Origin: Salarchaeum japonicum
GTDB taxonomy: Archaea; Halobacteriota; Halobacteria; Halobacteriales; Halobacteriaceae
Direction of reading: 5' to 3'
Length of the DNA: 64,000 bases
NCBI RefSeq assembly: GCF_020614395.1
Contig: NZ_CP085324.1
Coordinates: 1,803,564-1,867,563, forward strand
The notes below the pieces were generated by a model, which was not told the origin of the DNA, did no database searches, and saw only the letters and a list, made by a program, of their open reading frames with translations. Of this stretch, positions 1-64,000 are shown one piece after another (positions within the stretch are counted from its first letter, which is position 1; every line of letters starts with the position of its first letter). Made by a program: the position numbers and the translations under genes.

Positions 1-1213
1 TCTTCTCCGTAATCTCGTCCTCGGCGACGAGTTCGACGAGGCGCGTGAACTCGTCGAACCGGCCCTCGATTTCCGTGATGGCCATGTCGCGGTAGTTGAG
101 TTCGCCGAGGAGGTTGTCCGCGACCCAGGTCGCGGCGAGCGCGGGGTCGTACTCGGTCGCCACGTCCTCGAAGAAGTCCGCGACCTGCTTCGTGGACGTG
201 AGCTTCGACGCCGCCTCTTCCGACAGTCCGTATTCCTCGCGGAAGCGCTCGCGCCGCGCGTCCGGCAACTCAGGGATGTCGAGTTCCTCCTTCCAGTCCG
301 AGACCTCCAGGGGAGGGATGTCGGCCTCGCGGAAGTACCGGTAGTCCTTCTCTTCTTCCTTCGAGCGCATCGACACCGTCGACCCCGAGCCTTCGTTCCA
401 CGCCCGGGTCTCCTGTTCGACCGCGCGTCCGCGCTTCAGGAGGTTGCGCTGGCGGGCGATTTCGTAGGACAGCGCGGACTCCGCGCCCCGGTGGCTGGAG
501 ATGTTCTTCACCTCGGTGCGGTTCGCGGCCGCGAGCGCCTCCTCGCTCGGCCGGCCGTCGGCGTCGAACTCGGCGGACTCCATCATCGAGATGTTCGCGT
601 CCACGCGGAGGCTGCCGTCCCGGCCGGAGTCGTAGATGCCGAGGTACTCCAGGACTTCTTCGAGTTTCGCGAGGAACGCCCGCGCCTCGCCGGGTTCCCG
701 GAAGTCCGGTTTGGTGACGATTTCCATCAGGGGCGTGCCGGCGCGGTTGTAGTCTACCTTCGTGTAGTCCGCGGTCTCGATGCTCCCACCGACGTGCTGG
801 AGGCTCCCCGGGTCTTCTTCGAGGTGCGCGCGTTCGAGTTCGATGGTGCGCCGACTGCCCTCGTGGTTGATTTCGAGTTCGCCGCCGTCGCAGATGGGGG
901 CGTCGTACTGCGTTATCTGGAAGCCCTTCGGGAGGTCGGGGTAGAAGTAGTTCTTCCGGTGGAACCGGGTGCGTTCGGGGATGTCCGAGTGGAGGGCTTT
1001 TCCGAGTCGGACGGCGGACTCGACGGCCGCCTCGTTGAGGACGGGGAGCGCGCCCGGGAGTCCGAGGCAGACGGGACACGTGTGGGTGTTCGGCTCCGCG
1101 TCCGCGGTGTCCGTCGAACACGAACAGAAGATCTTGGTGTCCGTTTCGAGTTGGACGTGGACTTCCAGCCCGATGACGGACTGGAGGTCCGTTTCGGCGG
1201 CCTGCGTACTCAT
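1..1213 (-). CDS. gatB: Asp/Glu-tRNA amidotransferase subunit B (partial, 3' end outside window)
   Basis: GatB is part of the GatCAB enzyme, which converts Glu-tRNA(Gln) or Asp-tRNA(Asn) to the amide form in the cytoplasm. About 404 residues are visible and the C-terminal YqeY-like tail lies beyond the window edge. The protein opens with MSTQAAETDLQSVIGLEVHV, and the family's VIGLEVHVQL signature is clear. Two Cys pairs follow (CSCS near residue 31 and CPVCLGLPG near 47), as in GatB N-terminal metal sites. KNYFYPDLPKGFQITQYD and LMEIVTKPD are further family motifs. The start at 1213 sits about 27 nt from a TTCTAAG element on the same strand, so the mRNA is probably leaderless. It diverges from the smc operon. 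The assignment to GatB rather than the archaeal GatE rests on the motifs and the lack of any insertion in the visible part. Confidence 0.95.
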   Translation of the reverse strand, partial: MSTQAAETDLQSVIGLEVHVQLETDTKIFCSCSTDTADAEPNTHTCPVCLGLPGALPVLNEAAVESAVRLGKALHSDIPERTRFHRKNYFYPDLPKGFQITQYDAPICDGGELEINHEGSRRTIELERAHLEEDPGSLQHVGGSIETADYTKVDYNRAGTPLMEIVTKPDFREPGEARAFLAKLEEVLEYLGIYDSGRDGSLRVDANISMMESAEFDADGRPSEEALAAANRTEVKNISSHRGAESALSYEIARQRNLLKRGRAVEQETRAWNEGSGSTVSMRSKEEEKDYRYFREADIPPLEVSDWKEELDIPELPDARRERFREEYGLSEEAASKLTSTKQVADFFEDVATEYDPALAATWVADNLLGELNYRDMAITEIEGRFDEFTRLVELVAEDEITEK

Positions 1214-1292
1214 TACGCCACGTTTCTGGGTCGCGCGGCTTAGAACTGACGAACGGAGACGTAGCTAGTACTTGATAATTGTCTGACGCCGG

Positions 1293-1300
1293 TTTTATAC
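1293..1300 (+). promoter_or_regulatory. TATA box of the smc operon
   Basis: TTTTATAC lies about 27 nt upstream of the ATG at 1324. This is the spacing expected for a leaderless haloarchaeal transcript. It supports 1324 rather than an upstream start. Confidence 0.6.
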
Positions 1301-1323
1301 AGTCACATGCGGTTCATTGGGGT

Positions 1324-1602
1324 ATGAGTGACGAACGCGTCGAAGAACTCGAAGGCCGCGTGAAGGAACTGGAAGCGACGGTTCGCGGCCTGACGGAGGA
1401 ACTCGTGGACACGACAGAGCGAGTGCGGGAACTCGAAGAGGAACTCGGCCTGAACGAACCCGCGGAGCGCGCCCGCGACGAGCGCCGGGACGCGGAAGCC
1501 GCGGCGGCCGCGGAAGAAGCCGACGCGGAGGCGGAGGCAGACGCCGACACCGAGGACGACCAAGACGAGTCCGGCTTGGGCGACGACATCATCGTCGCAT
1601 AG
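1324..1602 (+). CDS. Small coiled-coil protein upstream of smc
   Basis: This is a 92-residue acidic protein with no signal peptide or membrane segment. Residues 1-40 form heptads (EELEGRVKELEATVRGL), which predicts a coiled coil. Residues 50-85 are a low-complexity Ala/Glu/Asp linker, and the chain ends in GLGDDIIVA. It resembles a conserved haloarchaeal family that I recall as DUF7518; this is from memory. The stop lies 6 nt before the smc ATG, so it is almost certainly co-transcribed with smc and scpA. That position suggests a role with the SMC complex, but this is inference only. The ATG at 1324 is chosen because of the TATA box at 1293. Confidence 0.8.
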   Translation: MSDERVEELEGRVKELEATVRGLTEELVDTTERVRELEEELGLNEPAERARDERRDAEAAAAAEEADAEAEADADTEDDQDESGLGDDIIVA

Positions 1603-1608
1603 GCCACG

Positions 1609-4600
1609 ATGTACATCGACGAAATCGTCCTGGAGAACTTCAAGAGCTTCGGACGCACCACCCGAATCCCGTTCTACGAGGACTTCACCACCATCAGCGG
1701 GCCGAACGGCAGTGGGAAGTCGAACATCATCGACGCCGTGCTGTTCGCGCTCGGTCTCGCCCGGACGCGCGGGATGCGCGCGGAGAAGCTCACCGACCTC
1801 ATCTACAACCCGAGCCACGACGGCGACGAGGACGCCGGCGGGCCGCGGGAGGCGAGCGTCGAAGTCGTGCTGAACAACGAGGAGCGCACGCTCTCGCGCT
1901 CGCAGGTCGTGAACGCCGCCGGGAGCGACGACGTGGGCGACGTGGACACGGTGTCCATCCGGCGGCGCGTGAAGCGCACCGAGGACAACTACTACTCGTA
2001 CTACTACTTGAACGGCCGCTCGGTGAACCTCTCCGACATCCAGGACTTGCTCGCGCAGGCGGGCGTCACCCCGGAGGGGTACAACGTCGTGATGCAGGGC
2101 GACGTGACGGGCATCATCAACATGACCGCGGGCGAGCGCCGCGAAATCATCGACGAAATCGCGGGCGTCGCGGAGTTCGACGCGAAGAAGGCGGACGCGT
2201 ACGAGGAACTCGACGTCGTCGAGGAGCGCATCGACGAGGCCGACCTCCGCATCGAGGAGAAGGAGAACCGTCTGGAACAGCTCTCCGAGGAGCGCGAGAC
2301 GGCGCTCGAATACCAGGAGCTCCGCGAGGAGAAGTCCGAGTACGAGGGGTACGTGCAGGCCGCCGAGCTGGCGGAGAAACGCGAGTCGCTCGCGGACGCG
2401 GCGGACGAGGTCGAGACGTGGACGGAGCGCCGCGACACGCTCCAGGACGAACTCGACAGCCGCCGCGGGCGTGTCGCGCGCCTCGAAGACGAACTCGCGG
2501 AGCTGAACGCGGAAATCGAGCGGAAGGGCGAGGACGAACAGCTCGAACTCAAACGCGAAATCGAGGAGGTGAAGGGCGAAATCGGCCGCCTGGAAGACCA
2601 GATCGAGGCCGCAGAAGAGCGCGTCGAGGAGGCGGAGTCGGCGCGCCGGCAGGCGTTCGTCGAAATCGACCGGAAGCAAGAGCAGATAGACGACCTCGAC
2701 GGGGAGATTCGCGACATCAAGGTCGAGAAGGCGTCGCTGAAGACGGACGTACAAGGAAAGCAGGAGGAACTCGCGGCCGTCGAGGACGAAATCGCGTCCG
2801 TGGACACGGAGTTCGACGAGCTCAAGGCGGAGTTAGAGGAGAAGAAGGCCGCGCTGGAGGACGCGAAGTCGGCGCGCAACGACCTCCAGCGGGAGAAAGA
2901 CCGATTGCTGGACGAGGCGCGCCGGCGGTCGAACGAGGTCTCGGAGGTGGAGACGGAGTTGGACGAGGCGCGCGAGTCGCTGCCGGAGTTCGACGCGAAG
3001 CTCGACGACCTCCAGTCGGAGCTGGAGAAGGCGAAGAAGAACGCCGCGCAGATAGAGGACGTGGTCGCCGACCTGAAACAGGAGAAATCCGAGTTGCAGG
3101 ACGACCTCGCGGACGTGGAGGACGACCTCTCCGCGGCCCAAGAGGAGTACGCGCGCCTCGAAGCGCAGGCGGACGAGTCCGGGGACTCCTCGTACGGCCG
3201 CGCGGTATCGACTATTCTGAACGCCGACCGGGAGGGCGTGCACGGGACGGTCGCCCAGTTGGGCGGCGTGTCCGGCGAGTACGCGACCGCCGCGGAGACC
3301 GCCGCTGGCGGACGGTTGGCGAACGTCGTGGTGGACGACGACAGCGTCGGCCAGCAGTGCATCGAGTTCCTGAAGTCGCGGAACGCGGGACGGGCGACCT
3401 TCCTCCCCATCACGAAGATGCAGAACCGCTCGCTCCCCCGGAAACCGAGCGACCCGGGCGTGGTGGACTTCGCGTACAACCTCGTGGAGTTCGACCAGCA
3501 GTACGCGCCCATCTTCTCGTACGTGCTCGGGAGCACGCTCGTCGTGGAGGACATGGAGACCGCCCGCGAGTTCATGGGCGACTACCGGATGGTCACGCTG
3601 GACGGCGACCTCGTGGAGAAGTCGGGCGCGATGACCGGCGGCAGTCGCTCCGGCAGCCGGTACTCCTTCTCCAAGACGGGGAAGGGCCAGCTGGAGCGGG
3701 TCGCCACCCGAATCAACAAACTGGAGGACGAACGCCGGAGCATCCGGGAAGACGTGCGCGACGTGGAGGAGCGCCTCGACGCGGCGCGCGACCGGCAGTC
3801 CGACGCGAACGACCAGGTGCGCTCCATCGAGTCCGACATCGAGCGCGTCGAGCGCGAGCGCGAGGAGACCGAAGAACGCATCGACAGCCTCGAAGCCCGC
3901 ATCGCGGAAATCGAGGACGAGCGCGAGGAGGTGGACGCGCGGATGCAGGAACTCGACGGCGAGTTGGACGAGACGAACGAGGAGATCGCGGCCATCGAGG
4001 CCGACATCGACGAACTCGAAGCCGAACTCGCGGACTCCCGCATCCCCGAACTCACCGCGGAGAAGGAGGACATCGAGGCCGACATCGACGAGTTGGAGGA
4101 CGAAATCGACGACCTCGACGGCGAACTGAACAGCCTCCAATTGGAGAAGCAGTACGCGGAGGAGGCCATCGAAGACCGGCACGACGACATCGAGGCCGCG
4201 CAGAACAAGAAGGCCGAGCAGGAAGAGCGCATCCGCGAGTTGGAGGAGAAGATCGACGACCAGCGCGACCTCCTCGAAGAGAAGGAGGCCGCCGTCGAGG
4301 ACTTGGAGGACGAACTCGCCGACCTCAAGTCCGAGCGCGAGGACTTGCAGGCGGAGTTGACGGAGGCGCAGTCCGACCGCGACGAGTACGCGTCGAAGGT
4401 CGAGAACGCGAAGGGCGAACTGGAGCGCGCGGAGAGTACGGTCGCGCGACTGGAAGCCGAAATCGAGGAGCTCGAAGCCGTCGTCGGCGAGTTCGACCCC
4501 GAGGACGTGCCCGACCTGGACGAGGTCGAGGCGCGCATCAGCGACCTGGAAGCCGAGATGGAGGCGCTGGAGCCGGTGAACATGCTCGCCATCGAGGAGT

Positions 4601-5187
4601 ACGACGAGGTCGAGGCCGACCTGGACGACCTCCGGGAGAAGCGCGAGACGCTCGTCGCGGAGGCAGACGGCATCCGCGAGCGCATCGAGTCCTACGAGTC
4701 CCAGAAGCGCGAGACGTTCATGGACGCGTACGAGGAGATAGACGAGCAGTTCCAGCGCATCTTCAGCCGGCTCTCCGACGGGTCGGGCGAACTCGTGCTC
4801 GAAGACGAGGACGACCCGTTCGAGGGCGGATTGACGATGAAAGCCCAGCCCGGGGACAAGCCCGTCCAGCGGCTGGACGCGATGAGCGGCGGGGAGAAGT
4901 CCTTGACGGCGCTCGCGTTCATCTTCGCCATCCAGCGGTACAACCCCGCGCCGTTCTACGCGCTGGACGAGGTTGACGCGTTCCTCGACGCCGTGAACGC
5001 CGACCGGGTCGGGGAGATGGTGGACGAACTCGCGGGCGACGCGCAGTTCATCGTCGTCAGCCACCGCTCCGCGATGCTCGAACGCTCCGAGCGCGCCATC
5101 GGCGTGACGATGCAGGAGAACAACGTCTCCGCCGTCACGGGAATCGACCTCACCGGCCAGCACGCGGAAGCGAGCGGTGACGACTGA
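1609..5187 (+). CDS. smc: Chromosome segregation/condensation ATPase SMC
   Basis: SMC dimerises through a hinge, binds DNA and ATP, and with the ScpA kleisin organises the chromosome. It has 1192 residues, the usual full length. The Walker A motif is GPNGSGKSN at about 31-39. Long coiled coils run from about 170-520 and 690-1020. The globular hinge lies at about 525-680, with a glycine-rich MTGGSRSGS end. The C-terminal head carries the ABC signature LDAMSGGEKS (about 1089-1098) and Walker B FYALDEVDAFLDA (from about 1117), followed by the VVSHR switch. The stop overlaps the scpA start as TGATG, so translation of the two is coupled. All catalytic motifs are intact. Confidence 0.98.
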   Translation: MYIDEIVLENFKSFGRTTRIPFYEDFTTISGPNGSGKSNIIDAVLFALGLARTRGMRAEKLTDLIYNPSHDGDEDAGGPREASVEVVLNNEERTLSRSQVVNAAGSDDVGDVDTVSIRRRVKRTEDNYYSYYYLNGRSVNLSDIQDLLAQAGVTPEGYNVVMQGDVTGIINMTAGERREIIDEIAGVAEFDAKKADAYEELDVVEERIDEADLRIEEKENRLEQLSEERETALEYQELREEKSEYEGYVQAAELAEKRESLADAADEVETWTERRDTLQDELDSRRGRVARLEDELAELNAEIERKGEDEQLELKREIEEVKGEIGRLEDQIEAAEERVEEAESARRQAFVEIDRKQEQIDDLDGEIRDIKVEKASLKTDVQGKQEELAAVEDEIASVDTEFDELKAELEEKKAALEDAKSARNDLQREKDRLLDEARRRSNEVSEVETELDEARESLPEFDAKLDDLQSELEKAKKNAAQIEDVVADLKQEKSELQDDLADVEDDLSAAQEEYARLEAQADESGDSSYGRAVSTILNADREGVHGTVAQLGGVSGEYATAAETAAGGRLANVVVDDDSVGQQCIEFLKSRNAGRATFLPITKMQNRSLPRKPSDPGVVDFAYNLVEFDQQYAPIFSYVLGSTLVVEDMETAREFMGDYRMVTLDGDLVEKSGAMTGGSRSGSRYSFSKTGKGQLERVATRINKLEDERRSIREDVRDVEERLDAARDRQSDANDQVRSIESDIERVEREREETEERIDSLEARIAEIEDEREEVDARMQELDGELDETNEEIAAIEADIDELEAELADSRIPELTAEKEDIEADIDELEDEIDDLDGELNSLQLEKQYAEEAIEDRHDDIEAAQNKKAEQEERIRELEEKIDDQRDLLEEKEAAVEDLEDELADLKSEREDLQAELTEAQSDRDEYASKVENAKGELERAESTVARLEAEIEELEAVVGEFDPEDVPDLDEVEARISDLEAEMEALEPVNMLAIEEYDEVEADLDDLREKRETLVAEADGIRERIESYESQKRETFMDAYEEIDEQFQRIFSRLSDGSGELVLEDEDDPFEGGLTMKAQPGDKPVQRLDAMSGGEKSLTALAFIFAIQRYNPAPFYALDEVDAFLDAVNADRVGEMVDELAGDAQFIVVSHRSAMLERSERAIGVTMQENNVSAVTGIDLTGQHAEASGDD

Positions 5188-6053
5188 TGAGTGAGAACCC
5201 CGAGGACGCGCTCGCTATCGCCGGCCACGAGGAAAGGGAGCCGCCATCGGGCGCGAACGCGGACGCGACCGACCTGTTCGACGCCGACGAGAGCGACGAC
5301 GACGAAGTGGAGCCGGTCGAACTGCTCGTGCAGTTGGCGAAAGAGGGCGAGATAGAGCCGTGGGACATCGACATCGTGGACGTGACGGACGCGTTCCTCG
5401 AACGCCTCGACGAGGCCGACCTCCGCACGTCCGGCCGCGCGCTGTTCTACGCGAGCGTCCTCCTCCGCATGAAGTCGGACGCGCTCCTGGAGCCGGACGA
5501 GCCCGACGAACCCGAGGAGCCGGAGCCCGCGCCGTGGGACGCGCCCGAAGCGACGGACGACGGGATGCCCGGGTTCGACCCCGTGGACGCGCTGGAGGCC
5601 GAGATGGATCGGCGGCTCGAACGCAAGGACGCCCGCGGGACGCCCGAGACGCTGGACGAACTCGTGCGGAGCCTCCGGGAGGCCGAGCGCGGGTCGTGGT
5701 GGAAGGAATCCCGGACGTACGACACGGACTCCTCCCCGCAGGGGTTCCGGCGGGGGACGCAGACGCTCGACTACCACACGGGCGACGACATGCGGCTGGA
5801 CGACGAGCCGACCGAGGCGGAGGCGCTCGGCACCGCGCACGAGGAGGACATCGAGGCGACCATCGAGGACGTAAACGACGCGCTCGGCGAGCGGTTTGAC
5901 CGCGGGCGGGACGAAGTCCTCTACGAGGAAATCGCGGACGCGGGCGGGACGCGGGTGGAGACGTTCCTCGCGCTCCTCTTCCTCGCGCACCGCGGGAGCG
6001 TCTACTTAGAACAGGACGAGTTGTTCGACGACCTCTGGGTCAGTCGAGCGTGA
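5187..6053 (+). CDS. scpA: Segregation and condensation protein A (kleisin)
   Basis: This is the kleisin subunit that bridges the SMC heads. It has 288 residues. A variable acidic N-terminus (about 1-40) precedes the family core VEPVELLVQLAKEGEIEPWD, then IDIVDVTDAFLERL and the helix with LRTSGRALFYASVLLRMKSD. A long acidic linker leads to a C-terminal winged-helix-like region (about 225-285) ending in RGSVYLEQDELFDDLWV. The ATG at 5187 overlaps the smc stop. The 3' end overlaps the convergent gene at 6040 by 14 nt. No scpB is seen in the window. Confidence 0.93.
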   Translation: MSENPEDALAIAGHEEREPPSGANADATDLFDADESDDDEVEPVELLVQLAKEGEIEPWDIDIVDVTDAFLERLDEADLRTSGRALFYASVLLRMKSDALLEPDEPDEPEEPEPAPWDAPEATDDGMPGFDPVDALEAEMDRRLERKDARGTPETLDELVRSLREAERGSWWKESRTYDTDSSPQGFRRGTQTLDYHTGDDMRLDDEPTEAEALGTAHEEDIEATIEDVNDALGERFDRGRDEVLYEEIADAGGTRVETFLALLFLAHRGSVYLEQDELFDDLWVSRA

Positions 6054-6756
6054 GCCACGCGGACTCCAGTCCGGAGTCGTGGAGTCGCCACTTCTGCCGG
6101 ACGCCGCCGCCCGGCCGGGATTCGGCGTCGATAGTCGCGTCGAACAGGGGTTCGTAGACCGCGAGATGGCGTTCCGGGATGCCGGCGGCGACGTGCGCGT
6201 GGAGGATGCCGTCGCTCTCGCGGACGCGCGCCGTCAGGAGTTGGAGGAACCGGAACAAGTCTTCTTCCGTGGTTTCGCCGCCGTCCACCGCGTCGAGGAG
6301 CGCGTCGAGCGTGTGGAGGCAGACGCGGAGTTCGCCCGCGCCCGGGTCGCGGGGGAAGAGGCGGTCGATGTGGTCGTCGATGGCCGCGAGCACGTCGGGG
6401 AACGCGGTGCGGTCGTCCACGGTGGTGCGCCACGTCTGCGCGGCGTCGGGTTCCGGGAGCGCGGCCGTCGAGCCGCTGGCCGCGACCGCGGAGCGCGTGT
6501 ACTCGCCGCCGGACGCGTCGACGACGCCGAACTGGTCGCTTGAGAGGTCGCGGCCGTCGCGGACGGTGAGCGCGCGGTCGGCGTCGCTCGTGGAGACGAC
6601 GACGCTCCGGCGGTCGAGCGAGGGGTCGCCGAGGAGGCGGTCACAGACGCCGTTCGTCCCGCGCGTGTCACCGCGAACGAGAACCGCACAGCCCGTTCGC
6701 TTGAGGTCTGCGAGACGGGCGGCGAACGATTCGGCGCGGGTCGCGTCTGATTCCAT
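6040..6756 (-). CDS. DUF7504-like protein with degenerate ATPase fold
   Basis: This 238-residue haloarchaeal protein resembles a family I recall as DUF7504, distant relatives of KaiC/RecA-type ATPases. The N-terminal segment CAVLVRGDTRGTNGVCDRLL occupies the place of a P-loop but lacks the Lys-Ser/Thr pair, so ATP hydrolysis is unlikely. RRSVVVSTSDADRAL resembles the next strand of that fold. The middle (about 105-190) is helical. The C-terminus KWRLHDSGLESAWLTLD is beta-rich. It converges on scpA with a 14-nt overlap and is not in the scpA operon. A regulatory or adaptor role is possible, but no function is established here. Confidence 0.65.
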   Translation of the reverse strand: MESDATRAESFAARLADLKRTGCAVLVRGDTRGTNGVCDRLLGDPSLDRRSVVVSTSDADRALTVRDGRDLSSDQFGVVDASGGEYTRSAVAASGSTAALPEPDAAQTWRTTVDDRTAFPDVLAAIDDHIDRLFPRDPGAGELRVCLHTLDALLDAVDGGETTEEDLFRFLQLLTARVRESDGILHAHVAAGIPERHLAVYEPLFDATIDAESRPGGGVRQKWRLHDSGLESAWLTLD

Positions 6757-6813
6757 GACTACCCTAGTGGACGAACGCCACCTATTTAGTTTTTCTGAGC
6801 GATTCGGTGAAGA

Positions 6814-7668
6814 TTAGAGGTAGTCGCCGACGAAGATGTCCACGCGCTCCCGGGTCTCCGCGGGGATGGCGTCCGTCGGCGTGTTCACCGTCCCTTCGAG
6901 GCTGTGCCCGCAGTCACACTCCCGCGCGTCGGGGAGCGTCTCGATGGCGTGCTCGATTGTCTGCTTGATCGCCGTCTCGTTCGCGGCGGCGTTCTCCAGA
7001 ACCTCTTCGAGCGTGACCTCGCTGTCCTCCTTCCACACGTCGTAGTCGGTGACGCCGGCGACGGTCGCGTAACACATCTCGGCCTCGCGCGCGAGCTTCG
7101 CCTCCGGAATAGCGGTCATGCCGACGAGATCCCATCCCTGCGCGCGGTAGAACTCGGATTCGGCCTTCGTGGAGTACTGCGGGCCCTCGATGCAGACGTA
7201 CGTCCCGCCCTTCTCCGCGTCGGCGTCCGTCGCCTCGCTCGCGGCGTCGTGCAGGTGGTCGACCATGTGCGGACAGTACGGTTCCGCGAACGGCTGGTGG
7301 ACGACGATACCGTCCCCGAAAAAGGAGGAGTCGCGGTGCTTGGTGCGGTCGAAAATCTGGTCGGGAACCACGAGCGTCTGCGGCGGCAAGTCCTCGCGGA
7401 GGCTCCCCACCGCGTTCGACGCGAGCACGCGCTCGACGCCGAGTTCCTTCAGCGCGTAGATGTTCGCGCGGTAGGGGAGGTTCGTCGGTTCGCGCTGGTG
7501 GTCGGGGCCGTGCCGCGGCAGGAACGCGACCTCGGTTCCGGTGTCGCCGAACTCGCCGACGGTGACGGGCGCGCTCGGGTCGCCGTACGGCGTCGATACC
7601 TCGTGTTCCGTGACGTTCGACAGGGGGAGGGCCTCGTAGATACCGCTCCCGCCGATGAAGCCTATCAT
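6814..7668 (-). CDS. mtnP: S-methyl-5'-thioadenosine phosphorylase
   Basis: The enzyme splits 5'-methylthioadenosine with phosphate into adenine and methylthioribose-1-phosphate, for methionine and adenine salvage. It has 284 residues, normal for the family. It starts MIGFIGGSGIYEA, the phosphate-binding Gly-rich start of the PNP/MTAP superfamily. FLPRHGPDHQREPTNLPYRA and EGPQYSTKAESEFYR follow. The specificity segment GMTAIPEAKLAREAEMCYAT, with Met-Thr, fits MTAP rather than PNP. A Cys pair, CDCG near 252, may act structurally, as in thermostable archaeal MTAPs. It is monocistronic and separated from the next gene by 45 nt. Confidence 0.93.
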   Translation of the reverse strand: MIGFIGGSGIYEALPLSNVTEHEVSTPYGDPSAPVTVGEFGDTGTEVAFLPRHGPDHQREPTNLPYRANIYALKELGVERVLASNAVGSLREDLPPQTLVVPDQIFDRTKHRDSSFFGDGIVVHQPFAEPYCPHMVDHLHDAASEATDADAEKGGTYVCIEGPQYSTKAESEFYRAQGWDLVGMTAIPEAKLAREAEMCYATVAGVTDYDVWKEDSEVTLEEVLENAAANETAIKQTIEHAIETLPDARECDCGHSLEGTVNTPTDAIPAETRERVDIFVGDYL

Positions 7669-7713
7669 GCTGGGTTCTCGCGCCGGCGCGGACTTAAGCC
7701 GTCCGTCATCGCC

Positions 7714-8607
7714 CTAGAGCACGCCGAGCACGAACCCCGCCCCCATCGCGACGAGCACCACCGCCGAGAACACGGGCAGGTAGGGCGCGTACGCCTCGAC
7801 GCGCGCCTCGTAGCGCTCGTAGCCCGCGACGAGCAGCATCGTCAGCGTGACGATGCCGACGATGACCGTGAGCGCGTACGCCGTCATCAGTTCGAGGCAG
7901 TACGTCGAGCCCGCGCACAGCCCGATGATTTCGAACTCCTCCTCGTGCGCGAACCCGAGCAGGAACGCGAACCACGCGATACCCCACAGCCCCCGGTCGG
8001 CCTCCTCCCCGAACCCGTGGTCGTGCGAGTGCCCGCCGCCAACGAACACGCCCCGCACCCGCGACCACACCCGCGACGCCAGCGACCCCGACCCGCCGTC
8101 GTCGTGCGAGTGGTCGTGGTGGTCGTGCGAGTGCCCGTGGCCGTCGTGGCCATCCCCGTGCGAGTGACCGTGGTCGTGGTCGTCGTGTGACTGGCCGTCG
8201 TGTCCGGGTTCGTCGTGGCTGTGGCCGTGTTCGTGGCCGGCTCCGTGCGAATGGTCGTGGCTGTGTCCGTGGCCGGTGTATTCGCGGACGCCGAGGAGGA
8301 CGAGGAGGACGCCGGCGACGACGCTGACGGGGCCGCCGATGGAGAACCCGAGGACGGTGAGCGGCTCGTTGACCTGGGTGAGGGAGAAGTAGGACTTGGC
8401 GTAGAAGAAGACGGCGACCATGGCGATGCTGGAGACGAGGTGGCCGACGCCGAGGAGGACGCTGGCGGCGAGGCCGTGCAGCCACTTGTTCGAGCGGTCG
8501 AGCGCGTAGGACGCGGCGACGGGCCAGCCGTGGCCGGGTTCGATGCCGTGAATCGCGCCGAGCGCGACCGCGCCGACGAGCAGGCCGAGCGCGTCACCGT
8601 GGAGCAT
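7714..8607 (-). CDS. His-rich nickel/cobalt transporter (NicO/UreH-like)
   Basis: This is a 297-residue integral membrane protein. The first helix pair contains GAIHGIEPGHGWPVA, close to the HX4(D/G)H metal-transport motif of NiCoT, RcnA and UreH families. After about three helices a cytoplasmic or loop segment at about 110-195 is extremely His/Asp rich (repeated GHGHSHDHSH units), an obvious Ni/Co binding buffer. The C-terminal half has more helices, including FLLGFAHEEEFEIIG. The gene diverges from nikR across 98 bp. Nickel uptake under NikR control is therefore the simplest reading. Efflux (RcnA-like) cannot be excluded, because both directions occur in related families. Confidence 0.85.
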   Translation of the reverse strand: MLHGDALGLLVGAVALGAIHGIEPGHGWPVAASYALDRSNKWLHGLAASVLLGVGHLVSSIAMVAVFFYAKSYFSLTQVNEPLTVLGFSIGGPVSVVAGVLLVLLGVREYTGHGHSHDHSHGAGHEHGHSHDEPGHDGQSHDDHDHGHSHGDGHDGHGHSHDHHDHSHDDGGSGSLASRVWSRVRGVFVGGGHSHDHGFGEEADRGLWGIAWFAFLLGFAHEEEFEIIGLCAGSTYCLELMTAYALTVIVGIVTLTMLLVAGYERYEARVEAYAPYLPVFSAVVLVAMGAGFVLGVL

Positions 8608-8621
8608 ACGCGAGTCGAGCG

Positions 8622-8651
8622 ACCTCCGAGAGGTAAGGGTTGTTAATACCC
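8622..8651. promoter_or_regulatory. Inverted repeats in the nikR/transporter divergent promoter
   Basis: Two small inverted repeats sit between the two starts. One is ACCTC-CGA-GAGGT (8622-8634). The other is GGGT-TGTTAAT-ACCC (about 8637-8650), which contains the most AT-rich bases of the gap. A lone TCATAC (8666-8671) matches one half of the E. coli NikR site but has no partner at the right spacing. These are candidate operator positions only. Confidence 0.35.
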
Positions 8652-8705
8652 GTCGCGGGGTGTCGTCATACGGAGGTTCTTGTGGCGGGCGACCCGACTC
8701 CGGGT

Positions 8706-9095
8706 ATGCGGACGAGTTTCAACATCCCGGACGAGGTGGTCGCGGAGTTCGACCGCGTCTGGCAGGACGAGGGGTTGGCGAACCGCTCGCGGGCGGTCAG
8801 GGAGGCGATGCAGGAGTACGTGGAGGCGCACGACCGACTGGAGGCGATGACGGGCGAGGTGGTGGCGCTCGTCGGATTCGACTACCGCCACCACGAGGTC
8901 ATCGAGGAACTGCACGGCGTCCAGCACGAGTACCAGGACGTGATACTGAACACGAGCCACACCCATCAGGGCGAGTGGTGTCTCGAATCCCTGTTCTGTC
9001 GGGGGGACGTGGCGCGCGTCCGCGAACTCACCTATCGCTTGCGGGACTTCGACGGCGTGCGCCGCGTGAAACACATGCTGATTCGCGCCGACTAG
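8706..9095 (+). CDS. nikR: Nickel-responsive transcriptional regulator NikR
   Basis: NikR is a ribbon-helix-helix repressor that binds nickel and then its operator. It has 129 residues. The N-terminal RHH domain MRTSFNIPDEVVAEFD / NRSRAVREAM is followed by a C-terminal ACT-like metal domain. The square-planar nickel ligands can be placed at H74, H85, H87 (SHTHQ) and C92 (WCLESLF), matching the E. coli His3Cys set. The ATG at 8706 is preferred over one 66 nt upstream because the RHH strand begins directly with it. The divergent His-rich transporter is the expected target. The last 4 nt overlap the convergent phosphoribosyltransferase gene. Confidence 0.94.
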   Translation: MRTSFNIPDEVVAEFDRVWQDEGLANRSRAVREAMQEYVEAHDRLEAMTGEVVALVGFDYRHHEVIEELHGVQHEYQDVILNTSHTHQGEWCLESLFCRGDVARVRELTYRLRDFDGVRRVKHMLIRAD

Positions 9096-9793
9096 GCGTC
9101 CGCGCGCCGCATCCACTCGTCGTCGCTCGTCTTCACGAGCGCGTCCCGCCGCACCATCTCCTCCAGGACTTCGTCCAGTCGGTCGGGCTGGGCGATCTCC
9201 ATCTCGATGCGTTCGATGTCGTGGTACTCGGAGAGGTAGTGGCGGATGTCGGCGCGGGAGAACGTGGCGGTGTCGGCGCGCTCCATCACGCCCTCGATGA
9301 TGTCTATCATGTCCTCGATGAAGTTCCAGGGGTAGACGATCCACGCCCAGTCTTCGAGGCGTTCGCCGACGAAGTCGGGGTCGTACTCGCTCGTCCCGAG
9401 GAGCTGGAGGGTCGCGGTACGAACCTCGTTGGCGTTGCGCTCGTCCACGTACTCGTGGGCGCGCTCGATGGAGCCGCCGGTGTCCGCGATGTCGTCGATG
9501 ATGAGGACGTCCTTGTCCTCGACGGAGCCTTCCGGCATCGGATAGCGGACTTCGGGTTCGCCCGACTTCTGGGCGGTGCCGACGTAGTGTTCCATCTTCA
9601 GGCTCGTGAGGTCGTTCAGTCCGAGGAAGTCACAGAGACAGCGACCGGCGAACCAGCCGCCGCGCGCGAGCGCGACGACCACGTCCGGTTCGAACTCGTC
9701 GCGCTTGACCTGGTCGCTGACGTCCCGGCAGAGACCGTAGATGTACTCCCAGTTCGTGATAGTGCACTTGAAATCGTCCGGGAGGTCGCTCAT
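9092..9793 (-). CDS. Purine-type phosphoribosyltransferase
   Basis: This 233-residue protein has the type I PRTase fold. The PRPP loop is VLIIDDIADTGGS (about 131-143) and the early strand is DVVVALARGGWFAGR. It has a long C-terminal extension (about 160-233) seen in haloarchaeal paralogues related to xanthine/guanine PRTases. The likely reaction is nucleobase plus PRPP to nucleotide, in purine salvage. The exact base is not decided by visible motifs. Family members in haloarchaea are sometimes labelled HGPRTase-like or GfcR regulators, but this one lacks the GfcR N-terminal HTH. The C-terminal region (ATFSRADIRHYLSEYHDI) looks like a small helical regulatory add-on. Confidence 0.82.
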   Translation of the reverse strand: MSDLPDDFKCTITNWEYIYGLCRDVSDQVKRDEFEPDVVVALARGGWFAGRCLCDFLGLNDLTSLKMEHYVGTAQKSGEPEVRYPMPEGSVEDKDVLIIDDIADTGGSIERAHEYVDERNANEVRTATLQLLGTSEYDPDFVGERLEDWAWIVYPWNFIEDMIDIIEGVMERADTATFSRADIRHYLSEYHDIERIEMEIAQPDRLDEVLEEMVRRDALVKTSDDEWMRRADA

Positions 9794-9867
9794 TCCGCTC
9801 GACTCTCGGTGTCGTCGCCACTTAACGGTTTACAGGCGTAGTCAGGGGCGTGGCGCGTCCGGCGCGG

Positions 9868-10251
9868 TCAGTCGCGCTCCTGTTCGATGTGGGCGGTCGC
9901 GGTGTTCATGAATCCGACGACGCTCGGCGTCACGTCGGTGTCGACGCTGACGCCGTAGCCCGCGTCGTCGGCGACGGGGAGTTGGACGAGGACGGCGTTC
10001 GAGAACACGCGGACGGTGCCCGAGAAGTCCCCGAAGAGGCCGAGGTCGTTCGCGGCGTGTTCGCGGCGCGCAAGTTCCACGAGGTCGGGGAGGTCGGCGC
10101 GGACGTTACTGCGCCAGGCGTCGTCCTCCTTGAGGTCGGCGCGGAGGTAGTGAACCTCGAACTCGCTTCCGTGGTAGGAGAGGACGCCGCGGAGCGCGCT
10201 CCCGACGTCCTCCCGGAGCCATCGCACGAACCGTTGGTCGTTCGGATCCAT
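9868..10251 (-). CDS. DUF7522-like small haloarchaeal protein
   Basis: This is a 127-residue soluble protein (MDPNDQRFVRWLREDVGSAL), resembling a haloarchaeal family I recall as DUF7522. It has an alpha/beta character with strands RGVLSYHGSEFEVHYLR and AVLVQLPVADDAGYGVSVD. No catalytic motif is recognisable. Its promoter region faces the exported hydrolase gene at 10333. That 81-bp AT-rich gap holds the palindrome GATTAATC. The function is unknown. Confidence 0.7.
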   Translation of the reverse strand: MDPNDQRFVRWLREDVGSALRGVLSYHGSEFEVHYLRADLKEDDAWRSNVRADLPDLVELARREHAANDLGLFGDFSGTVRVFSNAVLVQLPVADDAGYGVSVDTDVTPSVVGFMNTATAHIEQERD

Positions 10252-10332
10252 GCGTAAAATATCACGATTAGAGATGATTAATCTATGGGACGAGGAGAAG
10301 CGTTCATTTCGCTGGCAGTCGAGAGAGGACGT

Positions 10333-11733
10333 ATGAGACGACCGACGCGGCGGGACGCGCTCCGCGCGGGCGCGGCGGGACTACTCGCGCTCGCCGGCTG
10401 CCAGGGCGACAGCGCGACGACGGCGACGACGACCGACCCGACGGCGACGACCGGGACGAGCGCAACCACGACGGGCGCGACCACGACGACCGACCCCGAG
10501 CGCCAGCGCGAGACGGCGGTGCGGTTCGTCAGCCTGCTCGCGGACGGCGCGTACGAGGACGCGCACGGCATGCTGTCGGCGTCGGTGCGCGAGCAACTGT
10601 CCGCGGCGGGCCTGCGGTCGGCGTGGGAGCAGACCACCGCCGCGGACGGCGCGTTCGTCGGCGTGGCGGGCGTGACGCGCACGACGAGCCAGGGGTACGA
10701 CGTGTTGGTGGTGCGCGCGCAGTTCGAGGCCGGCGTCGTCGCGGTGCAGGTGACGTTCGACGCGGCCGACATCGTCGGTCTCTACTTCGTGCCGGTCGCG
10801 GGCGAGTACACGCCGCCGGAGTACGCGGACGAGTCGGCGTTCGCGGAGCGCGAGGTCGCGCTCGACAGCCCCGCGTGCTCGCTCGGCGCGACGGTGACGG
10901 TGCCGAACGGGGGCGCGGACGCCGGCGTCGTGCTCGTCCACGGGTCCGGCCCGCACGACCGCGACGAGACCATCGGCCCGAACAAGCCGTTCAGAGACCT
11001 CGCGTGGGGGCTGGCGTCCCGCGGCGTCGCCGTGCTCCGGTACGAGAAACGGACGTACGCGTGCGACGCCGCGGCGACCGACCTCGACTTCGAGGCGCTC
11101 GTCGTCGCGGACGCGCTGACGGCGCTCTCGCGGCTCCGCGCGGAAACCGACGTGTCGCGGACGGCCGTGGTCGGGCACAGCCTCGGCGCGTACGCCGCGC
11201 CCCGAATCGCCGCCCGGGACGGGGACGCGGACGCGTTCCTGCTCGCCGCGCCGTCCCGACCGCTCTACGAACTCGTCCCCGCCCAGGTCGCGTACCTCGC
11301 GGAGCTCGACGGCACCGTCACGGACGCCGAGCGCGAGCAACTGACCGCGGCCCGCGAGACCGCCGACCGCCTCGCCGCCGGCGACTACGCGGGCGGCGGG
11401 TTCTCGTGGAGCGCCGACTTCTGGCGCGCGGTCGCGGACTACGACCCCGTCGAAACCGCGAGCGGCCTCGACGCCGACGTGTACGCGCTCCAGGGCGGCC
11501 GGGACTACCAGGTGAGCGCGACCGCGGACTTTCCCGCGTGGCGGGACGCCCTCCCCGAGAACCGCGCCCGGCTCTACGACGCCCTGAACCACCTGTTCAT
11601 GCCGGGGGAGGGCCCGCCGAACCCCGGCGAGTACGTCGCGGAGGGACACGTCGCGGCGTCCGTGGTCACCGACCTCGCGGGCTGGCTCGGAGGGAAAGAC
11701 GGAACACGCGCCCGGCGGAACGGACGGGTATGA
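10333..11733 (+). CDS. Exported alpha/beta hydrolase lipoprotein with N-terminal DUF3887-like domain
   Basis: The protein has 466 residues. The N-terminus has twin arginines (RRPTRRDALRAGAAG) and a lipobox LAGC near residue 20, then a Thr-rich linker (to about 50). This is a typical haloarchaeal Tat lipoprotein anchored outside the cell. Residues about 55-150 match the ketosteroid/DUF3887 fold that often precedes hydrolase domains. The hydrolase core has the HGSG oxyanion turn (VVLVHGSGPHDRD), the nucleophile elbow GHSLGA and a late His in NHLFMPGEG. It probably cleaves an ester or peptide substrate at the surface, with substrate unknown. The stop overlaps the phzF-like start as ATGA, so the two are translationally coupled. 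The ATG at 10333 is chosen because it puts the Tat motif at the N-terminus. Confidence 0.88.
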   Translation: MRRPTRRDALRAGAAGLLALAGCQGDSATTATTTDPTATTGTSATTTGATTTTDPERQRETAVRFVSLLADGAYEDAHGMLSASVREQLSAAGLRSAWEQTTAADGAFVGVAGVTRTTSQGYDVLVVRAQFEAGVVAVQVTFDAADIVGLYFVPVAGEYTPPEYADESAFAEREVALDSPACSLGATVTVPNGGADAGVVLVHGSGPHDRDETIGPNKPFRDLAWGLASRGVAVLRYEKRTYACDAAATDLDFEALVVADALTALSRLRAETDVSRTAVVGHSLGAYAAPRIAARDGDADAFLLAAPSRPLYELVPAQVAYLAELDGTVTDAEREQLTAARETADRLAAGDYAGGGFSWSADFWRAVADYDPVETASGLDADVYALQGGRDYQVSATADFPAWRDALPENRARLYDALNHLFMPGEGPPNPGEYVAEGHVAASVVTDLAGWLGGKDGTRARRNGRV

Positions 11734-12674
11734 GTGAGAGCGTGCGGGCGTTCCTCGTGGACGCGTTCGCGGACGAACCCTGCGCGGGGAACCCCGCGGG
11801 AGTCGTGCCGGACGCCGACGGGCTGAGTGCGGAGCAGATGCTCGCGGTCGCGTCCGAGTTGGGGGCGAGCGAGACGGCGTTCGTCCGGGAGAGCGAGACG
11901 GCAGACCGCCGCGTCCGGTACTTCTCCCCGACGACCGAGGTGGACTTGTGCGGGCACGCGACGATTGCGAGCCACGCCCGGCTCTTCGAGAGCGACCGCA
12001 TCGACGCGGGGACGCACACGCTGGAGACGAACGTCGGCACGCTCGACATCGAACTCACGGAGTCGGGGACGGTGTGGATGACGCAGAACCCGCCCGAAGT
12101 TCGGCAGGTCGCGCTCGACGGCGAGCGGGTCGCGTCGGCGCTCGGCGTCCCGGCGTCGGCGCTCGTGGCCGACCTGCCGTTCGCGGTCGCCTCCACGGGC
12201 CTGCCGTTCCTCGTCGTCGGCGTGGAGTTCCTCTCCGATTTGGGGGACGCCAGCCCCGACTTCGACGCGCTCGAAGCGCTCTGCGAGGACGTGGACGCGG
12301 AGGGCGTGTACGCGTTCACGTTCGACACGCTGAGCGGCGGCGCGGACGTGCACGGCCGCGCGTTCTGCCCCCTGCTCGGCATCGACGAAGACCCCGTGAC
12401 GGGCACGGCGAGCGGCGCGACCGCGGCCTACCTCGACCACGTCGGCGCGTTCCGCGGCGGCGGCGAGAGCCCCGCCGCGACGGACGTGTCGCTGGAGGGA
12501 GACGGGTTCCCGGACGAACTCGTGTTCGAGCAGGGCCACTTCCTCGACCGCCCCGGCACCGTTCGCGCGACCGTGGACGGCGCGACGGTTCGCGTCGGCG
12601 GCACCGCGACCACCGCGCTCGACGGCACGCTCCGCGTGCCGGACGACGAGAGCGACGAGATACTGGAAGCCTAG
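11730..12674 (+). CDS. PhzF-family isomerase
   Basis: This 314-residue protein is of the PhzF/diaminopimelate-epimerase-like fold, cytoplasmic. Motifs seen are FADEPCAGNPAGVV near the start, the catalytic Glu region LGASETAFV, FSPTTEVDLCGHATIASH, and the C-terminal-lobe DEDPVTGTASGA. Members isomerise small amphipathic acids or act on damaged metabolites. The substrate is not predictable here. Its start overlaps the preceding hydrolase stop by 4 nt. Its end overlaps the convergent membrane protein gene by 4 nt. Confidence 0.9.
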   Translation: MSESVRAFLVDAFADEPCAGNPAGVVPDADGLSAEQMLAVASELGASETAFVRESETADRRVRYFSPTTEVDLCGHATIASHARLFESDRIDAGTHTLETNVGTLDIELTESGTVWMTQNPPEVRQVALDGERVASALGVPASALVADLPFAVASTGLPFLVVGVEFLSDLGDASPDFDALEALCEDVDAEGVYAFTFDTLSGGADVHGRAFCPLLGIDEDPVTGTASGATAAYLDHVGAFRGGGESPAATDVSLEGDGFPDELVFEQGHFLDRPGTVRATVDGATVRVGGTATTALDGTLRVPDDESDEILEA

Positions 12675-13078
12675 AACTCGTCGTCCTCGGTCTTGAGGTC
12701 GCGGAGTTCGCGGTTCACGGACTGGAGGTCGTGTTGCATGTCGCTGAGCCGGTCGTCGAGCACGGCGACGATGTCGCTCTTCACGTGTTCCGTGTCGAAC
12801 GTCTCCCCGACCTCCTCCTCGGTCGCGGCGGTGAGCGTCTTGAAGAACGCCCACGCCTTCCCGAGTCGGTAGACGACGAGGCCGACGAGCGCGACGACGA
12901 AGCCGGGCGCGCCCGCGGCGAGCGACGACGTGTAGGACTCGGTCGATTCGTAGGCGGCGAACCCCTCCTGGAGGCCGTAGTAGCCGCCAACGGCGATGAG
13001 CGCGAACCCGACGACGGCGAACAGCGACGTGAGCGCGAAGTACTTCCCCGCCCAGACGAAGGCCCGTTTTGCGTCCAT
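12671..13078 (-). CDS. Two-helix membrane protein with C-terminal coiled coil
   Basis: This 135-residue protein has membrane helices at about 10-33 and 53-75. A cytoplasmic helical tail follows, with heptad-like RLSDMQHDLQSVNRELRDL near 108-126. I do not recognise the family. It is monocistronic, converges on the phzF-like gene, and its upstream region is shared with ppsA. Confidence 0.7.
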   Translation of the reverse strand: MDAKRAFVWAGKYFALTSLFAVVGFALIAVGGYYGLQEGFAAYESTESYTSSLAAGAPGFVVALVGLVVYRLGKAWAFFKTLTAATEEEVGETFDTEHVKSDIVAVLDDRLSDMQHDLQSVNRELRDLKTEDDEF

Positions 13079-13112
13079 GGCCGGGCGGAGACGACCGAGC
13101 GGCTAAAGTCCT

Positions 13113-13128
13113 GCGTCACGCGTGACGC
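13113..13128. promoter_or_regulatory. 16-bp perfect palindrome upstream of ppsA
   Basis: GCGTCACG-CGTGACGC is a perfect 16-bp palindrome. It lies about 25 bp upstream of the ppsA TATA-like CTTTATCG (13151-13158), which itself sits about 25 nt before the ppsA ATG. A dimeric regulator site (activator position) for ppsA, or an operator for the divergent membrane protein, is plausible. It does not match the TACT-N7/8-GAGTA motif known for TrmB. Confidence 0.5.
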
Positions 13129-13179
13129 GCGCCGCGCGGTCCGGAACCTTCTTTATCGTATTCTCGGACTAGCCACTCG

Positions 13180-15429
13180 ATGGCTGTACGCTGGCTGGCG
13201 GACGTACGGGCCGACGACATCGAGAGTGTCGGCGGCAAGGGCGCGTCTCTCGGCGAACTCACGGACGCCGGGCTCCCGGTTCCGCCGGGGTTCGTGGTGA
13301 CGGCGGACACGTACCGCGCGTTCATCGAGGAGACGGGCATCGAGGAGGAACTGTTCGAGGCGGTGGACGTCGACCCGGAGGATTCGGCGGCGCTCGCGGA
13401 GGCGGAGTCCCGCGCGAAGGAACTCGTCCTCGACACGGAACTCCCCGCGGACATCCGCGAGGAGGTGCTGGCGGCGTACGGCGACCTGGACGACGGGGCG
13501 GCGTTCGTCGCGGTGCGGTCGTCCGCCACGGCGGAGGACTTGCCGGACGCGAGTTTCGCGGGCCAGCAGGAGACGTTCCTGAACGTCACGCGCGACGACC
13601 TCGTGGACAGGGTGAAGCGGTGCTGGGCGTCGCTGTTCACGCAGCGCGCCATCTACTACCGGCAGGAGCAGGGGTTCGAGCACTCGAAGGTGAACATCGC
13701 GGTTGTCGTCCAGCGGATGGTGGACGCGGAGAAGTCGGGCGTGATGTTCACGAGCCATCCCTCGACGGGCGCGGAGAAGGTCATCGTCGAGGCCGCGTGG
13801 GGGCTCGGTGAGGCCGTCGTCTCCGGGTCGGTGAGTCCGGACAACTACGTCGTCGACCGCGCGACCGGCGAGGTCGAGGACGTGACCGTCGCGGACAAGA
13901 AGGTGATGCACGTGAAAGACCCGGAGACGGGCGAGACCGTCGAGCGCGCGGTGCCCGACGAGAAGCGCACCGAGCGCGTGCTGTCGGACGACGAGATTCA
14001 GGAGCTCGTGACGCTCGGCGAGCGCGTCGAAGACCACTACGACAGCCCGCAGGACGTGGAGTGGGCGATGGCGGGCGGCGAGACGTACATGCTCCAGTCC
14101 CGCCCCATCACGACCATCGACGAGGACGCGGAACCCGAGGCGGCGGCGTCCGGGGACGGCGAGAGCCTCGTCTCGGGACTGGGCGCGAGCCCGGGTATCG
14201 CGTCGGGCGCGGTGCGCGTGGTCGGGAAGCTCGACCAGCTCGACAAGGTCGGAGAGGGCGACGTCATCGTGACGGAGATGACGACGCCGGACATGGTGCC
14301 GGCGATGAAGCGCGCGGCCGGCATCGTGACGGACGAGGGCGGGATGACGAGTCACGCCGCCATCGTCAGCCGCGAACTCGGCTGTCCCGCGGTCGTCGGC
14401 ACCGGGAACGGCACGGACGTGTTGGCGGACGACCAAATCGTGACCATCGACGGCGACAAGGGCACCGTCCGCGAGGGCCGCCCCGAGAAGGAGGAGGAGA
14501 CGGAGCCCATCGAGGAGGCGCGCCCGAAGACGCCCGTGAAGCCGATGACGGCGACGGAGGTGAAGGTGAACGTCTCCATCCCGGAAGCGGCGGAGCGCGC
14601 GGCCGCGACGGGCGCTGACGGCGTCGGCCTCCTGCGGATGGAGCACATGATTCTCTCCACGAACAAGACGCCCGATAAGTACGTCGCAGACCACGGCGTC
14701 CGCGCGTACGTGGACGAAATCGTGGAGGGCGTGCGCGGCGTCGCGGAGGAGTTCTACCCGCGGCCCGTCCGGGTGCGGACGCTCGACGCGCCGACGGACG
14801 AGTTCCGGCAACTGGAGGGCGGCCAGGACGAACCGCACGAGCACAATCCCATGCTCGGCTATCGCGGGATTCGACGGAGTCTCGACGAGCCGGACGTGTT
14901 CGAGCACGAACTGGAGGCGTTCAAGCGACTGTACGAGCAGGGGTACGACAACGTCGAAATCATGTTCCCGCTCGTGAACGACGCGAGCGACGTGTACGGC
15001 GCGAAGCGCCTGATGGAGAAGGTCGGCATCGACACCGGGAAGCGAACGTGGGGCGTGATGGTGGAGACGCCGGCGTCCGCGCTCACCATCGACGAGATGG
15101 CGGACACGGGCATCGACTTCGCGTCGTTCGGCACGAACGACCTCACCCAGTACACGCTCGCCGTGGACAGGAACAACGAGAACGTCGCCGACCGGTTCGA
15201 CGAACTCCACCCCGCGGTGTTGAAGCTCATCGGACAGACCATCGAGACCTGCCGCGAGCACGACATCGAGACGAGCATCTGCGGGCAGGCGGGGTCGAAG
15301 CCGGAGATGGTGAACTTCCTCGTGGAGAAGGGCGTGTCGAGCATCTCCGCGAACATCGACGCGGTGCGGGACGTCCAGCACGAAGTGAAGCGCACCGAAC
15401 AGCGCCTCATCCTCGATTCGGTGCGCTGA
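13180..15429 (+). CDS. ppsA: Phosphoenolpyruvate synthase
   Basis: The reaction is pyruvate + ATP + water to PEP + AMP + phosphate, the entry step of gluconeogenesis. It has 749 residues. The N-terminal ATP-grasp domain starts [20 protein letters not shown] and has [20 protein letters not shown]. The swivelling phosphohistidine domain has [14 protein letters not shown] with His392. The C-terminal PEP/pyruvate TIM barrel has ANIDAV and the [16 protein letters not shown] segment. All catalytic signatures are present. The CTTTATCG element at 13151 fits a leaderless transcript. Pyruvate kinase, its glycolytic opposite, is 5 kb downstream. Confidence 0.97.
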
Positions 15430-15469
15430 GAACGACACCGCTAAACCACGCGCCCTACTTCTCGAACGT

Positions 15470-16552
15470 ATGGACGCCGCGCCGCAGGACTTCACTCGCG
15501 TCCTCTCCTCGATGTGCACGGTTCCGCATCCGGACGCGCGCGACGCGGCAGCGACATTTCTCGCGGACAACCCCGGCGACCCCGCGACCTATCCCGCAGT
15601 GTCCGAACTGGAGGACGAGGTCGTGGGGATGCTGGGTGAGATTACGAACCTCGACGACCCCCAGGGGTACGTCGCGTCCGGGGGGACGGAGGCGAACATG
15701 CAGGCGGTGCGGGCGGCGCGCGACCTCGCCGACACCGACAGCCCGAACGTCGTCGCGCCGGAGAGCGCGCACTTCAGCTTCCCGAAGGCGGCGGACGTGC
15801 TCGGCGTCGAACTCCGCCTCGTGCCCGTGGACGACGACCGGCGCGCGAACCTCGACGCCGTGCAGGCCGCGGTCGATTCCGACACCGCGATGGTCGTCGG
15901 CGTCGCCGGGACGACGGAGTTCGGCCGCGTGGACCCGATTCCCGCGCTCGGGGACGTGGCGGCGGATGCGGACGCGCTGTTCCACGTGGACGCCGCCTGG
16001 GGCGGATTCTGCCTTCCCTTCGCCGAGTACGACTGGGACTTCGCGGACGCGCCCGTTGACACGATGACCATCGACCCGCACAAGATGGGGCGCGCACCGA
16101 TTCCCGCCGGCGGGTTCCTCGCCCGCGACGCGTCGGTGCTGGACGCGCTCGCGGTGGACACGCCCTACCTCGAAACAACGGGCCAGGCGACCCTGACGGG
16201 CACGCGGAGCGGCGCGGGCGTCGCGGGCGCGCACGCCGCCATCAGCGCGCTCTGGCCGCAGGGCTACCGGGAGAACTACGAGCGCGGAATGGAGAACGCG
16301 CGCTGGCTGGTGAGCGAACTCCGCTCGCGGGACTACGACGCGATAGACCCGACGCTCCCCCTGGTGGCGTTCGACCTCCCGCCCGGCGAGTTCGACGCGC
16401 TCCGCGAACGCGACTGGCGGATCTCCCGAACCGCATCGGGGGAGACCCGCGTCGTCTGCATGCCCCACGTCACCCGGGAGATGCTCACCGACTTCCTCGC
16501 CGCGCTCGACGACGTACGCGCCGGAACCACGGTGAGTGCCCGGGAATGCTAG
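15470..16552 (+). CDS. mfnA: L-aspartate (or tyrosine) decarboxylase, MfnA family
   Basis: This is a PLP-dependent group II decarboxylase of 360 residues. The PLP lysine is in [15 protein letters not shown] (H204-K205). The substrate/PLP region [17 protein letters not shown] and the Asp of HVDAAWGGF are intact. In archaea without methanofuran the enzyme supplies beta-alanine from aspartate for coenzyme A. Haloarchaea lack methanofuran, so this role is inferred. It lies 40 nt after ppsA and overlaps the next gene by 7 nt, suggesting one transcription unit. Confidence 0.9.
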
Positions 16553-17109
16553 CGCTGTTCGGCCTGGACTTCGGATGGTTCCAGCACGCCGTCGAAGCCG
16601 CGACCGGCTGGGGCGGCATCTTCCTCATCGTCGTCTACTCCTTCCTCATCGCGTTCGTCCTCCCGCTCCCCTCCGAGGTCGTGCTCGTCCCCGTCTGCAC
16701 CGGCGCGGCGGTCTGCACGGGCACGCTCCAACTCGGCTTCCCGCAACCGGTCGAACTCGCCATCGTCATCGTCGCGTCCGGCGTCGGCAAATCCCTGGGA
16801 AGCGTCATCGCCCTCGAAGTCGGACACGGCGCGAGCCACTCCGGCCCCGTCGTCAACACCCTCAAGCGGATGGGGTACGACCCGATGGAGTGGTCGAAAC
16901 AGCGCGTCGTCGCGCTCGTCCGAAAGTGGGGGTACGCCGGCCTCGCCGTCGGCCTCACCGTCCCCGGGTTCCCGGACACCCTCTCCATCTACGCGTTCAG
17001 CGTCATCGAGAAGGACGAACTCAAGTTCGCGCTCGCCACCTTCGCCGGGAGCGTCGGCCGCCTCGTCGTCACCGTCATCTTCCTCAAGGGCTTCACCGCC
17101 GCCGTCTGA
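16546..17109 (+). CDS. VTT/YqaA-like membrane protein
   Basis: This 187-residue integral membrane protein has about four to five helices and resembles YqaA/SNARE-associated (VTT, DedA-related) proteins. Typical features are [17 protein letters not shown], the re-entrant-like [19 protein letters not shown], and [19 protein letters not shown]. The family is linked to lipid scrambling or transport. The ATG at 16546 lies inside the end of mfnA (7-nt overlap), consistent with translational coupling. Confidence 0.8.
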
Positions 17110-17148
17110 GACTCAACGCTTATCCGCTCGGACGCGAAACCGCCGCGC

Positions 17149-17823
17149 ATGGCACGCACGTCACGCCGCTGGGGGTCGGCCGGGTTCTTCGTCCTCCTCG
17201 GTGCCGTCCTCCTGTTGTTCACCACCGACGCCGTCGAATCCATCGACCTCTGGACGTGGTTTCCCGGCCTGTTCGTCCTGCTCGGCGCGTGGTCGCTCGT
17301 CGCGTCCCGCGGCCGCAACCTCACCGGGCCCGTCCTCGTCATCGCCGTCGCCGGCGCGTTCCTCCTCCGGAACCTCGACTACCTCCCCGAGGACACCATC
17401 GCCACCTACTGGCCCGCCGTCTTCGTCCTGCTCGGCGTCCTCATCCTCCTCAACCGCGGCCGCCGACACCGCGGACACACCGCGAGCGCGAACGGCGAGT
17501 TCACGTCCGTCTCCATCTTCGGCGGCGACTCCCAGCGCATCGGGAGCGACGACTTCCGGGGCGGCGACGTGGTCGCCATCTTCGGCGGCCCCACCATCGA
17601 CCTCCGGGACGCCACGCCCGCCGAGAAACCCGCCGTCCTCGAAATCGTCTCCGTCTTCGGCGGCGCGGAAATCCGCGTCCCCGAGGACTGGACCGTCAAA
17701 ACGGAGAGCGTCAACGTCTTCGGCGGCCTCGAAGACAGCCGTCGAACCCCCGGCACCGCCGACGAACCCGACCTCGTCCTCACCGGCGTCAGCGTCTTCG
17801 GCGGCGTCGAACTCACCGACTAA
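17149..17823 (+). CDS. LiaF-like membrane protein with five FGG repeats
   Basis: This 224-residue protein has four hydrophobic segments in residues 9-105, then a soluble domain at about 115-224. The soluble part repeats a short strand ending in FGG five times: VSIFGG, VAIFGG, VSVFGG, VNVFGG and VSVFGG, spaced about 20-27 residues. This is the layout of LiaF/YvqF-type C-terminal beta-helical domains, which sense or modulate envelope stress in Firmicutes. Whether it has such a role in archaea is not known. It has its own short 39-bp upstream gap containing ACGCTTATCC. Confidence 0.8.
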   Translation: MARTSRRWGSAGFFVLLGAVLLLFTTDAVESIDLWTWFPGLFVLLGAWSLVASRGRNLTGPVLVIAVAGAFLLRNLDYLPEDTIATYWPAVFVLLGVLILLNRGRRHRGHTASANGEFTSVSIFGGDSQRIGSDDFRGGDVVAIFGGPTIDLRDATPAEKPAVLEIVSVFGGAEIRVPEDWTVKTESVNVFGGLEDSRRTPGTADEPDLVLTGVSVFGGVELTD

Positions 17824-17887
17824 GCTCGACTACCCCCCGCTCGCTCCGCTCGCGGGGATGGTCGTCAGACTCGTCGTGTCTGACTGA

Positions 17888-18060
17888 AAGGTTTTTGCGC
17901 GGGGCGCTCCGAGAGGGGAGTGTGACACGAGTGGCGTCGCTGGTGCGGTCTATGCGTCCGCGGTAGCGACGCCGTCGGGCGAACCGGGCGCGGATTCGGC
18001 CCTCATACGGCCATGGCGTCCGCGAAACCCACGCCTCCGTTCTCGCTTCGACACGAAACC
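17888..18060 (+). ncRNA. Candidate structured non-coding RNA upstream of metG
   Basis: This lies in the 302-bp gene-free gap 17824-18125. A TATA-like AAGGTTTTTGCG (17888-17899) resembles that of pyk and predicts a transcript from about 17920. Downstream are two strong hairpins. Hairpin A has a 9-bp stem 17933-17941/17965-17973 (GGCGTCGCT/AGCGACGCC), a symmetric GGT/GGT internal loop and a 4-bp inner stem. Hairpin B (17977-18036) is nested: GGGCG/CGCCT, GGG/CCC, CGCGGA/TCCGCG and GGCC/GGCC, with a 7-nt loop. No open frame in the segment resembles a protein. An H/ACA-type guide RNA or another small RNA would fit two adjacent hairpins, but no family signature was verified. The remaining 65 bp holds the metG promoter/leader with a small GGGC-TTTAG-GCCC hairpin near 18091-18103. 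Confidence 0.45.
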
Positions 18061-18125
18061 ATATCTTCGAGAGAGATGATTCGGAATCCACGGGCTTTAG
18101 GCCCACACGGCGAGGTGTATCACGC

Positions 18126-20165
18126 ATGAGTCACGAGGACTTTCCGACGGAGAACCCCGCGGTGGTGACGTGCGGGCTTCCCTACCCGACGGGCGACCTG
18201 CACGTCGGCCACCTGCGGACGTACGTGAACGGGGACGCGTTCAGCCGCGGCCTCCGAAAGCTCGGCCAGGACACCGCGTTGGTCTCCGGGACGGACATGC
18301 ACGGCACGCCAATCGCCGTGCAGGCCCTTGAGGAGGGCGTCAGCCCGCTCGAACTCGGTCTGGAGCGCCACGAGCAGTACGCGGAGACGTTCCCGGACTT
18401 CAACATCGAGTTCGACAACTACGGCCACACCGACGAGGAGACGAACGTCGAACTCACGAAGGAGTTCGTGCGGGCGTGGGAGGAGAACGACCACGTCTAC
18501 GAGAAGGAGATTCAGGTCGCGTACGACCCCGACGCCGACCAGTGGCTTCCCGACCGGTACGTCGAGGGGACGTGTCCGTACTGCGGCGAGCACGCCCGCG
18601 GCGACGAGTGCGACGACGGCTGTCAGCGCCACCTCGAACCGGGCGAAATCGAGAACCCCACGAGCGCCATCACGGGCAACGACGCGGAGTACCGCGAACG
18701 CGCGCACAAGTTCCTCCGCCTCTCCGACTTCCAGGAGTACCTGGAGGGGTTCATCAACCGCATGGAGGGGACGAACAACGCGAAGAACCAGCCCCGCGAG
18801 TGGATAGAGGGCGGCCTGGAGGACTTCTGCATCACGCGCGACCTCGACTGGGGTATCGACTACCCCGGGGAGGGCGGCGACGACCTCGTGCTGTACGTCT
18901 GGGTGGACGCGCCCATCGAGTACGTCGCGTCCACGAAGCAGTACTCGGAGCGCGTCGGCACGGACGAGTTCGACTGGGCGGAGCCGTGGCGGGACGGCGA
19001 CGGCGAAATCGTCCACGTCATCGGCCGCGACATCATCCAGCACCACACCGTCTTCTGGCCGTCGATGCTCAAGGGCGCGGGCTACAACGAACCGCGCGCG
19101 GTCTGCGCGACCGGGTTCGTGAACCTCAACGGCAAGGCGTTGAGCACGTCGAAGAACCGCGCTATCTGGGCGCGCGAGTACCTCGACGAGGGCTTCCACC
19201 CCGACCTCTTCCGGTACTACATCGCGACGGCGAGCGGGTTCGAGCGCGACGTGAACTTCTCCTGGGAGCGCTTCCAGGAGACCGTCAACTCCGAGCTGGC
19301 GGACGTGGTCGGGAACTTCGCGTACCGCGCGCTGTTGTTCGCGGAGCGGAACTTCGACGGCACGCCCGACGTGGCGCTGTCGGACGACGTGGAGACCGAA
19401 ATCGCGTCCGCGATGGACGACTACGAGGACGCGCTCAACGACTACGACCTCCGGAGCGCGGGCGAGGTCGCCGTCGGACTCGCGCGGTACGGGAACGAGT
19501 ACATCCAGTCCGCGGAACCGTGGAAGCTCGACGACGACGAGGCCGCGCCCGTCATCCGGGACTGCGTCCAGCTCACGAAGGCCGTCGCCGTGCTCCTCCA
19601 GCCGTTCACGCCCGAGAAGGCCGACGACCTCTGGAGCCAGCTCGGCGAGGACGGGTCGGCGGCGGACGCCACTATCGCGGACTGCCTCCAGGAGCCGCCG
19701 GCAGAGTTCGACGAACCCGAGGCGCTGTTCGAGAAGATCGAGGACGAGCGCGTCGCGGAACTGAACGAGAAACTCGAAGCCAGTATCGAAGAAGCGAGTA
19801 GCGACGAGGACGAATCGGAGAGCGTGGACGTAGAAGACCTCACCGAGGAACGCATCAGCTTCGACGACTTCCAGGAACTCGACCTGCGGGTCGGCCGCAT
19901 CGAGAGCGCGGAGGGCGTGGAGGGCGCGGACAAGCTCGTGAAACTCACCGTGGACATCGGCGTCGAGACCCGCCAGATCGTCGCGGGCCTCAAGCAACTC
20001 CACGACACCGACGACCTCGAAGGCCAGACGGTCGTGGTCGTCGCGAACCTCGAACAGGCCGAGCTGTTCGGCGTGGAGTCGAACGGCATGGTGCTCGCCG
20101 CGGGCGAGCAGGCCGACCTCCTCACGACCCACGGCGACGCCGAACCCGGCACGAAAATCAAGTAA
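18126..20165 (+). CDS. metG: Methionyl-tRNA synthetase
   Basis: This class I synthetase charges tRNA(Met). It has 679 residues. The HIGH motif appears as HVGH in YPTGDLHVGHLRTYVNGD. The zinc knuckle is CPYCGEHARGDECDDGC at about 160. The KMSKS loop is the variant LSTSKNR. An anticodon-binding helical domain follows. The C-terminal appended EMAP/Trbp111 tRNA-binding OB domain begins at about 570 (FDDFQELDLRVGRIESAEG). Between them is an acidic linker, DEDESESVDVEDL. The fused C-terminal domain is complete, so no separate beta subunit is needed. Confidence 0.97.
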   Translation: MSHEDFPTENPAVVTCGLPYPTGDLHVGHLRTYVNGDAFSRGLRKLGQDTALVSGTDMHGTPIAVQALEEGVSPLELGLERHEQYAETFPDFNIEFDNYGHTDEETNVELTKEFVRAWEENDHVYEKEIQVAYDPDADQWLPDRYVEGTCPYCGEHARGDECDDGCQRHLEPGEIENPTSAITGNDAEYRERAHKFLRLSDFQEYLEGFINRMEGTNNAKNQPREWIEGGLEDFCITRDLDWGIDYPGEGGDDLVLYVWVDAPIEYVASTKQYSERVGTDEFDWAEPWRDGDGEIVHVIGRDIIQHHTVFWPSMLKGAGYNEPRAVCATGFVNLNGKALSTSKNRAIWAREYLDEGFHPDLFRYYIATASGFERDVNFSWERFQETVNSELADVVGNFAYRALLFAERNFDGTPDVALSDDVETEIASAMDDYEDALNDYDLRSAGEVAVGLARYGNEYIQSAEPWKLDDDEAAPVIRDCVQLTKAVAVLLQPFTPEKADDLWSQLGEDGSAADATIADCLQEPPAEFDEPEALFEKIEDERVAELNEKLEASIEEASSDEDESESVDVEDLTEERISFDDFQELDLRVGRIESAEGVEGADKLVKLTVDIGVETRQIVAGLKQLHDTDDLEGQTVVVVANLEQAELFGVESNGMVLAAGEQADLLTTHGDAEPGTKIK

Positions 20166-20225
20166 CCCCGCCCGGATTTTTCTTCGCCGCCGACCCGGCG
20201 GCCACCGAGCGCGTTTCGAGCGCGT

Positions 20226-20555
20226 TCAGCCGAGGATGTCGTAGACGGTGACGAGGATGAGGGCGCTCCACAGGAAGACGCCGCCCCCGTAGAAGAGGAG
20301 GGGAACGCTGACCGGGGTGTCGATACCGGTGTCCGTCCAGCCGCCCTGGGCGTCGAGGCCCTCGGCGTTCTCGAAGCTCCCGCCGTCCACCGGCCCGGTG
20401 TTGCCGACGCTGAGGATGACGGCGGTCATCCCGCCCATAGCGGTGAACAGAACGAGGACGCCCGAGTCGGTCGCGACGTACACCGCGCCGACCGTGAGCG
20501 CGGCGAGCACGCCCGCGTAGAGGACGAGCGGTTTCGAGAGGCCTGCGACGTTCAT
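20226..20555 (-). CDS. Small three-helix membrane protein
   Basis: The protein has 109 residues. Hydrophobic helices lie at about 8-25, 30-50 and 83-106, separated by a polar loop with NTGPVDGGSFENAEGLD. No motif is recognised. The family appears haloarchaeal and its function is unknown. Upstream on the same strand is the hairpin at 20573-20588. Confidence 0.7.
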   Translation of the reverse strand: MNVAGLSKPLVLYAGVLAALTVGAVYVATDSGVLVLFTAMGGMTAVILSVGNTGPVDGGSFENAEGLDAQGGWTDTGIDTPVSVPLLFYGGGVFLWSALILVTVYDILG

Positions 20556-20572
20556 GACTGCGCGCTAGAACG

Positions 20573-20588
20573 ACGTGGGCCGCCACGT
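20573..20588. promoter_or_regulatory. Inverted repeat upstream of the small membrane protein gene
   Basis: ACGTGG-GCCG-CCACGT is a perfect 6-bp-arm inverted repeat. It starts 18 nt upstream of the start codon of the minus-strand gene. At that place it could be an operator or sit in the promoter. No regulator is identified. Confidence 0.35.
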
Positions 20589-20707
20589 ATGAACGTTTTC
20601 CAGGCGACCCGCCGACTTCTACTGGCTCCCATGGTCGGGGCGCGAGCGCTCCGGAGGACTCGATGGACGTACATACGACACGTTCGTTCGTGAGCGACTG
20701 ACGGCGA

Positions 20708-20718
20708 GGGTTTTTGCG
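20708..20718 (+). promoter_or_regulatory. TATA-like element of pyk
   Basis: GGGTTTTTGCG is centred about 29 nt upstream of the pyk ATG, as expected for a leaderless haloarchaeal mRNA. The rest of the 186-bp gap 20556-20741 holds a CACG-N6-CGTG motif (about 20679-20692) but no gene. Confidence 0.5.
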
Positions 20719-20741
20719 CCGTCACGCCCAACCGTCTCGTA

Positions 20742-22475
20742 ATGAGGAACGCGAAGATAGTGTGCACGCTCGGCCCGGCGACGAACGACCGGGCGTCGGT
20801 GCGTGCGCTCGCGGACGCGGGGATGACGGTGGCGCGCGTGAATTCGAGTCACGGCGAGCGCGACGACCGCCGCGCGCTCGTGGAGACCGTGCGGGAGGTG
20901 GACGAGGCGACGGAGAACCCGGTCGCGGCGATGGTGGACCTCCAGGGCCCGGAGGTGCGAACCGCGCCCATCGAGGGCACCATCGACCTCGAAGCGGGGC
21001 GGACGGTGCGGTTCGAACCGGGGACGACCGCGGATTCGGAGCGCGTCGGCCTCTCGACGAGCATCGCGGCCGCGGAACCGGGCGACCGGGTGTTGCTCGA
21101 CGACGGACGCATCGAGACCACGGTCGAGGACGTCGAGGGGGACGCCGTCGTCGCGCGCGTCGAGTCCGGCGGCGAACTCGGGAGTCGGAAGGGCGTGAAC
21201 GTCCCGGGCGTGAGCCTCGGCCTCGACGTCGTAACGGAGAAAGACCGGAACGACCTGGAGATGGCGGCGGAGCTGGGCGTGGACTTCGTCGCGGCGAGTT
21301 TCGTGCGGGACGGCGACGACGTGCTCGACGTGAGTAGCGTGCTGGAGGAGTTCGGCGCGGACATCCCCATCATCGCGAAGGTGGAGCGCGCGGACGCCGT
21401 GGAGAACCTCGACAGCATCGTGGAGGCCGCGCACGGCGTGATGGTCGCCCGCGGCGACCTCGGCGTCGAACTCCCGATGGAGGACGTGCCCGTCATCCAG
21501 AAGCGCATCATCCGGAAGTGCCGGAACGCGGGGTCGCCAGTCATCACGGCGACGGAGATGCTGGACTCGATGATTCACAACCGCCGGCCGACGCGCGCGG
21601 AAGCGTCCGACGTGGCGAACGCCGTGCTCGACGGGACGGACGCCGTGATGCTGTCCGCGGAGACCGCCATCGGCGACCACCCGACGCGGGTCGTGGAGTC
21701 GATGGACCGCATCATACGGGAGGCCGAGCGAAGCGAGGAGTACGCCGAACTCCGCGAGCAACGCGTCCCGAACGCGGACGAGGGGCGGACGGACGCGCTC
21801 GCGCGGTCGGCGCGCTACCTCGCGCGGGACGTGGACGCGACGGCGGTCGTCGTCGCGTCCGAGTCCGGGTACACGGCGCGGAAGGTCGCGAAGTTCCGGC
21901 CCGCGATGCCCGTGGTCGCGACGACGCCGAACGACCGCGTGCGCCGCCAGCTCGCGCTCTCCTGGGGCGTGAACGCGCAGTACGCGGACATCGCGTCCGG
22001 GGACGCCTCGGACGTCATCGACTCCTCCGTCAGCGCGGCGCTCGACGCCGGCGTCGCGGACAGCGGCGACACCGTCGTCGTGCTCTCCGGGATGATGACG
22101 GAACTCGAAGGCACGGACACCGCGAACACGCTCAAGGTGCACGTCGCCGCGGAGACGCTCGCGGTCGGGCGCGCCGTCGTGGACGGCCGCGTCACCGGGC
22201 CGTTCGTCCGCGCGCCCGACGGCGACCTCACTGACGTGCCGGCGGGCGCGGTCATCGGACTTCCCGCCGCGTTCGACGGCGAGTTCGACGGCGACCTCTC
22301 CGCCATCGGCGGCATCGTCAGCGAGCGCGCCGGCATGACCGGCTACCCCGCGATGATAGCGCGCGAACTCGACGTGCCGATGGTGAGCGGCGTTACGCTC
22401 CCCGACGACCTCGCGGACGGCGACTCCGTCACGCTTGACGGCGAACGCGGCGTCGTCTACGGCGGCCGCCTGTAG
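20742..22475 (+). CDS. pyk: Pyruvate kinase with degenerate C-terminal phosphohistidine-like domain
   Basis: The reaction is PEP + ADP to pyruvate + ATP. It has 577 residues, about 100 longer than a minimal enzyme. The catalytic core shows AKIVCTLGPATNDRASV, MVDLQGPEVRT, IIAKVERADAVENLD, VARGDLGVELPMEDVP and the metal/substrate helix TATEMLDSMIHNRRPTRAE. The allosteric C domain contains VVASESGYTARKVAKFRP. Residues about 500-577 form an extra domain like the PEP-utilising mobile domain (AGAVIGLPAAF ... IARELDVPMVSG). Where phosphotransferases have Thr-Ser-His, this protein has Thr-Gly-Tyr (533-535). Extra C-terminal domains of this kind are known in Bacillus-type pyruvate kinases. Here it is probably structural or regulatory. 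Confidence 0.95.
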   Translation: MRNAKIVCTLGPATNDRASVRALADAGMTVARVNSSHGERDDRRALVETVREVDEATENPVAAMVDLQGPEVRTAPIEGTIDLEAGRTVRFEPGTTADSERVGLSTSIAAAEPGDRVLLDDGRIETTVEDVEGDAVVARVESGGELGSRKGVNVPGVSLGLDVVTEKDRNDLEMAAELGVDFVAASFVRDGDDVLDVSSVLEEFGADIPIIAKVERADAVENLDSIVEAAHGVMVARGDLGVELPMEDVPVIQKRIIRKCRNAGSPVITATEMLDSMIHNRRPTRAEASDVANAVLDGTDAVMLSAETAIGDHPTRVVESMDRIIREAERSEEYAELREQRVPNADEGRTDALARSARYLARDVDATAVVVASESGYTARKVAKFRPAMPVVATTPNDRVRRQLALSWGVNAQYADIASGDASDVIDSSVSAALDAGVADSGDTVVVLSGMMTELEGTDTANTLKVHVAAETLAVGRAVVDGRVTGPFVRAPDGDLTDVPAGAVIGLPAAFDGEFDGDLSAIGGIVSERAGMTGYPAMIARELDVPMVSGVTLPDDLADGDSVTLDGERGVVYGGRL

Positions 22476-22515
22476 CGACCCGCGGGCTTTTGTCGCGCGA
22501 ACCCCCAGCAGACGT

Positions 22516-22659
22516 ATGAGCGAGTCCGAGGAGTACGACGACCCCGAGATACCGCGCCCGCCGCCGATAGACGTGGAGTCCCCCGACCCAGAGAACGTCG
22601 CGTTCTTCCTGCTCGGCGTCGCGCTCGCGGCGCTCGTCATCGCGCAGGTCGCGCTGTAG
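22516..22659 (+). CDS. 47-residue single-helix membrane protein
   Basis: This micro-protein has an acidic, Pro-rich N-terminus (SEEYDDPEIPRPPPIDVES) and one C-terminal membrane helix (VAFFLLGVALAALVIAQVAL). It resembles a small haloarchaeal family I recall as DUF7312. The ATG is 40 nt after pyk and the stop 38 nt before the NfeD gene. It may belong to the NfeD/SPFH set, but this rests on position only. Confidence 0.7.
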   Translation: MSESEEYDDPEIPRPPPIDVESPDPENVAFFLLGVALAALVIAQVAL

Positions 22660-22697
22660 CGGACAACCGTTTTGGTGCTCCGCGTTCGAGAACCAGT

Positions 22698-23231
22698 ATG
22701 GCAGTTGAGACGCTCCCGCTGTTGCTCGTGATCGGCGGCGTCGCCCTGATGGTGATGGAGGCGTTCGCGCCGGGCGCGCACTTCGTCGTCATCGGCACCG
22801 CACTCACGGTCGCCGGCGTGCTCGGCATCCTGCTCCCCACCGTGTTCGCCGCGCCCATCGCGCTCGCCGTCGTCGTCCTCGTCGTCGGCGGCGTCTCCCT
22901 CTGGGTGTACCGCCACTTCGACATCTACGAGGGCACGGACGAGGGGCAGACCGAGGGGTCGGCCGGCCTCCGCGGGAAGACCGGGTACGTCGTGGAGCGC
23001 GTGACCGAACGGGACGGCCGCGTGAAAATCGAGGGCGGCGGGTTCAGTTCGCGGTACGCCGCCCGCACCCGGAACGGCGCTATCGAGGAGGGCACGGAGA
23101 TCATCGTCACCGACCCCGGCGGCGGGAACGTCCTCACCGTCGAACCGCTCGACGGCCGGGACGATATCGACCGCGAACTCGAACGCGAACGCGATGATGA
23201 AGGCGACGACGAACGGGACGGCGAAGCGTAG
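22698..23231 (+). CDS. NfeD-like membrane protein
   Basis: This 177-residue protein has three N-terminal membrane helices (about 5-75, including MVMEAFAPGAHFVVIG, a typical NfeD loop). A cytoplasmic OB-fold NfeD C-terminal domain spans about 95-150 (LRGKTGYVVERV and GTEIIVTDPGGGNVLTVEPL). The tail is highly charged. NfeD proteins partner with SPFH/stomatin proteins in membrane microdomains. The SPFH gene follows 40 bp downstream, so the pair is almost certainly functional. This is the short, protease-lacking NfeD form. Confidence 0.9.
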   Translation: MAVETLPLLLVIGGVALMVMEAFAPGAHFVVIGTALTVAGVLGILLPTVFAAPIALAVVVLVVGGVSLWVYRHFDIYEGTDEGQTEGSAGLRGKTGYVVERVTERDGRVKIEGGGFSSRYAARTRNGAIEEGTEIIVTDPGGGNVLTVEPLDGRDDIDRELERERDDEGDDERDGEA

Positions 23232-23271
23232 GGAGGCGAACCTTTATCCGGGAACCGGGAGCAGATAGCGT

Positions 23272-24441
23272 ATGGACATCTCCCCCCTCCAATCGCTCGG
23301 CGGGAGTCCCGTCTTCACCGCGGTGGCGCTCCTGCTGCTCGGACTGGCAGTCGTCATCGTCTACCAGATGGTGGAGATCGTGGACGCCTACGAGAAGAAG
23401 GCGCTCACGGTGTTCGGCGAGTACCGAGGACTGCTCGAACCCGGTATCAGCTTCATCCCACCGTTCGTCTCCCGCACGTACCCGTTCGACATGCGGACGC
23501 AGACAATCGACGTGCCCCGGCAGGAAGCCATCACGCGCGACAACTCGCCCGTGACGGCAGACGCCGTCGTCTACATCCGCGTGATGGACGCGAAGCGCGC
23601 GTTCCTCGAAGTCGATAACTACGAGCGCGCGGTCTCCAACCTCGCGCAGACGACGCTGCGCGCGGTGCTCGGCGACATGGAACTCGACGACACCCTGAAC
23701 AAGCGCCAGGAGATCAACGCCCGCATCCGCGAGGAGCTCGACGAACCCACGGACGAGTGGGGAATCCGCGTGGAGAGCGTGGAGGTTCGGGAAGTGAATC
23801 CGTCGCAGGACGTCCAGCAGGCGATGGAGCAACAGACGAGTGCGGAGCGCAAGCGCCGCGCGATGATTCTCGAAGCGCAGGGCGAACGCCAGTCCGCCAT
23901 CGAGACCGCGCAGGGTGAGAAGCAGTCCGACATCATCCGCGCGCAGGGGAAAAAGCAGTCCCAGATTCTCGAAGCGCAGGGTGACGCAATCTCGACCGTG
24001 CTCCGCGCGAAGTCCGCGGAGTCGATGGGCGAGCGCGCCATCGTCGAGAAGGGCATGGAGACCCTGGAAGCCATCGGGCAGAACGAGTCCACGACGTTCG
24101 TCCTCCCGCAGGAGCTCACGAGCCTGGTGGGGCGGTACGGCAAGCACCTCACCGGGAGCGACGTGGAGTCCGCGACCGAGTCCCTGGACAGCCTCGACTT
24201 CGACGAGGAGACCCGGGAACTCCTCGGGCTGGACGACATCGACCAGATTCTGAGCCAGCTCGACGAGGAGGCCGACATCGACACGGAGAAACTCGAAGAG
24301 AAGGCGGAGGAAGTGATGGCGGGCACGGACGCCGGTATGCAGGACGCCGAGTCCGTCATCGAGGAGATGGACCAGGAGTTCGAGTCCGCGAACGACTCCA
24401 CGAGCGGGTCGGCGGACGAGAACGACGAGCAGACGAAGTAA
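23272..24441 (+). CDS. SPFH/band-7 (stomatin-like) protein
   Basis: This 389-residue protein scaffolds membrane microdomains. One N-terminal membrane anchor (about 18-38) is followed by the band-7 domain: YEKKALTVFGEYRGLLEPG, DVPRQEAITRDNSPVTADAV and VVYIRVMDAKRAF. A helical stretch at about 190-245 is repetitive in AQGE/KQS units (ILEAQGERQSAIETAQGEKQ). The acidic C-terminus (about 290-389) is of low complexity. It follows the NfeD gene directly. Comparable proteins oligomerise through the helical stretch. Confidence 0.93.
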   Translation: MDISPLQSLGGSPVFTAVALLLLGLAVVIVYQMVEIVDAYEKKALTVFGEYRGLLEPGISFIPPFVSRTYPFDMRTQTIDVPRQEAITRDNSPVTADAVVYIRVMDAKRAFLEVDNYERAVSNLAQTTLRAVLGDMELDDTLNKRQEINARIREELDEPTDEWGIRVESVEVREVNPSQDVQQAMEQQTSAERKRRAMILEAQGERQSAIETAQGEKQSDIIRAQGKKQSQILEAQGDAISTVLRAKSAESMGERAIVEKGMETLEAIGQNESTTFVLPQELTSLVGRYGKHLTGSDVESATESLDSLDFDEETRELLGLDDIDQILSQLDEEADIDTEKLEEKAEEVMAGTDAGMQDAESVIEEMDQEFESANDSTSGSADENDEQTK

Positions 24442-24480
24442 GGCAACCCTTTTCTCGGTCTGTTACGTACTCACACGTAG

Positions 24481-25074
24481 ATGGTCGACGAGGACAAGCG
24501 TTCGACGCTCCGGCGGTTCGCGGCCGTCGGAGCGGCCGGCCCGCTGTCGCAACTCCCGTCGAGCGACGACGGCGGGAGCGAGACGCGGGACGCTATCGCG
24601 GGCTACGTCGCGTCGACGCCGGGCGCGCACTTCTCGAAGCTCCGCGACGACCTGAAACTCGGAACCGGGGAGGCCCAGCACCACCTGCGGCGGCTCGTGG
24701 AGGACGGCGTGGTGGAAGCCCACCGGGACGGCGACTACCGGCGGTTCTTCCCGGCGGGCCGGTTCTCGGACTTCGAGCGGGTGGCGTTGAGTTACCTGCG
24801 GCGGGAGACGCCGCGCGGGATGCTGCGCGAACTCCTCCGCGACCCGGACGCGTCCGGCGGCGCGCTCGCGGAGTCGCTGGGCGTGTCGCGGCCGACCGTG
24901 AGCAAGTACGCGAGCGAACTCGAACGCGCGGGCGTGCTCTCCCGGGAGGACGGGTACGCGGTGGAGGAACCGGAGTCGGTGTTGATGTTGCTCGTGCGGT
25001 ACGCGGAGTCCTTCGACGCGGACACGGCCGCGTTCGCGGCTGACGCGGCCGACCTCGTCTCCTACGACCCCTGA
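24481..25074 (+). CDS. Tandem winged-helix transcriptional regulator
   Basis: The protein has 197 residues. The first winged helix (about 38-90) has TPGAHFSKLRDDLKLGTGEA and HHLRRLVEDGVVEAHRDGDY. The second (about 100-155) has LAESLGVSRPTVSKYASELE and RAGVLSREDGYAV. Both look DNA-binding. The N-terminus (KRSTLRRFAAVGAAGPLSQL) resembles a Tat-type or membrane-targeting segment, odd for a cytoplasmic regulator. It has its own promoter-like CCCTTTTCTCGG upstream. The target is unknown; neighbours suggest membrane or exported-protein genes. Confidence 0.82.
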   Translation: MVDEDKRSTLRRFAAVGAAGPLSQLPSSDDGGSETRDAIAGYVASTPGAHFSKLRDDLKLGTGEAQHHLRRLVEDGVVEAHRDGDYRRFFPAGRFSDFERVALSYLRRETPRGMLRELLRDPDASGGALAESLGVSRPTVSKYASELERAGVLSREDGYAVEEPESVLMLLVRYAESFDADTAAFAADAADLVSYDP

Positions 25075-25116
25075 GTCGGCGATAAGGCCTTTCCGTGCGT
25101 CCCGGCTAGTTCTGGT

Positions 25117-26481
25117 ATGAGCAAGGAGCGACTGCCGAACCTGTCGCGGCGCGAGTACCTCGCGGGCGCGGCGACGCTCGGCGCGCTGGGGGCGGGGGGC
25201 GTGGTGTACAACGGCGACAGTCTCTTCTCGGAGTCGGAGATGCCGACGTACGTCGCCCAGCAGGGCTACCTCCGCTGGGAGCTGGAGCCGCTGTCGTACG
25301 AGAACCAGACGGTGAAGGAGTTCTACGGGTACGGCGACGGCGGGGACGCCGGCGCGAACCCGTCCGCGCCCCTCGCGGCGGACGACGCGGCGAGCCGCGT
25401 GTTCGCGTACACGGGCCCCGTGAACGACAGCCTCGGGTTCCTGCACGGCGGCCCGAACGGCCCCGCGGGCGAGGCTGACTTCGCGTTCTCCGGACTGAGC
25501 CGGTCGAAGGGCGAATGGGTAGTGCGCGACGACCCCCTCGACGCGGACGACGACTACGAGCCGTGGGCGGGCGGGAACCAGCGCGTGGACTGGCAGTGGC
25601 CCGCGGGCGGGACTGACGGCGGCGCGTTCTGGAACGCGTTCGACAGCACGGTGACGGTGACGCCGAAGACGCTGTCCGGCGTGGACTCCTGGCGGTTGCT
25701 CTCCGGGTCGAACCCCGCGGACGCGACCGTGCACGAACTCTCCCCGGAGAAACCCCTGAAGGTTCGCGAGGCGAAGCGGCCGGTGAAGACGATGAACGTG
25801 GACGTGATGCCGGACTCGGCGGACAACGTCTTCGACCCGTACTCCCAGGACACGCTCGACGTAGCCGTGAAACCCGGCGGGGAGGTCGGGCCGGACGACC
25901 TCGACCCCGGGAACTACTCGCTCTACTTCGGCTCCCGGGAGTACCTCGCCGGCCAGAACGGCGCGTCTCCCCAGAAGAGCATGACGGTAGAGGGCGACCT
26001 CCTCCTGAAGTACAAGATTTCCGCGGCGAACTTCAGCCTGAGCGACCGCACCGCCTACCTCGTCGGGAAGTCGAAGTCGGGCGCGTGGGTGCGCGGCACC
26101 GACGCCATCCACCCCGGCGGGTTCGGAACCGGCGACCCCTCGGGAGACCTCGTGGTCTCCGACCTGCACGTGGACGCCGCGGGCGCGGACGAACAGAACC
26201 TGAACGGCGAGTGGGTGGAGTTCCAGAACGCCGGGGACGCGACGCTCGACCTCACCGGCTATACCGTCCGGGACGAGGAGGGCTGGGAGTTCCACATGCC
26301 GGACGGCTTCGCGCTCGACCCGCAGGAGACGGTTCGCCTCCACACGGGGAGCGGCGAGTACGGCCCGCACAACCTCTACTGGGGCGTCGAGTCCGAGGTC
26401 TGGGAGAACGGCGGCGGCACGGTCGTCGTCGAGGACGACACCGGCACGCCGGTTATCGAGTACGAGTACCCGCGGAACTAG
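25117..26481 (+). CDS. Tat-exported lamin-tail-domain protein
   Basis: The protein has 454 residues. The Tat signal is NLSRREYLAGAATLGALGAG (residues 8-27), so the folded protein is exported. The central region (about 40-340) is unfamiliar, with many aromatic and acidic residues (GYLRWELEPLSYENQ, WAGGNQRVDWQWPAGG). The C-terminal domain (about 345-454) is a lamin-tail domain (LTD). It has NLNGEWVEFQNAGDATLDLT, GYTVRDEEGWEF and DPQETVRLHTG. LTDs are immunoglobulin-like adhesion or scaffold modules of exported bacterial and archaeal proteins. A surface-associated role is inferred. Its end overlaps the convergent gene by 4 nt. Confidence 0.85.
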   Translation: MSKERLPNLSRREYLAGAATLGALGAGGVVYNGDSLFSESEMPTYVAQQGYLRWELEPLSYENQTVKEFYGYGDGGDAGANPSAPLAADDAASRVFAYTGPVNDSLGFLHGGPNGPAGEADFAFSGLSRSKGEWVVRDDPLDADDDYEPWAGGNQRVDWQWPAGGTDGGAFWNAFDSTVTVTPKTLSGVDSWRLLSGSNPADATVHELSPEKPLKVREAKRPVKTMNVDVMPDSADNVFDPYSQDTLDVAVKPGGEVGPDDLDPGNYSLYFGSREYLAGQNGASPQKSMTVEGDLLLKYKISAANFSLSDRTAYLVGKSKSGAWVRGTDAIHPGGFGTGDPSGDLVVSDLHVDAAGADEQNLNGEWVEFQNAGDATLDLTGYTVRDEEGWEFHMPDGFALDPQETVRLHTGSGEYGPHNLYWGVESEVWENGGGTVVVEDDTGTPVIEYEYPRN

Positions 26482-26729
26482 GCGGTGACCTTCCAGGTGG
26501 TGCTGGAGGAGTACCCCCACTTCTCGACGTCGAGTTCGATGTCGGCCTGCTGGAGCGCGGGCATGTTCGTGCCGACTTCCTTCGCGGACAGCCCGAGTTC
26601 GTCGCCGATGGCGCGGGACTTGAAGTAGGTCTTCGTCGCGGCGTGTTCGCGGAGGAACCCGAGGATGGCTTCCTGCTTCTCGGTGAGGGTCGGAGCCTGA
26701 ACGGCCTGTGCCTGGGACGCGGCGCTCAT
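26478..26729 (-). CDS. DUF7123-like small winged-helix protein
   Basis: This 83-residue protein resembles a haloarchaeal family I recall as DUF7123. The core TLTEKQEAILGFLREHAA / FKSRAIGDELGLSAKEVGTN reads as a winged helix, ending with a beta wing (WGYSSSTTWKV). DNA binding is likely. A CCTTTTGAG element lies about 25 nt upstream of its start on the minus strand. It diverges from the glycosyltransferase at 26925 across a 195-bp AT- and G-run-rich gap. Confidence 0.8.
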   Translation of the reverse strand: MSAASQAQAVQAPTLTEKQEAILGFLREHAATKTYFKSRAIGDELGLSAKEVGTNMPALQQADIELDVEKWGYSSSTTWKVTA

Positions 26730-26834
26730 ACCAGAGGGGAAGACAGGTACCTCAAAAGGGGCTTTGGTACGCTAAGTAAAACAGACTTCTTAGACCTTCT
26801 TTATGGCGTTTTAGGCGTTTTTGACATTCTCTTT

Positions 26835-26874
26835 GGGGGTGTGGTGGGGGCGGTGGTGGGGTGGTTGGTACGGG
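26835..26874 (+). other. G-run tract with quadruplex potential
   Basis: Four G-runs (26835-26839, 26846-26850, 26858-26861, 26872-26874) are separated by 6-10 nt. They lie in an otherwise AT-rich gap (26730-26924). Just upstream are two near-direct repeats: AGACTTCTT/AGACCTTCTT and GGCGTTTTA/GGCGTTTTT. The element precedes the TATA-like TTCTTACG of the downstream glycosyltransferase gene. Confidence 0.4.
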
Positions 26875-26924
26875 AGGCTAAGAGTCCAGAAAGTTCTTAC
26901 GCGAAACCGCCCCCCATTAGGGCA

Positions 26925-28763
26925 ATGAGCGATGCGTCCGTCGAGGTGAGCGTCGTCCTCCCGGCGTACAACGAGGAGGACACCATCCGGGAGACCGTGG
27001 AGACGACGCTCGCGACGCTCGACGGCTTCCTGCCGGCGGGGAGTTTCGAGGTCGTGGTGGCGGAGGACGGCTGTGACGACCGCACGCCCGAGATCGCGGA
27101 CGAACTCGCGGCCGCGGACTCCCGGGTGCGGCACTTCCACTCGGACGAACGCCTCGGACGGGGTGGCGCGCTGGACTTCGCGTTCGAGCGCGCGGCGGGC
27201 GACGTGCTCGTCTACTTCGACACCGACCTCGCGACCGACATGCGTCACCTGGAGGAACTCGTGGAGAGCGTGCGGTCGGGCGAGTACGACGTGGCGACGG
27301 GGTCGCGGTGGATGCCGGAGAACGTCGCAGACCGGCCCGCGAAGCGCGGCGTCCCCTCCCGGGGGTTCAACTTCGCGACGCGGCTCCTGCTCGGCTCCGA
27401 CCTGCGCGACCACCAGTGCGGGTTCAAGGCGTTCAGCCGGGAGGCGTTCGACGCCCTGCACGGCGAAGTCGAGGACAAACACTGGTTCTGGGACACGGAG
27501 ATGCTCGTGCGCGCCCAGCGCCGGGGGTTCCGCGTGAAGGAGTTCGCGGTGGACTGGACGCCGAAGGGCGATTCGAAGGTCGACCTCGTCCGGGACGTGT
27601 TCGGGATGGGGTCGCAGATTCTCCGGTGTTTCTGGGAGTTCCGGGTGTCGCCGTACGCCAACAGGCGAACCGGGATGGCGGTCGGCGTCCTCCTGTCGGT
27701 TCTGGCGTTCGCGTTGATGTTCGTCTACATCGACGTGGACACGTTCGTGGAGTCGGTGTCGGACGCCGACCCGGCGCTGGTCGCGGCGGGCGCGGCGGTG
27801 TACGTCGCGTCCTGGCCGCTGCGCGGCCTCCGGTACCGCGACATCCTCGCTGAACTCGGATACGACGGGAGCGTGGGGTTCCTCACGGGCGCGGTGTTCA
27901 TCAGTCAGACGGGGAACCTCGTGATACCGGCGCGGGCGGGCGACGCCATCCGCGCGTACATCGTGAAGGCGCGCCGGGGCGTACCGTACACGACGGGGTT
28001 CGCGTCGCTCGCGGTCGAGCGCGTGTTCGACCTCCTCACCATCACGGTGCTCGCGGGGAGCGTCCTGGTGGGGCTCGCGCTGTTCGCGCCGGGAACGCTC
28101 GCCGACCTCGCGACCACCGCGTCCGGCGTCGGCGTTGCGGGGAACGCCGCGGCCGTCCAGCAGGCCGTCGTCGTCGCCACCGCCGTCGGACTGCTCGCCA
28201 TCGGCTCCGTCGCCCTCATCGTCTGGTCGGCGCGCTCCGACTCGAACTACGTCCGCCGCGTCGTGAACTGGGCGAGCGACGACTCCTACACGGAGTACGT
28301 CGCGAGCGTCTTCGAGGACTTCGTGACGGACGTCCAGCGCGTCGCCGGCACCGCGGGCGGGTTCGCTCGCGTCGGCGGGACGAGCGTGCTCGTCTGGACT
28401 ATCGACGTGGCGACGGCGCTGCTCGTGTTCCGCGCGTTCGGCCTCAGCCTCCCGCTCGTCGACCTCGTCGCGGTCGGGTTCTTCGCGGTGAGCGTCGGAA
28501 ACCTCTCGAAGGTGATTCCGGGGCCGCCGGGCGGTATCGGCATCTACGAGGCCGCGTTCGCCGCCATCGTCTCCACGCTCCTCCCCGTGACGTTCGCGAC
28601 CGCGGTCGGCATCGCCATCGTCGACCACATCGTGAAGAACGTCGTCACGGTCGCGGGCGGCGCGGCGTCGATGATTCGGCTGAACGTCTCGCTGACGGAG
28701 GCCGTGGACGGCACCGTCGAACCGGACGCGGAGGAGGAGACGGCGGTCAGTAGTAGTCGGTGA
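26925..28763 (+). CDS. aglD: AglD-like glycosyltransferase (GT2 domain fused to LPG-synthase-type membrane domain)
   Basis: The protein has 612 residues. The N-terminal GT2 domain (about 8-230) has VSVVLPAYNEEDTIRETVE, the metal site FDTDLATDM, and DLRDHQCGFKAF with DTEMLVRAQRRG. This is the pattern of dolichol-phosphate sugar transferases. The C-terminal half (about 250-590) has about eight membrane helices of the lysylphosphatidylglycerol-synthase/flippase-like family, with SQTGNLVIPARAGDAIRAY and KVIPGPPGGIGIYEA. Haloferax AglD, with this architecture, loads the final mannose onto dolichol phosphate for S-layer N-glycosylation. The same role is inferred, but paralogues exist. The start at 26925 is supported by a TATA-like element about 27 nt upstream. 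Confidence 0.85.
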   Translation: MSDASVEVSVVLPAYNEEDTIRETVETTLATLDGFLPAGSFEVVVAEDGCDDRTPEIADELAAADSRVRHFHSDERLGRGGALDFAFERAAGDVLVYFDTDLATDMRHLEELVESVRSGEYDVATGSRWMPENVADRPAKRGVPSRGFNFATRLLLGSDLRDHQCGFKAFSREAFDALHGEVEDKHWFWDTEMLVRAQRRGFRVKEFAVDWTPKGDSKVDLVRDVFGMGSQILRCFWEFRVSPYANRRTGMAVGVLLSVLAFALMFVYIDVDTFVESVSDADPALVAAGAAVYVASWPLRGLRYRDILAELGYDGSVGFLTGAVFISQTGNLVIPARAGDAIRAYIVKARRGVPYTTGFASLAVERVFDLLTITVLAGSVLVGLALFAPGTLADLATTASGVGVAGNAAAVQQAVVVATAVGLLAIGSVALIVWSARSDSNYVRRVVNWASDDSYTEYVASVFEDFVTDVQRVAGTAGGFARVGGTSVLVWTIDVATALLVFRAFGLSLPLVDLVAVGFFAVSVGNLSKVIPGPPGGIGIYEAAFAAIVSTLLPVTFATAVGIAIVDHIVKNVVTVAGGAASMIRLNVSLTEAVDGTVEPDAEEETAVSSSR

Positions 28764-29253
28764 CGAACGGGCCGAGCGCGCCGGCGAGCGCGTGCCGGAG
28801 CGCGGATTCTCTGTCCACGAGGTCGCCGGTGAGAACGCCCGCCGCGCCCTCGGAGCGCGCGACGTTCTCCGCGCCGACCACGTCGTCCATCACGGGCCCG
28901 AGCTCCTCGCCGTCCCGGACGCGTCTCGCGATTTCGGCGGGGAGGACGAACCGCGGGCCGCCGCCCAATCCCATCGTGTCGCCGTCCGTCACGGCCGCCC
29001 ACATGGTGAGCAGGAGGGCGTCGTCCGCGGGTGCGACGCCGCCTTCGAGGCCGACGCCGAGGTCGTAGTCGCCGGCGGCGAGCGCGCGCTCCGCGCGAGT
29101 TCGCGCGCCCTCCCGGGTTTCGTCGTCAGTCATCGGCTGTTCCGACACGCCCGAGTCCACGCCCTCGGCGGCGACGGTGGCGTTCAGCGCGGCGGTCGCG
29201 CGCTCGGTCGCTTCGCGCTTCACGGGGTTCTCGCTCCCGACTGCGATTCGCAT
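28747..29253 (-). CDS. DUF84 / inosine-xanthosine triphosphatase-like protein
   Basis: The protein has 168 residues. The start MRIAVGSENPVKREATERA, plus DYDLGVGLEGGV and LTMWAAVTD, match the YjjX/DUF84 NTPase family. Members hydrolyse non-canonical ITP/XTP and so keep the nucleotide pool clean. GPRFVLPAEIARRV and GAAGVLTGDLVDRESAL are also family-typical. It overlaps the end of the glycosyltransferase by 17 nt in convergent orientation. Confidence 0.88.
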   Translation of the reverse strand: MRIAVGSENPVKREATERATAALNATVAAEGVDSGVSEQPMTDDETREGARTRAERALAAGDYDLGVGLEGGVAPADDALLLTMWAAVTDGDTMGLGGGPRFVLPAEIARRVRDGEELGPVMDDVVGAENVARSEGAAGVLTGDLVDRESALRHALAGALGPFVTDYY

Positions 29254-29371
29254 ACAGGCCCGTGGCGAGCGCGCGGTGAAAGCGTTCCGGCGTCCCTGTG
29301 AGTGCGTGACGAACCCGACGCGAAGGGGAACGCTTATGCGCGTTTTGGGCTAACCCTGTTTCCACGACCCC

Positions 29372-29387
29372 CTCCGAGTTTTCGGAG
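29372..29387 (+). promoter_or_regulatory. Hairpin in the tfb 5' leader
   Basis: CTCCGA-GTTT-TCGGAG is a perfect 6-bp stem with a 4-nt loop, ending 7 nt before the tfb ATG. A TATA-like CGCTTATGCG (about 29329-29338) predicts transcription from about 29360. The mRNA would then have a short leader containing this hairpin, unlike the leaderless genes around it. Translational control or auto-regulation of TFB is possible. Confidence 0.5.
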
Positions 29388-29394
29388 TTTACGC

Positions 29395-30357
29395 ATGACT
29401 AACCAGCGCATACAATCCCGAAGGCAAGAGACGACCGAAGCGGAAACCGAGAGTGAAGAGTCGAACGAATGCCCCGAGTGCGGCGGTCTCGTCATCCAGG
29501 ACGAGGAGCACGGCGAGTCCGTCTGCATGGACTGCGGCCTCGTCGTGGAGGAGGACGGTATCGACCGCGGCCCCGAGTGGCGCGCGTTCGACTCCGCCGA
29601 AAAAGACGAGAAGTCCCGCGTGGGTGCCCCGACGACGAACACGATGCACGACAAGGGCCTCTCCACGAACATCGACTGGCGGGACAAGGACGCCTACGGC
29701 AACAGCCTGAGTTCGAATCAGCGCCAGAAGATGCAGCGACTGCGCAAGTGGAACGAGCGCTTCCGCACGCGCGACGCGAAGGAGCGCAACCTCAAGCAGG
29801 CGCTCGGCGAAATCGACCGGATGGCGTCGGCGCTCGGCCTCCCGGACAACGTCCGCGAGACGGCGTCCGTCATCTACCGTCGTGCGCTTGAGGAAGACCT
29901 CCTGCCCGGCCGGAGCATCGAGGGCGTCTCCACGTCCTGCGTGTACGCCGCCGCGCGGCAGGCCGGCGTCCCCCGGAGTCTCGACGAAATCGCGGACGTC
30001 TCCCGCGTCGAGAAGGCCGAAATCGCCCGCACCTACCGGTACGTCGTGCGCGAACTCGGCCTGGAAGTCCGGCCCGCCGACCCCGAGAGCTACGTGCCGC
30101 GGTTCGCGTCCAGTCTGGAACTCTCGGACGAGGCCGAACACCGCGCCCGCGAACTCCTCCAGACCGCGAAGGACAAGGGCGTGCACTCCGGGAAGTCCCC
30201 GGTCGGTCTCGCCGCCGCCGCGGTCTACGCGGCCGCGCTCCTGACGAACGAGAAGACCACGCAGGCGAAGGTCAGCGAGGTCGCGGACATCAGCGAGGTC
30301 ACCATCCGCAACCGCTACCACGAGCTCCTCGAAGCCGAGGACTCGATTCCCGTCTAG
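29395..30357 (+). CDS. tfb: Transcription initiation factor TFB
   Basis: TFB recruits RNA polymerase to TBP-bound promoters and helps open DNA. It has 320 residues. The N-terminal zinc ribbon has C26, C29, C44 and C47 (CPECGG, CMDCGL). A linker with GPEWRAFD and VGAPTTNTMHDKGLST forms the B-reader region. Two cyclin repeats follow (about 125-215 and 220-315); the second has the BRE-binding helix VADISEVTIRNRYHEL. Haloarchaea carry several tfb paralogues, so a number is not assigned. The ATG at 29395 removes a nonsensical N-terminal extension. Confidence 0.97.
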   Translation: MTNQRIQSRRQETTEAETESEESNECPECGGLVIQDEEHGESVCMDCGLVVEEDGIDRGPEWRAFDSAEKDEKSRVGAPTTNTMHDKGLSTNIDWRDKDAYGNSLSSNQRQKMQRLRKWNERFRTRDAKERNLKQALGEIDRMASALGLPDNVRETASVIYRRALEEDLLPGRSIEGVSTSCVYAAARQAGVPRSLDEIADVSRVEKAEIARTYRYVVRELGLEVRPADPESYVPRFASSLELSDEAEHRARELLQTAKDKGVHSGKSPVGLAAAAVYAAALLTNEKTTQAKVSEVADISEVTIRNRYHELLEAEDSIPV

Positions 30358-30387
30358 GTTTTTCACGCTCGCAGGCCACGCATCGGT

Positions 30388-30747
30388 ATGCGAGTCCCCG
30401 ATTCCGCTCCCGGCCGCGCGGGCGTCGTCGTGCTCGGCGCGCTCGTCGGCGGCGCGCTCGCCGCGCTCGTCAGCACCGTCCTCCCGAACCCGTACCCGCT
30501 CGCGGTCGGTATCGCGGTCGCCGTCCCCGTGATGGACGTCGGCATCTATCCCGAGAACGTCCCCGATAATTCGGGGGTGGCCGCGCAGGTCGGCGTCGGG
30601 GCGGCGGTCGGCGGCGCGCTCGCCGGCTGTCTCGTCGGCTGGGCGTGGCTGTCGTTCTCCCTGCCGTACGCGACGGTGTTCGCGGTCGCGACCGCGTACC
30701 TCGCGGCGGAAGTCGGTGGGTACGCGGCGCTGTCCCGCCTCACCTAA
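30388..30747 (+). CDS. Small four-helix membrane protein
   Basis: This 119-residue protein is Gly/Ala/Val-rich with hydrophobic helices at about 12-32, 37-52, 64-84 and 90-112. The short polar loop IYPENVPDNSGVAAQ separates the halves. I do not recognise it. It sits 30 nt after tfb and 24 nt before aroD, so it may be co-transcribed with either. Confidence 0.65.
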   Translation: MRVPDSAPGRAGVVVLGALVGGALAALVSTVLPNPYPLAVGIAVAVPVMDVGIYPENVPDNSGVAAQVGVGAAVGGALAGCLVGWAWLSFSLPYATVFAVATAYLAAEVGGYAALSRLT

Positions 30748-30771
30748 GTCGGCGGCGCGAAAGTACGAGAT

Positions 30772-31443
30772 ATGGAGTTCACGGAGTTCACGCTCGCCGC
30801 CTCGACGGACACGCTCGCGGACGAACCCGCGGCGCGCGAACACGCGGACTGCCTGGAGTTCCGGCTGGACCTCGCGAGCGACCCGCTCGCCGCGCTCGAC
30901 GACTACGACGGCGCGCTCCCCGTGCTCGCGACGAACCGCGCCGACTGGGAGGGCGGCGCGGCCGCGGACGACGACGCCCGCCTCGACGCGCTCTGTGAGG
31001 CAGTCGGGCACGACGCGGTCGAAGCCGTGGATATCGAGTTGGAGTCGATGCTGGACGGCGACGGCAAGCGCGTGCGGGACGCCGCGTGGGACGCGGACGC
31101 GTCGGTGGTCGTGTCGGTGCACGACTTCGAGGGGACGCCGCTCCGCCAGGACATGCGGGGCCTGCTCGGGAACGCCGTCGAGTACGGCGACGTGGGGAAG
31201 CTCGCGGTCACCGCCCAGGACAGACAGGACGCGCTCGACCTCCTCACGGTGACGCACGAGTACGCGATGGCGGACGAGCCGGTGGCGACGATGGCGATGG
31301 GGGAAGCGGGCCGGCACACGCGCGCGGTCGCGCCCGTCTACGGGTCGAAAATCGGGTACGCGCCCGTGCGGGCCGCGGACGCGACCGCGCCCGGCCAGTA
31401 CGACCTCGAAACCCTCCGCGAACTCGTGGGAGAACTGTCGTGA
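30772..31443 (+). CDS. aroD: 3-Dehydroquinate dehydratase, type I
   Basis: This shikimate-pathway enzyme removes water from 3-dehydroquinate through a Schiff-base lysine. It has 223 residues. Catalytic H117 is in [12 protein letters not shown] and the Schiff-base K143 is in [11 protein letters not shown]. Family motifs [11 protein letters not shown] and [20 protein letters not shown] are present. It stands 2.4 kb upstream of trpCBA and in the same strand direction as the ADTH/DHQ synthase genes that make its substrate. Confidence 0.95.
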
Positions 31444-31497
31444 ACGGTTTGAACTGACGCTACGGTTATCCCCCGTCCGCGCGACTACCGACGTAGA

Positions 31498-32697
31498 ATG
31501 TCGGCTTTCGGAACGCCCGCGAACACCGTCGAGACGCGCCCCCGCGAGGCGTCCCGTTTGGCGCGCGCCGTCCCCGCCGCCCTCGTCGGTCTCGGCGTGC
31601 TCTCGCTCGTCTCGTGGGCGGTCGAGTTCGCGGTGTTCGACCTCCCCGCGGGCGCGCCCGCCGGCCAGTTCGTCGGGGAGGCCGCGCTCTCGCTCGCGGT
31701 CTGCGGCGGGTTCGCGTTCGCGGCGTACTGGCTCCGCGAGAGCGACGTGCACGCCGCGCGCTACCCCCGCATCCTCCAGTGGTGTGCGGGCGTGAGCGTC
31801 GGCTTCCTCGTTCTGAACCTCGTGGTGATGGCGGTCGCGCCCGCGGCCACGCTCGAAGCGAACGTCGGGTGGGCGCGGGGGACGCTCGTGTTCGGCGCGC
31901 TCGGCGGCCTGGTTCTCGGCGTCGTGGAGGCGCGGTCTATCGAACGCGCGGAGCGAGCGGAGCGCGCGACCGTTCGCGCGGAGTACGCGGACGCCCAGCG
32001 GCAGTGGCTCGACTACCTGAACGGCCTGCTACGTCACGAAATCCTGAACAAGGCGACCATCGTGGACGGGCACGCGGCCCTCATCGAGGAGTCGGTGGAC
32101 GACCCGGACGCGCTCGCGAACGTGGACGTCATCCGGCGGAAGACCGACCAGATGACGGACGTCATCGAGGACGTGCGCGTGCTCATCGAGTCCGCGGAGT
32201 CCCCGGAGGCGTTCGAGCCCGTGAACGTGTCCGCGGTCGTGCGCGCGGAGACGACCGACCTCCGGGACGCGCGGCGGTCGGTGACCGTGAACCTCGACGT
32301 CCCGAACGACGTGTACGTGTCGGCGGACGCCCTCCTCTCCCGCGTCTTCTCGAACCTCCTGCGGAACGCCGTCGAGCACAACGACAGCGACCACCCCCTG
32401 GTGTCGGTGTCGGTGACGGAGCGCGCCGACAGCGTGGTCGTCGAGGTGTCGGACGACGGTTCCGGGGTGCCCGCGGACGTGCGGGACTGCCTGTTCGAGC
32501 GCGGCGAGAACACGGGGGACAGGCACGGACTCGGTCTCTACCTCGTCGCGCGCCTCGTGGAGCGCTACGACGGCGATATCGAACTGACGGAGACCGGGCC
32601 GGCGGGGAGTACGTTCACGGTCACGCTCCCGCGCGCCGACCCGCCCGCGGGCGCGACCGAGGAGCGGGAGGCGGTCTCCGGGCCGCTCGCGGCGTAG
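31498..32697 (+). CDS. Membrane sensor histidine kinase
   Basis: The protein has 399 residues. Four hydrophobic helices (about 23-48, 60-80, 92-116, 126-145) form a membrane sensor without a large extracellular domain. The phosphoacceptor is H180 in LNGLLRHEILNKATIV, the form typical of haloarchaeal kinases. The N-box is SNLLRNAVEHNDSD, G1 is VSDDGSGVP, and G2 is HGLGLYLVARLV. No response regulator adjoins it, so it is an orphan kinase. Its signal is unknown. It interrupts the aroD-trp neighbourhood and has its own TATA-like CGGTTATCC. Confidence 0.93.
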   Translation: MSAFGTPANTVETRPREASRLARAVPAALVGLGVLSLVSWAVEFAVFDLPAGAPAGQFVGEAALSLAVCGGFAFAAYWLRESDVHAARYPRILQWCAGVSVGFLVLNLVVMAVAPAATLEANVGWARGTLVFGALGGLVLGVVEARSIERAERAERATVRAEYADAQRQWLDYLNGLLRHEILNKATIVDGHAALIEESVDDPDALANVDVIRRKTDQMTDVIEDVRVLIESAESPEAFEPVNVSAVVRAETTDLRDARRSVTVNLDVPNDVYVSADALLSRVFSNLLRNAVEHNDSDHPLVSVSVTERADSVVVEVSDDGSGVPADVRDCLFERGENTGDRHGLGLYLVARLVERYDGDIELTETGPAGSTFTVTLPRADPPAGATEEREAVSGPLAA

Positions 32698-33150
32698 CTA
32701 GAGGTCTTCGAGCGCGCGGAGTTTCTGTTCGACTTCGGGCGGGGCGGCGCTGGGGCCGTCGCGGACGCGGTGGTCGGGGACGACGAGCGGGAGCGGGTTC
32801 TCGGCGAGCGCCGTCCGTACCTCGTCGAGGTCGTCGGGGTCGTCGGGGTCGAGGCCGGGCGTGATGCGGGCGAGGGCTTCGACGGAGAGCTGGTCGCCGT
32901 AGGGGATTTCTCTGACCTGTTCGAGGACGTTCCGGTGGGTGGTGGGGACGGTGAGGCCGATTTCGACCTCGCGGAAGTCGTCCTCGACGCCTTCGAGGTA
33001 CGCGAAGAGTCGGTCGAGGAGGGCGTGGTCGCCGTCGGCGTCCGCGTCGGGAGAGGTGGGGAAGGAGACGCTGATGAGTCGGTCGCCGGCGAGGCCGAGT
33101 TGGACGTAGCGGTCGAGGTAGTCGGAGTGGCGTGCGTAGAGGCCGCTCAT
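32698..33150 (-). CDS. MGMT-like (alkyltransferase-like) protein lacking the catalytic cysteine
   Basis: The protein has 150 residues. The C-terminal half aligns with O6-alkylguanine-DNA alkyltransferases: VREIPYGDQLSVEALARI, then DEVRTALAENPLPLVVPDHR. Active enzymes have the Pro-Cys-His-Arg motif; here it is Pro-Asp-His-Arg with Asp126. Methyl transfer is therefore not possible. Alkyltransferase-like proteins (ATLs), which bind O6-alkylguanine and flag it for excision repair, usually have Trp or Ala there. The start at 33150 is chosen because TATA box 33174-33181 lies about 26 nt upstream; a longer frame to 33192 would run across that box. It diverges from trpC. Confidence 0.75.
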   Translation of the reverse strand: MSGLYARHSDYLDRYVQLGLAGDRLISVSFPTSPDADADGDHALLDRLFAYLEGVEDDFREVEIGLTVPTTHRNVLEQVREIPYGDQLSVEALARITPGLDPDDPDDLDEVRTALAENPLPLVVPDHRVRDGPSAAPPEVEQKLRALEDL

Positions 33151-33173
33151 GGGCGTGTGGTGGCGCGTCGTCG

Positions 33174-33181
33174 GTTTATAC
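33174..33181 (-). promoter_or_regulatory. TATA box of the MGMT-like gene
   Basis: Reading on the minus strand the element is GTATAAAC, centred about 27 nt upstream of the ATG at 33150. It fits a leaderless start and decides between the two possible start codons. Confidence 0.6.
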
Positions 33182-33214
33182 CTCCCGGGCACGGCGGAAG
33201 AGACGAAAGCCTAA

Positions 33215-33240
33215 TGTACAAAAGAGTGCATTGACGTACA
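33215..33240 (+). promoter_or_regulatory. Tandem TGTACA/CGTACA boxes on the trpC promoter
   Basis: TGTACA (33215-33220) and CGTACA (33235-33240) are spaced 20 bp centre to centre, on the same face of the helix. The first overlaps the predicted TATA region (CTAATGTA) and the second ends 3 nt before the trpC ATG. TGTACA is the TRP box bound by TrpY in Methanothermobacter. A TrpY-like tryptophan repressor here is an inference. Confidence 0.5.
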
Positions 33241-33243
33241 ACA

Positions 33244-33996
33244 ATGGACGAGTCCGAGTTGGCGCCGGCGGTGCGGTCGATTCTCGACGCCGCGCGCGCG
33301 AGAACACACGACGGCGAGCGGCTCTCGGTCGAACCGCGGTCGCTCACCGACGCGTTCGCGGCCGCGGAGGCCGACGGCCGCGTCCCGCTCATCGCGGAAG
33401 TGAAACCCACGAGCCCCACCACCGACGGCACGCGCGAGGTCGACCCGGTCGCGGCGGCGGAGGCGATGGTCGCGGGCGGCGCGGCCGCGCTCTCCGTGCT
33501 CACGGAACCCGCGCACTTCGGCGGGAGCACGGAGACGCTCGAACGCGTGCGGGAGGCGGTGGACGTGCCAGTCCTCCGGAAGGATTTCGTCGTGCGCGAG
33601 GAGCAACTGGACGCCGTCGAGGCGGACGTGGTGTTGCTCATCGCGCGGTTCGTGGACGACCTCGACGGCCTGCTCGCGGCGGCGCGCGACCGCGGGTTCC
33701 AGGTGCTCGTGGAGACGCACACCCGCCAGGAGGTCGCGCGGGCGCTCGCCGCCGGCGCGGACGTCGTCGGCGTGAACAACCGCGACCTCGGGAAGCTCGA
33801 AGTCGACCTCGAAACGTTCGAGTCGGTGGCCCCCGAGGTACCTGATAGCGTGACGACGGTCGCGGAGAGCGGAATCAGCACGCGAGACGACGTGCGGCGG
33901 ATGCGGGCGGCGGGCGCGGACGCCCTGCTCGTCGGCTCGGCCGTGATGGACGACACGCCCGACGCAATCCGGGAGAACACGCGAGACCTAACATGA
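33244..33996 (+). CDS. trpC: Indole-3-glycerol phosphate synthase
   Basis: The enzyme closes the indole ring of CdRP in tryptophan synthesis. It has 250 residues and a TIM barrel. Motifs are [20 protein letters not shown] (substrate loop and general acid Lys), [36 protein letters not shown] and [15 protein letters not shown] short N-terminal helix is present. It is the first gene of trpC-trpB-trpA. Its stop overlaps the trpB start by 4 nt (ATGA). Confidence 0.96.
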
Positions 33997-35252
33997 GTCA
34001 GAAAACGTTCGGCGACTACGGCGGACAGTACGTCCCCGAGGCCCTGATGCCCGCGCTGACGGAACTCGAGGACGCCTACCAGCGCTACGTGCTGGAGAAC
34101 GAGGACGGCTTCGTCGACGAGTTCGAGGAGCGCCTCCGCGACTTCGGCGGCCGCCCGACGCCGCTCCAGCGCGCGGACAACCTCTCCGAGCGCTACGGCT
34201 TCGACGTGTACCTCAAGCGCGAAGACCTGGTGCACGGCGGCGCGCACAAGCTCAACAACGCGCTCGGGCAGGCCCTGCTCGCGAAGTACATGGGGAAAGA
34301 ACGCGTCATCGCGGAGACGGGCGCGGGCCAGCACGGCACCGCGACGGCGATGGCGTGCGCCAGCCTCGATTTGGACTGCGAGATTTACATGGGCCGCACG
34401 GACATCAACCGCCAGCGGCCGAACGTCTACCGGATGCGCATCCACGGCGCGGACGTGAACCCCGTAGACATCGGGTCGGGGACGCTGAAGGAGGCGACGA
34501 ACGAGGCGATGCGGGACTGGTCGCGCACGGTCGAGGACACGCACTACGTCATCGGGAGCGTGGTCGGCCCGCACCCGTTCCCGACGATGGTGCGGGACTT
34601 CCAGTCCGTCATCAGCGAGGAGGCGCGCGAGCAGTTCAGAGCGCAGGTCGGCCGGCTCCCCGAGGCCGTTATCGCGTGTGCGGGCGGTGGGTCGAACACG
34701 ATGGGCGCGTTCCACCACTTCGTGGACGACGAGGACGTGGACCTCTACGCGGTCGAGGCGGGCGGAAGCGGCCTCGGCGTCGATAACGAGGAGTCGTACG
34801 CGCCGAACTCCGCGAGCCTCGGCACGGGCACGGAGGGCGTGTTGCACGGCGCGCGAACCAAGCTCCTCCAGACGCCGGAGGGCCAGATCGTGGAGTCCCA
34901 TTCGGTCTCCGCCGGCCTCGACTACGCCGGCGTCGGCCCCGAACTCGCCTACCTCGTGGACGAGGGCCGCGTCACGCCCGTGAACGTGGACGACGACGCG
35001 GCGCTGAACGCGTTCCACCGGCTCGCCACCCGTGAGGGAATCATCCCCGCGCTCGAATCCAGTCACGCGCTCGCGTACCTGGAGGAGTACGCCGAGCAAC
35101 GCTCCGCGGAACACGCGAGCGGCGATGCGCCGCGAGCGGGGCCGGTGATGGTGAACGTCTCCGGTCGCGGGGACAAAGACCTCGACACGGTCATCGAGGA
35201 GTCCACGGAGCGCGACATCGCGAACGCGCCCGACATGGAGGTGTACCAGTGA
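33993..35252 (+). CDS. trpB: Tryptophan synthase beta subunit
   Basis: This PLP enzyme condenses indole with serine. It has 419 residues, of the TrpB1 type that pairs with TrpA. The start [20 protein letters not shown] is canonical. The PLP lysine is K86 in [19 protein letters not shown]. The phosphate-binding loop is [15 protein letters not shown]. The COMM-like region has [17 protein letters not shown] short insertion near the C-terminus ([10 protein letters not shown]) is unusual but away from the active site. The stop overlaps trpA's GTG start. Confidence 0.97.
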
Positions 35253-36127
35253 GCGACCTCGCGTCGGCGTTCGACGGCGAACCCGCGCTCGTCTCGTACA
35301 TCGCCGCCGGCGACCCCAGCGCCGAGCAGACGAAAGAGTACGTGCACGCGCTCGTCGAGGGCGGGAGCGACGTCATCGAACTCGGCCTGCCCTTCTCGGA
35401 GCCTATCGCGGAGGGCCCGACGATTCAGAGGGCCGTGAAGCGCGCGCTCGACGCCGGGATGACGCCCGAGCGCTACCTCGACCTCGTGCGCGAACTCCGC
35501 GAGGAGGGCGTCGAGGTGCCGCTCGTCTGCATGACGTACTACAACCTCCTGCTCCAGCACGGGCAGGCGTCGCGGAGCGACGACGACCGAGCGAGCGCGG
35601 CGGGATGCGACGCGCGAGCGTCCCCCGAGGCGTTCGTCGCGGACGCCGCCGACGCGGGTATCGACGGCTTCGTCATCCCGGACTTGCCGGTGGACGAGGC
35701 GGACGACCTGAAGGCGGCGTGCGACGAGCACGGCCTCGACCTGGTGTTCATCGTCGCGCCGACGACGACGGACGACCGGCTCGAACGGATGCTGTCGAAG
35801 GCGTCCGGGTTCGTGTACGTGCAGGGCCGGATGGGGACGACGGGCGCGCGCGACGACGTGAGCGAGGACGCGCACGGGAGCCTCGACCGGCTCCGGAAAT
35901 CGACTATTCCGAAGGCGGTCGGGTTCGGTATCAGCGCGGGCGAGCACGCCCGGGAAATCGTCGCGGGCGGCGCGGACGGCATCATCGTCGGGAGCGCGTT
36001 CGTCGACCTCATCGCCGAGCACGCCGCGGACGGGACGGCGGCGGAGCGGTTGCGGGAGAAGGCGCGGGAGTTGAAGGACGGAGCGGTCGCGGGCGCGAAA
36101 GAGACGCCGGAATCACAATCGACATAG
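35249..36127 (+). CDS. trpA: Tryptophan synthase alpha subunit
   Basis: The subunit splits indole-3-glycerol phosphate to indole for TrpB. It has 292 residues and starts with GTG overlapping the trpB stop. The catalytic Glu is E44 in [20 protein letters not shown]. The second acid, Asp60 in E. coli, is Glu55 here, a change I believe is common in haloarchaea but could not check. After the [15 protein letters not shown] strand there is a polar insertion of about 18 residues ([18 protein letters not shown]). It lies before the [20 protein letters not shown] segment, probably a surface loop near the TrpB interface. Phosphate-binding [11 protein letters not shown] and [11 protein letters not shown] are intact. 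Confidence 0.95.
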
Positions 36128-36151
36128 CCACCCCTTTGCTACACAGTATCA

Positions 36152-36937
36152 ATGAATTCTACCGGGAAATCCGCACGACTCGACCGAATCAGCACAGGAG
36201 AGAAGCTCGTGACGATTCCGATGGACCACGGCATCACGCTCGGGGCCGTAGACGGCCTGAAGGACATCGAATCCACCATCGACGCCGTCACCAGGGGCGG
36301 CGCTGACGCCGTGCTCACGCAGAAGGGTATCGCGCCGCGCGTCCACCCGAACAAGAACGGAAAGGGCTACATCGTCCACCTGAACGCCTCGACGACCATC
36401 GGCCCGGACGCGAACGACAAACGCCGCACGGGCACGGTGGAGGAAGCGGTGCGGGCGGGCGCGGACGCCGTCTCCTTCCACATCAACGTCGGGAGCGACC
36501 ACGAACCCGACCAGCTCGCCGACCTCGCGCGCGTGACGGACGAGGCCGACCGGCTCGGCATCCCCGTGCTGGCGATGGCGTACGCGCGCGGCCCCGGCGT
36601 GGACGAACACGACGCGCGCAACCTCGGGCACGCCGTCCGACTCGCGGAGGAAGCGGGCGCGGACGTGGTGAAGACGGCGTACTCGGGCGACAGCGAGAGC
36701 TTCGAGCACGTCGTGGAGTCCACCGCGCGGCCGGTCATCATCGCGGGCGGCAGTCCGCAGGGCGACCTCGCGACCCTCGAAGCCGTGCGCGGCGCGATGG
36801 ACGCCGGCGCGAAGGGCGTCTCGATGGGACGCACGGTGTTCCAGCACGACGACCCGAAAGCCATCTCGGAGGCCGTCGCGGCGGTCGTGCACGACGACGC
36901 AGCGCCCGCGGACGCGCTCGACGCGGCCGGCCTGTAG
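36152..36937 (+). CDS. 2-Amino-3,7-dideoxy-D-threo-hept-6-ulosonate (ADTH) synthase
   Basis: This is the first enzyme of the archaeal alternative route to dehydroquinate. It condenses a deoxyhexulose phosphate with aspartate semialdehyde. It has 261 residues of the class I aldolase/DeoC fold. Motifs are LVTIPMDHGITLGAVDGL, the Schiff-base Lys in ADVVKTAYSGD and IIAGGSPQGDLATLE. The neighbour 50 bp downstream is DHQ synthase II, the next enzyme, which supports ADTH synthase over a fructose-bisphosphate aldolase role. It lies 24 bp after trpA and is probably in the same operon. Confidence 0.92.
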   Translation: MNSTGKSARLDRISTGEKLVTIPMDHGITLGAVDGLKDIESTIDAVTRGGADAVLTQKGIAPRVHPNKNGKGYIVHLNASTTIGPDANDKRRTGTVEEAVRAGADAVSFHINVGSDHEPDQLADLARVTDEADRLGIPVLAMAYARGPGVDEHDARNLGHAVRLAEEAGADVVKTAYSGDSESFEHVVESTARPVIIAGGSPQGDLATLEAVRGAMDAGAKGVSMGRTVFQHDDPKAISEAVAAVVHDDAAPADALDAAGL

Positions 36938-36987
36938 GACTGCCGGTATCCGCCACGTTCAAGCACGCCGGCCGAGAGGAGTCGAGT

Positions 36988-38154
36988 ATGACCGAACGCG
37001 CCGTCTGGCTGAAGGCGGACGACTCCGTCGGGGACTGGGAGACGCGGAAACGACGCATCACCGCGGGCCTGGAAGCCGGCGTGGACTGGGTGCTCGTGGA
37101 CGAATCGGACGTGGAGCGCGTCCGCGAACTCGGGAGCGTGAACGTCGCCGCGTTCGAGCGCGACGACGTGGACGTCATCGGGCAGGCCGAGGAGGAGACG
37201 GAAGCGGACTGTTACGTCGTCGGGAAGGACGGCGAGGGCGACGGCACGGTCGACCTCCCCAGCGATTTCTCGGGGAGCGCCGACCTCTCCGCGCTCCGCC
37301 GGAAGGACGACGTGGGCGGCGCGTACGTCCGCATCCTCGGGAAGGACTACGAGTCGTTCGCGGAGGCCGCGGCCGAGGAGGCCGCGTACACCATCGTCGT
37401 CGGCGAGGACTGGACCATCATTCCCCTCGAAAACCTCATCGCGCGCATCGGCGACGAGACGACGCTCGTCGCGGGCGTCACCACCGCCGAGGAGGCCGAG
37501 ACGGCGTTCGAGACGCTGGACATCGGCGCGGACGCCGTGCTCCTCGACTCCGACGACCCGGACGAGATTCGCCGCACGGTGCAGGTTCGGGACGCCGCTC
37601 GCCGCGAGACCCTCGACCTCGAATGGGCGACCGTCACCGCGGTGGAGGAGGCCGGGAGCGCCGACCGCGTCTGCGTCGATACGGGGACGCTGATGGACGA
37701 CGACGAGGGGATGCTCGTCGGCTCCATGTCCAGGGGTCTGTTCTTCGTGCACGCCGAGACCGCGGACTCGCCGTACGTCGCAAGCCGGCCGTTCCGCGTG
37801 AACGCCGGCGCGGTGCACGCGTACGTCCGCACGGCCGACGGCGGCACGAAGTACCTCGCGGAACTCGGGAGCGGCGACGACGTGCAGATAGTGGACACGG
37901 ACGGCCACACCCGCGAGGGCGTCGTGGGGCGCGCGAAAATCGAACGCCGCCCGATGTTCCGCGTCGAAGCGGAGACGGCGGCGGGCGACCGCATCGAGAC
38001 GCTCCTCCAGAACGCGGAGACCATCAAGGTCGCCACTCGCGAGGGCCGGACGGCGGTCACCGACCTCGAAGCGGGCGACGAGGTGAAGGTCTACCTCGAA
38101 GACGGCGGCCGGCACTTCGGCGAAGCCATCGAGGAGCGAATCATCGAACAGTAG
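36988..38154 (+). CDS. 3-Dehydroquinate synthase II
   Basis: The enzyme oxidatively deaminates and cyclises ADTH to 3-dehydroquinate, NAD-dependent. It replaces AroB in archaea. It has 388 residues, the usual length. Family features are [54 protein letters not shown] and the C-terminal [19 protein letters not shown]. With the upstream ADTH synthase and aroD it gives the first three steps to dehydroshikimate within 8 kb. Confidence 0.95.
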
Positions 38155-38625
38155 TCAGCGGTACTCTTCTGCGGGCTGTGCGCCCGCGCCGGGTTCGGTG
38201 TGCCGGACGATGAACACGTCGTAGTAGTCGTCGGCGGCGACGCTACTCCCGACGCTACTCACCGAGGAGACGAGGTTGCCGGCGTTCTCGCTACCGACGA
38301 AGACGATGTTCGCGTCCTCCTCGCGCGCCATGCTCCGGACGTGCCGGGCGACCGCGCCGGCGGACGCGCGCCGCCCGAGGAGTTCGTGCCGGAAGTCGGC
38401 CTCGGGCGCGAGTTCCGCGACCGCCTCGTGAATCGCGCCAACGACCCGGTCGGCGTCGAACTCCTCCTCGTCGTCGAGCCAGCCGCGCTCCCGGGCACGC
38501 TCCGCGTTGCGTTCGACGACGGTGACGGCGACGAGTCGCTCGTCGAGCACGGACTGGAACTGGCGCGCGCGCCTGAGCGCCGCTCGGGACAACTCGGAGC
38601 CGTCGAACGGGACGACAATCGACAT
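38155..38625 (-). CDS. Universal stress protein (UspA family)
   Basis: The protein has 156 residues. It has an N-terminal strand SIVVPFDGSELSRAALRRA and a Rossmann-like Usp fold. The usual ATP loop Gly-X2-Gly-X9-Gly-Ser/Thr is only partly matched in FVGSENAGNLVSSVSSVGSS. DVFIVRH closes the fold. The start of the gene faces away from DHQ synthase II; the ends abut without a gap. Its role in stress is inferred from family. Confidence 0.85.
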   Translation of the reverse strand: MSIVVPFDGSELSRAALRRARQFQSVLDERLVAVTVVERNAERARERGWLDDEEEFDADRVVGAIHEAVAELAPEADFRHELLGRRASAGAVARHVRSMAREEDANIVFVGSENAGNLVSSVSSVGSSVAADDYYDVFIVRHTEPGAGAQPAEEYR

Positions 38626-38655
38626 ACGGACAACACGACGGCGACGACAATAGGC

Positions 38656-39117
38656 CTACTCGTTCTCGAACTCGTACGTACACCACGGACAGAAGTCGAG
38701 TTCCTCGTCGATTTCGCGCCCGCAGTTCGGGCAGGTCGCGGCGTCGTCCTCGCTCGCCGCGGCGTCCGCCCCGGGTTCCGCGTCCGCGCTACCGGGAGTG
38801 GGGACGGCGTCCGCGAGCGCCGCGTCGCGGTCTGCGGCCTGCGCGACCGCGAGGAAGTAGGCGTCGGCGGCGCTGAGAACGCGAATCACGAGCAATGCGA
38901 TAGTGAGTTCCATCGGGATGGTCGCCGTCTCGAACACCGCGAGTCCCTGCTCCTCGAACGCGGTGAGGAGTTCCGTCGGCGTGAGGAGGTACGCGATGGC
39001 GACGGCGAGGGTGACCCACGCGAACGCGCGAATCCACGCGCGGCGGTAGAGCTGGCCGAGACCGGGGTAGACGAACGAGAGGGCGGCGGCGAGGATGCCG
39101 CGTCGGTTCAGAGCCAC
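38656..39117 (-). CDS. Membrane protein with C-terminal zinc ribbon
   Basis: The protein has 153 residues. The N-terminus has GILAAALSFVYPGLGQLYRR, a motif of TM2-like/DUF5683-type membrane proteins. Two further helices follow (about 31-47, 65-90). An acidic Ala-rich linker leads to a zinc ribbon, CPNCGREIDEELDFCPWC, at about 129-146. It resembles haloarchaeal proteins I recall as DUF7575. The function is unknown. It lies 30 bp from the usp gene and from the CPBP gene, in one orientation. Confidence 0.8.
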   Translation of the reverse strand: MALNRRGILAAALSFVYPGLGQLYRRAWIRAFAWVTLAVAIAYLLTPTELLTAFEEQGLAVFETATIPMELTIALLVIRVLSAADAYFLAVAQAADRDAALADAVPTPGSADAEPGADAAASEDDAATCPNCGREIDEELDFCPWCTYEFENE

Positions 39118-39147
39118 GAGTACGCGAGTACTCCGCGCGCCGACTCC

Positions 39148-39831
39148 TTAATCCCCCCGGGTCGCGTGGCCGACGAGTTCGACGGCGTTCACGAGCGCGT
39201 GCGCGACGACGACGGCGACGAGGCTGTTCGTGAGGACGAAGACGGCGGCGAGCGCGACGCCGAGCACGCCGGCGACGACGACGCCGGCCACGCCCTGCGC
39301 GCCGTGCGCGAGGCCGAACAGGGCGCTGGAGAACGCGACCGCGACGACGACGGGCGTGTCGAACCCGGCGAGCACGCCGACCAAGGCGGCGCGGAAGAGC
39401 AGTTCCTCCGCGAGCGCCACCAGCGGCAGGACGCCGCCGAGCAACGCCACCCATCCCCGGGTGGACGCGGGCGTGAGGAGGTCGGTAAGGGCGTCCGAGT
39501 AGGGGACGCCGAGCGCGTCCGCGGCCCGCGCCGCCCCCGCGTTCCCGGCCGCGAGCACGACGCCGGCGAGCACGCCCGCGATCACCGCCTCGGGGAGCGG
39601 GCGCGTACCGACGCCGAGCAGGTCGCGGGGAACGTCGAACAGCCACGCCGTCGCCGCGACGACGACGAGGAGCGTGCCGTGCGTGAGCGCGACGTTCGCG
39701 TACAGCACGCCCGCCGACACGTCGGTCGTGTCCGGGACGGCGTCCGCCGGTGTCGCACGCGACAGCGCGACCACCGCGAACGCGAGGAAGACGCAGACGC
39801 CGAGGAACGCCGCAGTCGCGGGACTACTCAT
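39148..39831 (-). CDS. CPBP-family intramembrane protease
   Basis: This 227-residue membrane protein has about seven or eight helices. The ABI/CPBP catalytic residues are present: EExxxR in LVALAEELLFRAALVGVL, His in SALFGLAHGAQG and the C-terminal VVVAHALVNAVEL. Such Rce1-like proteases cleave membrane substrates or process small peptides. The substrate is unknown. It lies 46 bp from lonB in the same direction. Confidence 0.9.
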   Translation of the reverse strand: MSSPATAAFLGVCVFLAFAVVALSRATPADAVPDTTDVSAGVLYANVALTHGTLLVVVAATAWLFDVPRDLLGVGTRPLPEAVIAGVLAGVVLAAGNAGAARAADALGVPYSDALTDLLTPASTRGWVALLGGVLPLVALAEELLFRAALVGVLAGFDTPVVVAVAFSSALFGLAHGAQGVAGVVVAGVLGVALAAVFVLTNSLVAVVVAHALVNAVELVGHATRGD

Positions 39832-39877
39832 TCGTGAATGCTACACGACACGGTATCAAAAACGGGACGGAAGCGAT

Positions 39878-41920
39878 TTACTGGGGGCTCGGACTGCTGT
39901 TCGGGCCGACCTGCTGGTCGAGCGCCTTCCCCGTGATGGACTTCAGGCGCGTGACGAGCGAGTCCTTCTCGGGTTCCCCGACGAGCGCCACGTCCAGCAC
40001 TTCGCTGAGGTGGCTGACGGGGATGACCTCTATCTCGTCCTTGTACTCGTCCTCGATCATCACGTCCTGTTCGTTCGCCTTCGGGATGATGACCTTATCA
40101 CAGCCGGCTTTCGCCGCGGCCTCGATCTTGTGCGTGACGCCGCCGACGGGCAGCACGTCCCCGCGGACGCTGAGGCTGCCGGTCATCGCGAGACTCTGGT
40201 CGATGGGGATGTCCTCCAGCGCGCTGATGACGGCCGTCGCGACCGTAATCGAGGCGGAGTCGCCCTCGACGCCCTCGTAGGACTGCACGAACTGGATGTG
40301 GATGTCCTTGTCCGCGATGGACTCGCCCGTGTACTTCTTGATGATGGCGGAGACGTTCTCCACGGCCTCCTGGGCGATTTCCTGGAGTTTCCCGGTGGCG
40401 AAGATTTCGCCGCCCTCGCCCTGCCGGGGCGTGACCTCGGCCATGACGGGCATCATGATACCGGAGTCGCCGCCCATCACCGCGAGTCCGTTGACGCGGC
40501 CGACCGCGTCCTGCTCCGTCGCGCGGAGTTCGTAGTCCTTCCGGCGCTCGATGTAGTCGTCCGCGACCTGCTGTTCGATGCTCCGCGAGCGCTTCTTCGC
40601 CTCCAGGACGTCCGCGCGCTGGGTCTTCTCGTGGCCCTTCGACTTCGCGATGTCGCCCGCGACGCGGACGAGACCGCCGAGGTTCCGGAGTTCGAGCGTC
40701 AGGCTGTCCTTCCGGCCGGCGCGGCGCTTCGCTTCGAGGATGATTTCGCTCACCGCGTCCGGTTCGAAGTGCGGGAGGCGGCCGTCGTTCTCCACCTCTT
40801 GGGCGACGAACCGCGCGTACTTCCGCCGCATCTCCGGGGTGTCGTCGATGGTGTCCTCCATGTACACCTCGTACCCGTACCCCTTGATGCGGGAGCGGAG
40901 CGCGGGGTGCATGTTCTCCATCGCGTCCATGTTCCCGGCGGCGACCATGATGAAGTCGCAGGGGACGGGTTCGGTCTGCACCATCGCGCCCGAACTGCGC
41001 TCGGACTGGCCGGTGATGGAGAACTCGCCCTCCTGAATCGCCGTCATCAGCTTCTGCTGGCTGCGGACGTCGAGCGTGTTGATTTCGTCGAGGAACAACA
41101 CGCCCTTGTTCGCCTCGTGAATCGCGCCGGACTCCACGCGTTCGTGCGCGGGCGTCCCCATTCCGCCGGACTGGAAGGGGTCGTGGCGCACGTCGCCGAG
41201 GAGCGCGCCGGCGTGCGCGCCGGTCGCGTCCTTGAACGGCGCGGTCTGCCGGTCGGCGTTGTTGATGAGGAGTTTCGGCACCATCGCGTCCCCGCCCTGG
41301 TTCGTGTAGCGGAACGCGAAGTAGAGGATACCGGCCGCGAGAATCCCCATCAGCGGCTGGAACGCGATGAGGAACGCGTACCCGATGACGACCGCGATGA
41401 TGACCCACATCAACAGCGACCGCATCTGGTTGCGTTTACGGGACTCCTCGCGGTGGGCTTCCACAATCTGGTCGCCCTTCCCCGCGGGGACGGTGCGAAC
41501 TTTCGGTTCGTTCGAGTCGTCGGGGTTGTGGTAGACGAGGATGTCCTGGAGGTTCTCCTTCGGGAGGAGCTGGCTCATCGCCTTCGCCAGCATGGACTTC
41601 CCCGTTCCCGGCGACCCGATCATCATCACGTGACGGTGCTGTTTCGCCGCCCGCAGCACGATGTCGCGGGCGTCCTCCTGGCCGATGACTTGGTCGACCA
41701 GGCGGTCCGGGACCTTGATGTCCGAGGTGTCGTCGACCTTGAGGCCGCCGAGGAGGTCGTCCTCCGCCGCGTCCTCGTCGATTTCGACGTCACCCTCGAC
41801 GTCGACCTCGCTACCGAGGTCTTCGAGGTCCCCGATGGGGTCAGCAGGCTCCTCGGGTTCGTTCCCGTGGCTGCCGTACTCGTTCTCGGGGGGTGAGTCT
41901 GTCGGGGGCTCGTTGCTCAT
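39878..41920 (-). CDS. lonB: ATP-dependent membrane protease LonB
   Basis: This essential archaeal Lon degrades proteins at the membrane, including phytoene synthase in Haloferax. It has 680 residues. Walker A is GSPGTGKS (102-109) and Walker B is GVLFLDEIN (273-281). Between them two membrane helices (about 166-183 and 186-204) anchor it, the mark of LonB. The protease domain has the Ser555/Lys598 dyad ([15 protein letters not shown] and [14 protein letters not shown]), 43 residues apart as in other Lon proteases. The N-terminal 60 residues are acidic and probably disordered. The promoter has an inverted repeat around its TATA box. Confidence 0.98.
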
Positions 41921-41943
41921 AGAAGTCTACTCAGTACACGAAG

Positions 41944-41977
41944 GGAGGGTCGGGCGACTGATATACTTTCTCCCTCC
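41944..41977 (-). promoter_or_regulatory. lonB promoter: inverted repeat flanking the TATA box
   Basis: Arms GGAGGG (41944-41949) and CCCTCC (41972-41977) flank a TATA-like element that reads AGTATATC on the minus strand (41960-41967). The predicted transcript would have a leader of about 15 nt before the lonB ATG. A protein bound to both arms would cover the TATA box. The rest of the gap to nadM (to 42095) holds its own TATA-like CGCTTATGCG near 42058-42067. Confidence 0.4.
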
Positions 41978-42095
41978 GGCGAACGCGCGAGCGCCGTAAT
42001 CAGCCGCGTAGAGCCGCTAGAACGCCGTTCTCGATTCGGGAGGTGTCGCGGACTCGTCACGCTTATGCGGACGCGCCCGCTCTGTCCGCTAACGA

Positions 42096-42608
42096 ATGAC
42101 GCGCGGGTTCTACATCGGCCGATTCCAGCCGTACCACGAGGGCCACCATCGCGTCGTCGAAGCCATCTCCGACGAAGTGGACGAACTCGTCGTCGGCGTC
42201 GGAAGCGGCGACAAATCCCACAGCACGCGCAACCCCTTCACGGCGGGCGAGCGCGTGATGATGATAACGAAAGCGCTCGTGGACGTGGACGTCGTCACGT
42301 ACGTCGTCCCCATCGAGGACATCAACCGGAACGCCGTCTGGGTGAGCCACGTCCAGTCCATGACCCCGAAGTTCGACGTGGCGTACTCCAACAACCCCCT
42401 CGTCATCCGGCTGTTCGGCGAGGCCGGCGTCGAAGTCCGCCAGTCCCCGATGTTCGAACGCGACGTGCTGGAGGGAACCGAAATCCGCAACCGAATGGTG
42501 CAGGACGAGGACTGGCGCGAACTCGTCCCCGACCCCGTCGCCGGCGTCATCGACGAAATCGACGGCATCGAACGCATCCGCCAAGTCAGCGACACCGACG
42601 CCGGATAG
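42096..42608 (+). CDS. nadM: Nicotinamide-nucleotide adenylyltransferase, archaeal type
   Basis: The reaction is NMN + ATP to NAD + pyrophosphate. It has 170 residues. The nucleotidyltransferase motif is GFYIGRFQPYHEGHHRVV, with the (H/T)xGH variant HEGH. The second motif is EGTEIRNRM, in place of bacterial ISSTxxR. VGSGDKSHSTRNPFTAGERV is typical of archaeal NMNATs. It diverges from lonB, and its end is 3 nt from the repeat array upstream of the TRIC gene. Confidence 0.95.
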   Translation: MTRGFYIGRFQPYHEGHHRVVEAISDEVDELVVGVGSGDKSHSTRNPFTAGERVMMITKALVDVDVVTYVVPIEDINRNAVWVSHVQSMTPKFDVAYSNNPLVIRLFGEAGVEVRQSPMFERDVLEGTEIRNRMVQDEDWRELVPDPVAGVIDEIDGIERIRQVSDTDAG

Positions 42609-42611
42609 GAG

Positions 42612-42656
42612 ATGGACGTCTTCGACGTGATGAACAACGTCAGACCGAAGGCCTGA
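42612..42656 (+). CDS. Leader open frame 1 (14 codons)
   Basis: This short frame reads MDVFDVMNNVRPKA and stops within the unit-1 hairpin. Its first eight residues equal those of the downstream channel protein except Asp for Asn at position 2. The ATG lies 3 nt after the nadM stop, so ribosomes finishing nadM could re-initiate here. Translation is not proven; it may be a relic of duplication. Confidence 0.3.
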   Translation: MDVFDVMNNVRPKA

Positions 42657-42665
42657 CTGGCGCAC

Positions 42666-42699
42666 AACACCGAATACCTGCATGGACGTATTCGGTGTT
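42666..42699 (+). promoter_or_regulatory. 11-bp inverted repeat enclosing the second leader ATG
   Basis: AACACCGAATA (42666-42676) and TATTCGGTGTT (42689-42699) are perfectly complementary. The 12-nt loop contains the ATG of leader frame 2 (42682-42684). In RNA this stem would present or hide that start codon. It can coexist with both neighbouring hairpins. Confidence 0.55.
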
Positions 42700-42750
42700 A
42701 TGAACGACGCAAACGCTTCGCGTTTGCTGGCTCATCACGCGAAGACATGA
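42682..42750 (+). CDS. Leader open frame 2 (22 codons), overlapping the TRIC gene start
   Basis: The frame starts MDVFGVMNDANASRLL and runs through the unit-2 hairpin. Its TGA (42748-42750) overlaps the ATG of the channel gene (42747-42749) as ATGA. This is the same coupling arrangement used by trpC/trpB and others in this window. The first residues again copy the channel protein's N-terminus. Its codons are less GC-biased (GTA, GGT, GTT, GCT, CGT) than those of its neighbours. Translation is unproven. Confidence 0.35.
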   Translation: MDVFGVMNDANASRLLAHHAKT

Positions 42751-43355
42751 ACGTCTTCGACGTGATGAACGCGGTCGGGTTGGTCGCGTTCGCGATCGTC
42801 GGCTCTCTCAAGGCGAGCGACGCCGACCTCGACCTGCTCGGAATCGCCGTTCTGGGGTTCTTGACGGCGCTCGGCGGCGGTATCACGCGGGACGTGCTGG
42901 TGGGGCGGACGCCGGCGGCGCTGTCGGGGAGCGGGGACGTGCTGTGGACGTTCGTCGGGGTGCTGGTGGCGCTCGCGCTGGCGGTCGTGGTGGACGAGCG
43001 CGGCCTGCTGGACAGCCCCGCGCTTCTGGTGCCGGACGCGGTGGGGTTAGCGGCGTTCGCGGCGACGGGCGCGCTCGTCGGCGTTTCGGCGGGCGTGTCG
43101 TCGTTCGGGGTGGTGGTGCTCGCGACGTTGACGGGCGTCGGCGGCGGCACCATCAGCGACGTGCTGCTCGACCGCGTGCCGTTCGTCCTCACGGAGGACT
43201 TCTACGCGTCCTGTGCGCTCATCGGCGGCGTCCTGTTCGTTCTCGCCGTGGACGCGGGCGTGGGGCGGCGGACGGCCGCGCTCGCCTGTGCGGGCGTCGT
43301 GTTCGCGCTCCGCCTGCTCGCGGTTCACCGCGAGTGGCGGCTCCCGTCAGTGTAG
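42747..43355 (+). CDS. TRIC/UPF0126-family membrane channel
   Basis: The protein has 202 residues and seven membrane helices in two homologous halves. The duplicated glycine motif is seen as TALGGGITRDVLVGRTP in the first half and TGVGGGTISDVLLDRVP in the second, the signature of prokaryotic TRIC cation channels (YadS/YicG). It starts MNVFDVMNAVGLVAFAIVG. The upstream tandem units copy precisely this N-terminal coding sequence. It overlaps the convergent permease gene by 9 nt. The conducted ion is probably K+ by family; not verified. Confidence 0.92.
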   Translation: MNVFDVMNAVGLVAFAIVGSLKASDADLDLLGIAVLGFLTALGGGITRDVLVGRTPAALSGSGDVLWTFVGVLVALALAVVVDERGLLDSPALLVPDAVGLAAFAATGALVGVSAGVSSFGVVVLATLTGVGGGTISDVLLDRVPFVLTEDFYASCALIGGVLFVLAVDAGVGRRTAALACAGVVFALRLLAVHREWRLPSV

Positions 43356-44678
43356 GCCGTCCTCGATGCCGTCCTCGACGGCGCTGGCGACGCGCGCGAG
43401 TTTCCGTCGCTCGAAGTACGTGACCTCGACGACGAACACGGCGAGCGCGGTGAGGACGACCGCGCCGAACACGTTCGGTTCGCGGGTGGCGAGGTGGTAG
43501 AACATCAGGGGCGCGAACACCGCGCACCCGAGCGCGCCGAGCAGGGGAGGGAGCCAGGACACGCGGTCGTCGTGGCGCTGGGTGAACGCGAGCGCGCTCA
43601 TCACGCCGAATACGGCGATGAAGGCGAGGGACGCGAACGACGTGATGCCGTCGAGGCTCCCGTAGACGGTGAACGCGACGGTGACGATGCCGAGCAGGAC
43701 GAGCGTGCGCTCGGGCGCGCCGTCCGCGCCGGAGTCCCCGACGCGGTCGGGGAGGAGGTTCTCGTCTATCATGCCCTTCGCGAAGTGCGCGCCGGAGAAG
43801 AGCGTCGCGTTGATGGCGCTCCCCGTGGACACGAGCGCGGCGACGGAGACGACGGCGTAGCCCGCGCTCCCCATGAACGGCTCCGCGGCTTTCGCGAGCG
43901 CGACGTGCTTGTATTCGAGTATCTGGGCGGGCGTGAGGAGGCTGGTGGTGACGACGGCGACGAGCACGTAGACGAGGACGGCGACGGCGATAGCGGCGTA
44001 CACCGACCGGGGGATGGTGCGGTCGGGGTCGCGGATGCTGTCGCGGTCGTAGAACAGCAACTGCCAGCCCTGGAAGGCGACGAAGGAGACGGCCGCGGCG
44101 ACCAGCGGGTCAAGGCCGCCGACGCCGCCGACGCCGAACCCGAGACGCCCGGTCTGCGCGCCGTAGTACGCGCCCCATCCGCCGACGACGACGAGGATGA
44201 GGATTTTCGCGCCCACCAGGACGTTCTCGGTGGTGCCGGACGCCCGCGCGCCGAGGAGGTTCAGCGCGACGAACCCCGCGACGGCGAGCGCGGACACGAC
44301 GGGCCGGGTGGGGACGCCGAGGACGGCGTGAACGCCCGCGAGTTCGACGGTGAAACTCCCGAACGCGTACGCGTACATCGCCATCGACCCGACGTACCCG
44401 AAGAGGAGCGTCCACCCGACCATCCCCGCGAGCGTGGTGTTCCCGGAGAACCGCTGGACGTACGTGACCGACCCGCCGTTCGGCTCGCTGACCTCGTTCA
44501 GTTTGTTGTACGAGTAGCCCGCGCAGGCCGCGACGACGCCCGCGAGGACGAACGCGAGCCACGTGCGGGGGCCGGCGATGGTCGCGACCAGCCCGAGGAT
44601 GGAGAAGATGCCGCCGCCTATCATCCCGCCGAGCGCGATGGCGACGCTCGCGGACAGCCCGAGGCCGTCGTCGCTCAT
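43347..44678 (-). CDS. APC-family amino-acid permease
   Basis: This 443-residue protein has about twelve membrane helices. The APC-superfamily substrate helix 1 is ALGGMIGGGIFSILGLVATI. Helix 6-like segments with LDPLVAAAVSFVAFQGWQLL follow. It probably imports an amino acid or amine with a cation; substrate unknown. The C-terminal tail after helix 12 is short (FERRKLARVASAVEDGIEDG). It is downstream of the thermosome gene by 48 bp in the same orientation. Confidence 0.9.
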   Translation of the reverse strand: MSDDGLGLSASVAIALGGMIGGGIFSILGLVATIAGPRTWLAFVLAGVVAACAGYSYNKLNEVSEPNGGSVTYVQRFSGNTTLAGMVGWTLLFGYVGSMAMYAYAFGSFTVELAGVHAVLGVPTRPVVSALAVAGFVALNLLGARASGTTENVLVGAKILILVVVGGWGAYYGAQTGRLGFGVGGVGGLDPLVAAAVSFVAFQGWQLLFYDRDSIRDPDRTIPRSVYAAIAVAVLVYVLVAVVTTSLLTPAQILEYKHVALAKAAEPFMGSAGYAVVSVAALVSTGSAINATLFSGAHFAKGMIDENLLPDRVGDSGADGAPERTLVLLGIVTVAFTVYGSLDGITSFASLAFIAVFGVMSALAFTQRHDDRVSWLPPLLGALGCAVFAPLMFYHLATREPNVFGAVVLTALAVFVVEVTYFERRKLARVASAVEDGIEDGLH

Positions 44679-44726
44679 TACGAGCGGGCTACGGGGCGCG
44701 GCGTGTTAGGCGTGGGGGCCGGACGC

Positions 44727-46292
44727 CTAGTTCGCGGCGATGATGTCGTCGATGCGGACGACCATCGTCGCGGCCTCGGTGGCGGATTCGAGAGCGTCGC
44801 GCTTCACGGCGACGGGGTCGAGGACGCCGGCTTCGACGGGGTCGGCGAGCGTTCCGGTCTCGCCGTCGGTGACGATGCCGGCGCGGCCGGTTTCGTTCGC
44901 GGCGCGGAGGTCGACGAGCGCGTCGATGGAGTCCATGCCGGTGTTCTCCGCGAGCGTGCGGGGGAGGACGTCGAGCGCGTCCGCGAACGCCTCGGCGGCG
45001 AGCTGTGCGCGGCCGTCGATGCCGGGCGCGCCCTCGCGAATCGCGTCGGCGAGCACGATTTCGGTGCATCCCGCGCCGGGGACGACGCCGTCGCCGTCGA
45101 GCGCGACCGCGACGACGTCGAGCGCGTCGCCGAGCGCGCGTTCGAGTTCCGCCGCGACGTGTTCGGTGCTGCCGCGCACGAGGAGCGTGACGGACTCGGC
45201 GTCCCGGCCGCCCTCGACGAACGTCAGGTCGTCGTCGCCGTACGTCTCGACGCGGACGGACGCGGCGTACCCGAGGTCGTCGGGGTCGATGTCGCGCACG
45301 TCGCCGAGCGCGACCGCGCCGGTGGCGGACGCGATGGCGGTCGCGTCGGAGGTTTTCACGTTCGCGAACGTCGCGATGTCCTCGTCGGCGAGGTAGGCGG
45401 CGGCGCGCGAGTCCACCTTCTTCGTGCAGAACAGCACGTCCACGCCGGCGTCGGCGAGGCGGCGGGCGTACTCGCGGAGTTCGGCGTCCTCGGCGTCGAG
45501 CGCGGCGTTCAGTTGGCCTGCGCTCGTGATGTTATACTCGACGCTCGCGCTGGTCTCGCGGGTGTCGAGTTTCGCGTCGAGCACGGCGACGGTCGCGTCG
45601 GACACGTCGCGGGGCATGTCCTCGCGGACGGGCGATTTCTCGGTGAGGACTCCCTCGACGAGTTCGGTCGCGCCGGCGGACGCGCCGGCGAGCGTGTGGA
45701 CGCGCACGTCGTCGCGGCGCACGCGGTCGCCGTCCGCGACGTGCCGGACGGCGGCGACGACGAGGTCGGCGAGCCGGTCGGCGGAGCCGTCGCCCGTGCC
45801 CTTCCCGGTCATGCTGGTCGCGGCGACGCGCGCGAGGAGGTCGTCGTCGAGTTCGGCGTCCAGCGCGAGGGTGGAGAGCGCGTCGAGCGCGATGTCGCGG
45901 GCGGCGGCGTACCCCTCGACGACGGTCGTGGGGTGCACGTCGCTGTCGAGGAGTTCCTCGGCGCGCGCGAGGAGGTTCCCGGCGAGCACGGCGGCCGTGG
46001 TCGTGCCGTCCCCGACCTCGTCCTCCTGGGTGCGCGCCACGTCCACGAGCATCTTCGCGGCGGGGTGTTCGACGTCCATCTCCTCCAGAATCGTGACGCC
46101 GTCGTTCGTGACGACGACGTTCCCCGTGGCGTCCACGAGCATCTTGTCCATCCCGCGCGGGCCGAGTGTGGTGCGGACGGCGTCCGCGACGGCCTTGCCG
46201 GCGGTGATGTTCGAGGACTGCGCGTCGCGGCCGCGGGTTCGGCGTGCGTCGTTTCCGAGGATAAAGACGGGACTCATCGTGTTCGCTGCCAT
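44727..46292 (-). CDS. ths: Thermosome subunit (group II chaperonin)
   Basis: This ATP-dependent folding ring subunit has 521 residues. Motifs are [57 protein letters not shown] and the catalytic Asp region [13 protein letters not shown]. The chain ends in [11 protein letters not shown] without the Gly/Met-rich tail of the main haloarchaeal subunits. It is therefore likely the divergent third-type subunit, judged by tail only. The start [13 protein letters not shown] sits 28 nt from a strong TATA box. Confidence 0.93.
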
Positions 46293-46314
46293 GCTGTCCG
46301 GGAGGATTGCGAGT

Positions 46315-46326
46315 CTACATATACTC
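46315..46326 (-). promoter_or_regulatory. TATA box of the thermosome gene
   Basis: On the minus strand it reads GAGTATATGTAG, centred about 28 nt upstream of the start codon. This is a strong core promoter for a leaderless transcript. The 107-bp gap is shared with the amidohydrolase gene on the plus strand. Confidence 0.6.
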
Positions 46327-46399
46327 TTCGTGACACGTGATAGCAGTCGGCCGCGGGGCGACCGGTAGGACGAAATACGCGGCTGTTCGTCCTACGAGC

Positions 46400-47215
46400 A
46401 TGTTGGAACTCGAACACGGGTTCCGCGTCGTGGACGTCCACGCGCGCCTCCACGCCGGCCCGGAACCCCCGCTCCGGGGGCGGGACGTAGACGCAGAACA
46501 GTTGGAGCGCGAACTCCACCAGGCGGGCGTGGTTCGCGCCGCCGTCTCCCCCGGCGAGCAGGCGGGCGAGCGCGGCTACCTCCGCGCGAACAACGCCGTC
46601 GCCCGGCAGACCGTCGAGCGGCCGTTCGTCGCGCTCGCCCGCATCGACGGCCCCCGCGACCCCGGAACGGACGCCGGCGCGCGCCTCCGCAACCTCCGCG
46701 CGGCGCGCGAGGACTACCACACCGACCCCGACGACGTGGAGCAGTACGCGTACGACGACCGCTTCCACGGGTTCCGCCTCCATCCGCCCCGGGACGGCCT
46801 GCCGGACGAGGAGACCCTGGACGCGCTCGGGGACGCCGGCCTCCCCGTGCTCGTGCACGCGGGCCGCGACTTCCGGCCCGAGACCGTCGCGGACACCCTC
46901 CTCGACCGCGGGTTCCCCGTGATTCTCGGGCACTTCGGCGGCCACCCGCTCGACCGGGACGCGATGACGGACGCCCTCGGCCTCCTCGACCGCTACGACG
47001 ACCTCTACCTCGACACGAGCGCCGTCCGGTACCGCGACATCCTCGAACGCGGCATCACCGAACACCCCGACAGAATCGTGTTCGGGAGCGGCACGCCGAG
47101 CGTCCACCCCGACGTGGCCGTGATGGAGATACTGACGCTCGACGTGCCCGAGGACTTGATGAGTCGCGTGTTCTCGAAGAACCCGGGGCGCGTCATCGAC
47201 GCCCTCAGCGAGTGA
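46400..47215 (+). CDS. Amidohydrolase-family (TIM-barrel metal hydrolase) protein
   Basis: The protein has 271 residues. It starts with a modified metal strand, FRVVDVHARLHAG, where active members have His-X-His; here the pair is HARLH. Later FHGFRLHPPRDG, LPVLVHAGRDFRPE, PVILGHFGGHP and YLDTSAVRYR match the amidohydrolase-2/TatD-like barrel. FGSGTPSVHPDVAVMEIL resembles the catalytic Asp strand, with SGT in place of SDxP. Activity is therefore uncertain. Its last 39 nt are repeated just downstream. Confidence 0.8.
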   Translation: MLELEHGFRVVDVHARLHAGPEPPLRGRDVDAEQLERELHQAGVVRAAVSPGEQAGERGYLRANNAVARQTVERPFVALARIDGPRDPGTDAGARLRNLRAAREDYHTDPDDVEQYAYDDRFHGFRLHPPRDGLPDEETLDALGDAGLPVLVHAGRDFRPETVADTLLDRGFPVILGHFGGHPLDRDAMTDALGLLDRYDDLYLDTSAVRYRDILERGITEHPDRIVFGSGTPSVHPDVAVMEILTLDVPEDLMSRVFSKNPGRVIDALSE

Positions 47216-47271
47216 CGCTCACTCCGGGAGCACAAAACCCGGGCCGCGTCATCGACGCCCTCGGCGAGTAG
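47177..47271 (+). repeat. Tandem duplicate of the amidohydrolase 3' end
   Basis: The last 39 nt of the gene (47177-47215), coding NPGRVIDALSE and stop, recur at 47234-47271. The second copy would read NPGRVIDALGE and stop. The copies differ at only a few bases including the stop (TGA versus TAG), with an 18-nt spacer between them. The second copy ends 1 nt before the stop of the convergent glycosyltransferase. Confidence 0.85.
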
Positions 47272-48186
47272 TCAGTCGTAGCGGGCGAGGGTGCGGTCCA
47301 TGCGCTGGGAGACGCCGTTGGGGTTGCGGCGGGGCGGGCCGTCGGAGCGGCGGGCGCTGAGGCCGTCGCGCACGCCGCGGGCGGCGTTCCGGAGGACGGC
47401 GTTGCCGTTCGCGGCCCACTCGGAGGGGCGTTCGTCGCCCGTGAGCACGTCCTTGGCGACGCCGAGCGCGTCCGTGAGGGCGTGCCGTCCGAGGCGGTAG
47501 GGGACGGTCGGGTGGACGCCGTAGTTCTTCGCGAGGCGGTAGGCGAGCGACCGGTACTTCACGCCCCAGAGCGGCACGTCGGCGTCGGCGGCGACCCGGT
47601 GGGTCACGTCGTCGGCGTCGGTGCGGACGACCGCCATGCCGGACTGCCAGGAAACGGGTCGGTTCATGCCGGCGAGTCGGTGCGCGGCGTCGCGGGCCGC
47701 GCCGGTTTCGAGGTACTCGTCAAAGCCGTCGAGCGCCTCGATGGCGTCCCGAGTGAACGCGACGTTCCCGCCGTCGAAGTACGTCACGTCGCGGCCGCGG
47801 ATGCGGCGACGTTCGACGGCCTCGGTGGTGTGTCCGCCGGCCACGTCGCGGTGGATTGGGCCGGTGACGGCGTCGGCGTTCGCGATGCCGTCGCGGAGCG
47901 CGTCCACCCAGCCCTCGCGGACGCAACTCGCCTGCCCGAGGAGCGCGAGCACGTCACCGGTCGCGGCGGCGAGGCCGGCGTTCCGGGCGGCGTTGACGTT
48001 CCGCTCGGAGAGTTCGAGGAGGATATCGACGACGGGGTGGTCGCGCACCAGGCCGCTCGTGCCGTCCGCGGACGGGCCGTTCACGACGACGACCTCGACG
48101 TTCGGCGCGTGCGCGGAGAGCGCGTCGAGGGTCGCCGCGAGGCGGTCGCGGGCGTTGAGCGTGGGCACTACCACCGACAGGTCCAT
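47272..48186 (-). CDS. Family 2 glycosyltransferase
   Basis: The protein has 304 residues. The GT2 N-terminus MDLSVVVPTLNARDRLAATL is clear. An NGPSADGT segment replaces the usual Asp-Gly-Ser/Thr strand. The ERNVNAARNAGLAAATGDVL helix and the GGNVAFTRDAIEALDGFDE acceptor region are typical. There is no membrane segment. The substrate is unknown. Its partner may be the methyltransferase 61 bp upstream in the same direction, suggesting glycan or lipid modification. Confidence 0.88.
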   Translation of the reverse strand: MDLSVVVPTLNARDRLAATLDALSAHAPNVEVVVVNGPSADGTSGLVRDHPVVDILLELSERNVNAARNAGLAAATGDVLALLGQASCVREGWVDALRDGIANADAVTGPIHRDVAGGHTTEAVERRRIRGRDVTYFDGGNVAFTRDAIEALDGFDEYLETGAARDAAHRLAGMNRPVSWQSGMAVVRTDADDVTHRVAADADVPLWGVKYRSLAYRLAKNYGVHPTVPYRLGRHALTDALGVAKDVLTGDERPSEWAANGNAVLRNAARGVRDGLSARRSDGPPRRNPNGVSQRMDRTLARYD

Positions 48187-48247
48187 ACGGAGAGGTTCGG
48201 ACGTACGACCAAAAACATCCCGGCACGTCCGCGAGAAGTCCGGAATC

Positions 48248-48952
48248 TTACACTCTCGCGTCCCAGTAGGAGACGGAGGCGAGCGCGTCCCCGACGCGCG
48301 TCCGGCCGAGGGAGGTGTCCGCGGAACGCAGCGAGTTCGCGAGCCAATCCGGGAGTTTCCGGTAGAGACCGTAGGGGAGGACGAAGTCGTGTTCCGCGCC
48401 CGCGAGGCGGAGGTTCGCGCCCGTGACGAGGTCGCGGACTTCGTCGTCCGAGTAGAGCCGCGACCCCATCGGGAGGAGCCAGTTGTAGATGGAGCGCGTC
48501 GAGGTGTCGTTGAAGGTGTCGAAGAACACCTGGTTCTTGGAGACGCGCGCCATCTCGCTGAGGAACTTCGCGGGCGTGTCCGCGAGGTGGAAAAACCGCA
48601 TCGCGAACACGGCGTCGAAGTGGTCGTCGGGGAACGGGAGGCGGGCGGCGTCGCCGCGCATGAACTCCAGGTGGTCGTCCACGCCGGCGTCGCGCGCCTT
48701 CTCCCGGCCCTCCTGGAGCATCGCGCTGGAGATGTCGAGGCCGACGATGTCCGCGCCGCGGTCGGCGAGCATCACGGTGAACCGGCCGGTGCCGCAGGCG
48801 ATTTCGAGGACGCGCTTGTCCTCGACTGGGCCGAGGGCTTCGAGAACGGCTCGTTTCTCGCGTCGGTCGATGAGCTGTCCGCCGCGGGAGAATCGCTTCT
48901 CGTCGTACTCCTCCGCGACGTCGGAGGCCTGGTACCACTCCTGTCCCTTCAC
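48248..48952 (-). CDS. Class I SAM-dependent methyltransferase
   Basis: The protein has 234 residues and a GTG start (codes MKGQEWYQASDVAEEYDEKR). SAM motif I is VLEIACGTGRFTVMLA, post-I is IVGLDISSAMLQ, and motif II is FDAVFAMRFFHL. It belongs to the UbiE/type-11 methyltransferase group. The acceptor is unknown. A conserved C-terminal region (YSDDEVRDLVTGANLRLAGA) likely shapes the substrate pocket. It is encoded just upstream of a glycosyltransferase and probably co-transcribed. Confidence 0.88.
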   Translation of the reverse strand: MKGQEWYQASDVAEEYDEKRFSRGGQLIDRREKRAVLEALGPVEDKRVLEIACGTGRFTVMLADRGADIVGLDISSAMLQEGREKARDAGVDDHLEFMRGDAARLPFPDDHFDAVFAMRFFHLADTPAKFLSEMARVSKNQVFFDTFNDTSTRSIYNWLLPMGSRLYSDDEVRDLVTGANLRLAGAEHDFVLPYGLYRKLPDWLANSLRSADTSLGRTRVGDALASVSYWDARV

Positions 48953-49005
48953 GCTACGTTCACGTCCACGCCCGGCCCCTAAAACCGTACTGGAACGCGG
49001 GAGGG

Positions 49006-49437
49006 TTACGCGGTGACGACGCGGTCGGGGCGGATGCGGACGACGACCCGTTTGCCGTCCTCCTCGCCGTGGTGCGGGTACTCGTCCACGTCGAAGTACC
49101 GCCGGGCGAGCGCGTCGATGTGTTCGACCGCGCCCGTCGTGTCCACGCTCTCGACTTCGCCGCGGACGGAGAGGTAGCGGTAGGGGTCGTCGGGGTCGGT
49201 GATGGACACGCCGACCTTCGGGTTCTGTCGGACGTTCCGCTCTTTCCGGCGGCCGCGCGCGGTGTTGACGAGGAGGTGTTCGTCGCCGCTCGACCAGGGG
49301 TGGGCGTCCTCGCCCGGGGCTTCGTAGCCGACCCAGACGGGCGTGGTGTGCGGGGTGCCGTCGGGCATGACGGTGGCGAAGTGCGCGAACGATTCGGTCT
49401 CGAAGAGGTCGCGGTAGGCCTCGGGAATCGCGGGCAT
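49006..49437 (-). CDS. Pyridoxamine-phosphate-oxidase-like flavin/F420-binding protein
   Basis: This 143-residue split-barrel protein has the PPOX core SFAHFATVMPDGTPHTTPVW, a basic cofactor-binding stretch GRRKERNVRQNPKVGVSIT, and PYRYLSVRGEVESVD. Members of this size in haloarchaea often use F420 or FMN; the cofactor is not decided here. It ends with RIRPDRVVTA. The upstream gap is shared with the winged-helix gene. Confidence 0.88.
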   Translation of the reverse strand: MPAIPEAYRDLFETESFAHFATVMPDGTPHTTPVWVGYEAPGEDAHPWSSGDEHLLVNTARGRRKERNVRQNPKVGVSITDPDDPYRYLSVRGEVESVDTTGAVEHIDALARRYFDVDEYPHHGEEDGKRVVVRIRPDRVVTA

Positions 49438-49476
49438 GGTCGGCCTTCGACCCCCGCACCCATCAACCCCACTACC

Positions 49477-49489
49477 TAATATTGTATTA
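49477..49489. promoter_or_regulatory. AT-rich palindrome in the 49438-49546 divergent gap
   Basis: TAATA-TTG-TATTA is a perfect inverted repeat, nested in a larger CTAAT...ATTAG symmetry reaching about 49498. It is the most AT-rich spot of the 109-bp gap between the PPOX gene and the winged-helix regulator. It is a candidate operator for that regulator and may also serve as a TATA element. Confidence 0.45.
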
Positions 49490-49546
49490 ATCCATTAGAC
49501 ACCAGTATAGCCAACCTTTACGTATAGCTGTGTGGCAGTAATTGTC

Positions 49547-49810
49547 ATGAGTACGACCGCGGAGCAACACGTAGCCACGGACGACGAGGAATTCCGGGAG
49601 CGCCTGCGCGAACTCCCCCCGAGCGCGAAACTCGTCGCGAAGGTTCTGGAAATGGACTCCCCGCTCTCGCAGGGCGACCTCGCGGAGGAGACCCTGCTCC
49701 CCGACCGCACCGTCCGCTACGCGCTCAACCGCCTCGACGACGCCGGCCTCGTCAGCGCCCGGTACAGCTTCGAGGACGCGCGCAAGCAAGTGTACTACCT
49801 CGACGCGTAA
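49547..49810 (+). CDS. Small winged-helix transcriptional regulator
   Basis: The protein has 87 residues. LPPSAKLVAKVLEMDSPLSQ / GDLAEETLLPDRTVRYALN is a MarR/TrmB-like winged helix. RLDDAGLVSARYSFEDARKQ and VYYLDA form the wing. There is no effector domain, so dimerisation and co-factors are unclear. The ATG at 49547 is preferred over one 15 nt upstream because the family starts with the MSTT... acidic tail. The palindrome at 49477 may be its own operator. Confidence 0.85.
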   Translation: MSTTAEQHVATDDEEFRERLRELPPSAKLVAKVLEMDSPLSQGDLAEETLLPDRTVRYALNRLDDAGLVSARYSFEDARKQVYYLDA

Positions 49811-49841
49811 CTTTTCCTCCCCGCCCGTTCACGTTCCGGGC

Positions 49842-50600
49842 GTGTTCGAACGCATCTCCGTCCCCGTGGCGACGCGCGCCCCGACGGGCGCGACGAACGC
49901 CTACCTCGCCGACGGCGTCCTCCTCGACCCCGCCGCCCGCAGCGACGCGCTCGACCGCCGGGTCGCCGCCGCCGACATCGACCACGTCGCGGTCACGCAC
50001 ACCCACGAAGACCACGTCGGCGCGCTCGCGCACTACGCCGCCGAGACCGGGGCGACCGTGTGGGCGCGCGCCGGCCGCGCGGAGCGGTTCGCGGCCGCGA
50101 CCGGCGTCACGCCCGACCGGACATTCCGTGAGGGCGACCGCGTGGGGCCGCTCACCGTGCTGGAGACGCCGGGGCACGCGCCCGACCACGTCGCGTTTGC
50201 CGGCGGCGGCGAACTCGCCATCGGCGACCTCGCGATGGCGGAGTCCAGCATCTTCGTCGGCACTCGGGACGGCGACATGCGGGCGTACTACGCCAGTCTC
50301 CGCCGCCTCCTCGCGCGGGACGCCGACGCGCTCCACCCGGGCCATGGGCACGCCATCGCGAACCCGGACGAGCGAATCGCCGACCTGCTCGCGCGCCGCG
50401 TCCGCCGCGAGCGGAACGTCGAGCGCGCCGTCCGCGAGGGCGCGCGCGCCATCGACGACATCGTGGACGCCGCGTACTCCCGGAACGTCGCGGACGTGCG
50501 CGACCTCGCGACCGAGACGGTGCGCGCGCACCTCGAAAAGCTCGATATCGAGGGGCGCGTGCGCTGGTATCCCGCGGACGACCGCGCGACGCCGCCGTAG
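49842..50600 (+). CDS. MBL-fold metallo-hydrolase
   Basis: The protein has 252 residues and a GTG start 31 nt after the previous stop. The metal motif HTHEDH is at 53-58, then PGHAPDHVAF, GDLAM, and LHPGHGHAI give the remaining ligands. This is the glyoxalase-II/beta-lactamase fold. A C-terminal helical domain (about 175-252, ERIADLLARRVRRERNVE) resembles that of LACTB2-like hydrolases. It probably hydrolyses a thioester or nucleic acid; which is not known. Confidence 0.88.
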   Translation: MFERISVPVATRAPTGATNAYLADGVLLDPAARSDALDRRVAAADIDHVAVTHTHEDHVGALAHYAAETGATVWARAGRAERFAAATGVTPDRTFREGDRVGPLTVLETPGHAPDHVAFAGGGELAIGDLAMAESSIFVGTRDGDMRAYYASLRRLLARDADALHPGHGHAIANPDERIADLLARRVRRERNVERAVREGARAIDDIVDAAYSRNVADVRDLATETVRAHLEKLDIEGRVRWYPADDRATPP

Positions 50601-50642
50601 GGCGAGCACGGGACTTTTCGTCGCGGAGCGCGACTATCCGGT

Positions 50643-51287
50643 ATGGAGTCGCTCGAAGCCGAACTCGACCGCGCCCGCGACCTCGACGAGTCCGCGCTGG
50701 CGGACGCCATCGAGACCATCGGCTTCGAGTGCACCAGGTGCGGAGCGTGCTGTAAATCCGAGTCCGAGGAGCCGCACACGGCGACGGTGTTCCCGGACGA
50801 GGTGCGCGACCTCACGGACGAGACGGGCGGCGAGTGGCGGGACGTGGCGCGCCCGATGCCGTACGGACTGGACGAGAACGGCGAGGGCGAGACGTTCGAG
50901 TGGGCGCTCCAGACCGACGCGTGCGGGGACTGCGCGTTCTACACCGAGGAGGACGGCCAGGGGGCGTGTACGGTGCACGACGACCGACCGCTCATCTGCG
51001 AGACGTACCCGTTCAGCGTCGCGCTCGGCGGGACGAGCCAGCCGATGGGGGAGGCCGTGGACGAGTCCGGGATGGTGCGCGCCCACGAGTGCGAGGGGCT
51101 CGGGCGCGACATCAGCCGCGAGGACGCCGAAGCGCTGGCGGGCGCGCTGAAGGAGCGCGCGGTGCGCGAACTGGAGGAAGCCATCGGCGTTCGGGAGACC
51201 TACGAACCCGCGCGGCCCGACGCGGGCGCGGTCGTTCACGATTCCGAGGGCGCGAAACGCCCCGACGGAACGCCCTACGAGGGGTAG
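50643..51287 (+). CDS. YkgJ-family cysteine-cluster protein
   Basis: This 214-residue protein has the Cys pattern of the UPF0153/YkgJ family. It has CTRCGACC near 31-38, ACGDCAFY, ACTVHDDRPLICETYPF and a later CEGLG. Eight or more Cys suggest a metal centre (Zn or Fe-S). The biochemical role of the family is not established. It follows the MBL gene by 42 bp. Confidence 0.88.
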   Translation: MESLEAELDRARDLDESALADAIETIGFECTRCGACCKSESEEPHTATVFPDEVRDLTDETGGEWRDVARPMPYGLDENGEGETFEWALQTDACGDCAFYTEEDGQGACTVHDDRPLICETYPFSVALGGTSQPMGEAVDESGMVRAHECEGLGRDISREDAEALAGALKERAVRELEEAIGVRETYEPARPDAGAVVHDSEGAKRPDGTPYEG

Positions 51288-51341
51288 CGCCCCCATACTA
51301 CTAAGACCACCCCCTCCCTGCGTTGGGATGAGTGTCTGACT

Positions 51342-51749
51342 ATGGAAATCTCTGAGAAACTGCTGTGTCTGTTCAACGGCGAAGTCACGGTGAAGGACGA
51401 CGAGTACGTCGTCACGGTGCCGAAGAGCGAGGTCGAAGCGGGCTCCATCGACCCCGGCGAGGTGTACCGGGTCGCGCTCATCGCGCGGGACGGCGAGGAG
51501 GAACGCACGGACGACGAGCGCGAACGCCGCGCCGCCGGCGAACCGCAGCCGCCCGTCGAGGAGGGCGAAATCCGGTACGTCGAAGTCGAGGACATCGGCA
51601 AGCAGGGCGACGGCATCGCGCGCGTCGAGCGCGGCTACGTCATCATCGTCCCCGGCGCGGACATCGGGGAGCGCGTGAAGGTCGAAATCACGGAAGTGAA
51701 GTCGAACTTCGCGGTCGGCGAAATCCTCGACGAGGACGTCGCGGAGTAG
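51342..51749 (+). CDS. TRAM-domain protein
   Basis: This 135-residue protein has an N-terminal region MEISEKLLCLFNGEVTVKDD of unknown fold and a C-terminal TRAM domain (about 75-130). The TRAM part shows YVEVEDIGKQGDGIARVERG, VIIVPGADIGERVKVEI and VKSNFAVGEIL. TRAM is an RNA-binding beta barrel. Small archaeal TRAM proteins can act as RNA chaperones in a cold-shock-like role; this is family knowledge, not shown here. Confidence 0.9.
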   Translation: MEISEKLLCLFNGEVTVKDDEYVVTVPKSEVEAGSIDPGEVYRVALIARDGEEERTDDERERRAAGEPQPPVEEGEIRYVEVEDIGKQGDGIARVERGYVIIVPGADIGERVKVEITEVKSNFAVGEILDEDVAE

Positions 51750-53417
51750 CTATATCGAGAGGAACCGGGAGAGGTCGACGTCGGCCTCCGGGAGCGTGTC
51801 GTGGGGGCGGGAGACGACGATGTCGCCCGCGGTGCCGCTCCCGATGCCGGGAATCGCGGTGAGTTCGTCCATCGACGCGGCGTTCACGTCGAGCGGGTAG
51901 GGAACGCCCGTGACGGAGCGGTAGCCGTGGTCGGTGATGACCACGTCGGTCGTCCGGCCGAGTTCGCGCTCGCCGGGGACGGCGACGAGGAGGCTGTACG
52001 TGCCGAGCGACCGCCCGAACGTCTTCCCGTCCTGATGGTACTCGAAGTGCACGTCCTCCAGCACCGCGCCCGGCGGGACGACGCGTTCGAGCATCGGCTG
52101 GTCGATCTCCTCGCGCACCTCCTGTTTGTACTTCTTGAATCGCTTCTTGTTGGCGTGCGCCACGTCCGCGCCGGTCTCGTCCATTTCGGTGCCCTCGAAC
52201 GCCATCACCTGGCGGATGTTGATGCGGCGGAGCATCAGGCCCTCGTCGTACACGTCGTGGAGGAACTGCTTGTTGTGCTCGTAGGTCTCGGGGCGTTCGC
52301 CCGTGAGGCCGTGCAGGAGGTTGATGCCGGGCAGGAGTTTCGGGAGGCGGGGCGCGTCGTCGTCGCGGTCGGGTCGCCAGCCGCCGGCCTCGTTCACGAC
52401 GCGCACCGCTTCGAGGCACTCGTCGGCGGTGACGAGGAGGTTGTTCTGCTCCTGCACGACGGGGTCGGCGGACTCCAGGCCGAACGCGGCCGTGTCCCCT
52501 GGCGTGTTGTGTTCCGCGATGACCTCGATTGCCTCCCGGGATTTCTCGGGGTAGTCCGTGATGGTCACGGGGTTCATGTTGTCGAGGTGGAGCGTGCGGA
52601 GGTCGGGCGCGACCTCCCGAATGCCGCCGTAGAGGTCGCGTAATGCGTCCGGGTTCGGGGCTTCGCCGTCCCCGCCGAACGCGAGGATGTCGGCCTGCCG
52701 GCCGAGCCGGAAGTCCCGCACGCCCGCGTCGGAGAGCGCGTCCACCTCCTCGACGACGGAGCGCGCCGACCGGAACGAGGGGTCGCCGTACATCGGTTCC
52801 GTGCAAAAGGAACACCGGTACGCACACCCCCGGCTGGTCTCCATCTCCGCGATGAGGTAGTCGGGATAGTTCGGGTGCTGTTCGACCACGAACGCCCCGG
52901 CTTCGGCCCACCGGTCGATTTCCTCGTTGTCCCGATACCGGTTGTTGAAGCCCTCCAGGCCGCTCTCCACGAGGTCGTGCGCGGCCGCCTCGATGTCCGC
53001 CATCGCGAGGAAGTCGAAGTCGAGGTCTTTGCGCTCCATCTCCGACGCGCCGGCGTTCTCCTCGCCGACGCCGAACCGGATGGGGCCGCCCATCAGGCTG
53101 GTGCCGTCCGCCGTCCACGCCAGCTCGCGAACCTCGTCGGGTTCGGCGGGCGTCCCGCCGACGTAGCTCCCGGGGACGGTCATTCCGCCGATGTAGATGA
53201 GGAGATCCGCGCGTTCCACGTCGAGCCAGCGCGAGCGCTCCTCGCGCAACGCGTCGATGGTGTAGTAGGTGACGTTCTCCTCGGGGACGCCCGCGTCCAC
53301 GAGCGCGCCCGCCGTGTATCGCGGGTACGTCGAGATGTAGGGGGGGACGCCGAAGTGCGCGGGCTCGTCGACGTAGCCGTCCACGAGCACGACGTCGAGG
53401 TCTCCGGCAGCAGTCAT
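51750..53417 (-). CDS. Radical SAM protein with C-terminal helix-hairpin-helix
   Basis: The protein has 555 residues. The N-terminal about 180 residues resemble a B12-binding-like Rossmann domain (DLDVVLVDGYVDEPAHFG, DLLIYIGGMTVPGSYVG). The [4Fe-4S] SAM motif is C198-X3-C202-X2-C205 in SRGCAYRCSFCTEP. The barrel follows, with LPGINLLHGLTGE and RRINIRQVMAFEGTEM. The C-terminus has a helix-hairpin-helix (NAASMDELTAIPGIGSGTAG), suggesting nucleic-acid contact. The family is conserved in haloarchaea and may modify RNA or DNA; the substrate is unknown. It abuts the TRAM gene end to end. Confidence 0.9.
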   Translation of the reverse strand: MTAAGDLDVVLVDGYVDEPAHFGVPPYISTYPRYTAGALVDAGVPEENVTYYTIDALREERSRWLDVERADLLIYIGGMTVPGSYVGGTPAEPDEVRELAWTADGTSLMGGPIRFGVGEENAGASEMERKDLDFDFLAMADIEAAAHDLVESGLEGFNNRYRDNEEIDRWAEAGAFVVEQHPNYPDYLIAEMETSRGCAYRCSFCTEPMYGDPSFRSARSVVEEVDALSDAGVRDFRLGRQADILAFGGDGEAPNPDALRDLYGGIREVAPDLRTLHLDNMNPVTITDYPEKSREAIEVIAEHNTPGDTAAFGLESADPVVQEQNNLLVTADECLEAVRVVNEAGGWRPDRDDDAPRLPKLLPGINLLHGLTGERPETYEHNKQFLHDVYDEGLMLRRINIRQVMAFEGTEMDETGADVAHANKKRFKKYKQEVREEIDQPMLERVVPPGAVLEDVHFEYHQDGKTFGRSLGTYSLLVAVPGERELGRTTDVVITDHGYRSVTGVPYPLDVNAASMDELTAIPGIGSGTAGDIVVSRPHDTLPEADVDLSRFLSI

Positions 53418-53511
53418 AGCGGAGAGAAGAGCGCGAGCGAATAAAGGCTACACGAAGATGTGGCCCGCGAATCGGGGTTCACCGGAGTCCCGGGATGCGC
53501 GTGCAGGCCGC

Positions 53512-53538
53512 CCACGGGACTTATGCCGCCGCCCGTGG
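53512..53538 (+). promoter_or_regulatory. 7-bp inverted repeat flanking the TATA of the zinc-ribbon/Hsp20 pair
   Basis: CCACGGG (53512-53518) and CCCGTGG (53532-53538) enclose a TATA-like ACTTATGC, which lies about 27 nt upstream of the ATG at 53550. Binding of a dimer to the arms would block the TATA. The rest of the 132-bp gap 53418-53549 shows no gene. Confidence 0.4.
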
Positions 53539-53549
53539 TAGGTTCGTGT

Positions 53550-53708
53550 ATGCCTGCGACGCTCGAAGTGAAGTGTACGAGCGACGACTGCGAGATGGAC
53601 ATGTTCGAGATGCACTACACGTACGACATGCCGGACGGCGTCGGCGTCGCCGAGTTCCAGTGTCCGTACTGCGGCGGGACGGAGTGCCTGGAGGAGTTGT
53701 CGCCGTGA
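53550..53708 (+). CDS. 52-residue zinc-ribbon micro-protein
   Basis: The protein starts MPATLEVKCTSDDCEMDMFE and contains CTSDDC and CPYCGGTEC, a four- or five-Cys zinc-binding pattern. It resembles a haloarchaeal family I recall as DUF7559. The stop overlaps the GTG of the Hsp20-like gene, so the two are coupled. Confidence 0.82.
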   Translation: MPATLEVKCTSDDCEMDMFEMHYTYDMPDGVGVAEFQCPYCGGTECLEELSP

Positions 53709-54076
53709 GGTTCGAGTCGGTGGGGCGGTCGGTCGGGAACGCCGTGCTCTCCCGGCTCGGACGCGCGGCGAGCAGGGTGAGCGAGGAGACGCCGCTCCCG
53801 GCGGACGTGCTGGAGGACGAGGACGAGTACCTCGTCGTGTTCGACGCGCCGGGCGCGGAACCCGGTGACGTTCAGGTCGGGTACACCGACGGCGCGGTCG
53901 AGGTCAGGGTCGAGCGCTTTCGCGACCCCCAGGCGGGGTTCGAGATGCGGTATCCGGGGCGCGCGCTCTCGCTCGACGGCCGCGTCGAACTGCCGGCGGG
54001 CGCGAGCGTGGACGCGGACGCGGCGCGCGCCGAACTCGTCGACGGGACGCTCCGCGTCTTCCTCCCGAAGAACTAG
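53705..54076 (+). CDS. Hsp20/alpha-crystallin-like protein
   Basis: The protein has 123 residues and a GTG start overlapping the preceding stop by 3 nt. The alpha-crystallin domain covers about 30-118, with DEDEYLVVFDAPGAEPGDVQ, VEVRVERFRD and the late LSLDGRVELPAGASVDADAA and LVDGTLRVFLPK strands. The IxI-type C-terminal motif is missing and the chain ends at LPKN. Oligomerisation may therefore differ from typical small heat-shock proteins. Holdase activity is inferred. Confidence 0.82.
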   Translation: MRFESVGRSVGNAVLSRLGRAASRVSEETPLPADVLEDEDEYLVVFDAPGAEPGDVQVGYTDGAVEVRVERFRDPQAGFEMRYPGRALSLDGRVELPAGASVDADAARAELVDGTLRVFLPKN

Positions 54077-55170
54077 TCCGGGTCGCTACCCGAGCGCACG
54101 CGAAACTCCTCGTCGCCGGTGAACCGCGTCGGGTCGAAGGGCGCGATGGCGTCTCGGTCTCCGAGTATCTGTTCCGCGATGGCTTCGCCGGTGGCGGGTG
54201 CGCGCATGAAGCCGTGGCCCTGCCAGCCGGCGGCGACGAACACGTCCTCGCGGAGTTCGCCGAGCAGGGGGTTCTTGTCGGGGGTGGCGACGCAGAGACC
54301 GGCCCACGCGCGCTCCACGGACACGTCGGCGTCGGGGAGGCGATACTGGAGGTTCTCGCGCGCGTCGCGGACGAAGTCGTCGTCGGCCGTCCGGTCGTAG
54401 GTATCGGGGTCGAACTCGCGGCGCTGGGTGCCGTCCCCGGCGAGCACGCCGCGGGCGTGGGGGCGGGCGTAGTAGTCCCGGGTCGCGTCCCAGAACAGCG
54501 GCACGTCGGGGCCGGACGCGACGAGCGCCTGCACCCGATAAGGCTTCAGCGGCACGCGAACCCCCGCATCCGCGAGCACCTGTTTCGTGTGCGCGCCCGC
54601 CGCGACGAGCACCGAATCGTAGGGGGTTCCGTTCACGCGCGTCGGGTCGAGCGACACCGCGGCGGGCGTCTCCTCCCGAATCTCCGCGCCCGCCTCGCGG
54701 GCCTTCGCGGCGAGCAGGTCGGCGTACGTTCGGGGCGTGGTGTAGCCCGCGTTCCGCGCGACGGCCGCGGCCGCCACGTCGTCGGTGCGGAGCGCGGGGT
54801 ACTCGCGGGCGAGTTCGGCGGGCGTCAGGCGTTCTACGTCGAGGCCCTGCGCGCGCATCTCGTCCGCGTCCCGCGCGATAGCGTCCGCCGCCGCGCCGGG
54901 TTCCGTGGCGAACCAGACGTAGGGCGCGCGCTCGAAGACGAAGTCGCCCTCGCCCGAGAACGCCGCGAAGCGCTCGATTGCGCGCTCCGCGATGCGGGCG
55001 TCCACGTCCTCCGCGTACGCGTCGTACAGCAGGCCGGCGGCGCGGCCCGTGCTCTCCGCCGCCACCTCGTCGCGCTCGTACAGCGTCACGTCCGCGCCGC
55101 GTCGCGCGAGGTCGTACGCGGCGGTGACGCCGACCGCACCGCCACCGACGACAGCGACCGACTCAGTCAT
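54073..55170 (-). CDS. FAD-dependent oxidoreductase (DAO/sarcosine-oxidase-like)
   Basis: The protein has 365 residues. The dinucleotide-binding start is SVAVVGGGAVGVTAAYDLA. An AESTGRAAGLLYDAYA segment follows where FAD is attached or bound, then VAAGAHTKQVLADAG and VERAWAGLCVATPDKNPLLG, with the closing WQGHGFMRAPATGEAIA. It belongs to the DAO superfamily of amine or amino-acid oxidases. The substrate is not known. It overlaps the Hsp20-like gene by 4 nt at the 3' end. Confidence 0.9.
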   Translation of the reverse strand: MTESVAVVGGGAVGVTAAYDLARRGADVTLYERDEVAAESTGRAAGLLYDAYAEDVDARIAERAIERFAAFSGEGDFVFERAPYVWFATEPGAAADAIARDADEMRAQGLDVERLTPAELAREYPALRTDDVAAAAVARNAGYTTPRTYADLLAAKAREAGAEIREETPAAVSLDPTRVNGTPYDSVLVAAGAHTKQVLADAGVRVPLKPYRVQALVASGPDVPLFWDATRDYYARPHARGVLAGDGTQRREFDPDTYDRTADDDFVRDARENLQYRLPDADVSVERAWAGLCVATPDKNPLLGELREDVFVAAGWQGHGFMRAPATGEAIAEQILGDRDAIAPFDPTRFTGDEEFRVRSGSDPD

Positions 55171-55281
55171 ATCCGAGAGAGCGCGTTCGGGATACTTAGC
55201 GTCCGTGCCTTCCGCCCTCAGTTACTTTCACTTTCACCGCGCACGGGTCGACTTGATAACCGAACGCGAGAACAGACGTGT

Positions 55282-55413
55282 ATGGCCGCGAAGCAATCCG
55301 AACGAGTCGACGTGTCTGACCTCCCCCTGAACCAGATGGAAGCGTTCGTCGCCGGCGCAGAGGACGTGTACGTCGAGCGCACACCAGCGAAAACCTACGT
55401 CGTCACCGAGTAG
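55282..55413 (+). CDS. 43-residue haloarchaeal micro-protein
   Basis: The protein starts MAAKQSERVDVSDLPLNQME and ends VERTPAKTYVVTE. It is soluble, has no Cys and no membrane helix. I recognise it only as a short conserved-looking haloarchaeal protein. A TTGATAAC element lies about 30 nt upstream. The end overlaps the convergent lipoprotein gene by 11 nt. Confidence 0.65.
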   Translation: MAAKQSERVDVSDLPLNQMEAFVAGAEDVYVERTPAKTYVVTE

Positions 55414-55861
55414 TCTCTGCGGTCGTCCCCCGGTCGCACGGGAGCGCGAACACCCCGCTGAAGGTTCCCGTCGGCCGGACGTACCACCGGAGGTCGACGC
55501 ACGCGGCGCGTTCGCGAACCTCGCGGGGTTCGAGGGTGAGCCACTCCCCGTCGTCGAGGCGCGAGCGCACCGTGTACGCGGCGGGGTCGTCCGACCAGCC
55601 GTCTGTCCAGATGCGCCCGCCCGGCGTTTCCGCTCCCGCGCCCGTCGCCGGTTCCATCCGCTGTGTTCTGTCGAAAACCGTGTCACCGTCGCGTTCGAGT
55701 CGAACCTGAAGCGTGTGAGGTTCAGCGTCTCGGTTCCACCCGCCGACCGATTCGACGCGGTACGTCGTCTGCTCGGGGGTATCGAGTCCGGCGCAGCCGG
55801 CGGTGAGGGTCGCGGCACCGAGCGCGAGGAAACCGCGACGAGACGAGCGGGAGTCGGCCAT
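55403..55861 (-). CDS. Tat lipoprotein of unknown function
   Basis: The protein has 152 residues. The twin-arginine signal SRSSRRGFLALGAATLTAGC has a lipobox TAGC near residue 23, so it is exported and lipid-anchored. The mature part (QTTYRVESVGGWNRDAEPHT, TLQVRLERDGDTVFDRTQRM) is a beta-sandwich-like domain of haloarchaeal surface proteins. Two Cys later (ACVDLRW, ALPCDRG) may form a disulfide. The ATG at 55861 is used because it places the Tat motif near the start. Confidence 0.8.
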   Translation of the reverse strand: MADSRSSRRGFLALGAATLTAGCAGLDTPEQTTYRVESVGGWNRDAEPHTLQVRLERDGDTVFDRTQRMEPATGAGAETPGGRIWTDGWSDDPAAYTVRSRLDDGEWLTLEPREVRERAACVDLRWYVRPTGTFSGVFALPCDRGTTAETTR

Positions 55862-55903
55862 CAATACCTGATACACCCAACCATTTCAAAATCTGGGGTT
55901 TAG

Positions 55904-56524
55904 TTAGGGGTCGTTCTCCGCATCGACCACGCGTTCCGGTTCCCGGGGTGGCTCCCAGTCGAGCGCGAGTTCGAGGAACTGCACGAGGATGCGGCCGGTC
56001 GCGCCCCAGACGGTGTAGCCGTCGACGTGGAAGAAGTGAACGACGGCTTCGCCGTACCGGGGGTGGGTGCGGTGTTCGACCTCGTAGTTCTCGGGGTCGG
56101 TGAGTCCCGAGAGCGGGAGGAAGACGACTTCCGCGACCTCGCGCTCGTCCGGTGTGTACTCGCGGTCGGGGACGCGCGCGACGAACGGCGTCACCGCGTA
56201 CGAGGACGTGGTGCGGATGTCGTCCAGTTGCCCGACGAACTCGACTTCCTCCGAGCGCAGGCCGATTTCCTCGTTCGACTCGCGGAGCGCGGTCGCGCGG
56301 AGGTCGCGGTCGCTCGGTTCGCGGCCGCCGCCGGGAAAGCTCATCTGGCCGGGGTGTTCGCCGAGGTGGTCGGCGCGCTTCGTGAACACGAGCGCGGGGC
56401 CGTCGGGGCGTTCGACGACGGGCGCGAGCACCGCGGCGTCCCGGTCTTCGTCCTCGATGGTGACCGGCTCGTGCGCGGCGACCCGACCCAAGTCCATGGA
56501 GGAGGGTACTTCCTCGTCCGCCAT
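55904..56524 (-). CDS. Nudix hydrolase, CoA-pyrophosphatase-like
   Basis: The protein has 206 residues. The Nudix helix is ALRESNEEIGLRSEEVEF, preceded by GQMSFPGGGREPSDRDLRAT, the UPF0035/NUDT7-type CoA motif. Position 6 of the box is Arg where many Nudix enzymes have Glu. It probably hydrolyses CoA derivatives or other nucleotide diphosphates. Its ATG overlaps the stop of the upstream gene by 1 nt (TAATG), so it is the third gene of a coupled set with 56524-57009 and 57006-58100. Confidence 0.88.
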   Translation of the reverse strand: MADEEVPSSMDLGRVAAHEPVTIEDEDRDAAVLAPVVERPDGPALVFTKRADHLGEHPGQMSFPGGGREPSDRDLRATALRESNEEIGLRSEEVEFVGQLDDIRTTSSYAVTPFVARVPDREYTPDEREVAEVVFLPLSGLTDPENYEVEHRTHPRYGEAVVHFFHVDGYTVWGATGRILVQFLELALDWEPPREPERVVDAENDP

Positions 56525-57009
56525 TAACCCTCCCGTCGGTCGGCCAGTCGCTCCCGGAGGCCCGCCGCGTCGATGTCCGCCCACGTCTCCGCGTCGTACG
56601 TCACGTCGAGCAGGAAGTCCCGGCGCTCGTCGCCGGGGTCGTCGGCGAGTTCGGCGGCGAACCGGGCGCGGAGGGCGTCCGCGAGTTCGTCCCGGGGCAC
56701 GTCCCGGCGCTCCACGTCGAGGATGTGTGGGAGGTCGGGGCCGCCGTCTGGGACGGTGGGGAAGGCGGCGGGCCCGGGGACGATGAGGTCGGCGTCCTCG
56801 CGGGAGACGGCGACGAGCGCGTACTGGTCGATTGCGCGCTCGATGGCGGCGTCCACGGCGTCCGCGTCCACGTCCTCGCCGCGCTTGAACGCGAGTTCGT
56901 GGAGGGCGTCCGCGAGTTCGTCGCGGGTGAGCGCGCCGAACAGGTCGACGACGCCCGCGAGTTCGTCGAGCGTGCGGTTCATACCCGTGACACCAGCCTC
57001 CTCGGTCAT
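56524..57009 (-). CDS. DUF7109-like haloarchaeal protein
   Basis: The protein has 161 residues, mostly helical and acidic. LTRDELADALHELAFKRGED and AIERAIDQYALVAVSREDA suggest helical repeats or an HTH-like fold. I recall this family as DUF7109. It has no transmembrane helix. The start overlaps the stop of the glycosyltransferase (ATGA) and its own stop overlaps the Nudix start, so expression of the three is linked. The function is unknown. Confidence 0.75.
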   Translation of the reverse strand: MTEEAGVTGMNRTLDELAGVVDLFGALTRDELADALHELAFKRGEDVDADAVDAAIERAIDQYALVAVSREDADLIVPGPAAFPTVPDGGPDLPHILDVERRDVPRDELADALRARFAAELADDPGDERRDFLLDVTYDAETWADIDAAGLRERLADRREG

Positions 57010-58100
57010 GAGTCTACCGCGTCCAGGTCGGCGGCCGCGGCCTCGCGCACCGCGTCCGGGGAGAGCGCGGTGTCCGCCCAGGCGGGCAGGCGGTCGTCGC
57101 CATCGGGCGGGCGGACGGCGTCCGCGTACGTCTCGACTTGCGCGCGCTCGTCGGCGGCGTCGTAGTCGAGGCCGTTGAACGCGGCGTCCGCGGCGTACCC
57201 GCGGACGTACCGGCGCGCGGTCTCCCGGTAGCGCTCGGGGAGCGTGTCGTAGTCCACGTCCACGCCGTGTTCCTCGCAGGCGCGGAGGAGCGCGGCGACG
57301 ACGCCCGCGCTCATGTCGGAGAGGCCGGACGGCCCGGAGACGGCGCGGTGGTCGTGCTCGTACCGCCCCAAATCGGCCTGGGCGGTGCCGTCGAACCCGG
57401 CGGCGTCGTACGCCTCGCCGAGCGTCCCGACCTCCAGCCCCCACGTTCGGGGGACGCGGATGGAGCGCGCGACTTCGCCGGTCATCGCGCACTCGCCGGC
57501 GAGCGCGTACCGGAACGCGCCGAGGTAGTCGAGAATCGGTTCGTCGTTGCGCGCGTCGAGCGCGTCCACGAGCGGTTCGTAGCAGAGGCGAAACAGCCGG
57601 CCGTAGAGCCGCTGGTTCTCGACGCGGGCGTAGTAGCCCTTCACGAAGTCGAAGCCCGAATTGAGGGGGTGGAGGAGTTTCGGCACGTCCCGCGGCGAGT
57701 ACGTCTTCGTGTCGGCGTCGTGGACGGCGAGGAAGTCGGCGTCCGCCGCGACGCCGAGCGCCAGCCAGATGTCGCGGCCCTTCCCGGCGTCGCCGTTCAG
57801 GTCGTGTTCGTCGAGCAGGTCTGCGACCCGGGGGCCGTTACACCAGAGCACGTCCAGCGGGAGGTCGAAGGAGGCCAGCCACTCCGCGAACGCGCCCGCC
57901 TTCTCCGCCGAGGCGCGGAGCGGGACGACGACGCGGCCCACGTCGAGGGTTTCGAGCGTCGAAAGCACGCTCTCCGGCGCGAGGCCGCCGTACTCGCGTT
58001 CCGTCATCGGGACGACGACGGTCGCGCGCTCCGTCGGCGCGTCGGGGTGGGCGTCCCCGTAGTCGTGGAGCGTCGCCACGCGCTCCTGCGTGTAGTCCAT
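57006..58100 (-). CDS. Glucosyl/mannosyl-3-phosphoglycerate synthase-like glycosyltransferase
   Basis: This 364-residue soluble protein is related to the GT81 glucosyl-3-phosphoglycerate synthase group. It has the metal site FLAVHDADTKTYSPRDVPK, the donor strand RATVVVPMTEREYGGL, and SGFDFVKGYYARVENQRLYG then LGAFRYALAGECAMTGEVA. Relatives make compatible solutes such as glucosylglycerate. In a salt-in halophile that is unexpected, so a different acceptor is possible. It is the first gene of the coupled triplet. The ATG at 58100 starts MDYTQERVATLHDYG. Confidence 0.82.
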   Translation of the reverse strand: MDYTQERVATLHDYGDAHPDAPTERATVVVPMTEREYGGLAPESVLSTLETLDVGRVVVPLRASAEKAGAFAEWLASFDLPLDVLWCNGPRVADLLDEHDLNGDAGKGRDIWLALGVAADADFLAVHDADTKTYSPRDVPKLLHPLNSGFDFVKGYYARVENQRLYGRLFRLCYEPLVDALDARNDEPILDYLGAFRYALAGECAMTGEVARSIRVPRTWGLEVGTLGEAYDAAGFDGTAQADLGRYEHDHRAVSGPSGLSDMSAGVVAALLRACEEHGVDVDYDTLPERYRETARRYVRGYAADAAFNGLDYDAADERAQVETYADAVRPPDGDDRLPAWADTALSPDAVREAAAADLDAVDS

Positions 58101-58126
58101 ACCCCGATATCTCCCGGGGGCGGCAT

Positions 58127-59326
58127 TTAGGTTGGCGTCTCGGCCGCGCCCTCCGGGAGCAGGTCGGCGCGGTACGCGACGACGAGCGCGACCACGAGCG
58201 CGCCGAGCGCGACCGCGAGCAGGCGGAAGACGAGGTCGTACGGCAGGTCGGTGCTGAGCACGCCGACGACGGTGCCGCCTGCCGCCTGCATCGTCATCAT
58301 GCCCGCGCTGTACGCGGAGTACGCGGAGGAGCGGTCGGCGTCCGGGAGGCTGTCGAGGAGGAAGGTGTCGATGGTGGGGAAGAGGCAGTGGACGACCGCG
58401 CCGGTCGCGAGCGTCGCGACGGTGACGGCGAGGAGACCGGAGGCGTACGTGAGCGCGAACAGGCAGACGACGAACCCGGCGAGCACGGCGAGGAGGAGGG
58501 GGACGTAGGCGACGCGGTCGGCGAGCCGGCCGGCGAACCAGAACGCGGGGACGCCCGCGGCGAACATCCCGGTGAGGAGGAGGTTCGCGGTGCCAGAGGT
58601 GAGGCCCTTTGCTTCGACGGCGTAGAGCGTGTAGAAGTTCCAGAACCCGTTCCAGACGAGCGTGGTGACGCCGAGGATGGCGATGCCGGCGAACACGAGC
58701 CGCCACTGCCGGCGCACCGCGCGGACGAGGTTGCGGTCTGCCGCGCCCGCCTCGGGGAGGTCGGCGCGCCGCGTCGTGGCGAAGAGGGCGAGCGTGGTGA
58801 CGCCCGCGACGGCGGCGAGCAGCCAGAAGACGGTTCGCCAGTCGGTCACGCCGAGCAGCGCGCCGACGGTGACGGGCGCGCCGACGGCGGCGAGCTGCAT
58901 CGCGGTGCCGTGCACGCCGATGACGCGGCCGACGCGCTCCGGGAACAGTTCGGAGATGAGGGGGTTGGCGGCGATGAAGTACGCGCCGGACGAGATGCCG
59001 ATGAGGAACCCGCCGACGAACACCATCTCGATGGTCGCGGCGAGCGCGGTGAACGCGGACGCGCCGGTGAGGAAGCCGCCGGTCGCGAGGACGACGCGGT
59101 GGCGCGCGACCCGCGTGAGGAGATAGCCGGTCGGGATGCGGGGGAGCGCGCTCCCGAGCCAGACGAGGGAAGCGGTGACGCCGACGGTCGCCCGGTTCAC
59201 GCCGAACTCCGCCATGAACGGCCCGTAGAGCGGCGCGAACGCCACCCGGCCGAAGTTCACGAAGAACACGAGCGCGCACAGCGACCCGAACACGTGGACG
59301 CGGCGCGACCGACTCGACTCTGACAC
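58127..59326 (-). CDS. MFS transporter
   Basis: The protein has 399 residues and twelve predicted membrane helices. The loop 2-3 motif is weak (PTGYLLTRVARHRVVLATGG). The start is GTG at 59326 (codes MSESSRSRRVHVFGSL); a 44-residue upstream extension rich in Arg is rejected. The second half carries WFAGRLADRVAYVPLLLAVL. The substrate is unknown; efflux of a small molecule is typical. It ends 26 bp before the glycosyltransferase start. Confidence 0.9.
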   Translation of the reverse strand: MSESSRSRRVHVFGSLCALVFFVNFGRVAFAPLYGPFMAEFGVNRATVGVTASLVWLGSALPRIPTGYLLTRVARHRVVLATGGFLTGASAFTALAATIEMVFVGGFLIGISSGAYFIAANPLISELFPERVGRVIGVHGTAMQLAAVGAPVTVGALLGVTDWRTVFWLLAAVAGVTTLALFATTRRADLPEAGAADRNLVRAVRRQWRLVFAGIAILGVTTLVWNGFWNFYTLYAVEAKGLTSGTANLLLTGMFAAGVPAFWFAGRLADRVAYVPLLLAVLAGFVVCLFALTYASGLLAVTVATLATGAVVHCLFPTIDTFLLDSLPDADRSSAYSAYSAGMMTMQAAGGTVVGVLSTDLPYDLVFRLLAVALGALVVALVVAYRADLLPEGAAETPT

Positions 59327-59408
59327 ACGTCGGGGGAGGGGCGAGCGCGGTTCAAGGCTTCCGGAGTCCGCGCGTGGGTTTTTACGGCGGGCGCGCGAAG
59401 CCCGGCCC

Positions 59409-59576
59409 ATGAAATCAGTCAGGAAGGGCCTCCGGGCGGGCGAACTGGAGAAGGACACCTACGACCGACTGGTGTGCGCGGAGTGCGGGGAGAACCTCAA
59501 GACGGAGAACGACCCGGACGAGGTCGGGAGCGTTCGCGTGTGTCCCGAGTGCGGGAAGCGCTGGCAGCAGATATAG
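59409..59576 (+). CDS. HVO_0758-family zinc-finger micro-protein
   Basis: This 55-residue protein has two zinc knuckles: LVCAECGENLK and VRVCPECGKRW. It starts MKSVRKGLRAGELEKDTYDR. It matches the small zinc-finger family I recall as HVO_0758 in Haloferax. The four Cys can bind one zinc. Its biological role is not known. It has its own TATA-like GGTTTTTACGG upstream (about 59376). Confidence 0.85.
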   Translation: MKSVRKGLRAGELEKDTYDRLVCAECGENLKTENDPDEVGSVRVCPECGKRWQQI

Positions 59577-59591
59577 CGACCGAACGCCGCG

Positions 59592-60467
59592 TCAGTACGC
59601 GTCGAGGGCGGCGCGGTAGCCCTCGCGGAACGTGGGGTACGCGAACTCGTAGCCGAGCCGATGCAGGCGCGCGTTCGAACAGCGCTTGCTCGTCAGAACC
59701 CGGCGTTCCGCGGCCTCAGAGAGGTCGCCCTCCCGCAGGCGTTCCTCCTTCGTGCGTTTCGGCGGACGAGGGACGCCGGCCTCGTCCGCGAGCCAGTCCG
59801 CGAACGCGTGCTTCGAGACGGGTTCGTCGTCCACCGCCAACAGAACCTCGGGCGCGTCCTCGGTGAGCGCGAACCGCACGACTCCGGCGGCGTCGTCCCG
59901 GTGAATCATGTTCAGGTAGCCCTCCGTGACCGGGCCCTCCAGGTAGCGCTCCAGGCGGTAGCGGTCGGGGCCGTAGAGGCCGGCGAACCGGACGACCGAC
60001 CCGTCGATGCCGTGGTCGGCGGTGCGCTCGCGCGCGAGGCGCTCGGCCTCGGCGAGCACCTCGGTCTTCTCCGTGGTGGGTTCGAGCGGCGTGTCCTCGT
60101 CAACCCAGTCGCCGCCGTGGTCGCCGTACACGCCCGTGCTCGACGTGTACACGAATCTCTCTGGTGGGTTCTCGCGCCCGCCGAAGTGGTCGATAGCGGT
60201 TCGGAGGCCCTCGACGTACACCTCGCGGGCGGCGTCGGCGTCCCGGCCGCCCGAGGACGCGATGAACACGACGGCGTCCGCGTCCGGCACGACTTCGAGG
60301 CTCTCGGGGTCGGTCACGTCCGCGCGCACGCCGTCGAACCCCGCGTCCGCGATGGCCGACAATCCGGCGTCCGACCGCCGGACGCCGACGGGGTCGTGGC
60401 CGGCGGCGGCGAGCTGGCGGCCGAGTTCGAGCCCGACGTACCCACAGCCCAGGATGGCGACCCGCAT
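59592..60467 (-). CDS. NAD(P)-dependent epimerase/SDR-like protein
   Basis: The protein has 291 residues. The nucleotide motif is MRVAILGCGYVGLELGRQLA, and FVYTSSTGVYGDHGGDW gives the extended-SDR strand. The Tyr-Lys pair of active epimerases is not evident; the YeeZ-like atypical SDR group lacks it. Late MIHRDDAAGVVRFAL is typical of these. The substrate is unknown. The ATG at 60467 overlaps the preceding TGA. Confidence 0.88.
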   Translation of the reverse strand: MRVAILGCGYVGLELGRQLAAAGHDPVGVRRSDAGLSAIADAGFDGVRADVTDPESLEVVPDADAVVFIASSGGRDADAAREVYVEGLRTAIDHFGGRENPPERFVYTSSTGVYGDHGGDWVDEDTPLEPTTEKTEVLAEAERLARERTADHGIDGSVVRFAGLYGPDRYRLERYLEGPVTEGYLNMIHRDDAAGVVRFALTEDAPEVLLAVDDEPVSKHAFADWLADEAGVPRPPKRTKEERLREGDLSEAAERRVLTSKRCSNARLHRLGYEFAYPTFREGYRAALDAY

Positions 60468-60898
60468 CACCAGGGGTTCTCGACCGCGAGGTAGTGATGA
60501 ATCTCGGCGTACTCGCGGAGCGTCATCGGCTGGCGGCCCTCCACCTTCTGCTGGACCTCCTTCGGGTCGAGCGCGGACTCGATGCCGTCCGCGAGCGAGT
60601 CCACGTCCACGACCGCCGAGCTCATCTGGAGCATCACGTGGTCTTGGAGTTCGAGGCGGACGGTTTCGGCGTCCGGCCAGTCCTCCGTGAGCGCGAGCAA
60701 GTCCGCCGCCTCCGCGGTCGTCACGGGGTCGCCCTCGCCGGCTTCGATGTCGGCGACGCGGTCGGGGGAGAGCCCGGTCGCGTCGGCGACGGCGTCCGCG
60801 CCCTCGGCCTCGATGACGGCGAGCAGGGCGGCCTCGTACTCCGCGAACACCTCGTCCGCGGAGACGGACTCGGGTTCGGAGATGGTGTCGGTCAACAT
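60467..60898 (-). CDS. DUF5791-like haloarchaeal protein
   Basis: The protein has 143 residues. It contains ADATGLSPDRVADIEAGEGD, an HTH-like segment, and ends with QQKVEGRQPMTLREYAEIHH. I recall this family as DUF5791. It is soluble and acidic. The stop overlaps the start of the epimerase gene, so the pair is coupled. The function is unknown, but DNA binding is possible. Confidence 0.8.
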   Translation of the reverse strand: MLTDTISEPESVSADEVFAEYEAALLAVIEAEGADAVADATGLSPDRVADIEAGEGDPVTTAEAADLLALTEDWPDAETVRLELQDHVMLQMSSAVVDVDSLADGIESALDPKEVQQKVEGRQPMTLREYAEIHHYLAVENPW

Positions 60899-60936
60899 AG
60901 TCCGGGGTAGGCGGCCGGCGCGTATGTGGCTTTATG

Positions 60937-63711
60937 TTACCAGCCGGGCGAGCGCTCGTCCGCGTTCCCGTCGGTGTCGCCGACGCCGCGCGGGCCGGGC
61001 GGGACGGCCGCGACGACCACCGTGTCGAACGCGAACGCGACCCGGGTGTTCCGGCCGAGCGGGTCGGGGCGGCCGTCGCCGTCCACGTCGAGGGAGACCG
61101 CGGCGTTCTCGCGGACGTACTCGTACGCGCCGGCGTCGAATCCGGGCGGGAGCGCGCCGCCCGAAATCGCGACGCGGTCGTAGCCGCCGCGGACGGAGAC
61201 CGTCCACGCGTTCACCGTGGCGTACCAGAACCCGGGCAGGGGGACGACCGGGAGGCCGGCGGGGAGCGCGGCGAGGCGTCCGCCGAGCGCCCGGCGGGCG
61301 CGTTCCGTGGACGCGCGTCCGAGCGCGTCGGTGAGTTCGCCCCGAACCCGCTCGCGCGCCGCCCGAACCACGTCCTCGTCCACGCCGCCCCCGTCCCGGG
61401 AGAGCGCGCGGGACTCCGCGCGGAGCGCCGCGGCGAGCGCCACGCGCTCCGTTCCACGCGACCCCGAATCCGCGACGACGGCCGCGGCGAGCGACCCGTT
61501 CGTCGCCGCCCGCGCCCGCGCCGCGTCCGTCCGCCAGCGCGCCGCCGCGTTCGAAACCACGCGTTCCGCCGAGTCCGAGTCGAGACCGGTTCGGTCGGCG
61601 AGCGCGGCCGCGAACCGCTCGCGGACGCGCGCGGTCTCGGCGCGCACGGCGGCCCCGAGGTCGGGGGTTCGTGCGCCCGCGACGGCGAGGAGGTCGGCAG
61701 CCGTCGCCAGTCGAACCGCGCGCGCACCGCCGTCGAACGCCGCGTCCGCGACGGCGTCGGCGGCGTCGCCGTAAGGGAGCGTGAACACGTTCACGTTCCG
61801 CGCCGCGAGGGCCTCGGCGTCCACCAGCGAGAGGTAGCGCGGGGACGCATCCACGTCGGAGACCACGGTTTCGGGGGTCTCGCGGGTCGTCGCGCCAGTG
61901 GGAATCCAGCCGCCGAGCCGGGAGACCGTGTCGCGGAGCGCGCCCCGAACGCCGGCCGCGTCGTCGGCGCGCTCCCGAACAGCGGCGAGGGTCGAATCGA
62001 GGTAGCGGGCGCGAGCGGCGGTGAGCGCGCGCTCCGCGAGCGAGCCGTAGCGGGCGGGCGCGGCGACCAGACGGTCGCGGTCGGCGGCGAGCGTGTCCGC
62101 GAGCGCCGCGACCGGCGACGACGCGAGGACGCCCGCGCCGCTCACCCGGGTCGTCGTCGAGGTGTTCGCCACCCGGTCACGGGTGCGTCCGAGCGACCGC
62201 GCCGCGCGCTCGACGAGCGCCGCGGGCGGAGACACTCGGACAGTCGCGGAGCGCGTGCCGGCGTCGTCCGTGGCGGCGCGGGCGGCGAGCGCGTCCGCGC
62301 CGCCCGGGAGGAGCGAGCGTCGAACCGCATCGGTCGCCCGCTGGCTAAGGGCGTCCACGGGACGGGTCGGAACCCCGTCGAGCGCCGCGGGTCGGGCGGC
62401 GAGCGCGACCGAGACGCGGTACGCCGACCGCTCGACGTCGGTGAGCGTGCGAACCGCAGAGCCGTTCGTCCACGAGGAACGGGTCGTCCTGGTCACCGTC
62501 ACGCGCCGGCTGACCGAATCGAGCGCGCGGAACCCGCCGGGAACGTCGAACGACCCGGGGGACGCGGCCGGAGCGGACGCGACGGTCGTCTCGGTGGTGG
62601 TGTCGGTCGCGAGCCGCGTCCAGTTCGCGGGTGGAGTAGCGGCGTCGAGGCGGCGGTCGGTTCGCGTCACGCGGACGAGACGGCGGGCGTCGAGCCGGTA
62701 GGCGTCCGCGAGCGCGTCGGCGAGGCCGCCGTCGAGCGCGTCGAGGAGGGCGGTGTCGGCGGCCGCGGCGGGCGTGAGCGACGACGACGCGGCCGGGTCG
62801 GGCGGCGGGCGGGCGGGCGTGACGTTCACCGCGTCAAGGATGCGGGTCGCGCGCTCCCTGGCGCTCGCGCGGGTGACGGCGAGCGCGTCGGTGACGCCGG
62901 TGAGCGCGTACGCCCGACCAACGGCGTCGCTCGATGCGTTCGACGCGCGGCCGAACGTCGCGCGCTGGACGGCGAGCAGGCCGTCGTTCGCCGCGACCTC
63001 GACGTGGCGGTTCGCGAGGACGTTCGCGATGGGCGCGCCGGCGTACTGCGCGAGACCGCGCGCGGCGGTGTAGGGCGCGAGCCGCAGGGTCGCCTCGCGG
63101 GCGAGCCCGTAGCCGCGAAGGACGCCGCGGTCGAGTCGCGCGGCGAACGACGCCATTCGGTCGTGGAGCGCGAGTACGGGCGTGTCCACGACGACCGAGA
63201 CGGCGCGCTCGCGGACGCCGACCGACTCGCCGTGGTCGGTGACGGCGAGCGTCGCGTTCCGGACGGTCACCCGAACCCGGTTCGGGAGGAGTTCGTCGAA
63301 TTCGACCGCGCGAATCGCGCGGCGCGCGTCCCGGGGTGTGTCGAGCGGGTCGAGCGACACGCGGGCGGACGCGGCACCGTGGCTGGCGTCGAGGTCGTCG
63401 AACGCCGCGCGGGCGGCGGCGTAGACGCGGAGCGCGAGCGCGTCCCGGAAGGCGGAGTCGTCGCGGAGGACGCGCCCGTAGGGCGTGTCGGCGGGCGCGA
63501 CGACGGGGTTGGCGGCCGCGGCGGCGCTCGCCTCGATGGTCGCGCGTTCGAGGGCGACGCGCGCGCCAGTGAGTGCGCGGTCTGCGGCCCGGTCGGCGGC
63601 GTTCGTCTCCGCGGGCGTGTCGCGGGTGGCGAGGGTCGCGCCGAGGGCGGTCGCGGTGACGAGGAGGACGACGCCGACGAGCGCGAACGGGACGCGGCCG
63701 CGGTCGTCCAT
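60937..63711 (-). CDS. Large exported/membrane-anchored protein of a pilus-type cluster (DUF7286-like)
   Basis: The protein has 924 residues. The N-terminus MDDRGRVPFALVGVVLLVTA combines a basic residue, Gly and a hydrophobic helix, similar to archaeal pilin-like signal segments. The rest is extracellular in character: Ala/Arg/Asp/Thr-rich, with helical stretches and many Asn-X-Thr/Ser sites (SNASSD, ANTSTTTR). The C-terminal part includes a calcium-like SLDVDGDGRPDPLGRN. I recall such proteins as DUF7286 next to pilB/pilC genes. The ATG at 63711 overlaps the stop of the upstream gene (TGATG). Confidence 0.75.
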   Translation of the reverse strand: MDDRGRVPFALVGVVLLVTATALGATLATRDTPAETNAADRAADRALTGARVALERATIEASAAAAANPVVAPADTPYGRVLRDDSAFRDALALRVYAAARAAFDDLDASHGAASARVSLDPLDTPRDARRAIRAVEFDELLPNRVRVTVRNATLAVTDHGESVGVRERAVSVVVDTPVLALHDRMASFAARLDRGVLRGYGLAREATLRLAPYTAARGLAQYAGAPIANVLANRHVEVAANDGLLAVQRATFGRASNASSDAVGRAYALTGVTDALAVTRASARERATRILDAVNVTPARPPPDPAASSSLTPAAAADTALLDALDGGLADALADAYRLDARRLVRVTRTDRRLDAATPPANWTRLATDTTTETTVASAPAASPGSFDVPGGFRALDSVSRRVTVTRTTRSSWTNGSAVRTLTDVERSAYRVSVALAARPAALDGVPTRPVDALSQRATDAVRRSLLPGGADALAARAATDDAGTRSATVRVSPPAALVERAARSLGRTRDRVANTSTTTRVSGAGVLASSPVAALADTLAADRDRLVAAPARYGSLAERALTAARARYLDSTLAAVRERADDAAGVRGALRDTVSRLGGWIPTGATTRETPETVVSDVDASPRYLSLVDAEALAARNVNVFTLPYGDAADAVADAAFDGGARAVRLATAADLLAVAGARTPDLGAAVRAETARVRERFAAALADRTGLDSDSAERVVSNAAARWRTDAARARAATNGSLAAAVVADSGSRGTERVALAAALRAESRALSRDGGGVDEDVVRAARERVRGELTDALGRASTERARRALGGRLAALPAGLPVVPLPGFWYATVNAWTVSVRGGYDRVAISGGALPPGFDAGAYEYVRENAAVSLDVDGDGRPDPLGRNTRVAFAFDTVVVAAVPPGPRGVGDTDGNADERSPGW

Positions 63712-64000
63712 CACGCCCACCACCGCCGGAGCACTATCGAGGCGTCCCCGACCCGGAGGACGGCGGCGGTCGTGTCCGCGTCCCGCGGCGGCGACGCGCC
63801 GACGCGGAGCGCTCGGCCGTCCGCGCGGACGAGCACGCTCGACCGGCCGGGAAGCGCGTCGATGCGGTCGCGCACGACGGCGGCGACGGCCCGCGCGTAG
63901 GACGAGTCCGGGCGGGGCGCGGCCGCGGCGAGGTGGACGGCGACGGTGGCGCGAACCGGCCCGGACGTGGCGTTCGCGGTGGCGGTGGTGACCGCGAGCG
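63711..64000 (-). CDS. Partial gene upstream of the large pilus-type protein (DUF7285-like?)
   Basis: Only the last 96 codons are in the window. They read through ATVAVHLAAAAPRPDSSYAR and AVAAVVRDRIDALPGRSSVL and end LRVGDASIVLRRWWA. The stop overlaps the next ATG. The composition (Ala/Arg/Val) matches small pseudopilin-associated proteins in the same haloarchaeal cluster, but identity is uncertain because the start is outside. Confidence 0.55.
   Translation of the reverse strand, partial: LAVTTATANATSGPVRATVAVHLAAAAPRPDSSYARAVAAVVRDRIDALPGRSSVLVRADGRALRVGASPPRDADTTAAVLRVGDASIVLRRWWA

Follow-up and report, generated by a model that had tools for sequence, protein, structure and literature searches.

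The window, by which we mean the whole 64,000-nt stretch of DNA that was analysed, comes from the 2.34 Mb genome of Salarchaeum japonicum (G000), whose relatives in the same order include, by their metG, Halobacterium, Haloarchaeobius and Halorubrum. Our subject is the gap of 302 nt at positions 17824–18125, which lies, as an earlier note on this DNA had described, between a LiaF-like gene (Pfam LiaF-TM match) and metG. No tRNA gene was found in the gap. The features discussed below are the following.

17890–17899, + strand: TATA-like GGTTTTTGCG, the putative distal promoter P1 (from the sequence and the TATA position in 67 called leaders).
17922–17966, + strand: leader ORF (uORF) of 14 codons, VTRVASLVRSMRPR* (frame conserved before metG in relatives).
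17933–17973, + strand: hairpin 1, with arms 17933–17941 and 17965–17973 (folding energy against shuffles).
17952–17954, + strand: internal Met codon ATG of the leader, of which most relatives have two (M-R-M; from the sequence).
17976–18030, + strand: hairpin 2 (covariation over 46 sequences; position of the motif).
17978–17983 and 18024–18030, + strand: base motif of hairpin 2, GGCGAA and GAAACCC.
17998–18001 and 18009–18012, + strand: upper stem of hairpin 2, closing the loop CTCATAC at 18002–18008.
18040–18044, + strand: TTCTC element 3′ of hairpin 2, kept in all eight family copies.
18092–18104, + strand: palindrome GGGCTTTAGGCCC with a TATA-like centre at a set distance 5′ of the metG start, a putative proximal promoter (P2) or an RNA hairpin.
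18126–20165, + strand: metG, methionine–tRNA ligase, 679 aa (NF001100/TIGR00398 match).

The TATA-like element that the earlier note had placed ahead of the hairpins is there, and GGTTTTTGCG precedes the GTG at 17922 by about 28 nt. The statement that no plausible protein is encoded is contradicted by the ORF which this GTG opens, since its 14 codons, ending with TAG at 17964–17966, are conserved in relatives. To judge by the sequence, the ORF is probably translated without a 5′ leader. Its stop codon overlaps the 3′ arm of hairpin 1, the apical part of which holds the Met codon. The copy in the window is atypical in possessing a single internal Met, and may be a weakened one; it is mediocre on its own, and its value lies in the family of leaders that was found through it.

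Two strong hairpins had been claimed for the gap. This holds for hairpin 1, which over a 56-nt stretch folds with a z of −3.42 and is equalled by none of 200 shuffles (z −5.33 for a 43-nt stretch cut around the hairpin post hoc); its arms differ in sequence in other genera. Hairpin 2 is unremarkable by energy (z 0.20 and −0.22 against shuffles) and owes its standing to covariation. For the whole 141 nt the advantage over shuffles is only slight (z −1.77, 10 of 200). No clear terminator is evident after hairpin 2. A K-turn in hairpin 2, suggested by GGA…GAA, was discarded on inspection by eye, as the internal loop seems to be symmetric. The loop CTCATAC resembles the Met anticodon loop (CAU); it is kept in several families and lost in others. 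Kissing of the leader Met codons with this loop can be drawn by eye in the G006 and g4 copies and is not general.

A lack of conservation of the hairpins before metG among close relatives would, by the earlier note, have counted against its proposal; the element is in fact conserved. Of the 26 family genomes 25 have a recognised metG, and the leader element precedes it in eight of these 25 (G000, G001, G006, G010, G016, G018, G019 and G025). The frame from GTG to stop is common to seven of the eight copies, with endings that include MRMQR, MRMHA, MRMRA and MPMR, and the alignment gaps in the leader part of five copies are three columns each. The congener G001 is the exception, where a loss of 2 nt breaks the frame and the reading runs past the usual stop. 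Remnants were recognised by eye in four more family genomes (G004, G020, G022 and G023), where the 3′ half of the element remains upstream of metG and the leader ORF is gone, which suggests that the element has been lost repeatedly. By DNA similarity the metG region was matched only in G000, G001, G006 and G015, the remaining matches lying elsewhere.

A covariance model (R1) built from five copies was run on 392 genomes of the order, in 388 of which metG was located, and gave matches in 63 genomes at E values up to 0.1. The best 30 of these matches all lie directly upstream of metG and span many families; by their coordinates, at least five weak matches (in G353, G293, G095, G030 and G021) do not adjoin metG. 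The input to the R1 alignment was 100 loci, L124 and L141–L148 being among the upstream stretches left out. When 46 matches were aligned (A3), 87.4% of the cells of hairpin 2 were paired and 18 of its 19 pairs showed changes in both partners. Not one of 500 shuffles came up to any of the five measures used. Partners shifted by one to three columns paired in 32–45%. These figures lean towards the structure, because the alignment was fitted to it and the sequences are related. Positions at which GC, CG, AU and UA pairs all occur are plain compensatory change.

Since loci chosen by R1 would carry that selection with them, 500 nt upstream of metG were also taken from 80 genomes outside the family, picked regardless of R1; one (G286, with only 163 nt upstream) was dropped, leaving 79. 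An ORF of 8–40 codons with M-x-M among its last nine residues was present in 25 of these 79 regions, compared with none of the 79 reverse complements and none of 1580 dinucleotide shuffles, and 23 of the 79 satisfied M-R-M, again with none in either control. A laxer rule applied to 126 sequences called 67 leaders, and 44 of these contain at least two internal Met. This rule also fires in 9 of the 126 reverse complements, there without preference for a TATA box, and some of the 67 calls are therefore false. Met makes up 114 of the 1052 post-start residues in the called leaders, one of which per leader the rule itself requires.

The typical metG leader ends in S-M-R-M-(Q-R)-stop across Halobacteriales. 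Among the 67 leaders the start is GTG in 40 and ATG in 27, the stop is TAG in 55, TGA in nine and TAA in three, and the Arg codon following Met is CGC (35), CGT (17), CGG (15) or CGA (14). This variation in start, stop and Arg codons is the pattern of a translated frame and, together with gaps in threes, indicates that the leader ORF evolves as one, G001 excepted. The centre of the TATA-like stretch mostly falls 25–29 nt 5′ of the start codon, and the mRNA is therefore probably leaderless. Pairing across the Met codons of the 67 leaders exceeds chance only slightly, with a mean z of 0.54 (18 leaders above +1 and three below −1). Among named species, a leader is present in Halobacterium bonnevillei, Haloarchaeobius iranensis and several Halorubrum. 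By the rules used, no leader was seen in about half of the genomes sampled, Halobacterium salinarum DSM 3754 among them.

A dRNA-seq study of H. volcanii reports small ORFs in the long 5′-UTRs of pheS and of a tryptophan–tRNA ligase gene (PMC4983044), for which reason pheS and trpS, along with hisS, thrS and cysS, were sampled in a panel of 26 genomes, counting the genomes that have an ORF in which the same residue occurs at least twice within four positions. The panel was chosen mostly for metG leaders, so that the count for metG (an M leader in 20 of 26) is biased and the other counts are free of that bias. A Phe leader precedes pheS in all 26 genomes, commonly ending in GFGFFF; at L230, L245 and L247 the first F-rich ORF is a different one, and the F-G-F leader is still found in 26 of 26. 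A Trp leader (W-R-W) precedes trpS in 19 of 21, the loci L255 and L256 having no W-x-W leader. This set of 21 leaves out L281 (a second place in G193 with an equal score) as well as L276–L280 and L282–L284 (other copies), and the other trpS-like copies (eight loci) have no recognisably conserved W-rich leader. In S. japonicum itself the leaders are MASESHARRIVREADGPGFGFFFDP (pheS) and MQSAPDWRWRGSGADSVARVGAAA (trpS). No cognate leader above background was seen at hisS (an H leader in 1 of 26), cysS (a C leader in 0 of 26) or thrS (a T leader in 11 of 25 against a shuffle mean of 12.45; second thrS copies and the partial match of G225 were left out), and M leaders numbered 0 at each of pheS, trpS, hisS, thrS and cysS.

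The base motif of hairpin 2, in the form GGNG(G/A)A…GAA(A)(C/T)C, follows the leader stop in 48 of 67 metG and 24 of 26 pheS sequences and in 0 of 19 trpS sequences (shuffle means 1.53, 1.50 and 0.03, respectively). Several of the 19 metG misses have a variant of it, for instance GAGTGGA…GAAACTC. Five offsets were examined for the helix outside the motif. At pheS two of them covary (18 of 21 paired, matched by 4 of 1000 shuffles, and 17 of 21, matched by 6 of 1000), the other three not being significant; at metG a single offset does so (28 of 30 paired, matched by 9 of 1000 shuffles). The motif lies 28.5 nt beyond the first cognate codon at metG (sd 3.8; exactly 29 in 24 of 48) and 30.0 nt beyond it at pheS (sd 1.4, n = 24). 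Measured from the stop, its distance at metG varies from 5 to 28. In the window the first Met codon lies 26 nt before the motif. A fixed spacing between codon and motif would fit the need of a sensor of ribosome position; kinship within genera contributes to it.

metG, pheS and trpS are thus each preceded by a small ORF with cognate codons, and at metG a conserved RNA structure stands next to the cognate codons, as seen from the covariation of hairpin 2 and the fixed spacing. We consider it likely that the gap holds a leader-peptide attenuator, in which a stalling ribosome would sense charged tRNA and control metG in cis. The comparison of genomes points this way through the conserved ORF with cognate codons, its place before metG, hairpin 2, the spacing and the analogues at pheS and trpS. 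The P1 transcript would have its 5′ end at the GTG at 17922 or close to it, and would be translated as a leaderless mRNA. At low levels of charged Met-tRNA, the ribosome would pause at the Met codon or codons near the end of the leader ORF, and so melt hairpin 1, which has the Met codon at its apex; it would then sit 26 nt before the base of hairpin 2, a distance that is usually 29 nt in the family. With ample Met-tRNA the ribosome would run through and leave, and the RNA would refold. The two states of the RNA would lead to different expression of the synthetase, whether by termination, decay or translation, and most likely to more metG under shortage, a direction that is suggested by analogy with the bacterial attenuators. 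The small ORFs reported before H. volcanii pheS and a tryptophan–tRNA ligase gene, and the links reported there between RNA polymerase and translation factors, speak in favour as well. The attenuator reading is made weaker by the promoter-like element of metG itself, the pairing across the Met codons that is only slightly above chance, the lack of an evident terminator and the roughly half of the sampled genomes in which no leader was seen. The single internal Met in the window, the broken frame of G001, the absence of metG from the H. volcanii list and the absence of the common motif from trpS leaders also count against it. For the three genes together, we lean towards the view that metG, pheS and trpS are under leaderless leader peptides with cognate codons and that, with the ribosome-position RNA module of metG and pheS, they represent an attenuation system built separately in archaea.

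The leader ORF and hairpins might instead be an independent small gene, for a peptide or small RNA acting in trans, which merely stands beside metG. It has a promoter-like box of its own, and so does metG. We hold this to be unlikely in view of the position of the best 30 R1 matches, all directly before metG in many families, and of the leader residues, which match the adjoining synthetase at three genes. That same match bears on a further possibility, namely that the sequence of the peptide itself (S-M-R) arrests or recycles ribosomes and no charged tRNA is sensed. The M-R pair is retained where the second Met has been lost, as in the window; the residues nevertheless differ between the synthetase genes and are cognate in each, which makes this an improbable explanation. 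Slightly more doubtful again is that hairpin 2 mimics the Met anticodon arm by way of its loop (CUCAUAC), and that MetRS binds it and represses its own gene. A loop (N)UCAU(A/G)C does occur in many copies, but the f5 and f17 copies have no CAU in the loop, nor do G016 and G001, and pheS has the same base motif but not the loop; as some families have lost the loop, the mimic was dropped as the main idea.

The earlier note had offered three alternatives, a two-hairpin H/ACA guide RNA, a regulatory RNA and a long metG leader. The last two survive in the form of a leader ORF with a conserved hairpin, and the first is very improbable indeed, for despite the two adjacent hairpins and an ANA-like triplet in GAAACC 3′ of hairpin 2, a search for H/ACA, SRP and RNase P gave no Rfam family at its gathering score, the first half has the conservation pattern of a coding sequence, no K-turn or K-loop was seen by eye and GAAACC belongs to the hairpin base. 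With E values up to 10 allowed, the Rfam search gave a Pab91 match on the other strand at only E 1.5.

Leader-peptide attenuation is known in bacteria, where examples are the pheM leader of E. coli pheST and the trp-type attenuators. The haloarchaeal leaders resemble these in that a short ORF rich in cognate codons precedes the gene and is accompanied by hairpins, alternative or conserved, and in having a synthetase as target. They differ in being archaeal and leaderless, in their one or two Met codons, in having no evident U-run terminator, in the hairpin base motif common to metG and pheS, and in the second promoter-like element before metG. Mycobacteria have leaderless cysteine uORFs, which are likewise short and carry their cognate codons near the end; those precede biosynthesis genes, whereas the leaders described here are archaeal, concern other amino acids and synthetase genes, and are followed after the stop by a conserved structured hairpin. 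The E. coli thrS operator is a tRNA mimic bound by its synthetase. Many copies of hairpin 2 share with it an anticodon-like loop before a synthetase gene, but other copies have lost the loop, and a leader ORF is present.

Among the closest known systems are the small ORFs of 26 and 23 aa in the 5′-UTRs of H. volcanii pheS and tryptophan–tRNA ligase (PMC4983044). The section that treats them names no cognate codons, attenuation or hairpin, and metG is absent from its list of long 5′-UTRs with small ORFs. No peptide sequences are printed in that section, so that we can only infer the identity of these ORFs with our leaders. The haloarchaeal H/ACA hairpins HP1 and HP2 (PMC2584109) are likewise two hairpins in a non-annotated stretch; at metG, a gene absent from the main text of that paper, no guide pocket, K-turn or Rfam match was recognised. 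We found no archaeal cognate-codon leaders before synthetase genes in the open PMC literature, a scope outside which lie most subscription papers and all preprints, and the terms attenuation, leader peptide, riboswitch and uORF are absent from a review of coupling in archaea (PMC8116511). Attenuation by ribosome sensing depends either on translation that keeps up with RNA polymerase at close range or on a coupled RNA switch. Transcription-translation coupling in archaea has been argued from interaction data, in which RNA polymerase of H. volcanii is physically linked with translation factors (PMC8576121). Native leaders of three synthetase genes in genetically tractable archaea would make both coupling and amino-acid sensing directly testable.

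The palindrome before metG is a feature of its own. A GC palindrome of the GGGYTTTANNCCC type, centred on a TATA-like sequence, stands at a fixed distance before metG, with arms of at least four pairs in 81 of 105 upstream regions, and is rare elsewhere (0–3 matches per genome in six genomes searched); in G011 the site is taken by another palindrome, CGAGCG/CGCTCG. It is a candidate for a promoter with a dyad, a protein site or an RNA hairpin. As metG thus has a promoter-like palindrome of its own, transcripts from P1 may be only part of its expression, and metG may also be expressed without the leader.

At trpS, the Trp codons of L263 and other leaders lie between the inverted repeats TCCGCTCCC and GGGAGCGGA. 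A conserved GCTC(A/C)CT… downstream could compete for the second arm, making this a candidate switch between 1:2 and 2:3 pairing.

A search of the S. japonicum genome with PF00849 gave no match and has no bearing on the question. Directly after the stop of the LiaF-like gene, positions 17829–17863 hold a further hairpin, CCCGCTCGCTCCGCTCGCGGG, present in a single copy in the window; on the opposite strand it is covered by an Rfam GA-cis match (E 0.0096, 23 bits) below the gathering score of 34.7. In the congener G001, a unit related to this hairpin forms a 52-nt tandem array of 6.6 copies (L004, 63–404).

Follow-up and report, generated by a model that had tools for sequence, protein, structure and literature searches.

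The window, that is, the whole 64-kb stretch of DNA analysed here, contains a nadM-type cytidylyltransferase-like gene, a leader region composed of two tandem units immediately downstream of it, and a gene encoding a membrane protein of the TRIC/UPF0126 type (Table 1). "TRIC-type" is the label that the original prediction gave to this last gene, whose Pfam family (PF03458) is named 'Gly_transporter', and its channel function is predicted. Gene starts were assigned from the ORFs.

Table 1. Features of the leader region and the genes that flank it (window coordinates).
Feature	Position	Strand	Length	Description
nadM-type cytidylyltransferase-like gene	42096..42608	+	170 aa	ORF; PF01467, E=3e-19; immediately 5' of the leader region
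Unit 1	42612-42681		70 nt	5' of the TRIC-type gene at 42747
Leader ORF 1	42612..42656	+		MDVFDVMNNVRPKA, then stop; head 42612-42635 copies the gene start
H1	42639..42657	+		Inner hairpin of unit 1; 8 pairs with one A-C mismatch, 3-nt loop
H2	42666..42699	+		Unit 1 tail with unit 2 head; 12 bp perfect, 10-nt loop with the leader 2 AUG
Unit 2	42682-42746		65 nt	5' of the TRIC-type gene at 42747
Leader ORF 2	42682..42750	+		MDVFGVMNDANASRLLAHHAKT, then stop; frame and overlap retained in G001
P1	42688..42746	+		Alternative pairing, leader 2 head with unit 2 tail; encloses H3, excludes H4
H3	42709..42727	+		Inner hairpin of unit 2; 8 bp perfect, 3-nt loop; identical in G001
H4	42732..42768	+		15 bp, one bulge, hexaloop ATGAAC with the gene's start codon; identical in G001
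TRIC/UPF0126-type membrane protein gene	42747..43355	+	202 aa	ORF; PF03458, E=6e-37

Both units start with a copy of the beginning of the TRIC-type gene, as originally predicted. Positions 42607-42633 agree with the gene start, 135 nt away, at 25 of 27 positions, and across 20 Markov-shuffled windows no pair of 27-mers spaced 40-150 nt apart reaches at least 24 matches. The real window holds three further pairs of this kind, of which two fall within coding regions and the third at the end of a gene (47177). The repeats and the hairpins described below are real and exceed chance, and the head of leader 1 is probably the original gene start. In unit 2 the copy-to-copy distance of 65 nt is 2 mod 3, and the TGA of leader 2 (42748-42750) overlaps the ATG of the gene in the sequence ATGA (42747-42750). 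This overlap, which had also been predicted and which is retained in the same-genus genome G001, is by itself about a one-in-three event, since the TRIC gene begins with ATGA. The distance between units 1 and 2 (70 nt) is 1 mod 3 and departs from this spacing class.

The 19-nt stem-loops that had been noticed in both units are present and share an 8+3+8 nt build (H1 and H3). Between the two units, four of the eight inner-stem pairs are altered on both sides with pairing retained, again in agreement with the prediction, and one pair reads A-C in the first unit and C-G in the second. Perfect 8-bp hairpins number 27 in the 64-kb window against 28 expected; the size of H1 and H3 is ordinary, and they are notable solely for their position and co-variation. 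What had been described as a related spacer after each stem proved to be something else: each unit has a tail that is reverse-complementary to the gene-start copy after it, which produces two hairpins that had been overlooked (H2 and H4). H2 is the longest perfect hairpin within the 64 kb, and H4 the longest of the window when at most one defect is allowed. The folding energy of both is not extreme for a GC-rich genome, so the argument rests on position and matching rather than on stability. At three paired sites the head of the gene departs from that of unit 2, and there, as read from the sequence, the tails carry the matching changes. The alternative pairing P1, which corresponds to the P1 helix of the arsC leaders described below, gives a fold of 42683-42747 at -22.0 kcal/mol, compared with -23.3 kcal/mol for H4.

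TRIC homologues are present in 63 of the 98 genomes searched. Among the 37 loci examined, start copies occur only in the window genome (G000) and in G001, no comparable copy lies 5' of the 35 other haloarchaeal TRIC genes, and a protein search of genome contigs returned no further close relative. In the comparison with relatives that the original prediction had proposed, the sister genome shares the repeats and keeps unit 2, and the 35 other loci are devoid of comparable copies. The suggestion of a young duplication holds, given the restriction to one genus, the copy-free loci and the decay of unit 1 in G001. In that genome the TRIC gene and unit 2 are retained, with H3, H4 and the ATGA overlap identical; H2 keeps 10 of its 12 pairs, one through a double change, and has two broken, H1 has one newly broken pair, and unit 1 is left without an ATG, its first start copy being split by an insertion of ~690 nt. 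The insertion (L033:3417-4120) carries on the opposite strand an ORF of ~104 aa that resembles a membrane protein.

Along the TRIC gene the two genomes match only in patches, so that an identical run alone proves little. Leader 2 differs at 4 of 22 codons, three of them non-synonymous, and the leader peptides are not conserved. Selection on structure, which had been argued from the paired changes, is not shown at TRIC between the two species, whose TRIC-specific covariation is weak: one pair is compensated and three are newly broken, a result equalled in 245 of 500 shuffles. An upstream ORF, often of the SAM hydroxide adenosyltransferase type, has its stop overlapped by the TRIC start at 17 of the 34 other haloarchaeal loci; PF01887 is located elsewhere in G000 and G001. 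Stop/start coupling is thus an arrangement often seen at this gene, and in the window genome leader 2 would re-establish it.

The same layout occurs at a second locus, which surfaced from scanning sample stretches for duplications at gene borders. The gene, which is unrelated to TRIC and resembles arsenate reductase genes, encodes an arsC-like low-molecular-weight phosphatase (PF01451) and is located behind an SBF/ACR3-type transporter gene. An upstream copy of its opening codons (VAFVCVQN) is present in 16 of 26 Halobacteriaceae genomes belonging to five genera. The copies lie 86, 89, 110 or 113 nt away, all 2 mod 3, and the leader frame ends in the TGA of an (A/G)TGA at the gene start in 15 of the 16 cases and in TGATG in the remaining one. 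A leader ATG was identified in 13 cases, several of them -8 to +6 nt from the transporter stop, and two genomes (G006 and G015) carry two tandem units. The predicted fold consists of P1 (leader head and tail), P2 (an inner hairpin with a 3-nt loop) and P3 (a hairpin around the start codon), and in an alignment of 14 species (A3) these helices are paired in 90.5% of the cells. Covariation supports it: 11 of the 25 pairs, with 21 cells, are altered on both sides, a level reached by none of 500 shuffles, and the pairing signal collapses in controls with slid partners. In P2 double changes affect eight of nine pairs, and RNAalifold predicts an essentially identical fold.

Genomes with a deviating arsC region are also informative. 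In G021, which has no cassette, the N-terminus of the leader runs directly into the gene, which shows that the leader is the original gene start. G001 also lacks the arsC cassette, so the cassette is dispensable. In G022 leader head, leader tail and gene head are altered together. The arsC leader is less diverged than the arsC gene itself, and analysis of dN/dS by frame gave no clear sign of peptide-level selection on the leader tail (0.63, vs 0.70 in one other frame). A differently built case is found at the identical arsC site in G130, a member of another family, with a distance of 131 nt (2 mod 3), an ATGA and an 8+3+8 hairpin 3 nt past CAGAAC; its congener G181 has no cassette. In both G181 and G130 (L291 and L293, respectively), a small ORF before arsC ends in RFQMTTAEAER and a stop, compared with RSQMATAFAER in the arsC codons, and may perhaps be an older start-copy leader.

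TRIC unit 2 and the arsC leaders have in common the order of parts, the hairpin with a 3-nt loop, the frame class and the overlap, and unit 2 has these elements of a start-copy leader, the class proposed here from arsC: the copied first codons, the inner hairpin (of 8-9 bp in this class), the reverse complement of the copy and a start codon in a hairpin loop. A covariance model built from arsC only and run unfiltered over 20 kb ranked TRIC unit 2 first (20.4 bits, E 0.0045, full-length alignment) and TRIC unit 1 third (15.8 bits). Over 1.7 Mb, unrelated matches reach up to 23 bits and the TRIC score would not stand out; the match is support for a targeted question and not of discovery grade. 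At their insertion points TRIC and arsC have 12 of 15 nt in common (for coding pairs in phase, p ~7e-4; p = 0.006 when an AAC codon is required). Background was drawn from 20-kb stretches of eight genomes. TRIC unit 2 and the arsC cassettes of G007 and G015 share the heptamer CTGGCTC, located before the reverse complement of the target. Only TRIC and arsC stood out in a scan of ~2,500 ORFs for start copies, and the pattern GCTCNNCACG..CGTGNNGAACGC, which matches in 39 of 392 genomes, has complementary N positions only at these two genes, by inspection and among the matches listed. A search of the open-access literature found no matching system. The earlier statement that no haloarchaeal system of this form has been described therefore stands within that literature, and the form itself is not unique to TRIC, being present at arsC. 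Judged from these sequence comparisons, the layout looks like a recurring type of leader, coupled by translation and undescribed, and not like a single accident.

The explanation favoured here, at slightly better than even odds (roughly 0.55), is that a start-duplicating hairpin insertion left a leader ORF translationally coupled to its gene, and that tandem cassettes of this kind lie in front of TRIC. A hairpin-bearing insertion after codon 8 (between CGTGATGAAC and GCG) would have duplicated the beginning of the gene; its original start would then survive as a short leader ORF, with the new copy serving as the working start. A ribosome translating leader 2 would run into the gene and stop at the TGA that overlaps the ATG, opening H4, after which immediate reinitiation on the TRIC gene would be possible (termination-reinitiation). 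H4 would conceal the start codon from other ribosomes, and the leader 2 head may compete for the unit 2 tail, with folding into either P1 or H4 before translation. TRIC and arsC cassettes may share the same origin.

Experiments in Haloferax volcanii show strict coupling at overlapping genes, and reinitiation in Haloferax functions over a range of about -8 to +6 nt and is lost at a distance of 22-23 nt (PMC6728339; PMC10666635). The stop codon of the nadM-type gene (TAG, 42606-42608) lies +3 nt from leader 1, and leader 2 and TRIC are -4 nt apart, both within this range; leaders 1 and 2, at +25 nt, fall outside it. By this distance rule nadM could couple to leader 1 and leader 2 to TRIC, and leader 1 could not couple to leader 2. 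Unit 2 would accordingly be the leader in use. Unit 1 would be a copy that is older or has decayed, taken as a relic because leader 1 ends 25 nt before leader 2 and is broken in the sister genome.

Several observations weaken the coupled-leader reading. The TRIC cassette is known from two genomes only, with three non-synonymous changes in leader 2; leader 1 is too distant from leader 2 and has lost its start in G001; and the 1.7-Mb model scores, the lack of clear peptide selection on the arsC tail and the dispensability of the arsC cassette also count against it. The prediction of translational control is upheld in part: a translation-linked leader is supported, mainly by the covariation at arsC, the frame-preserving spacings and the stop/start overlap, and control by ions or osmotic conditions is unsupported. 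A broader proposal, which is tentative and has the odds clearly against it, is that self-repairing start insertions form a haloarchaeal class, in which a hairpin insertion close to the 5' end of a gene copies the start, the old start becomes a leader and the gene becomes dependent on reinitiation under a covarying three-hairpin fold. Such insertions would recur at unrelated genes and in tandem, and could act as an evolvable dial for translation.

The main rival for TRIC remains a mutational scar without function, in which the gene start and its reverse complement were copied through slippage or through template switching primed by a hairpin, and the insertion is tolerated since a new start comes with the copy. 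This is possible, with a probability well short of one half. Two template switches would yield the observed order of start, hairpin, reverse complement of the start and second start, the TRIC cassettes are limited to one genus with unit 1 decaying, and the genome has other duplications at gene borders (the gene end at window position 47177 and the array at the nfo end). The covariation of the stems would on this account stem from quasipalindrome correction or gene conversion, but P2 at arsC has no conversion partner elsewhere and is nevertheless doubly changed in most of its pairs. Persistence of the arsC cassette across five genera, with length changes in multiples of 3, the overlap in 16 of 16 cases and a leader less diverged than its gene, also speaks against a scar, which is therefore less likely for arsC. 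The agreement of the insertion points and the shared CTGGCTC can be read as the trace of a sequence-specific mobile hairpin element that inserts between CGTGNNGAAC and GCG close to the start of genes, bringing its target along or re-creating it, as can the insertion in G130 at the identical arsC site in another family and the restriction of complementary N positions, among the listed matches of the pattern above, to TRIC and arsC. Such an element is unlikely, however, as no conserved body (the inner hairpins vary freely) and no transposase are present, and neither a further unrelated locus in the sampled stretches nor a match in viral contigs was found.

A regulated translational attenuator, in which the choice between P1 and H4 responds to translation of the leader or to a ligand (K+, osmolarity) and so adjusts channel production, would make use of the tail shared by both folds and of their similar energies, and the joint alteration of leader head, tail and gene head at arsC of G022 agrees with it. 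It is nonetheless quite improbable, since there is no Rfam match and no conserved peptide, the cassette at TRIC is confined to a single genus, and no signal-sharing link connects a cation channel with an arsC-like phosphatase. Programmed ribosomal bypassing, in which the ribosome would leap over the insert from the first start copy into the corresponding gene sequence, has precedents in phage T4 gene 60 and yeast mitochondria (among the cases treated in PMC8211752), and a hairpin flanked by direct repeats resembles take-off and landing sites. The start codon with stop overlap in 16 of 16 arsC cases would be needless for bypassing, and the portion consulted of the recoding review (PMC8211752) lists no such archaeal event; this reading is given almost no weight. 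Further candidates were discarded. A riboswitch or known RNA family was rejected as neither TRIC nor arsC gave a relevant Rfam 15 match at the gathering score, and a viral origin as two exact patterns had no match in viral contigs; the junctions are direct repeats that cannot pair mutually, by sequence reasoning incompatible with an archaeal bulge-helix-bulge intron; and the arms, by similar reasoning, misfit the consensus of an integron attC site. A sigma-70/terminator scan of the region, made with a model that is not archaeal, gave nothing useful.

Duplications at the 3' ends of genes were considered as the same phenomenon and rejected, since their spacers differ, and are hence kept apart. 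At window positions 47177-47270 the last ~40 nt of a gene (encoding ...NPGRVIDALSE and the stop) are repeated just past the stop codon in a copy-number-variable 56-nt unit, with two copies in the window and three in G001 (L033:9212-9371). Three 61-nt units lie at the 3' end of an endonuclease-IV-like gene (nfo) at 1.917 Mb of the window genome (L108:16957-17111), each with a hairpin that holds the stop codon in its loop, together with a diverged fourth unit, the stem of which is altered on both sides; the array is largely missing from the matching G001 locus. Ends of protein genes are also duplicated downstream in G001 (L121:13244, L140:5764, L139:4305), in G007 (L156:4541) and in the window genome (L097:2332, L109:2673), several at exactly 101-103 nt, and the three G001 cases have related spacers (e.g., CCTGG.GGA.TCTGCAAGGGCGA.CGAGCG). 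These protein-gene duplications resemble a repeat family with its insertion sites at the ends of genes. Incomplete copies of the 3' ends of tRNAs are located ~96-130 nt 3' of tRNA genes in the window genome (L093:13754, L101:17985), G007 (L158:17636) and G059 (L176:8958), and an array of 42-46 nt units with the core GAGAGTACGTTTCGTCTGTC occurs in G007 (L157:1777-2281), with a related pair in G001 (L135:9761).

If the coupled-leader reading is right, one local event that copies a start would place a gene under translational coupling with neither a new gene nor a new promoter. The two loci would then offer a testable case for the origin of leader ORFs and start-codon hairpins in archaea, in which translational regulation is little known, and arsC provides a structure with real covariation support that can be used for tests in a laboratory haloarchaeon.

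The ermC and cat leaders of bacteria are translational attenuators with leader peptides. They resemble the TRIC leader in having a short leader ORF, alternative hairpins and a sequestered gene start region; by contrast, the TRIC leader is archaeal, is built from the first codons of its own gene, ends in a stop that overlaps the start, occurs in tandem units and has no known inducer. Coupling by a structure over a downstream start is similar in that the ribosome on the upstream ORF unfolds it, but the hairpin arm at TRIC is the reverse complement of the gene start within the insertion, and for Haloferax it is considered unlikely that ribosomes initiate de novo at internal sites (PMC6728339). 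The byps of yeast mitochondria, as outlined in a review (PMC8211752), are likewise short hairpin inserts in coding sequence that the host gene tolerates, whereas the TRIC and arsC repeats measure 20-30 nt and a new, putatively coupled start codon takes the place of a bypass. Closest in layout are the haloarchaeal termination-reinitiation pairs (PMC10666635), which share the overlap of leader stop and gene start (ATGA, GTGA or TGATG) and whose strong distance dependence accounts for coupling being possible for unit 2 and not for unit 1. Here, however, the upstream ORF is a short copy of the start of the downstream gene rather than a gene, and the downstream start codon is enclosed in a hairpin, which covaries at arsC.
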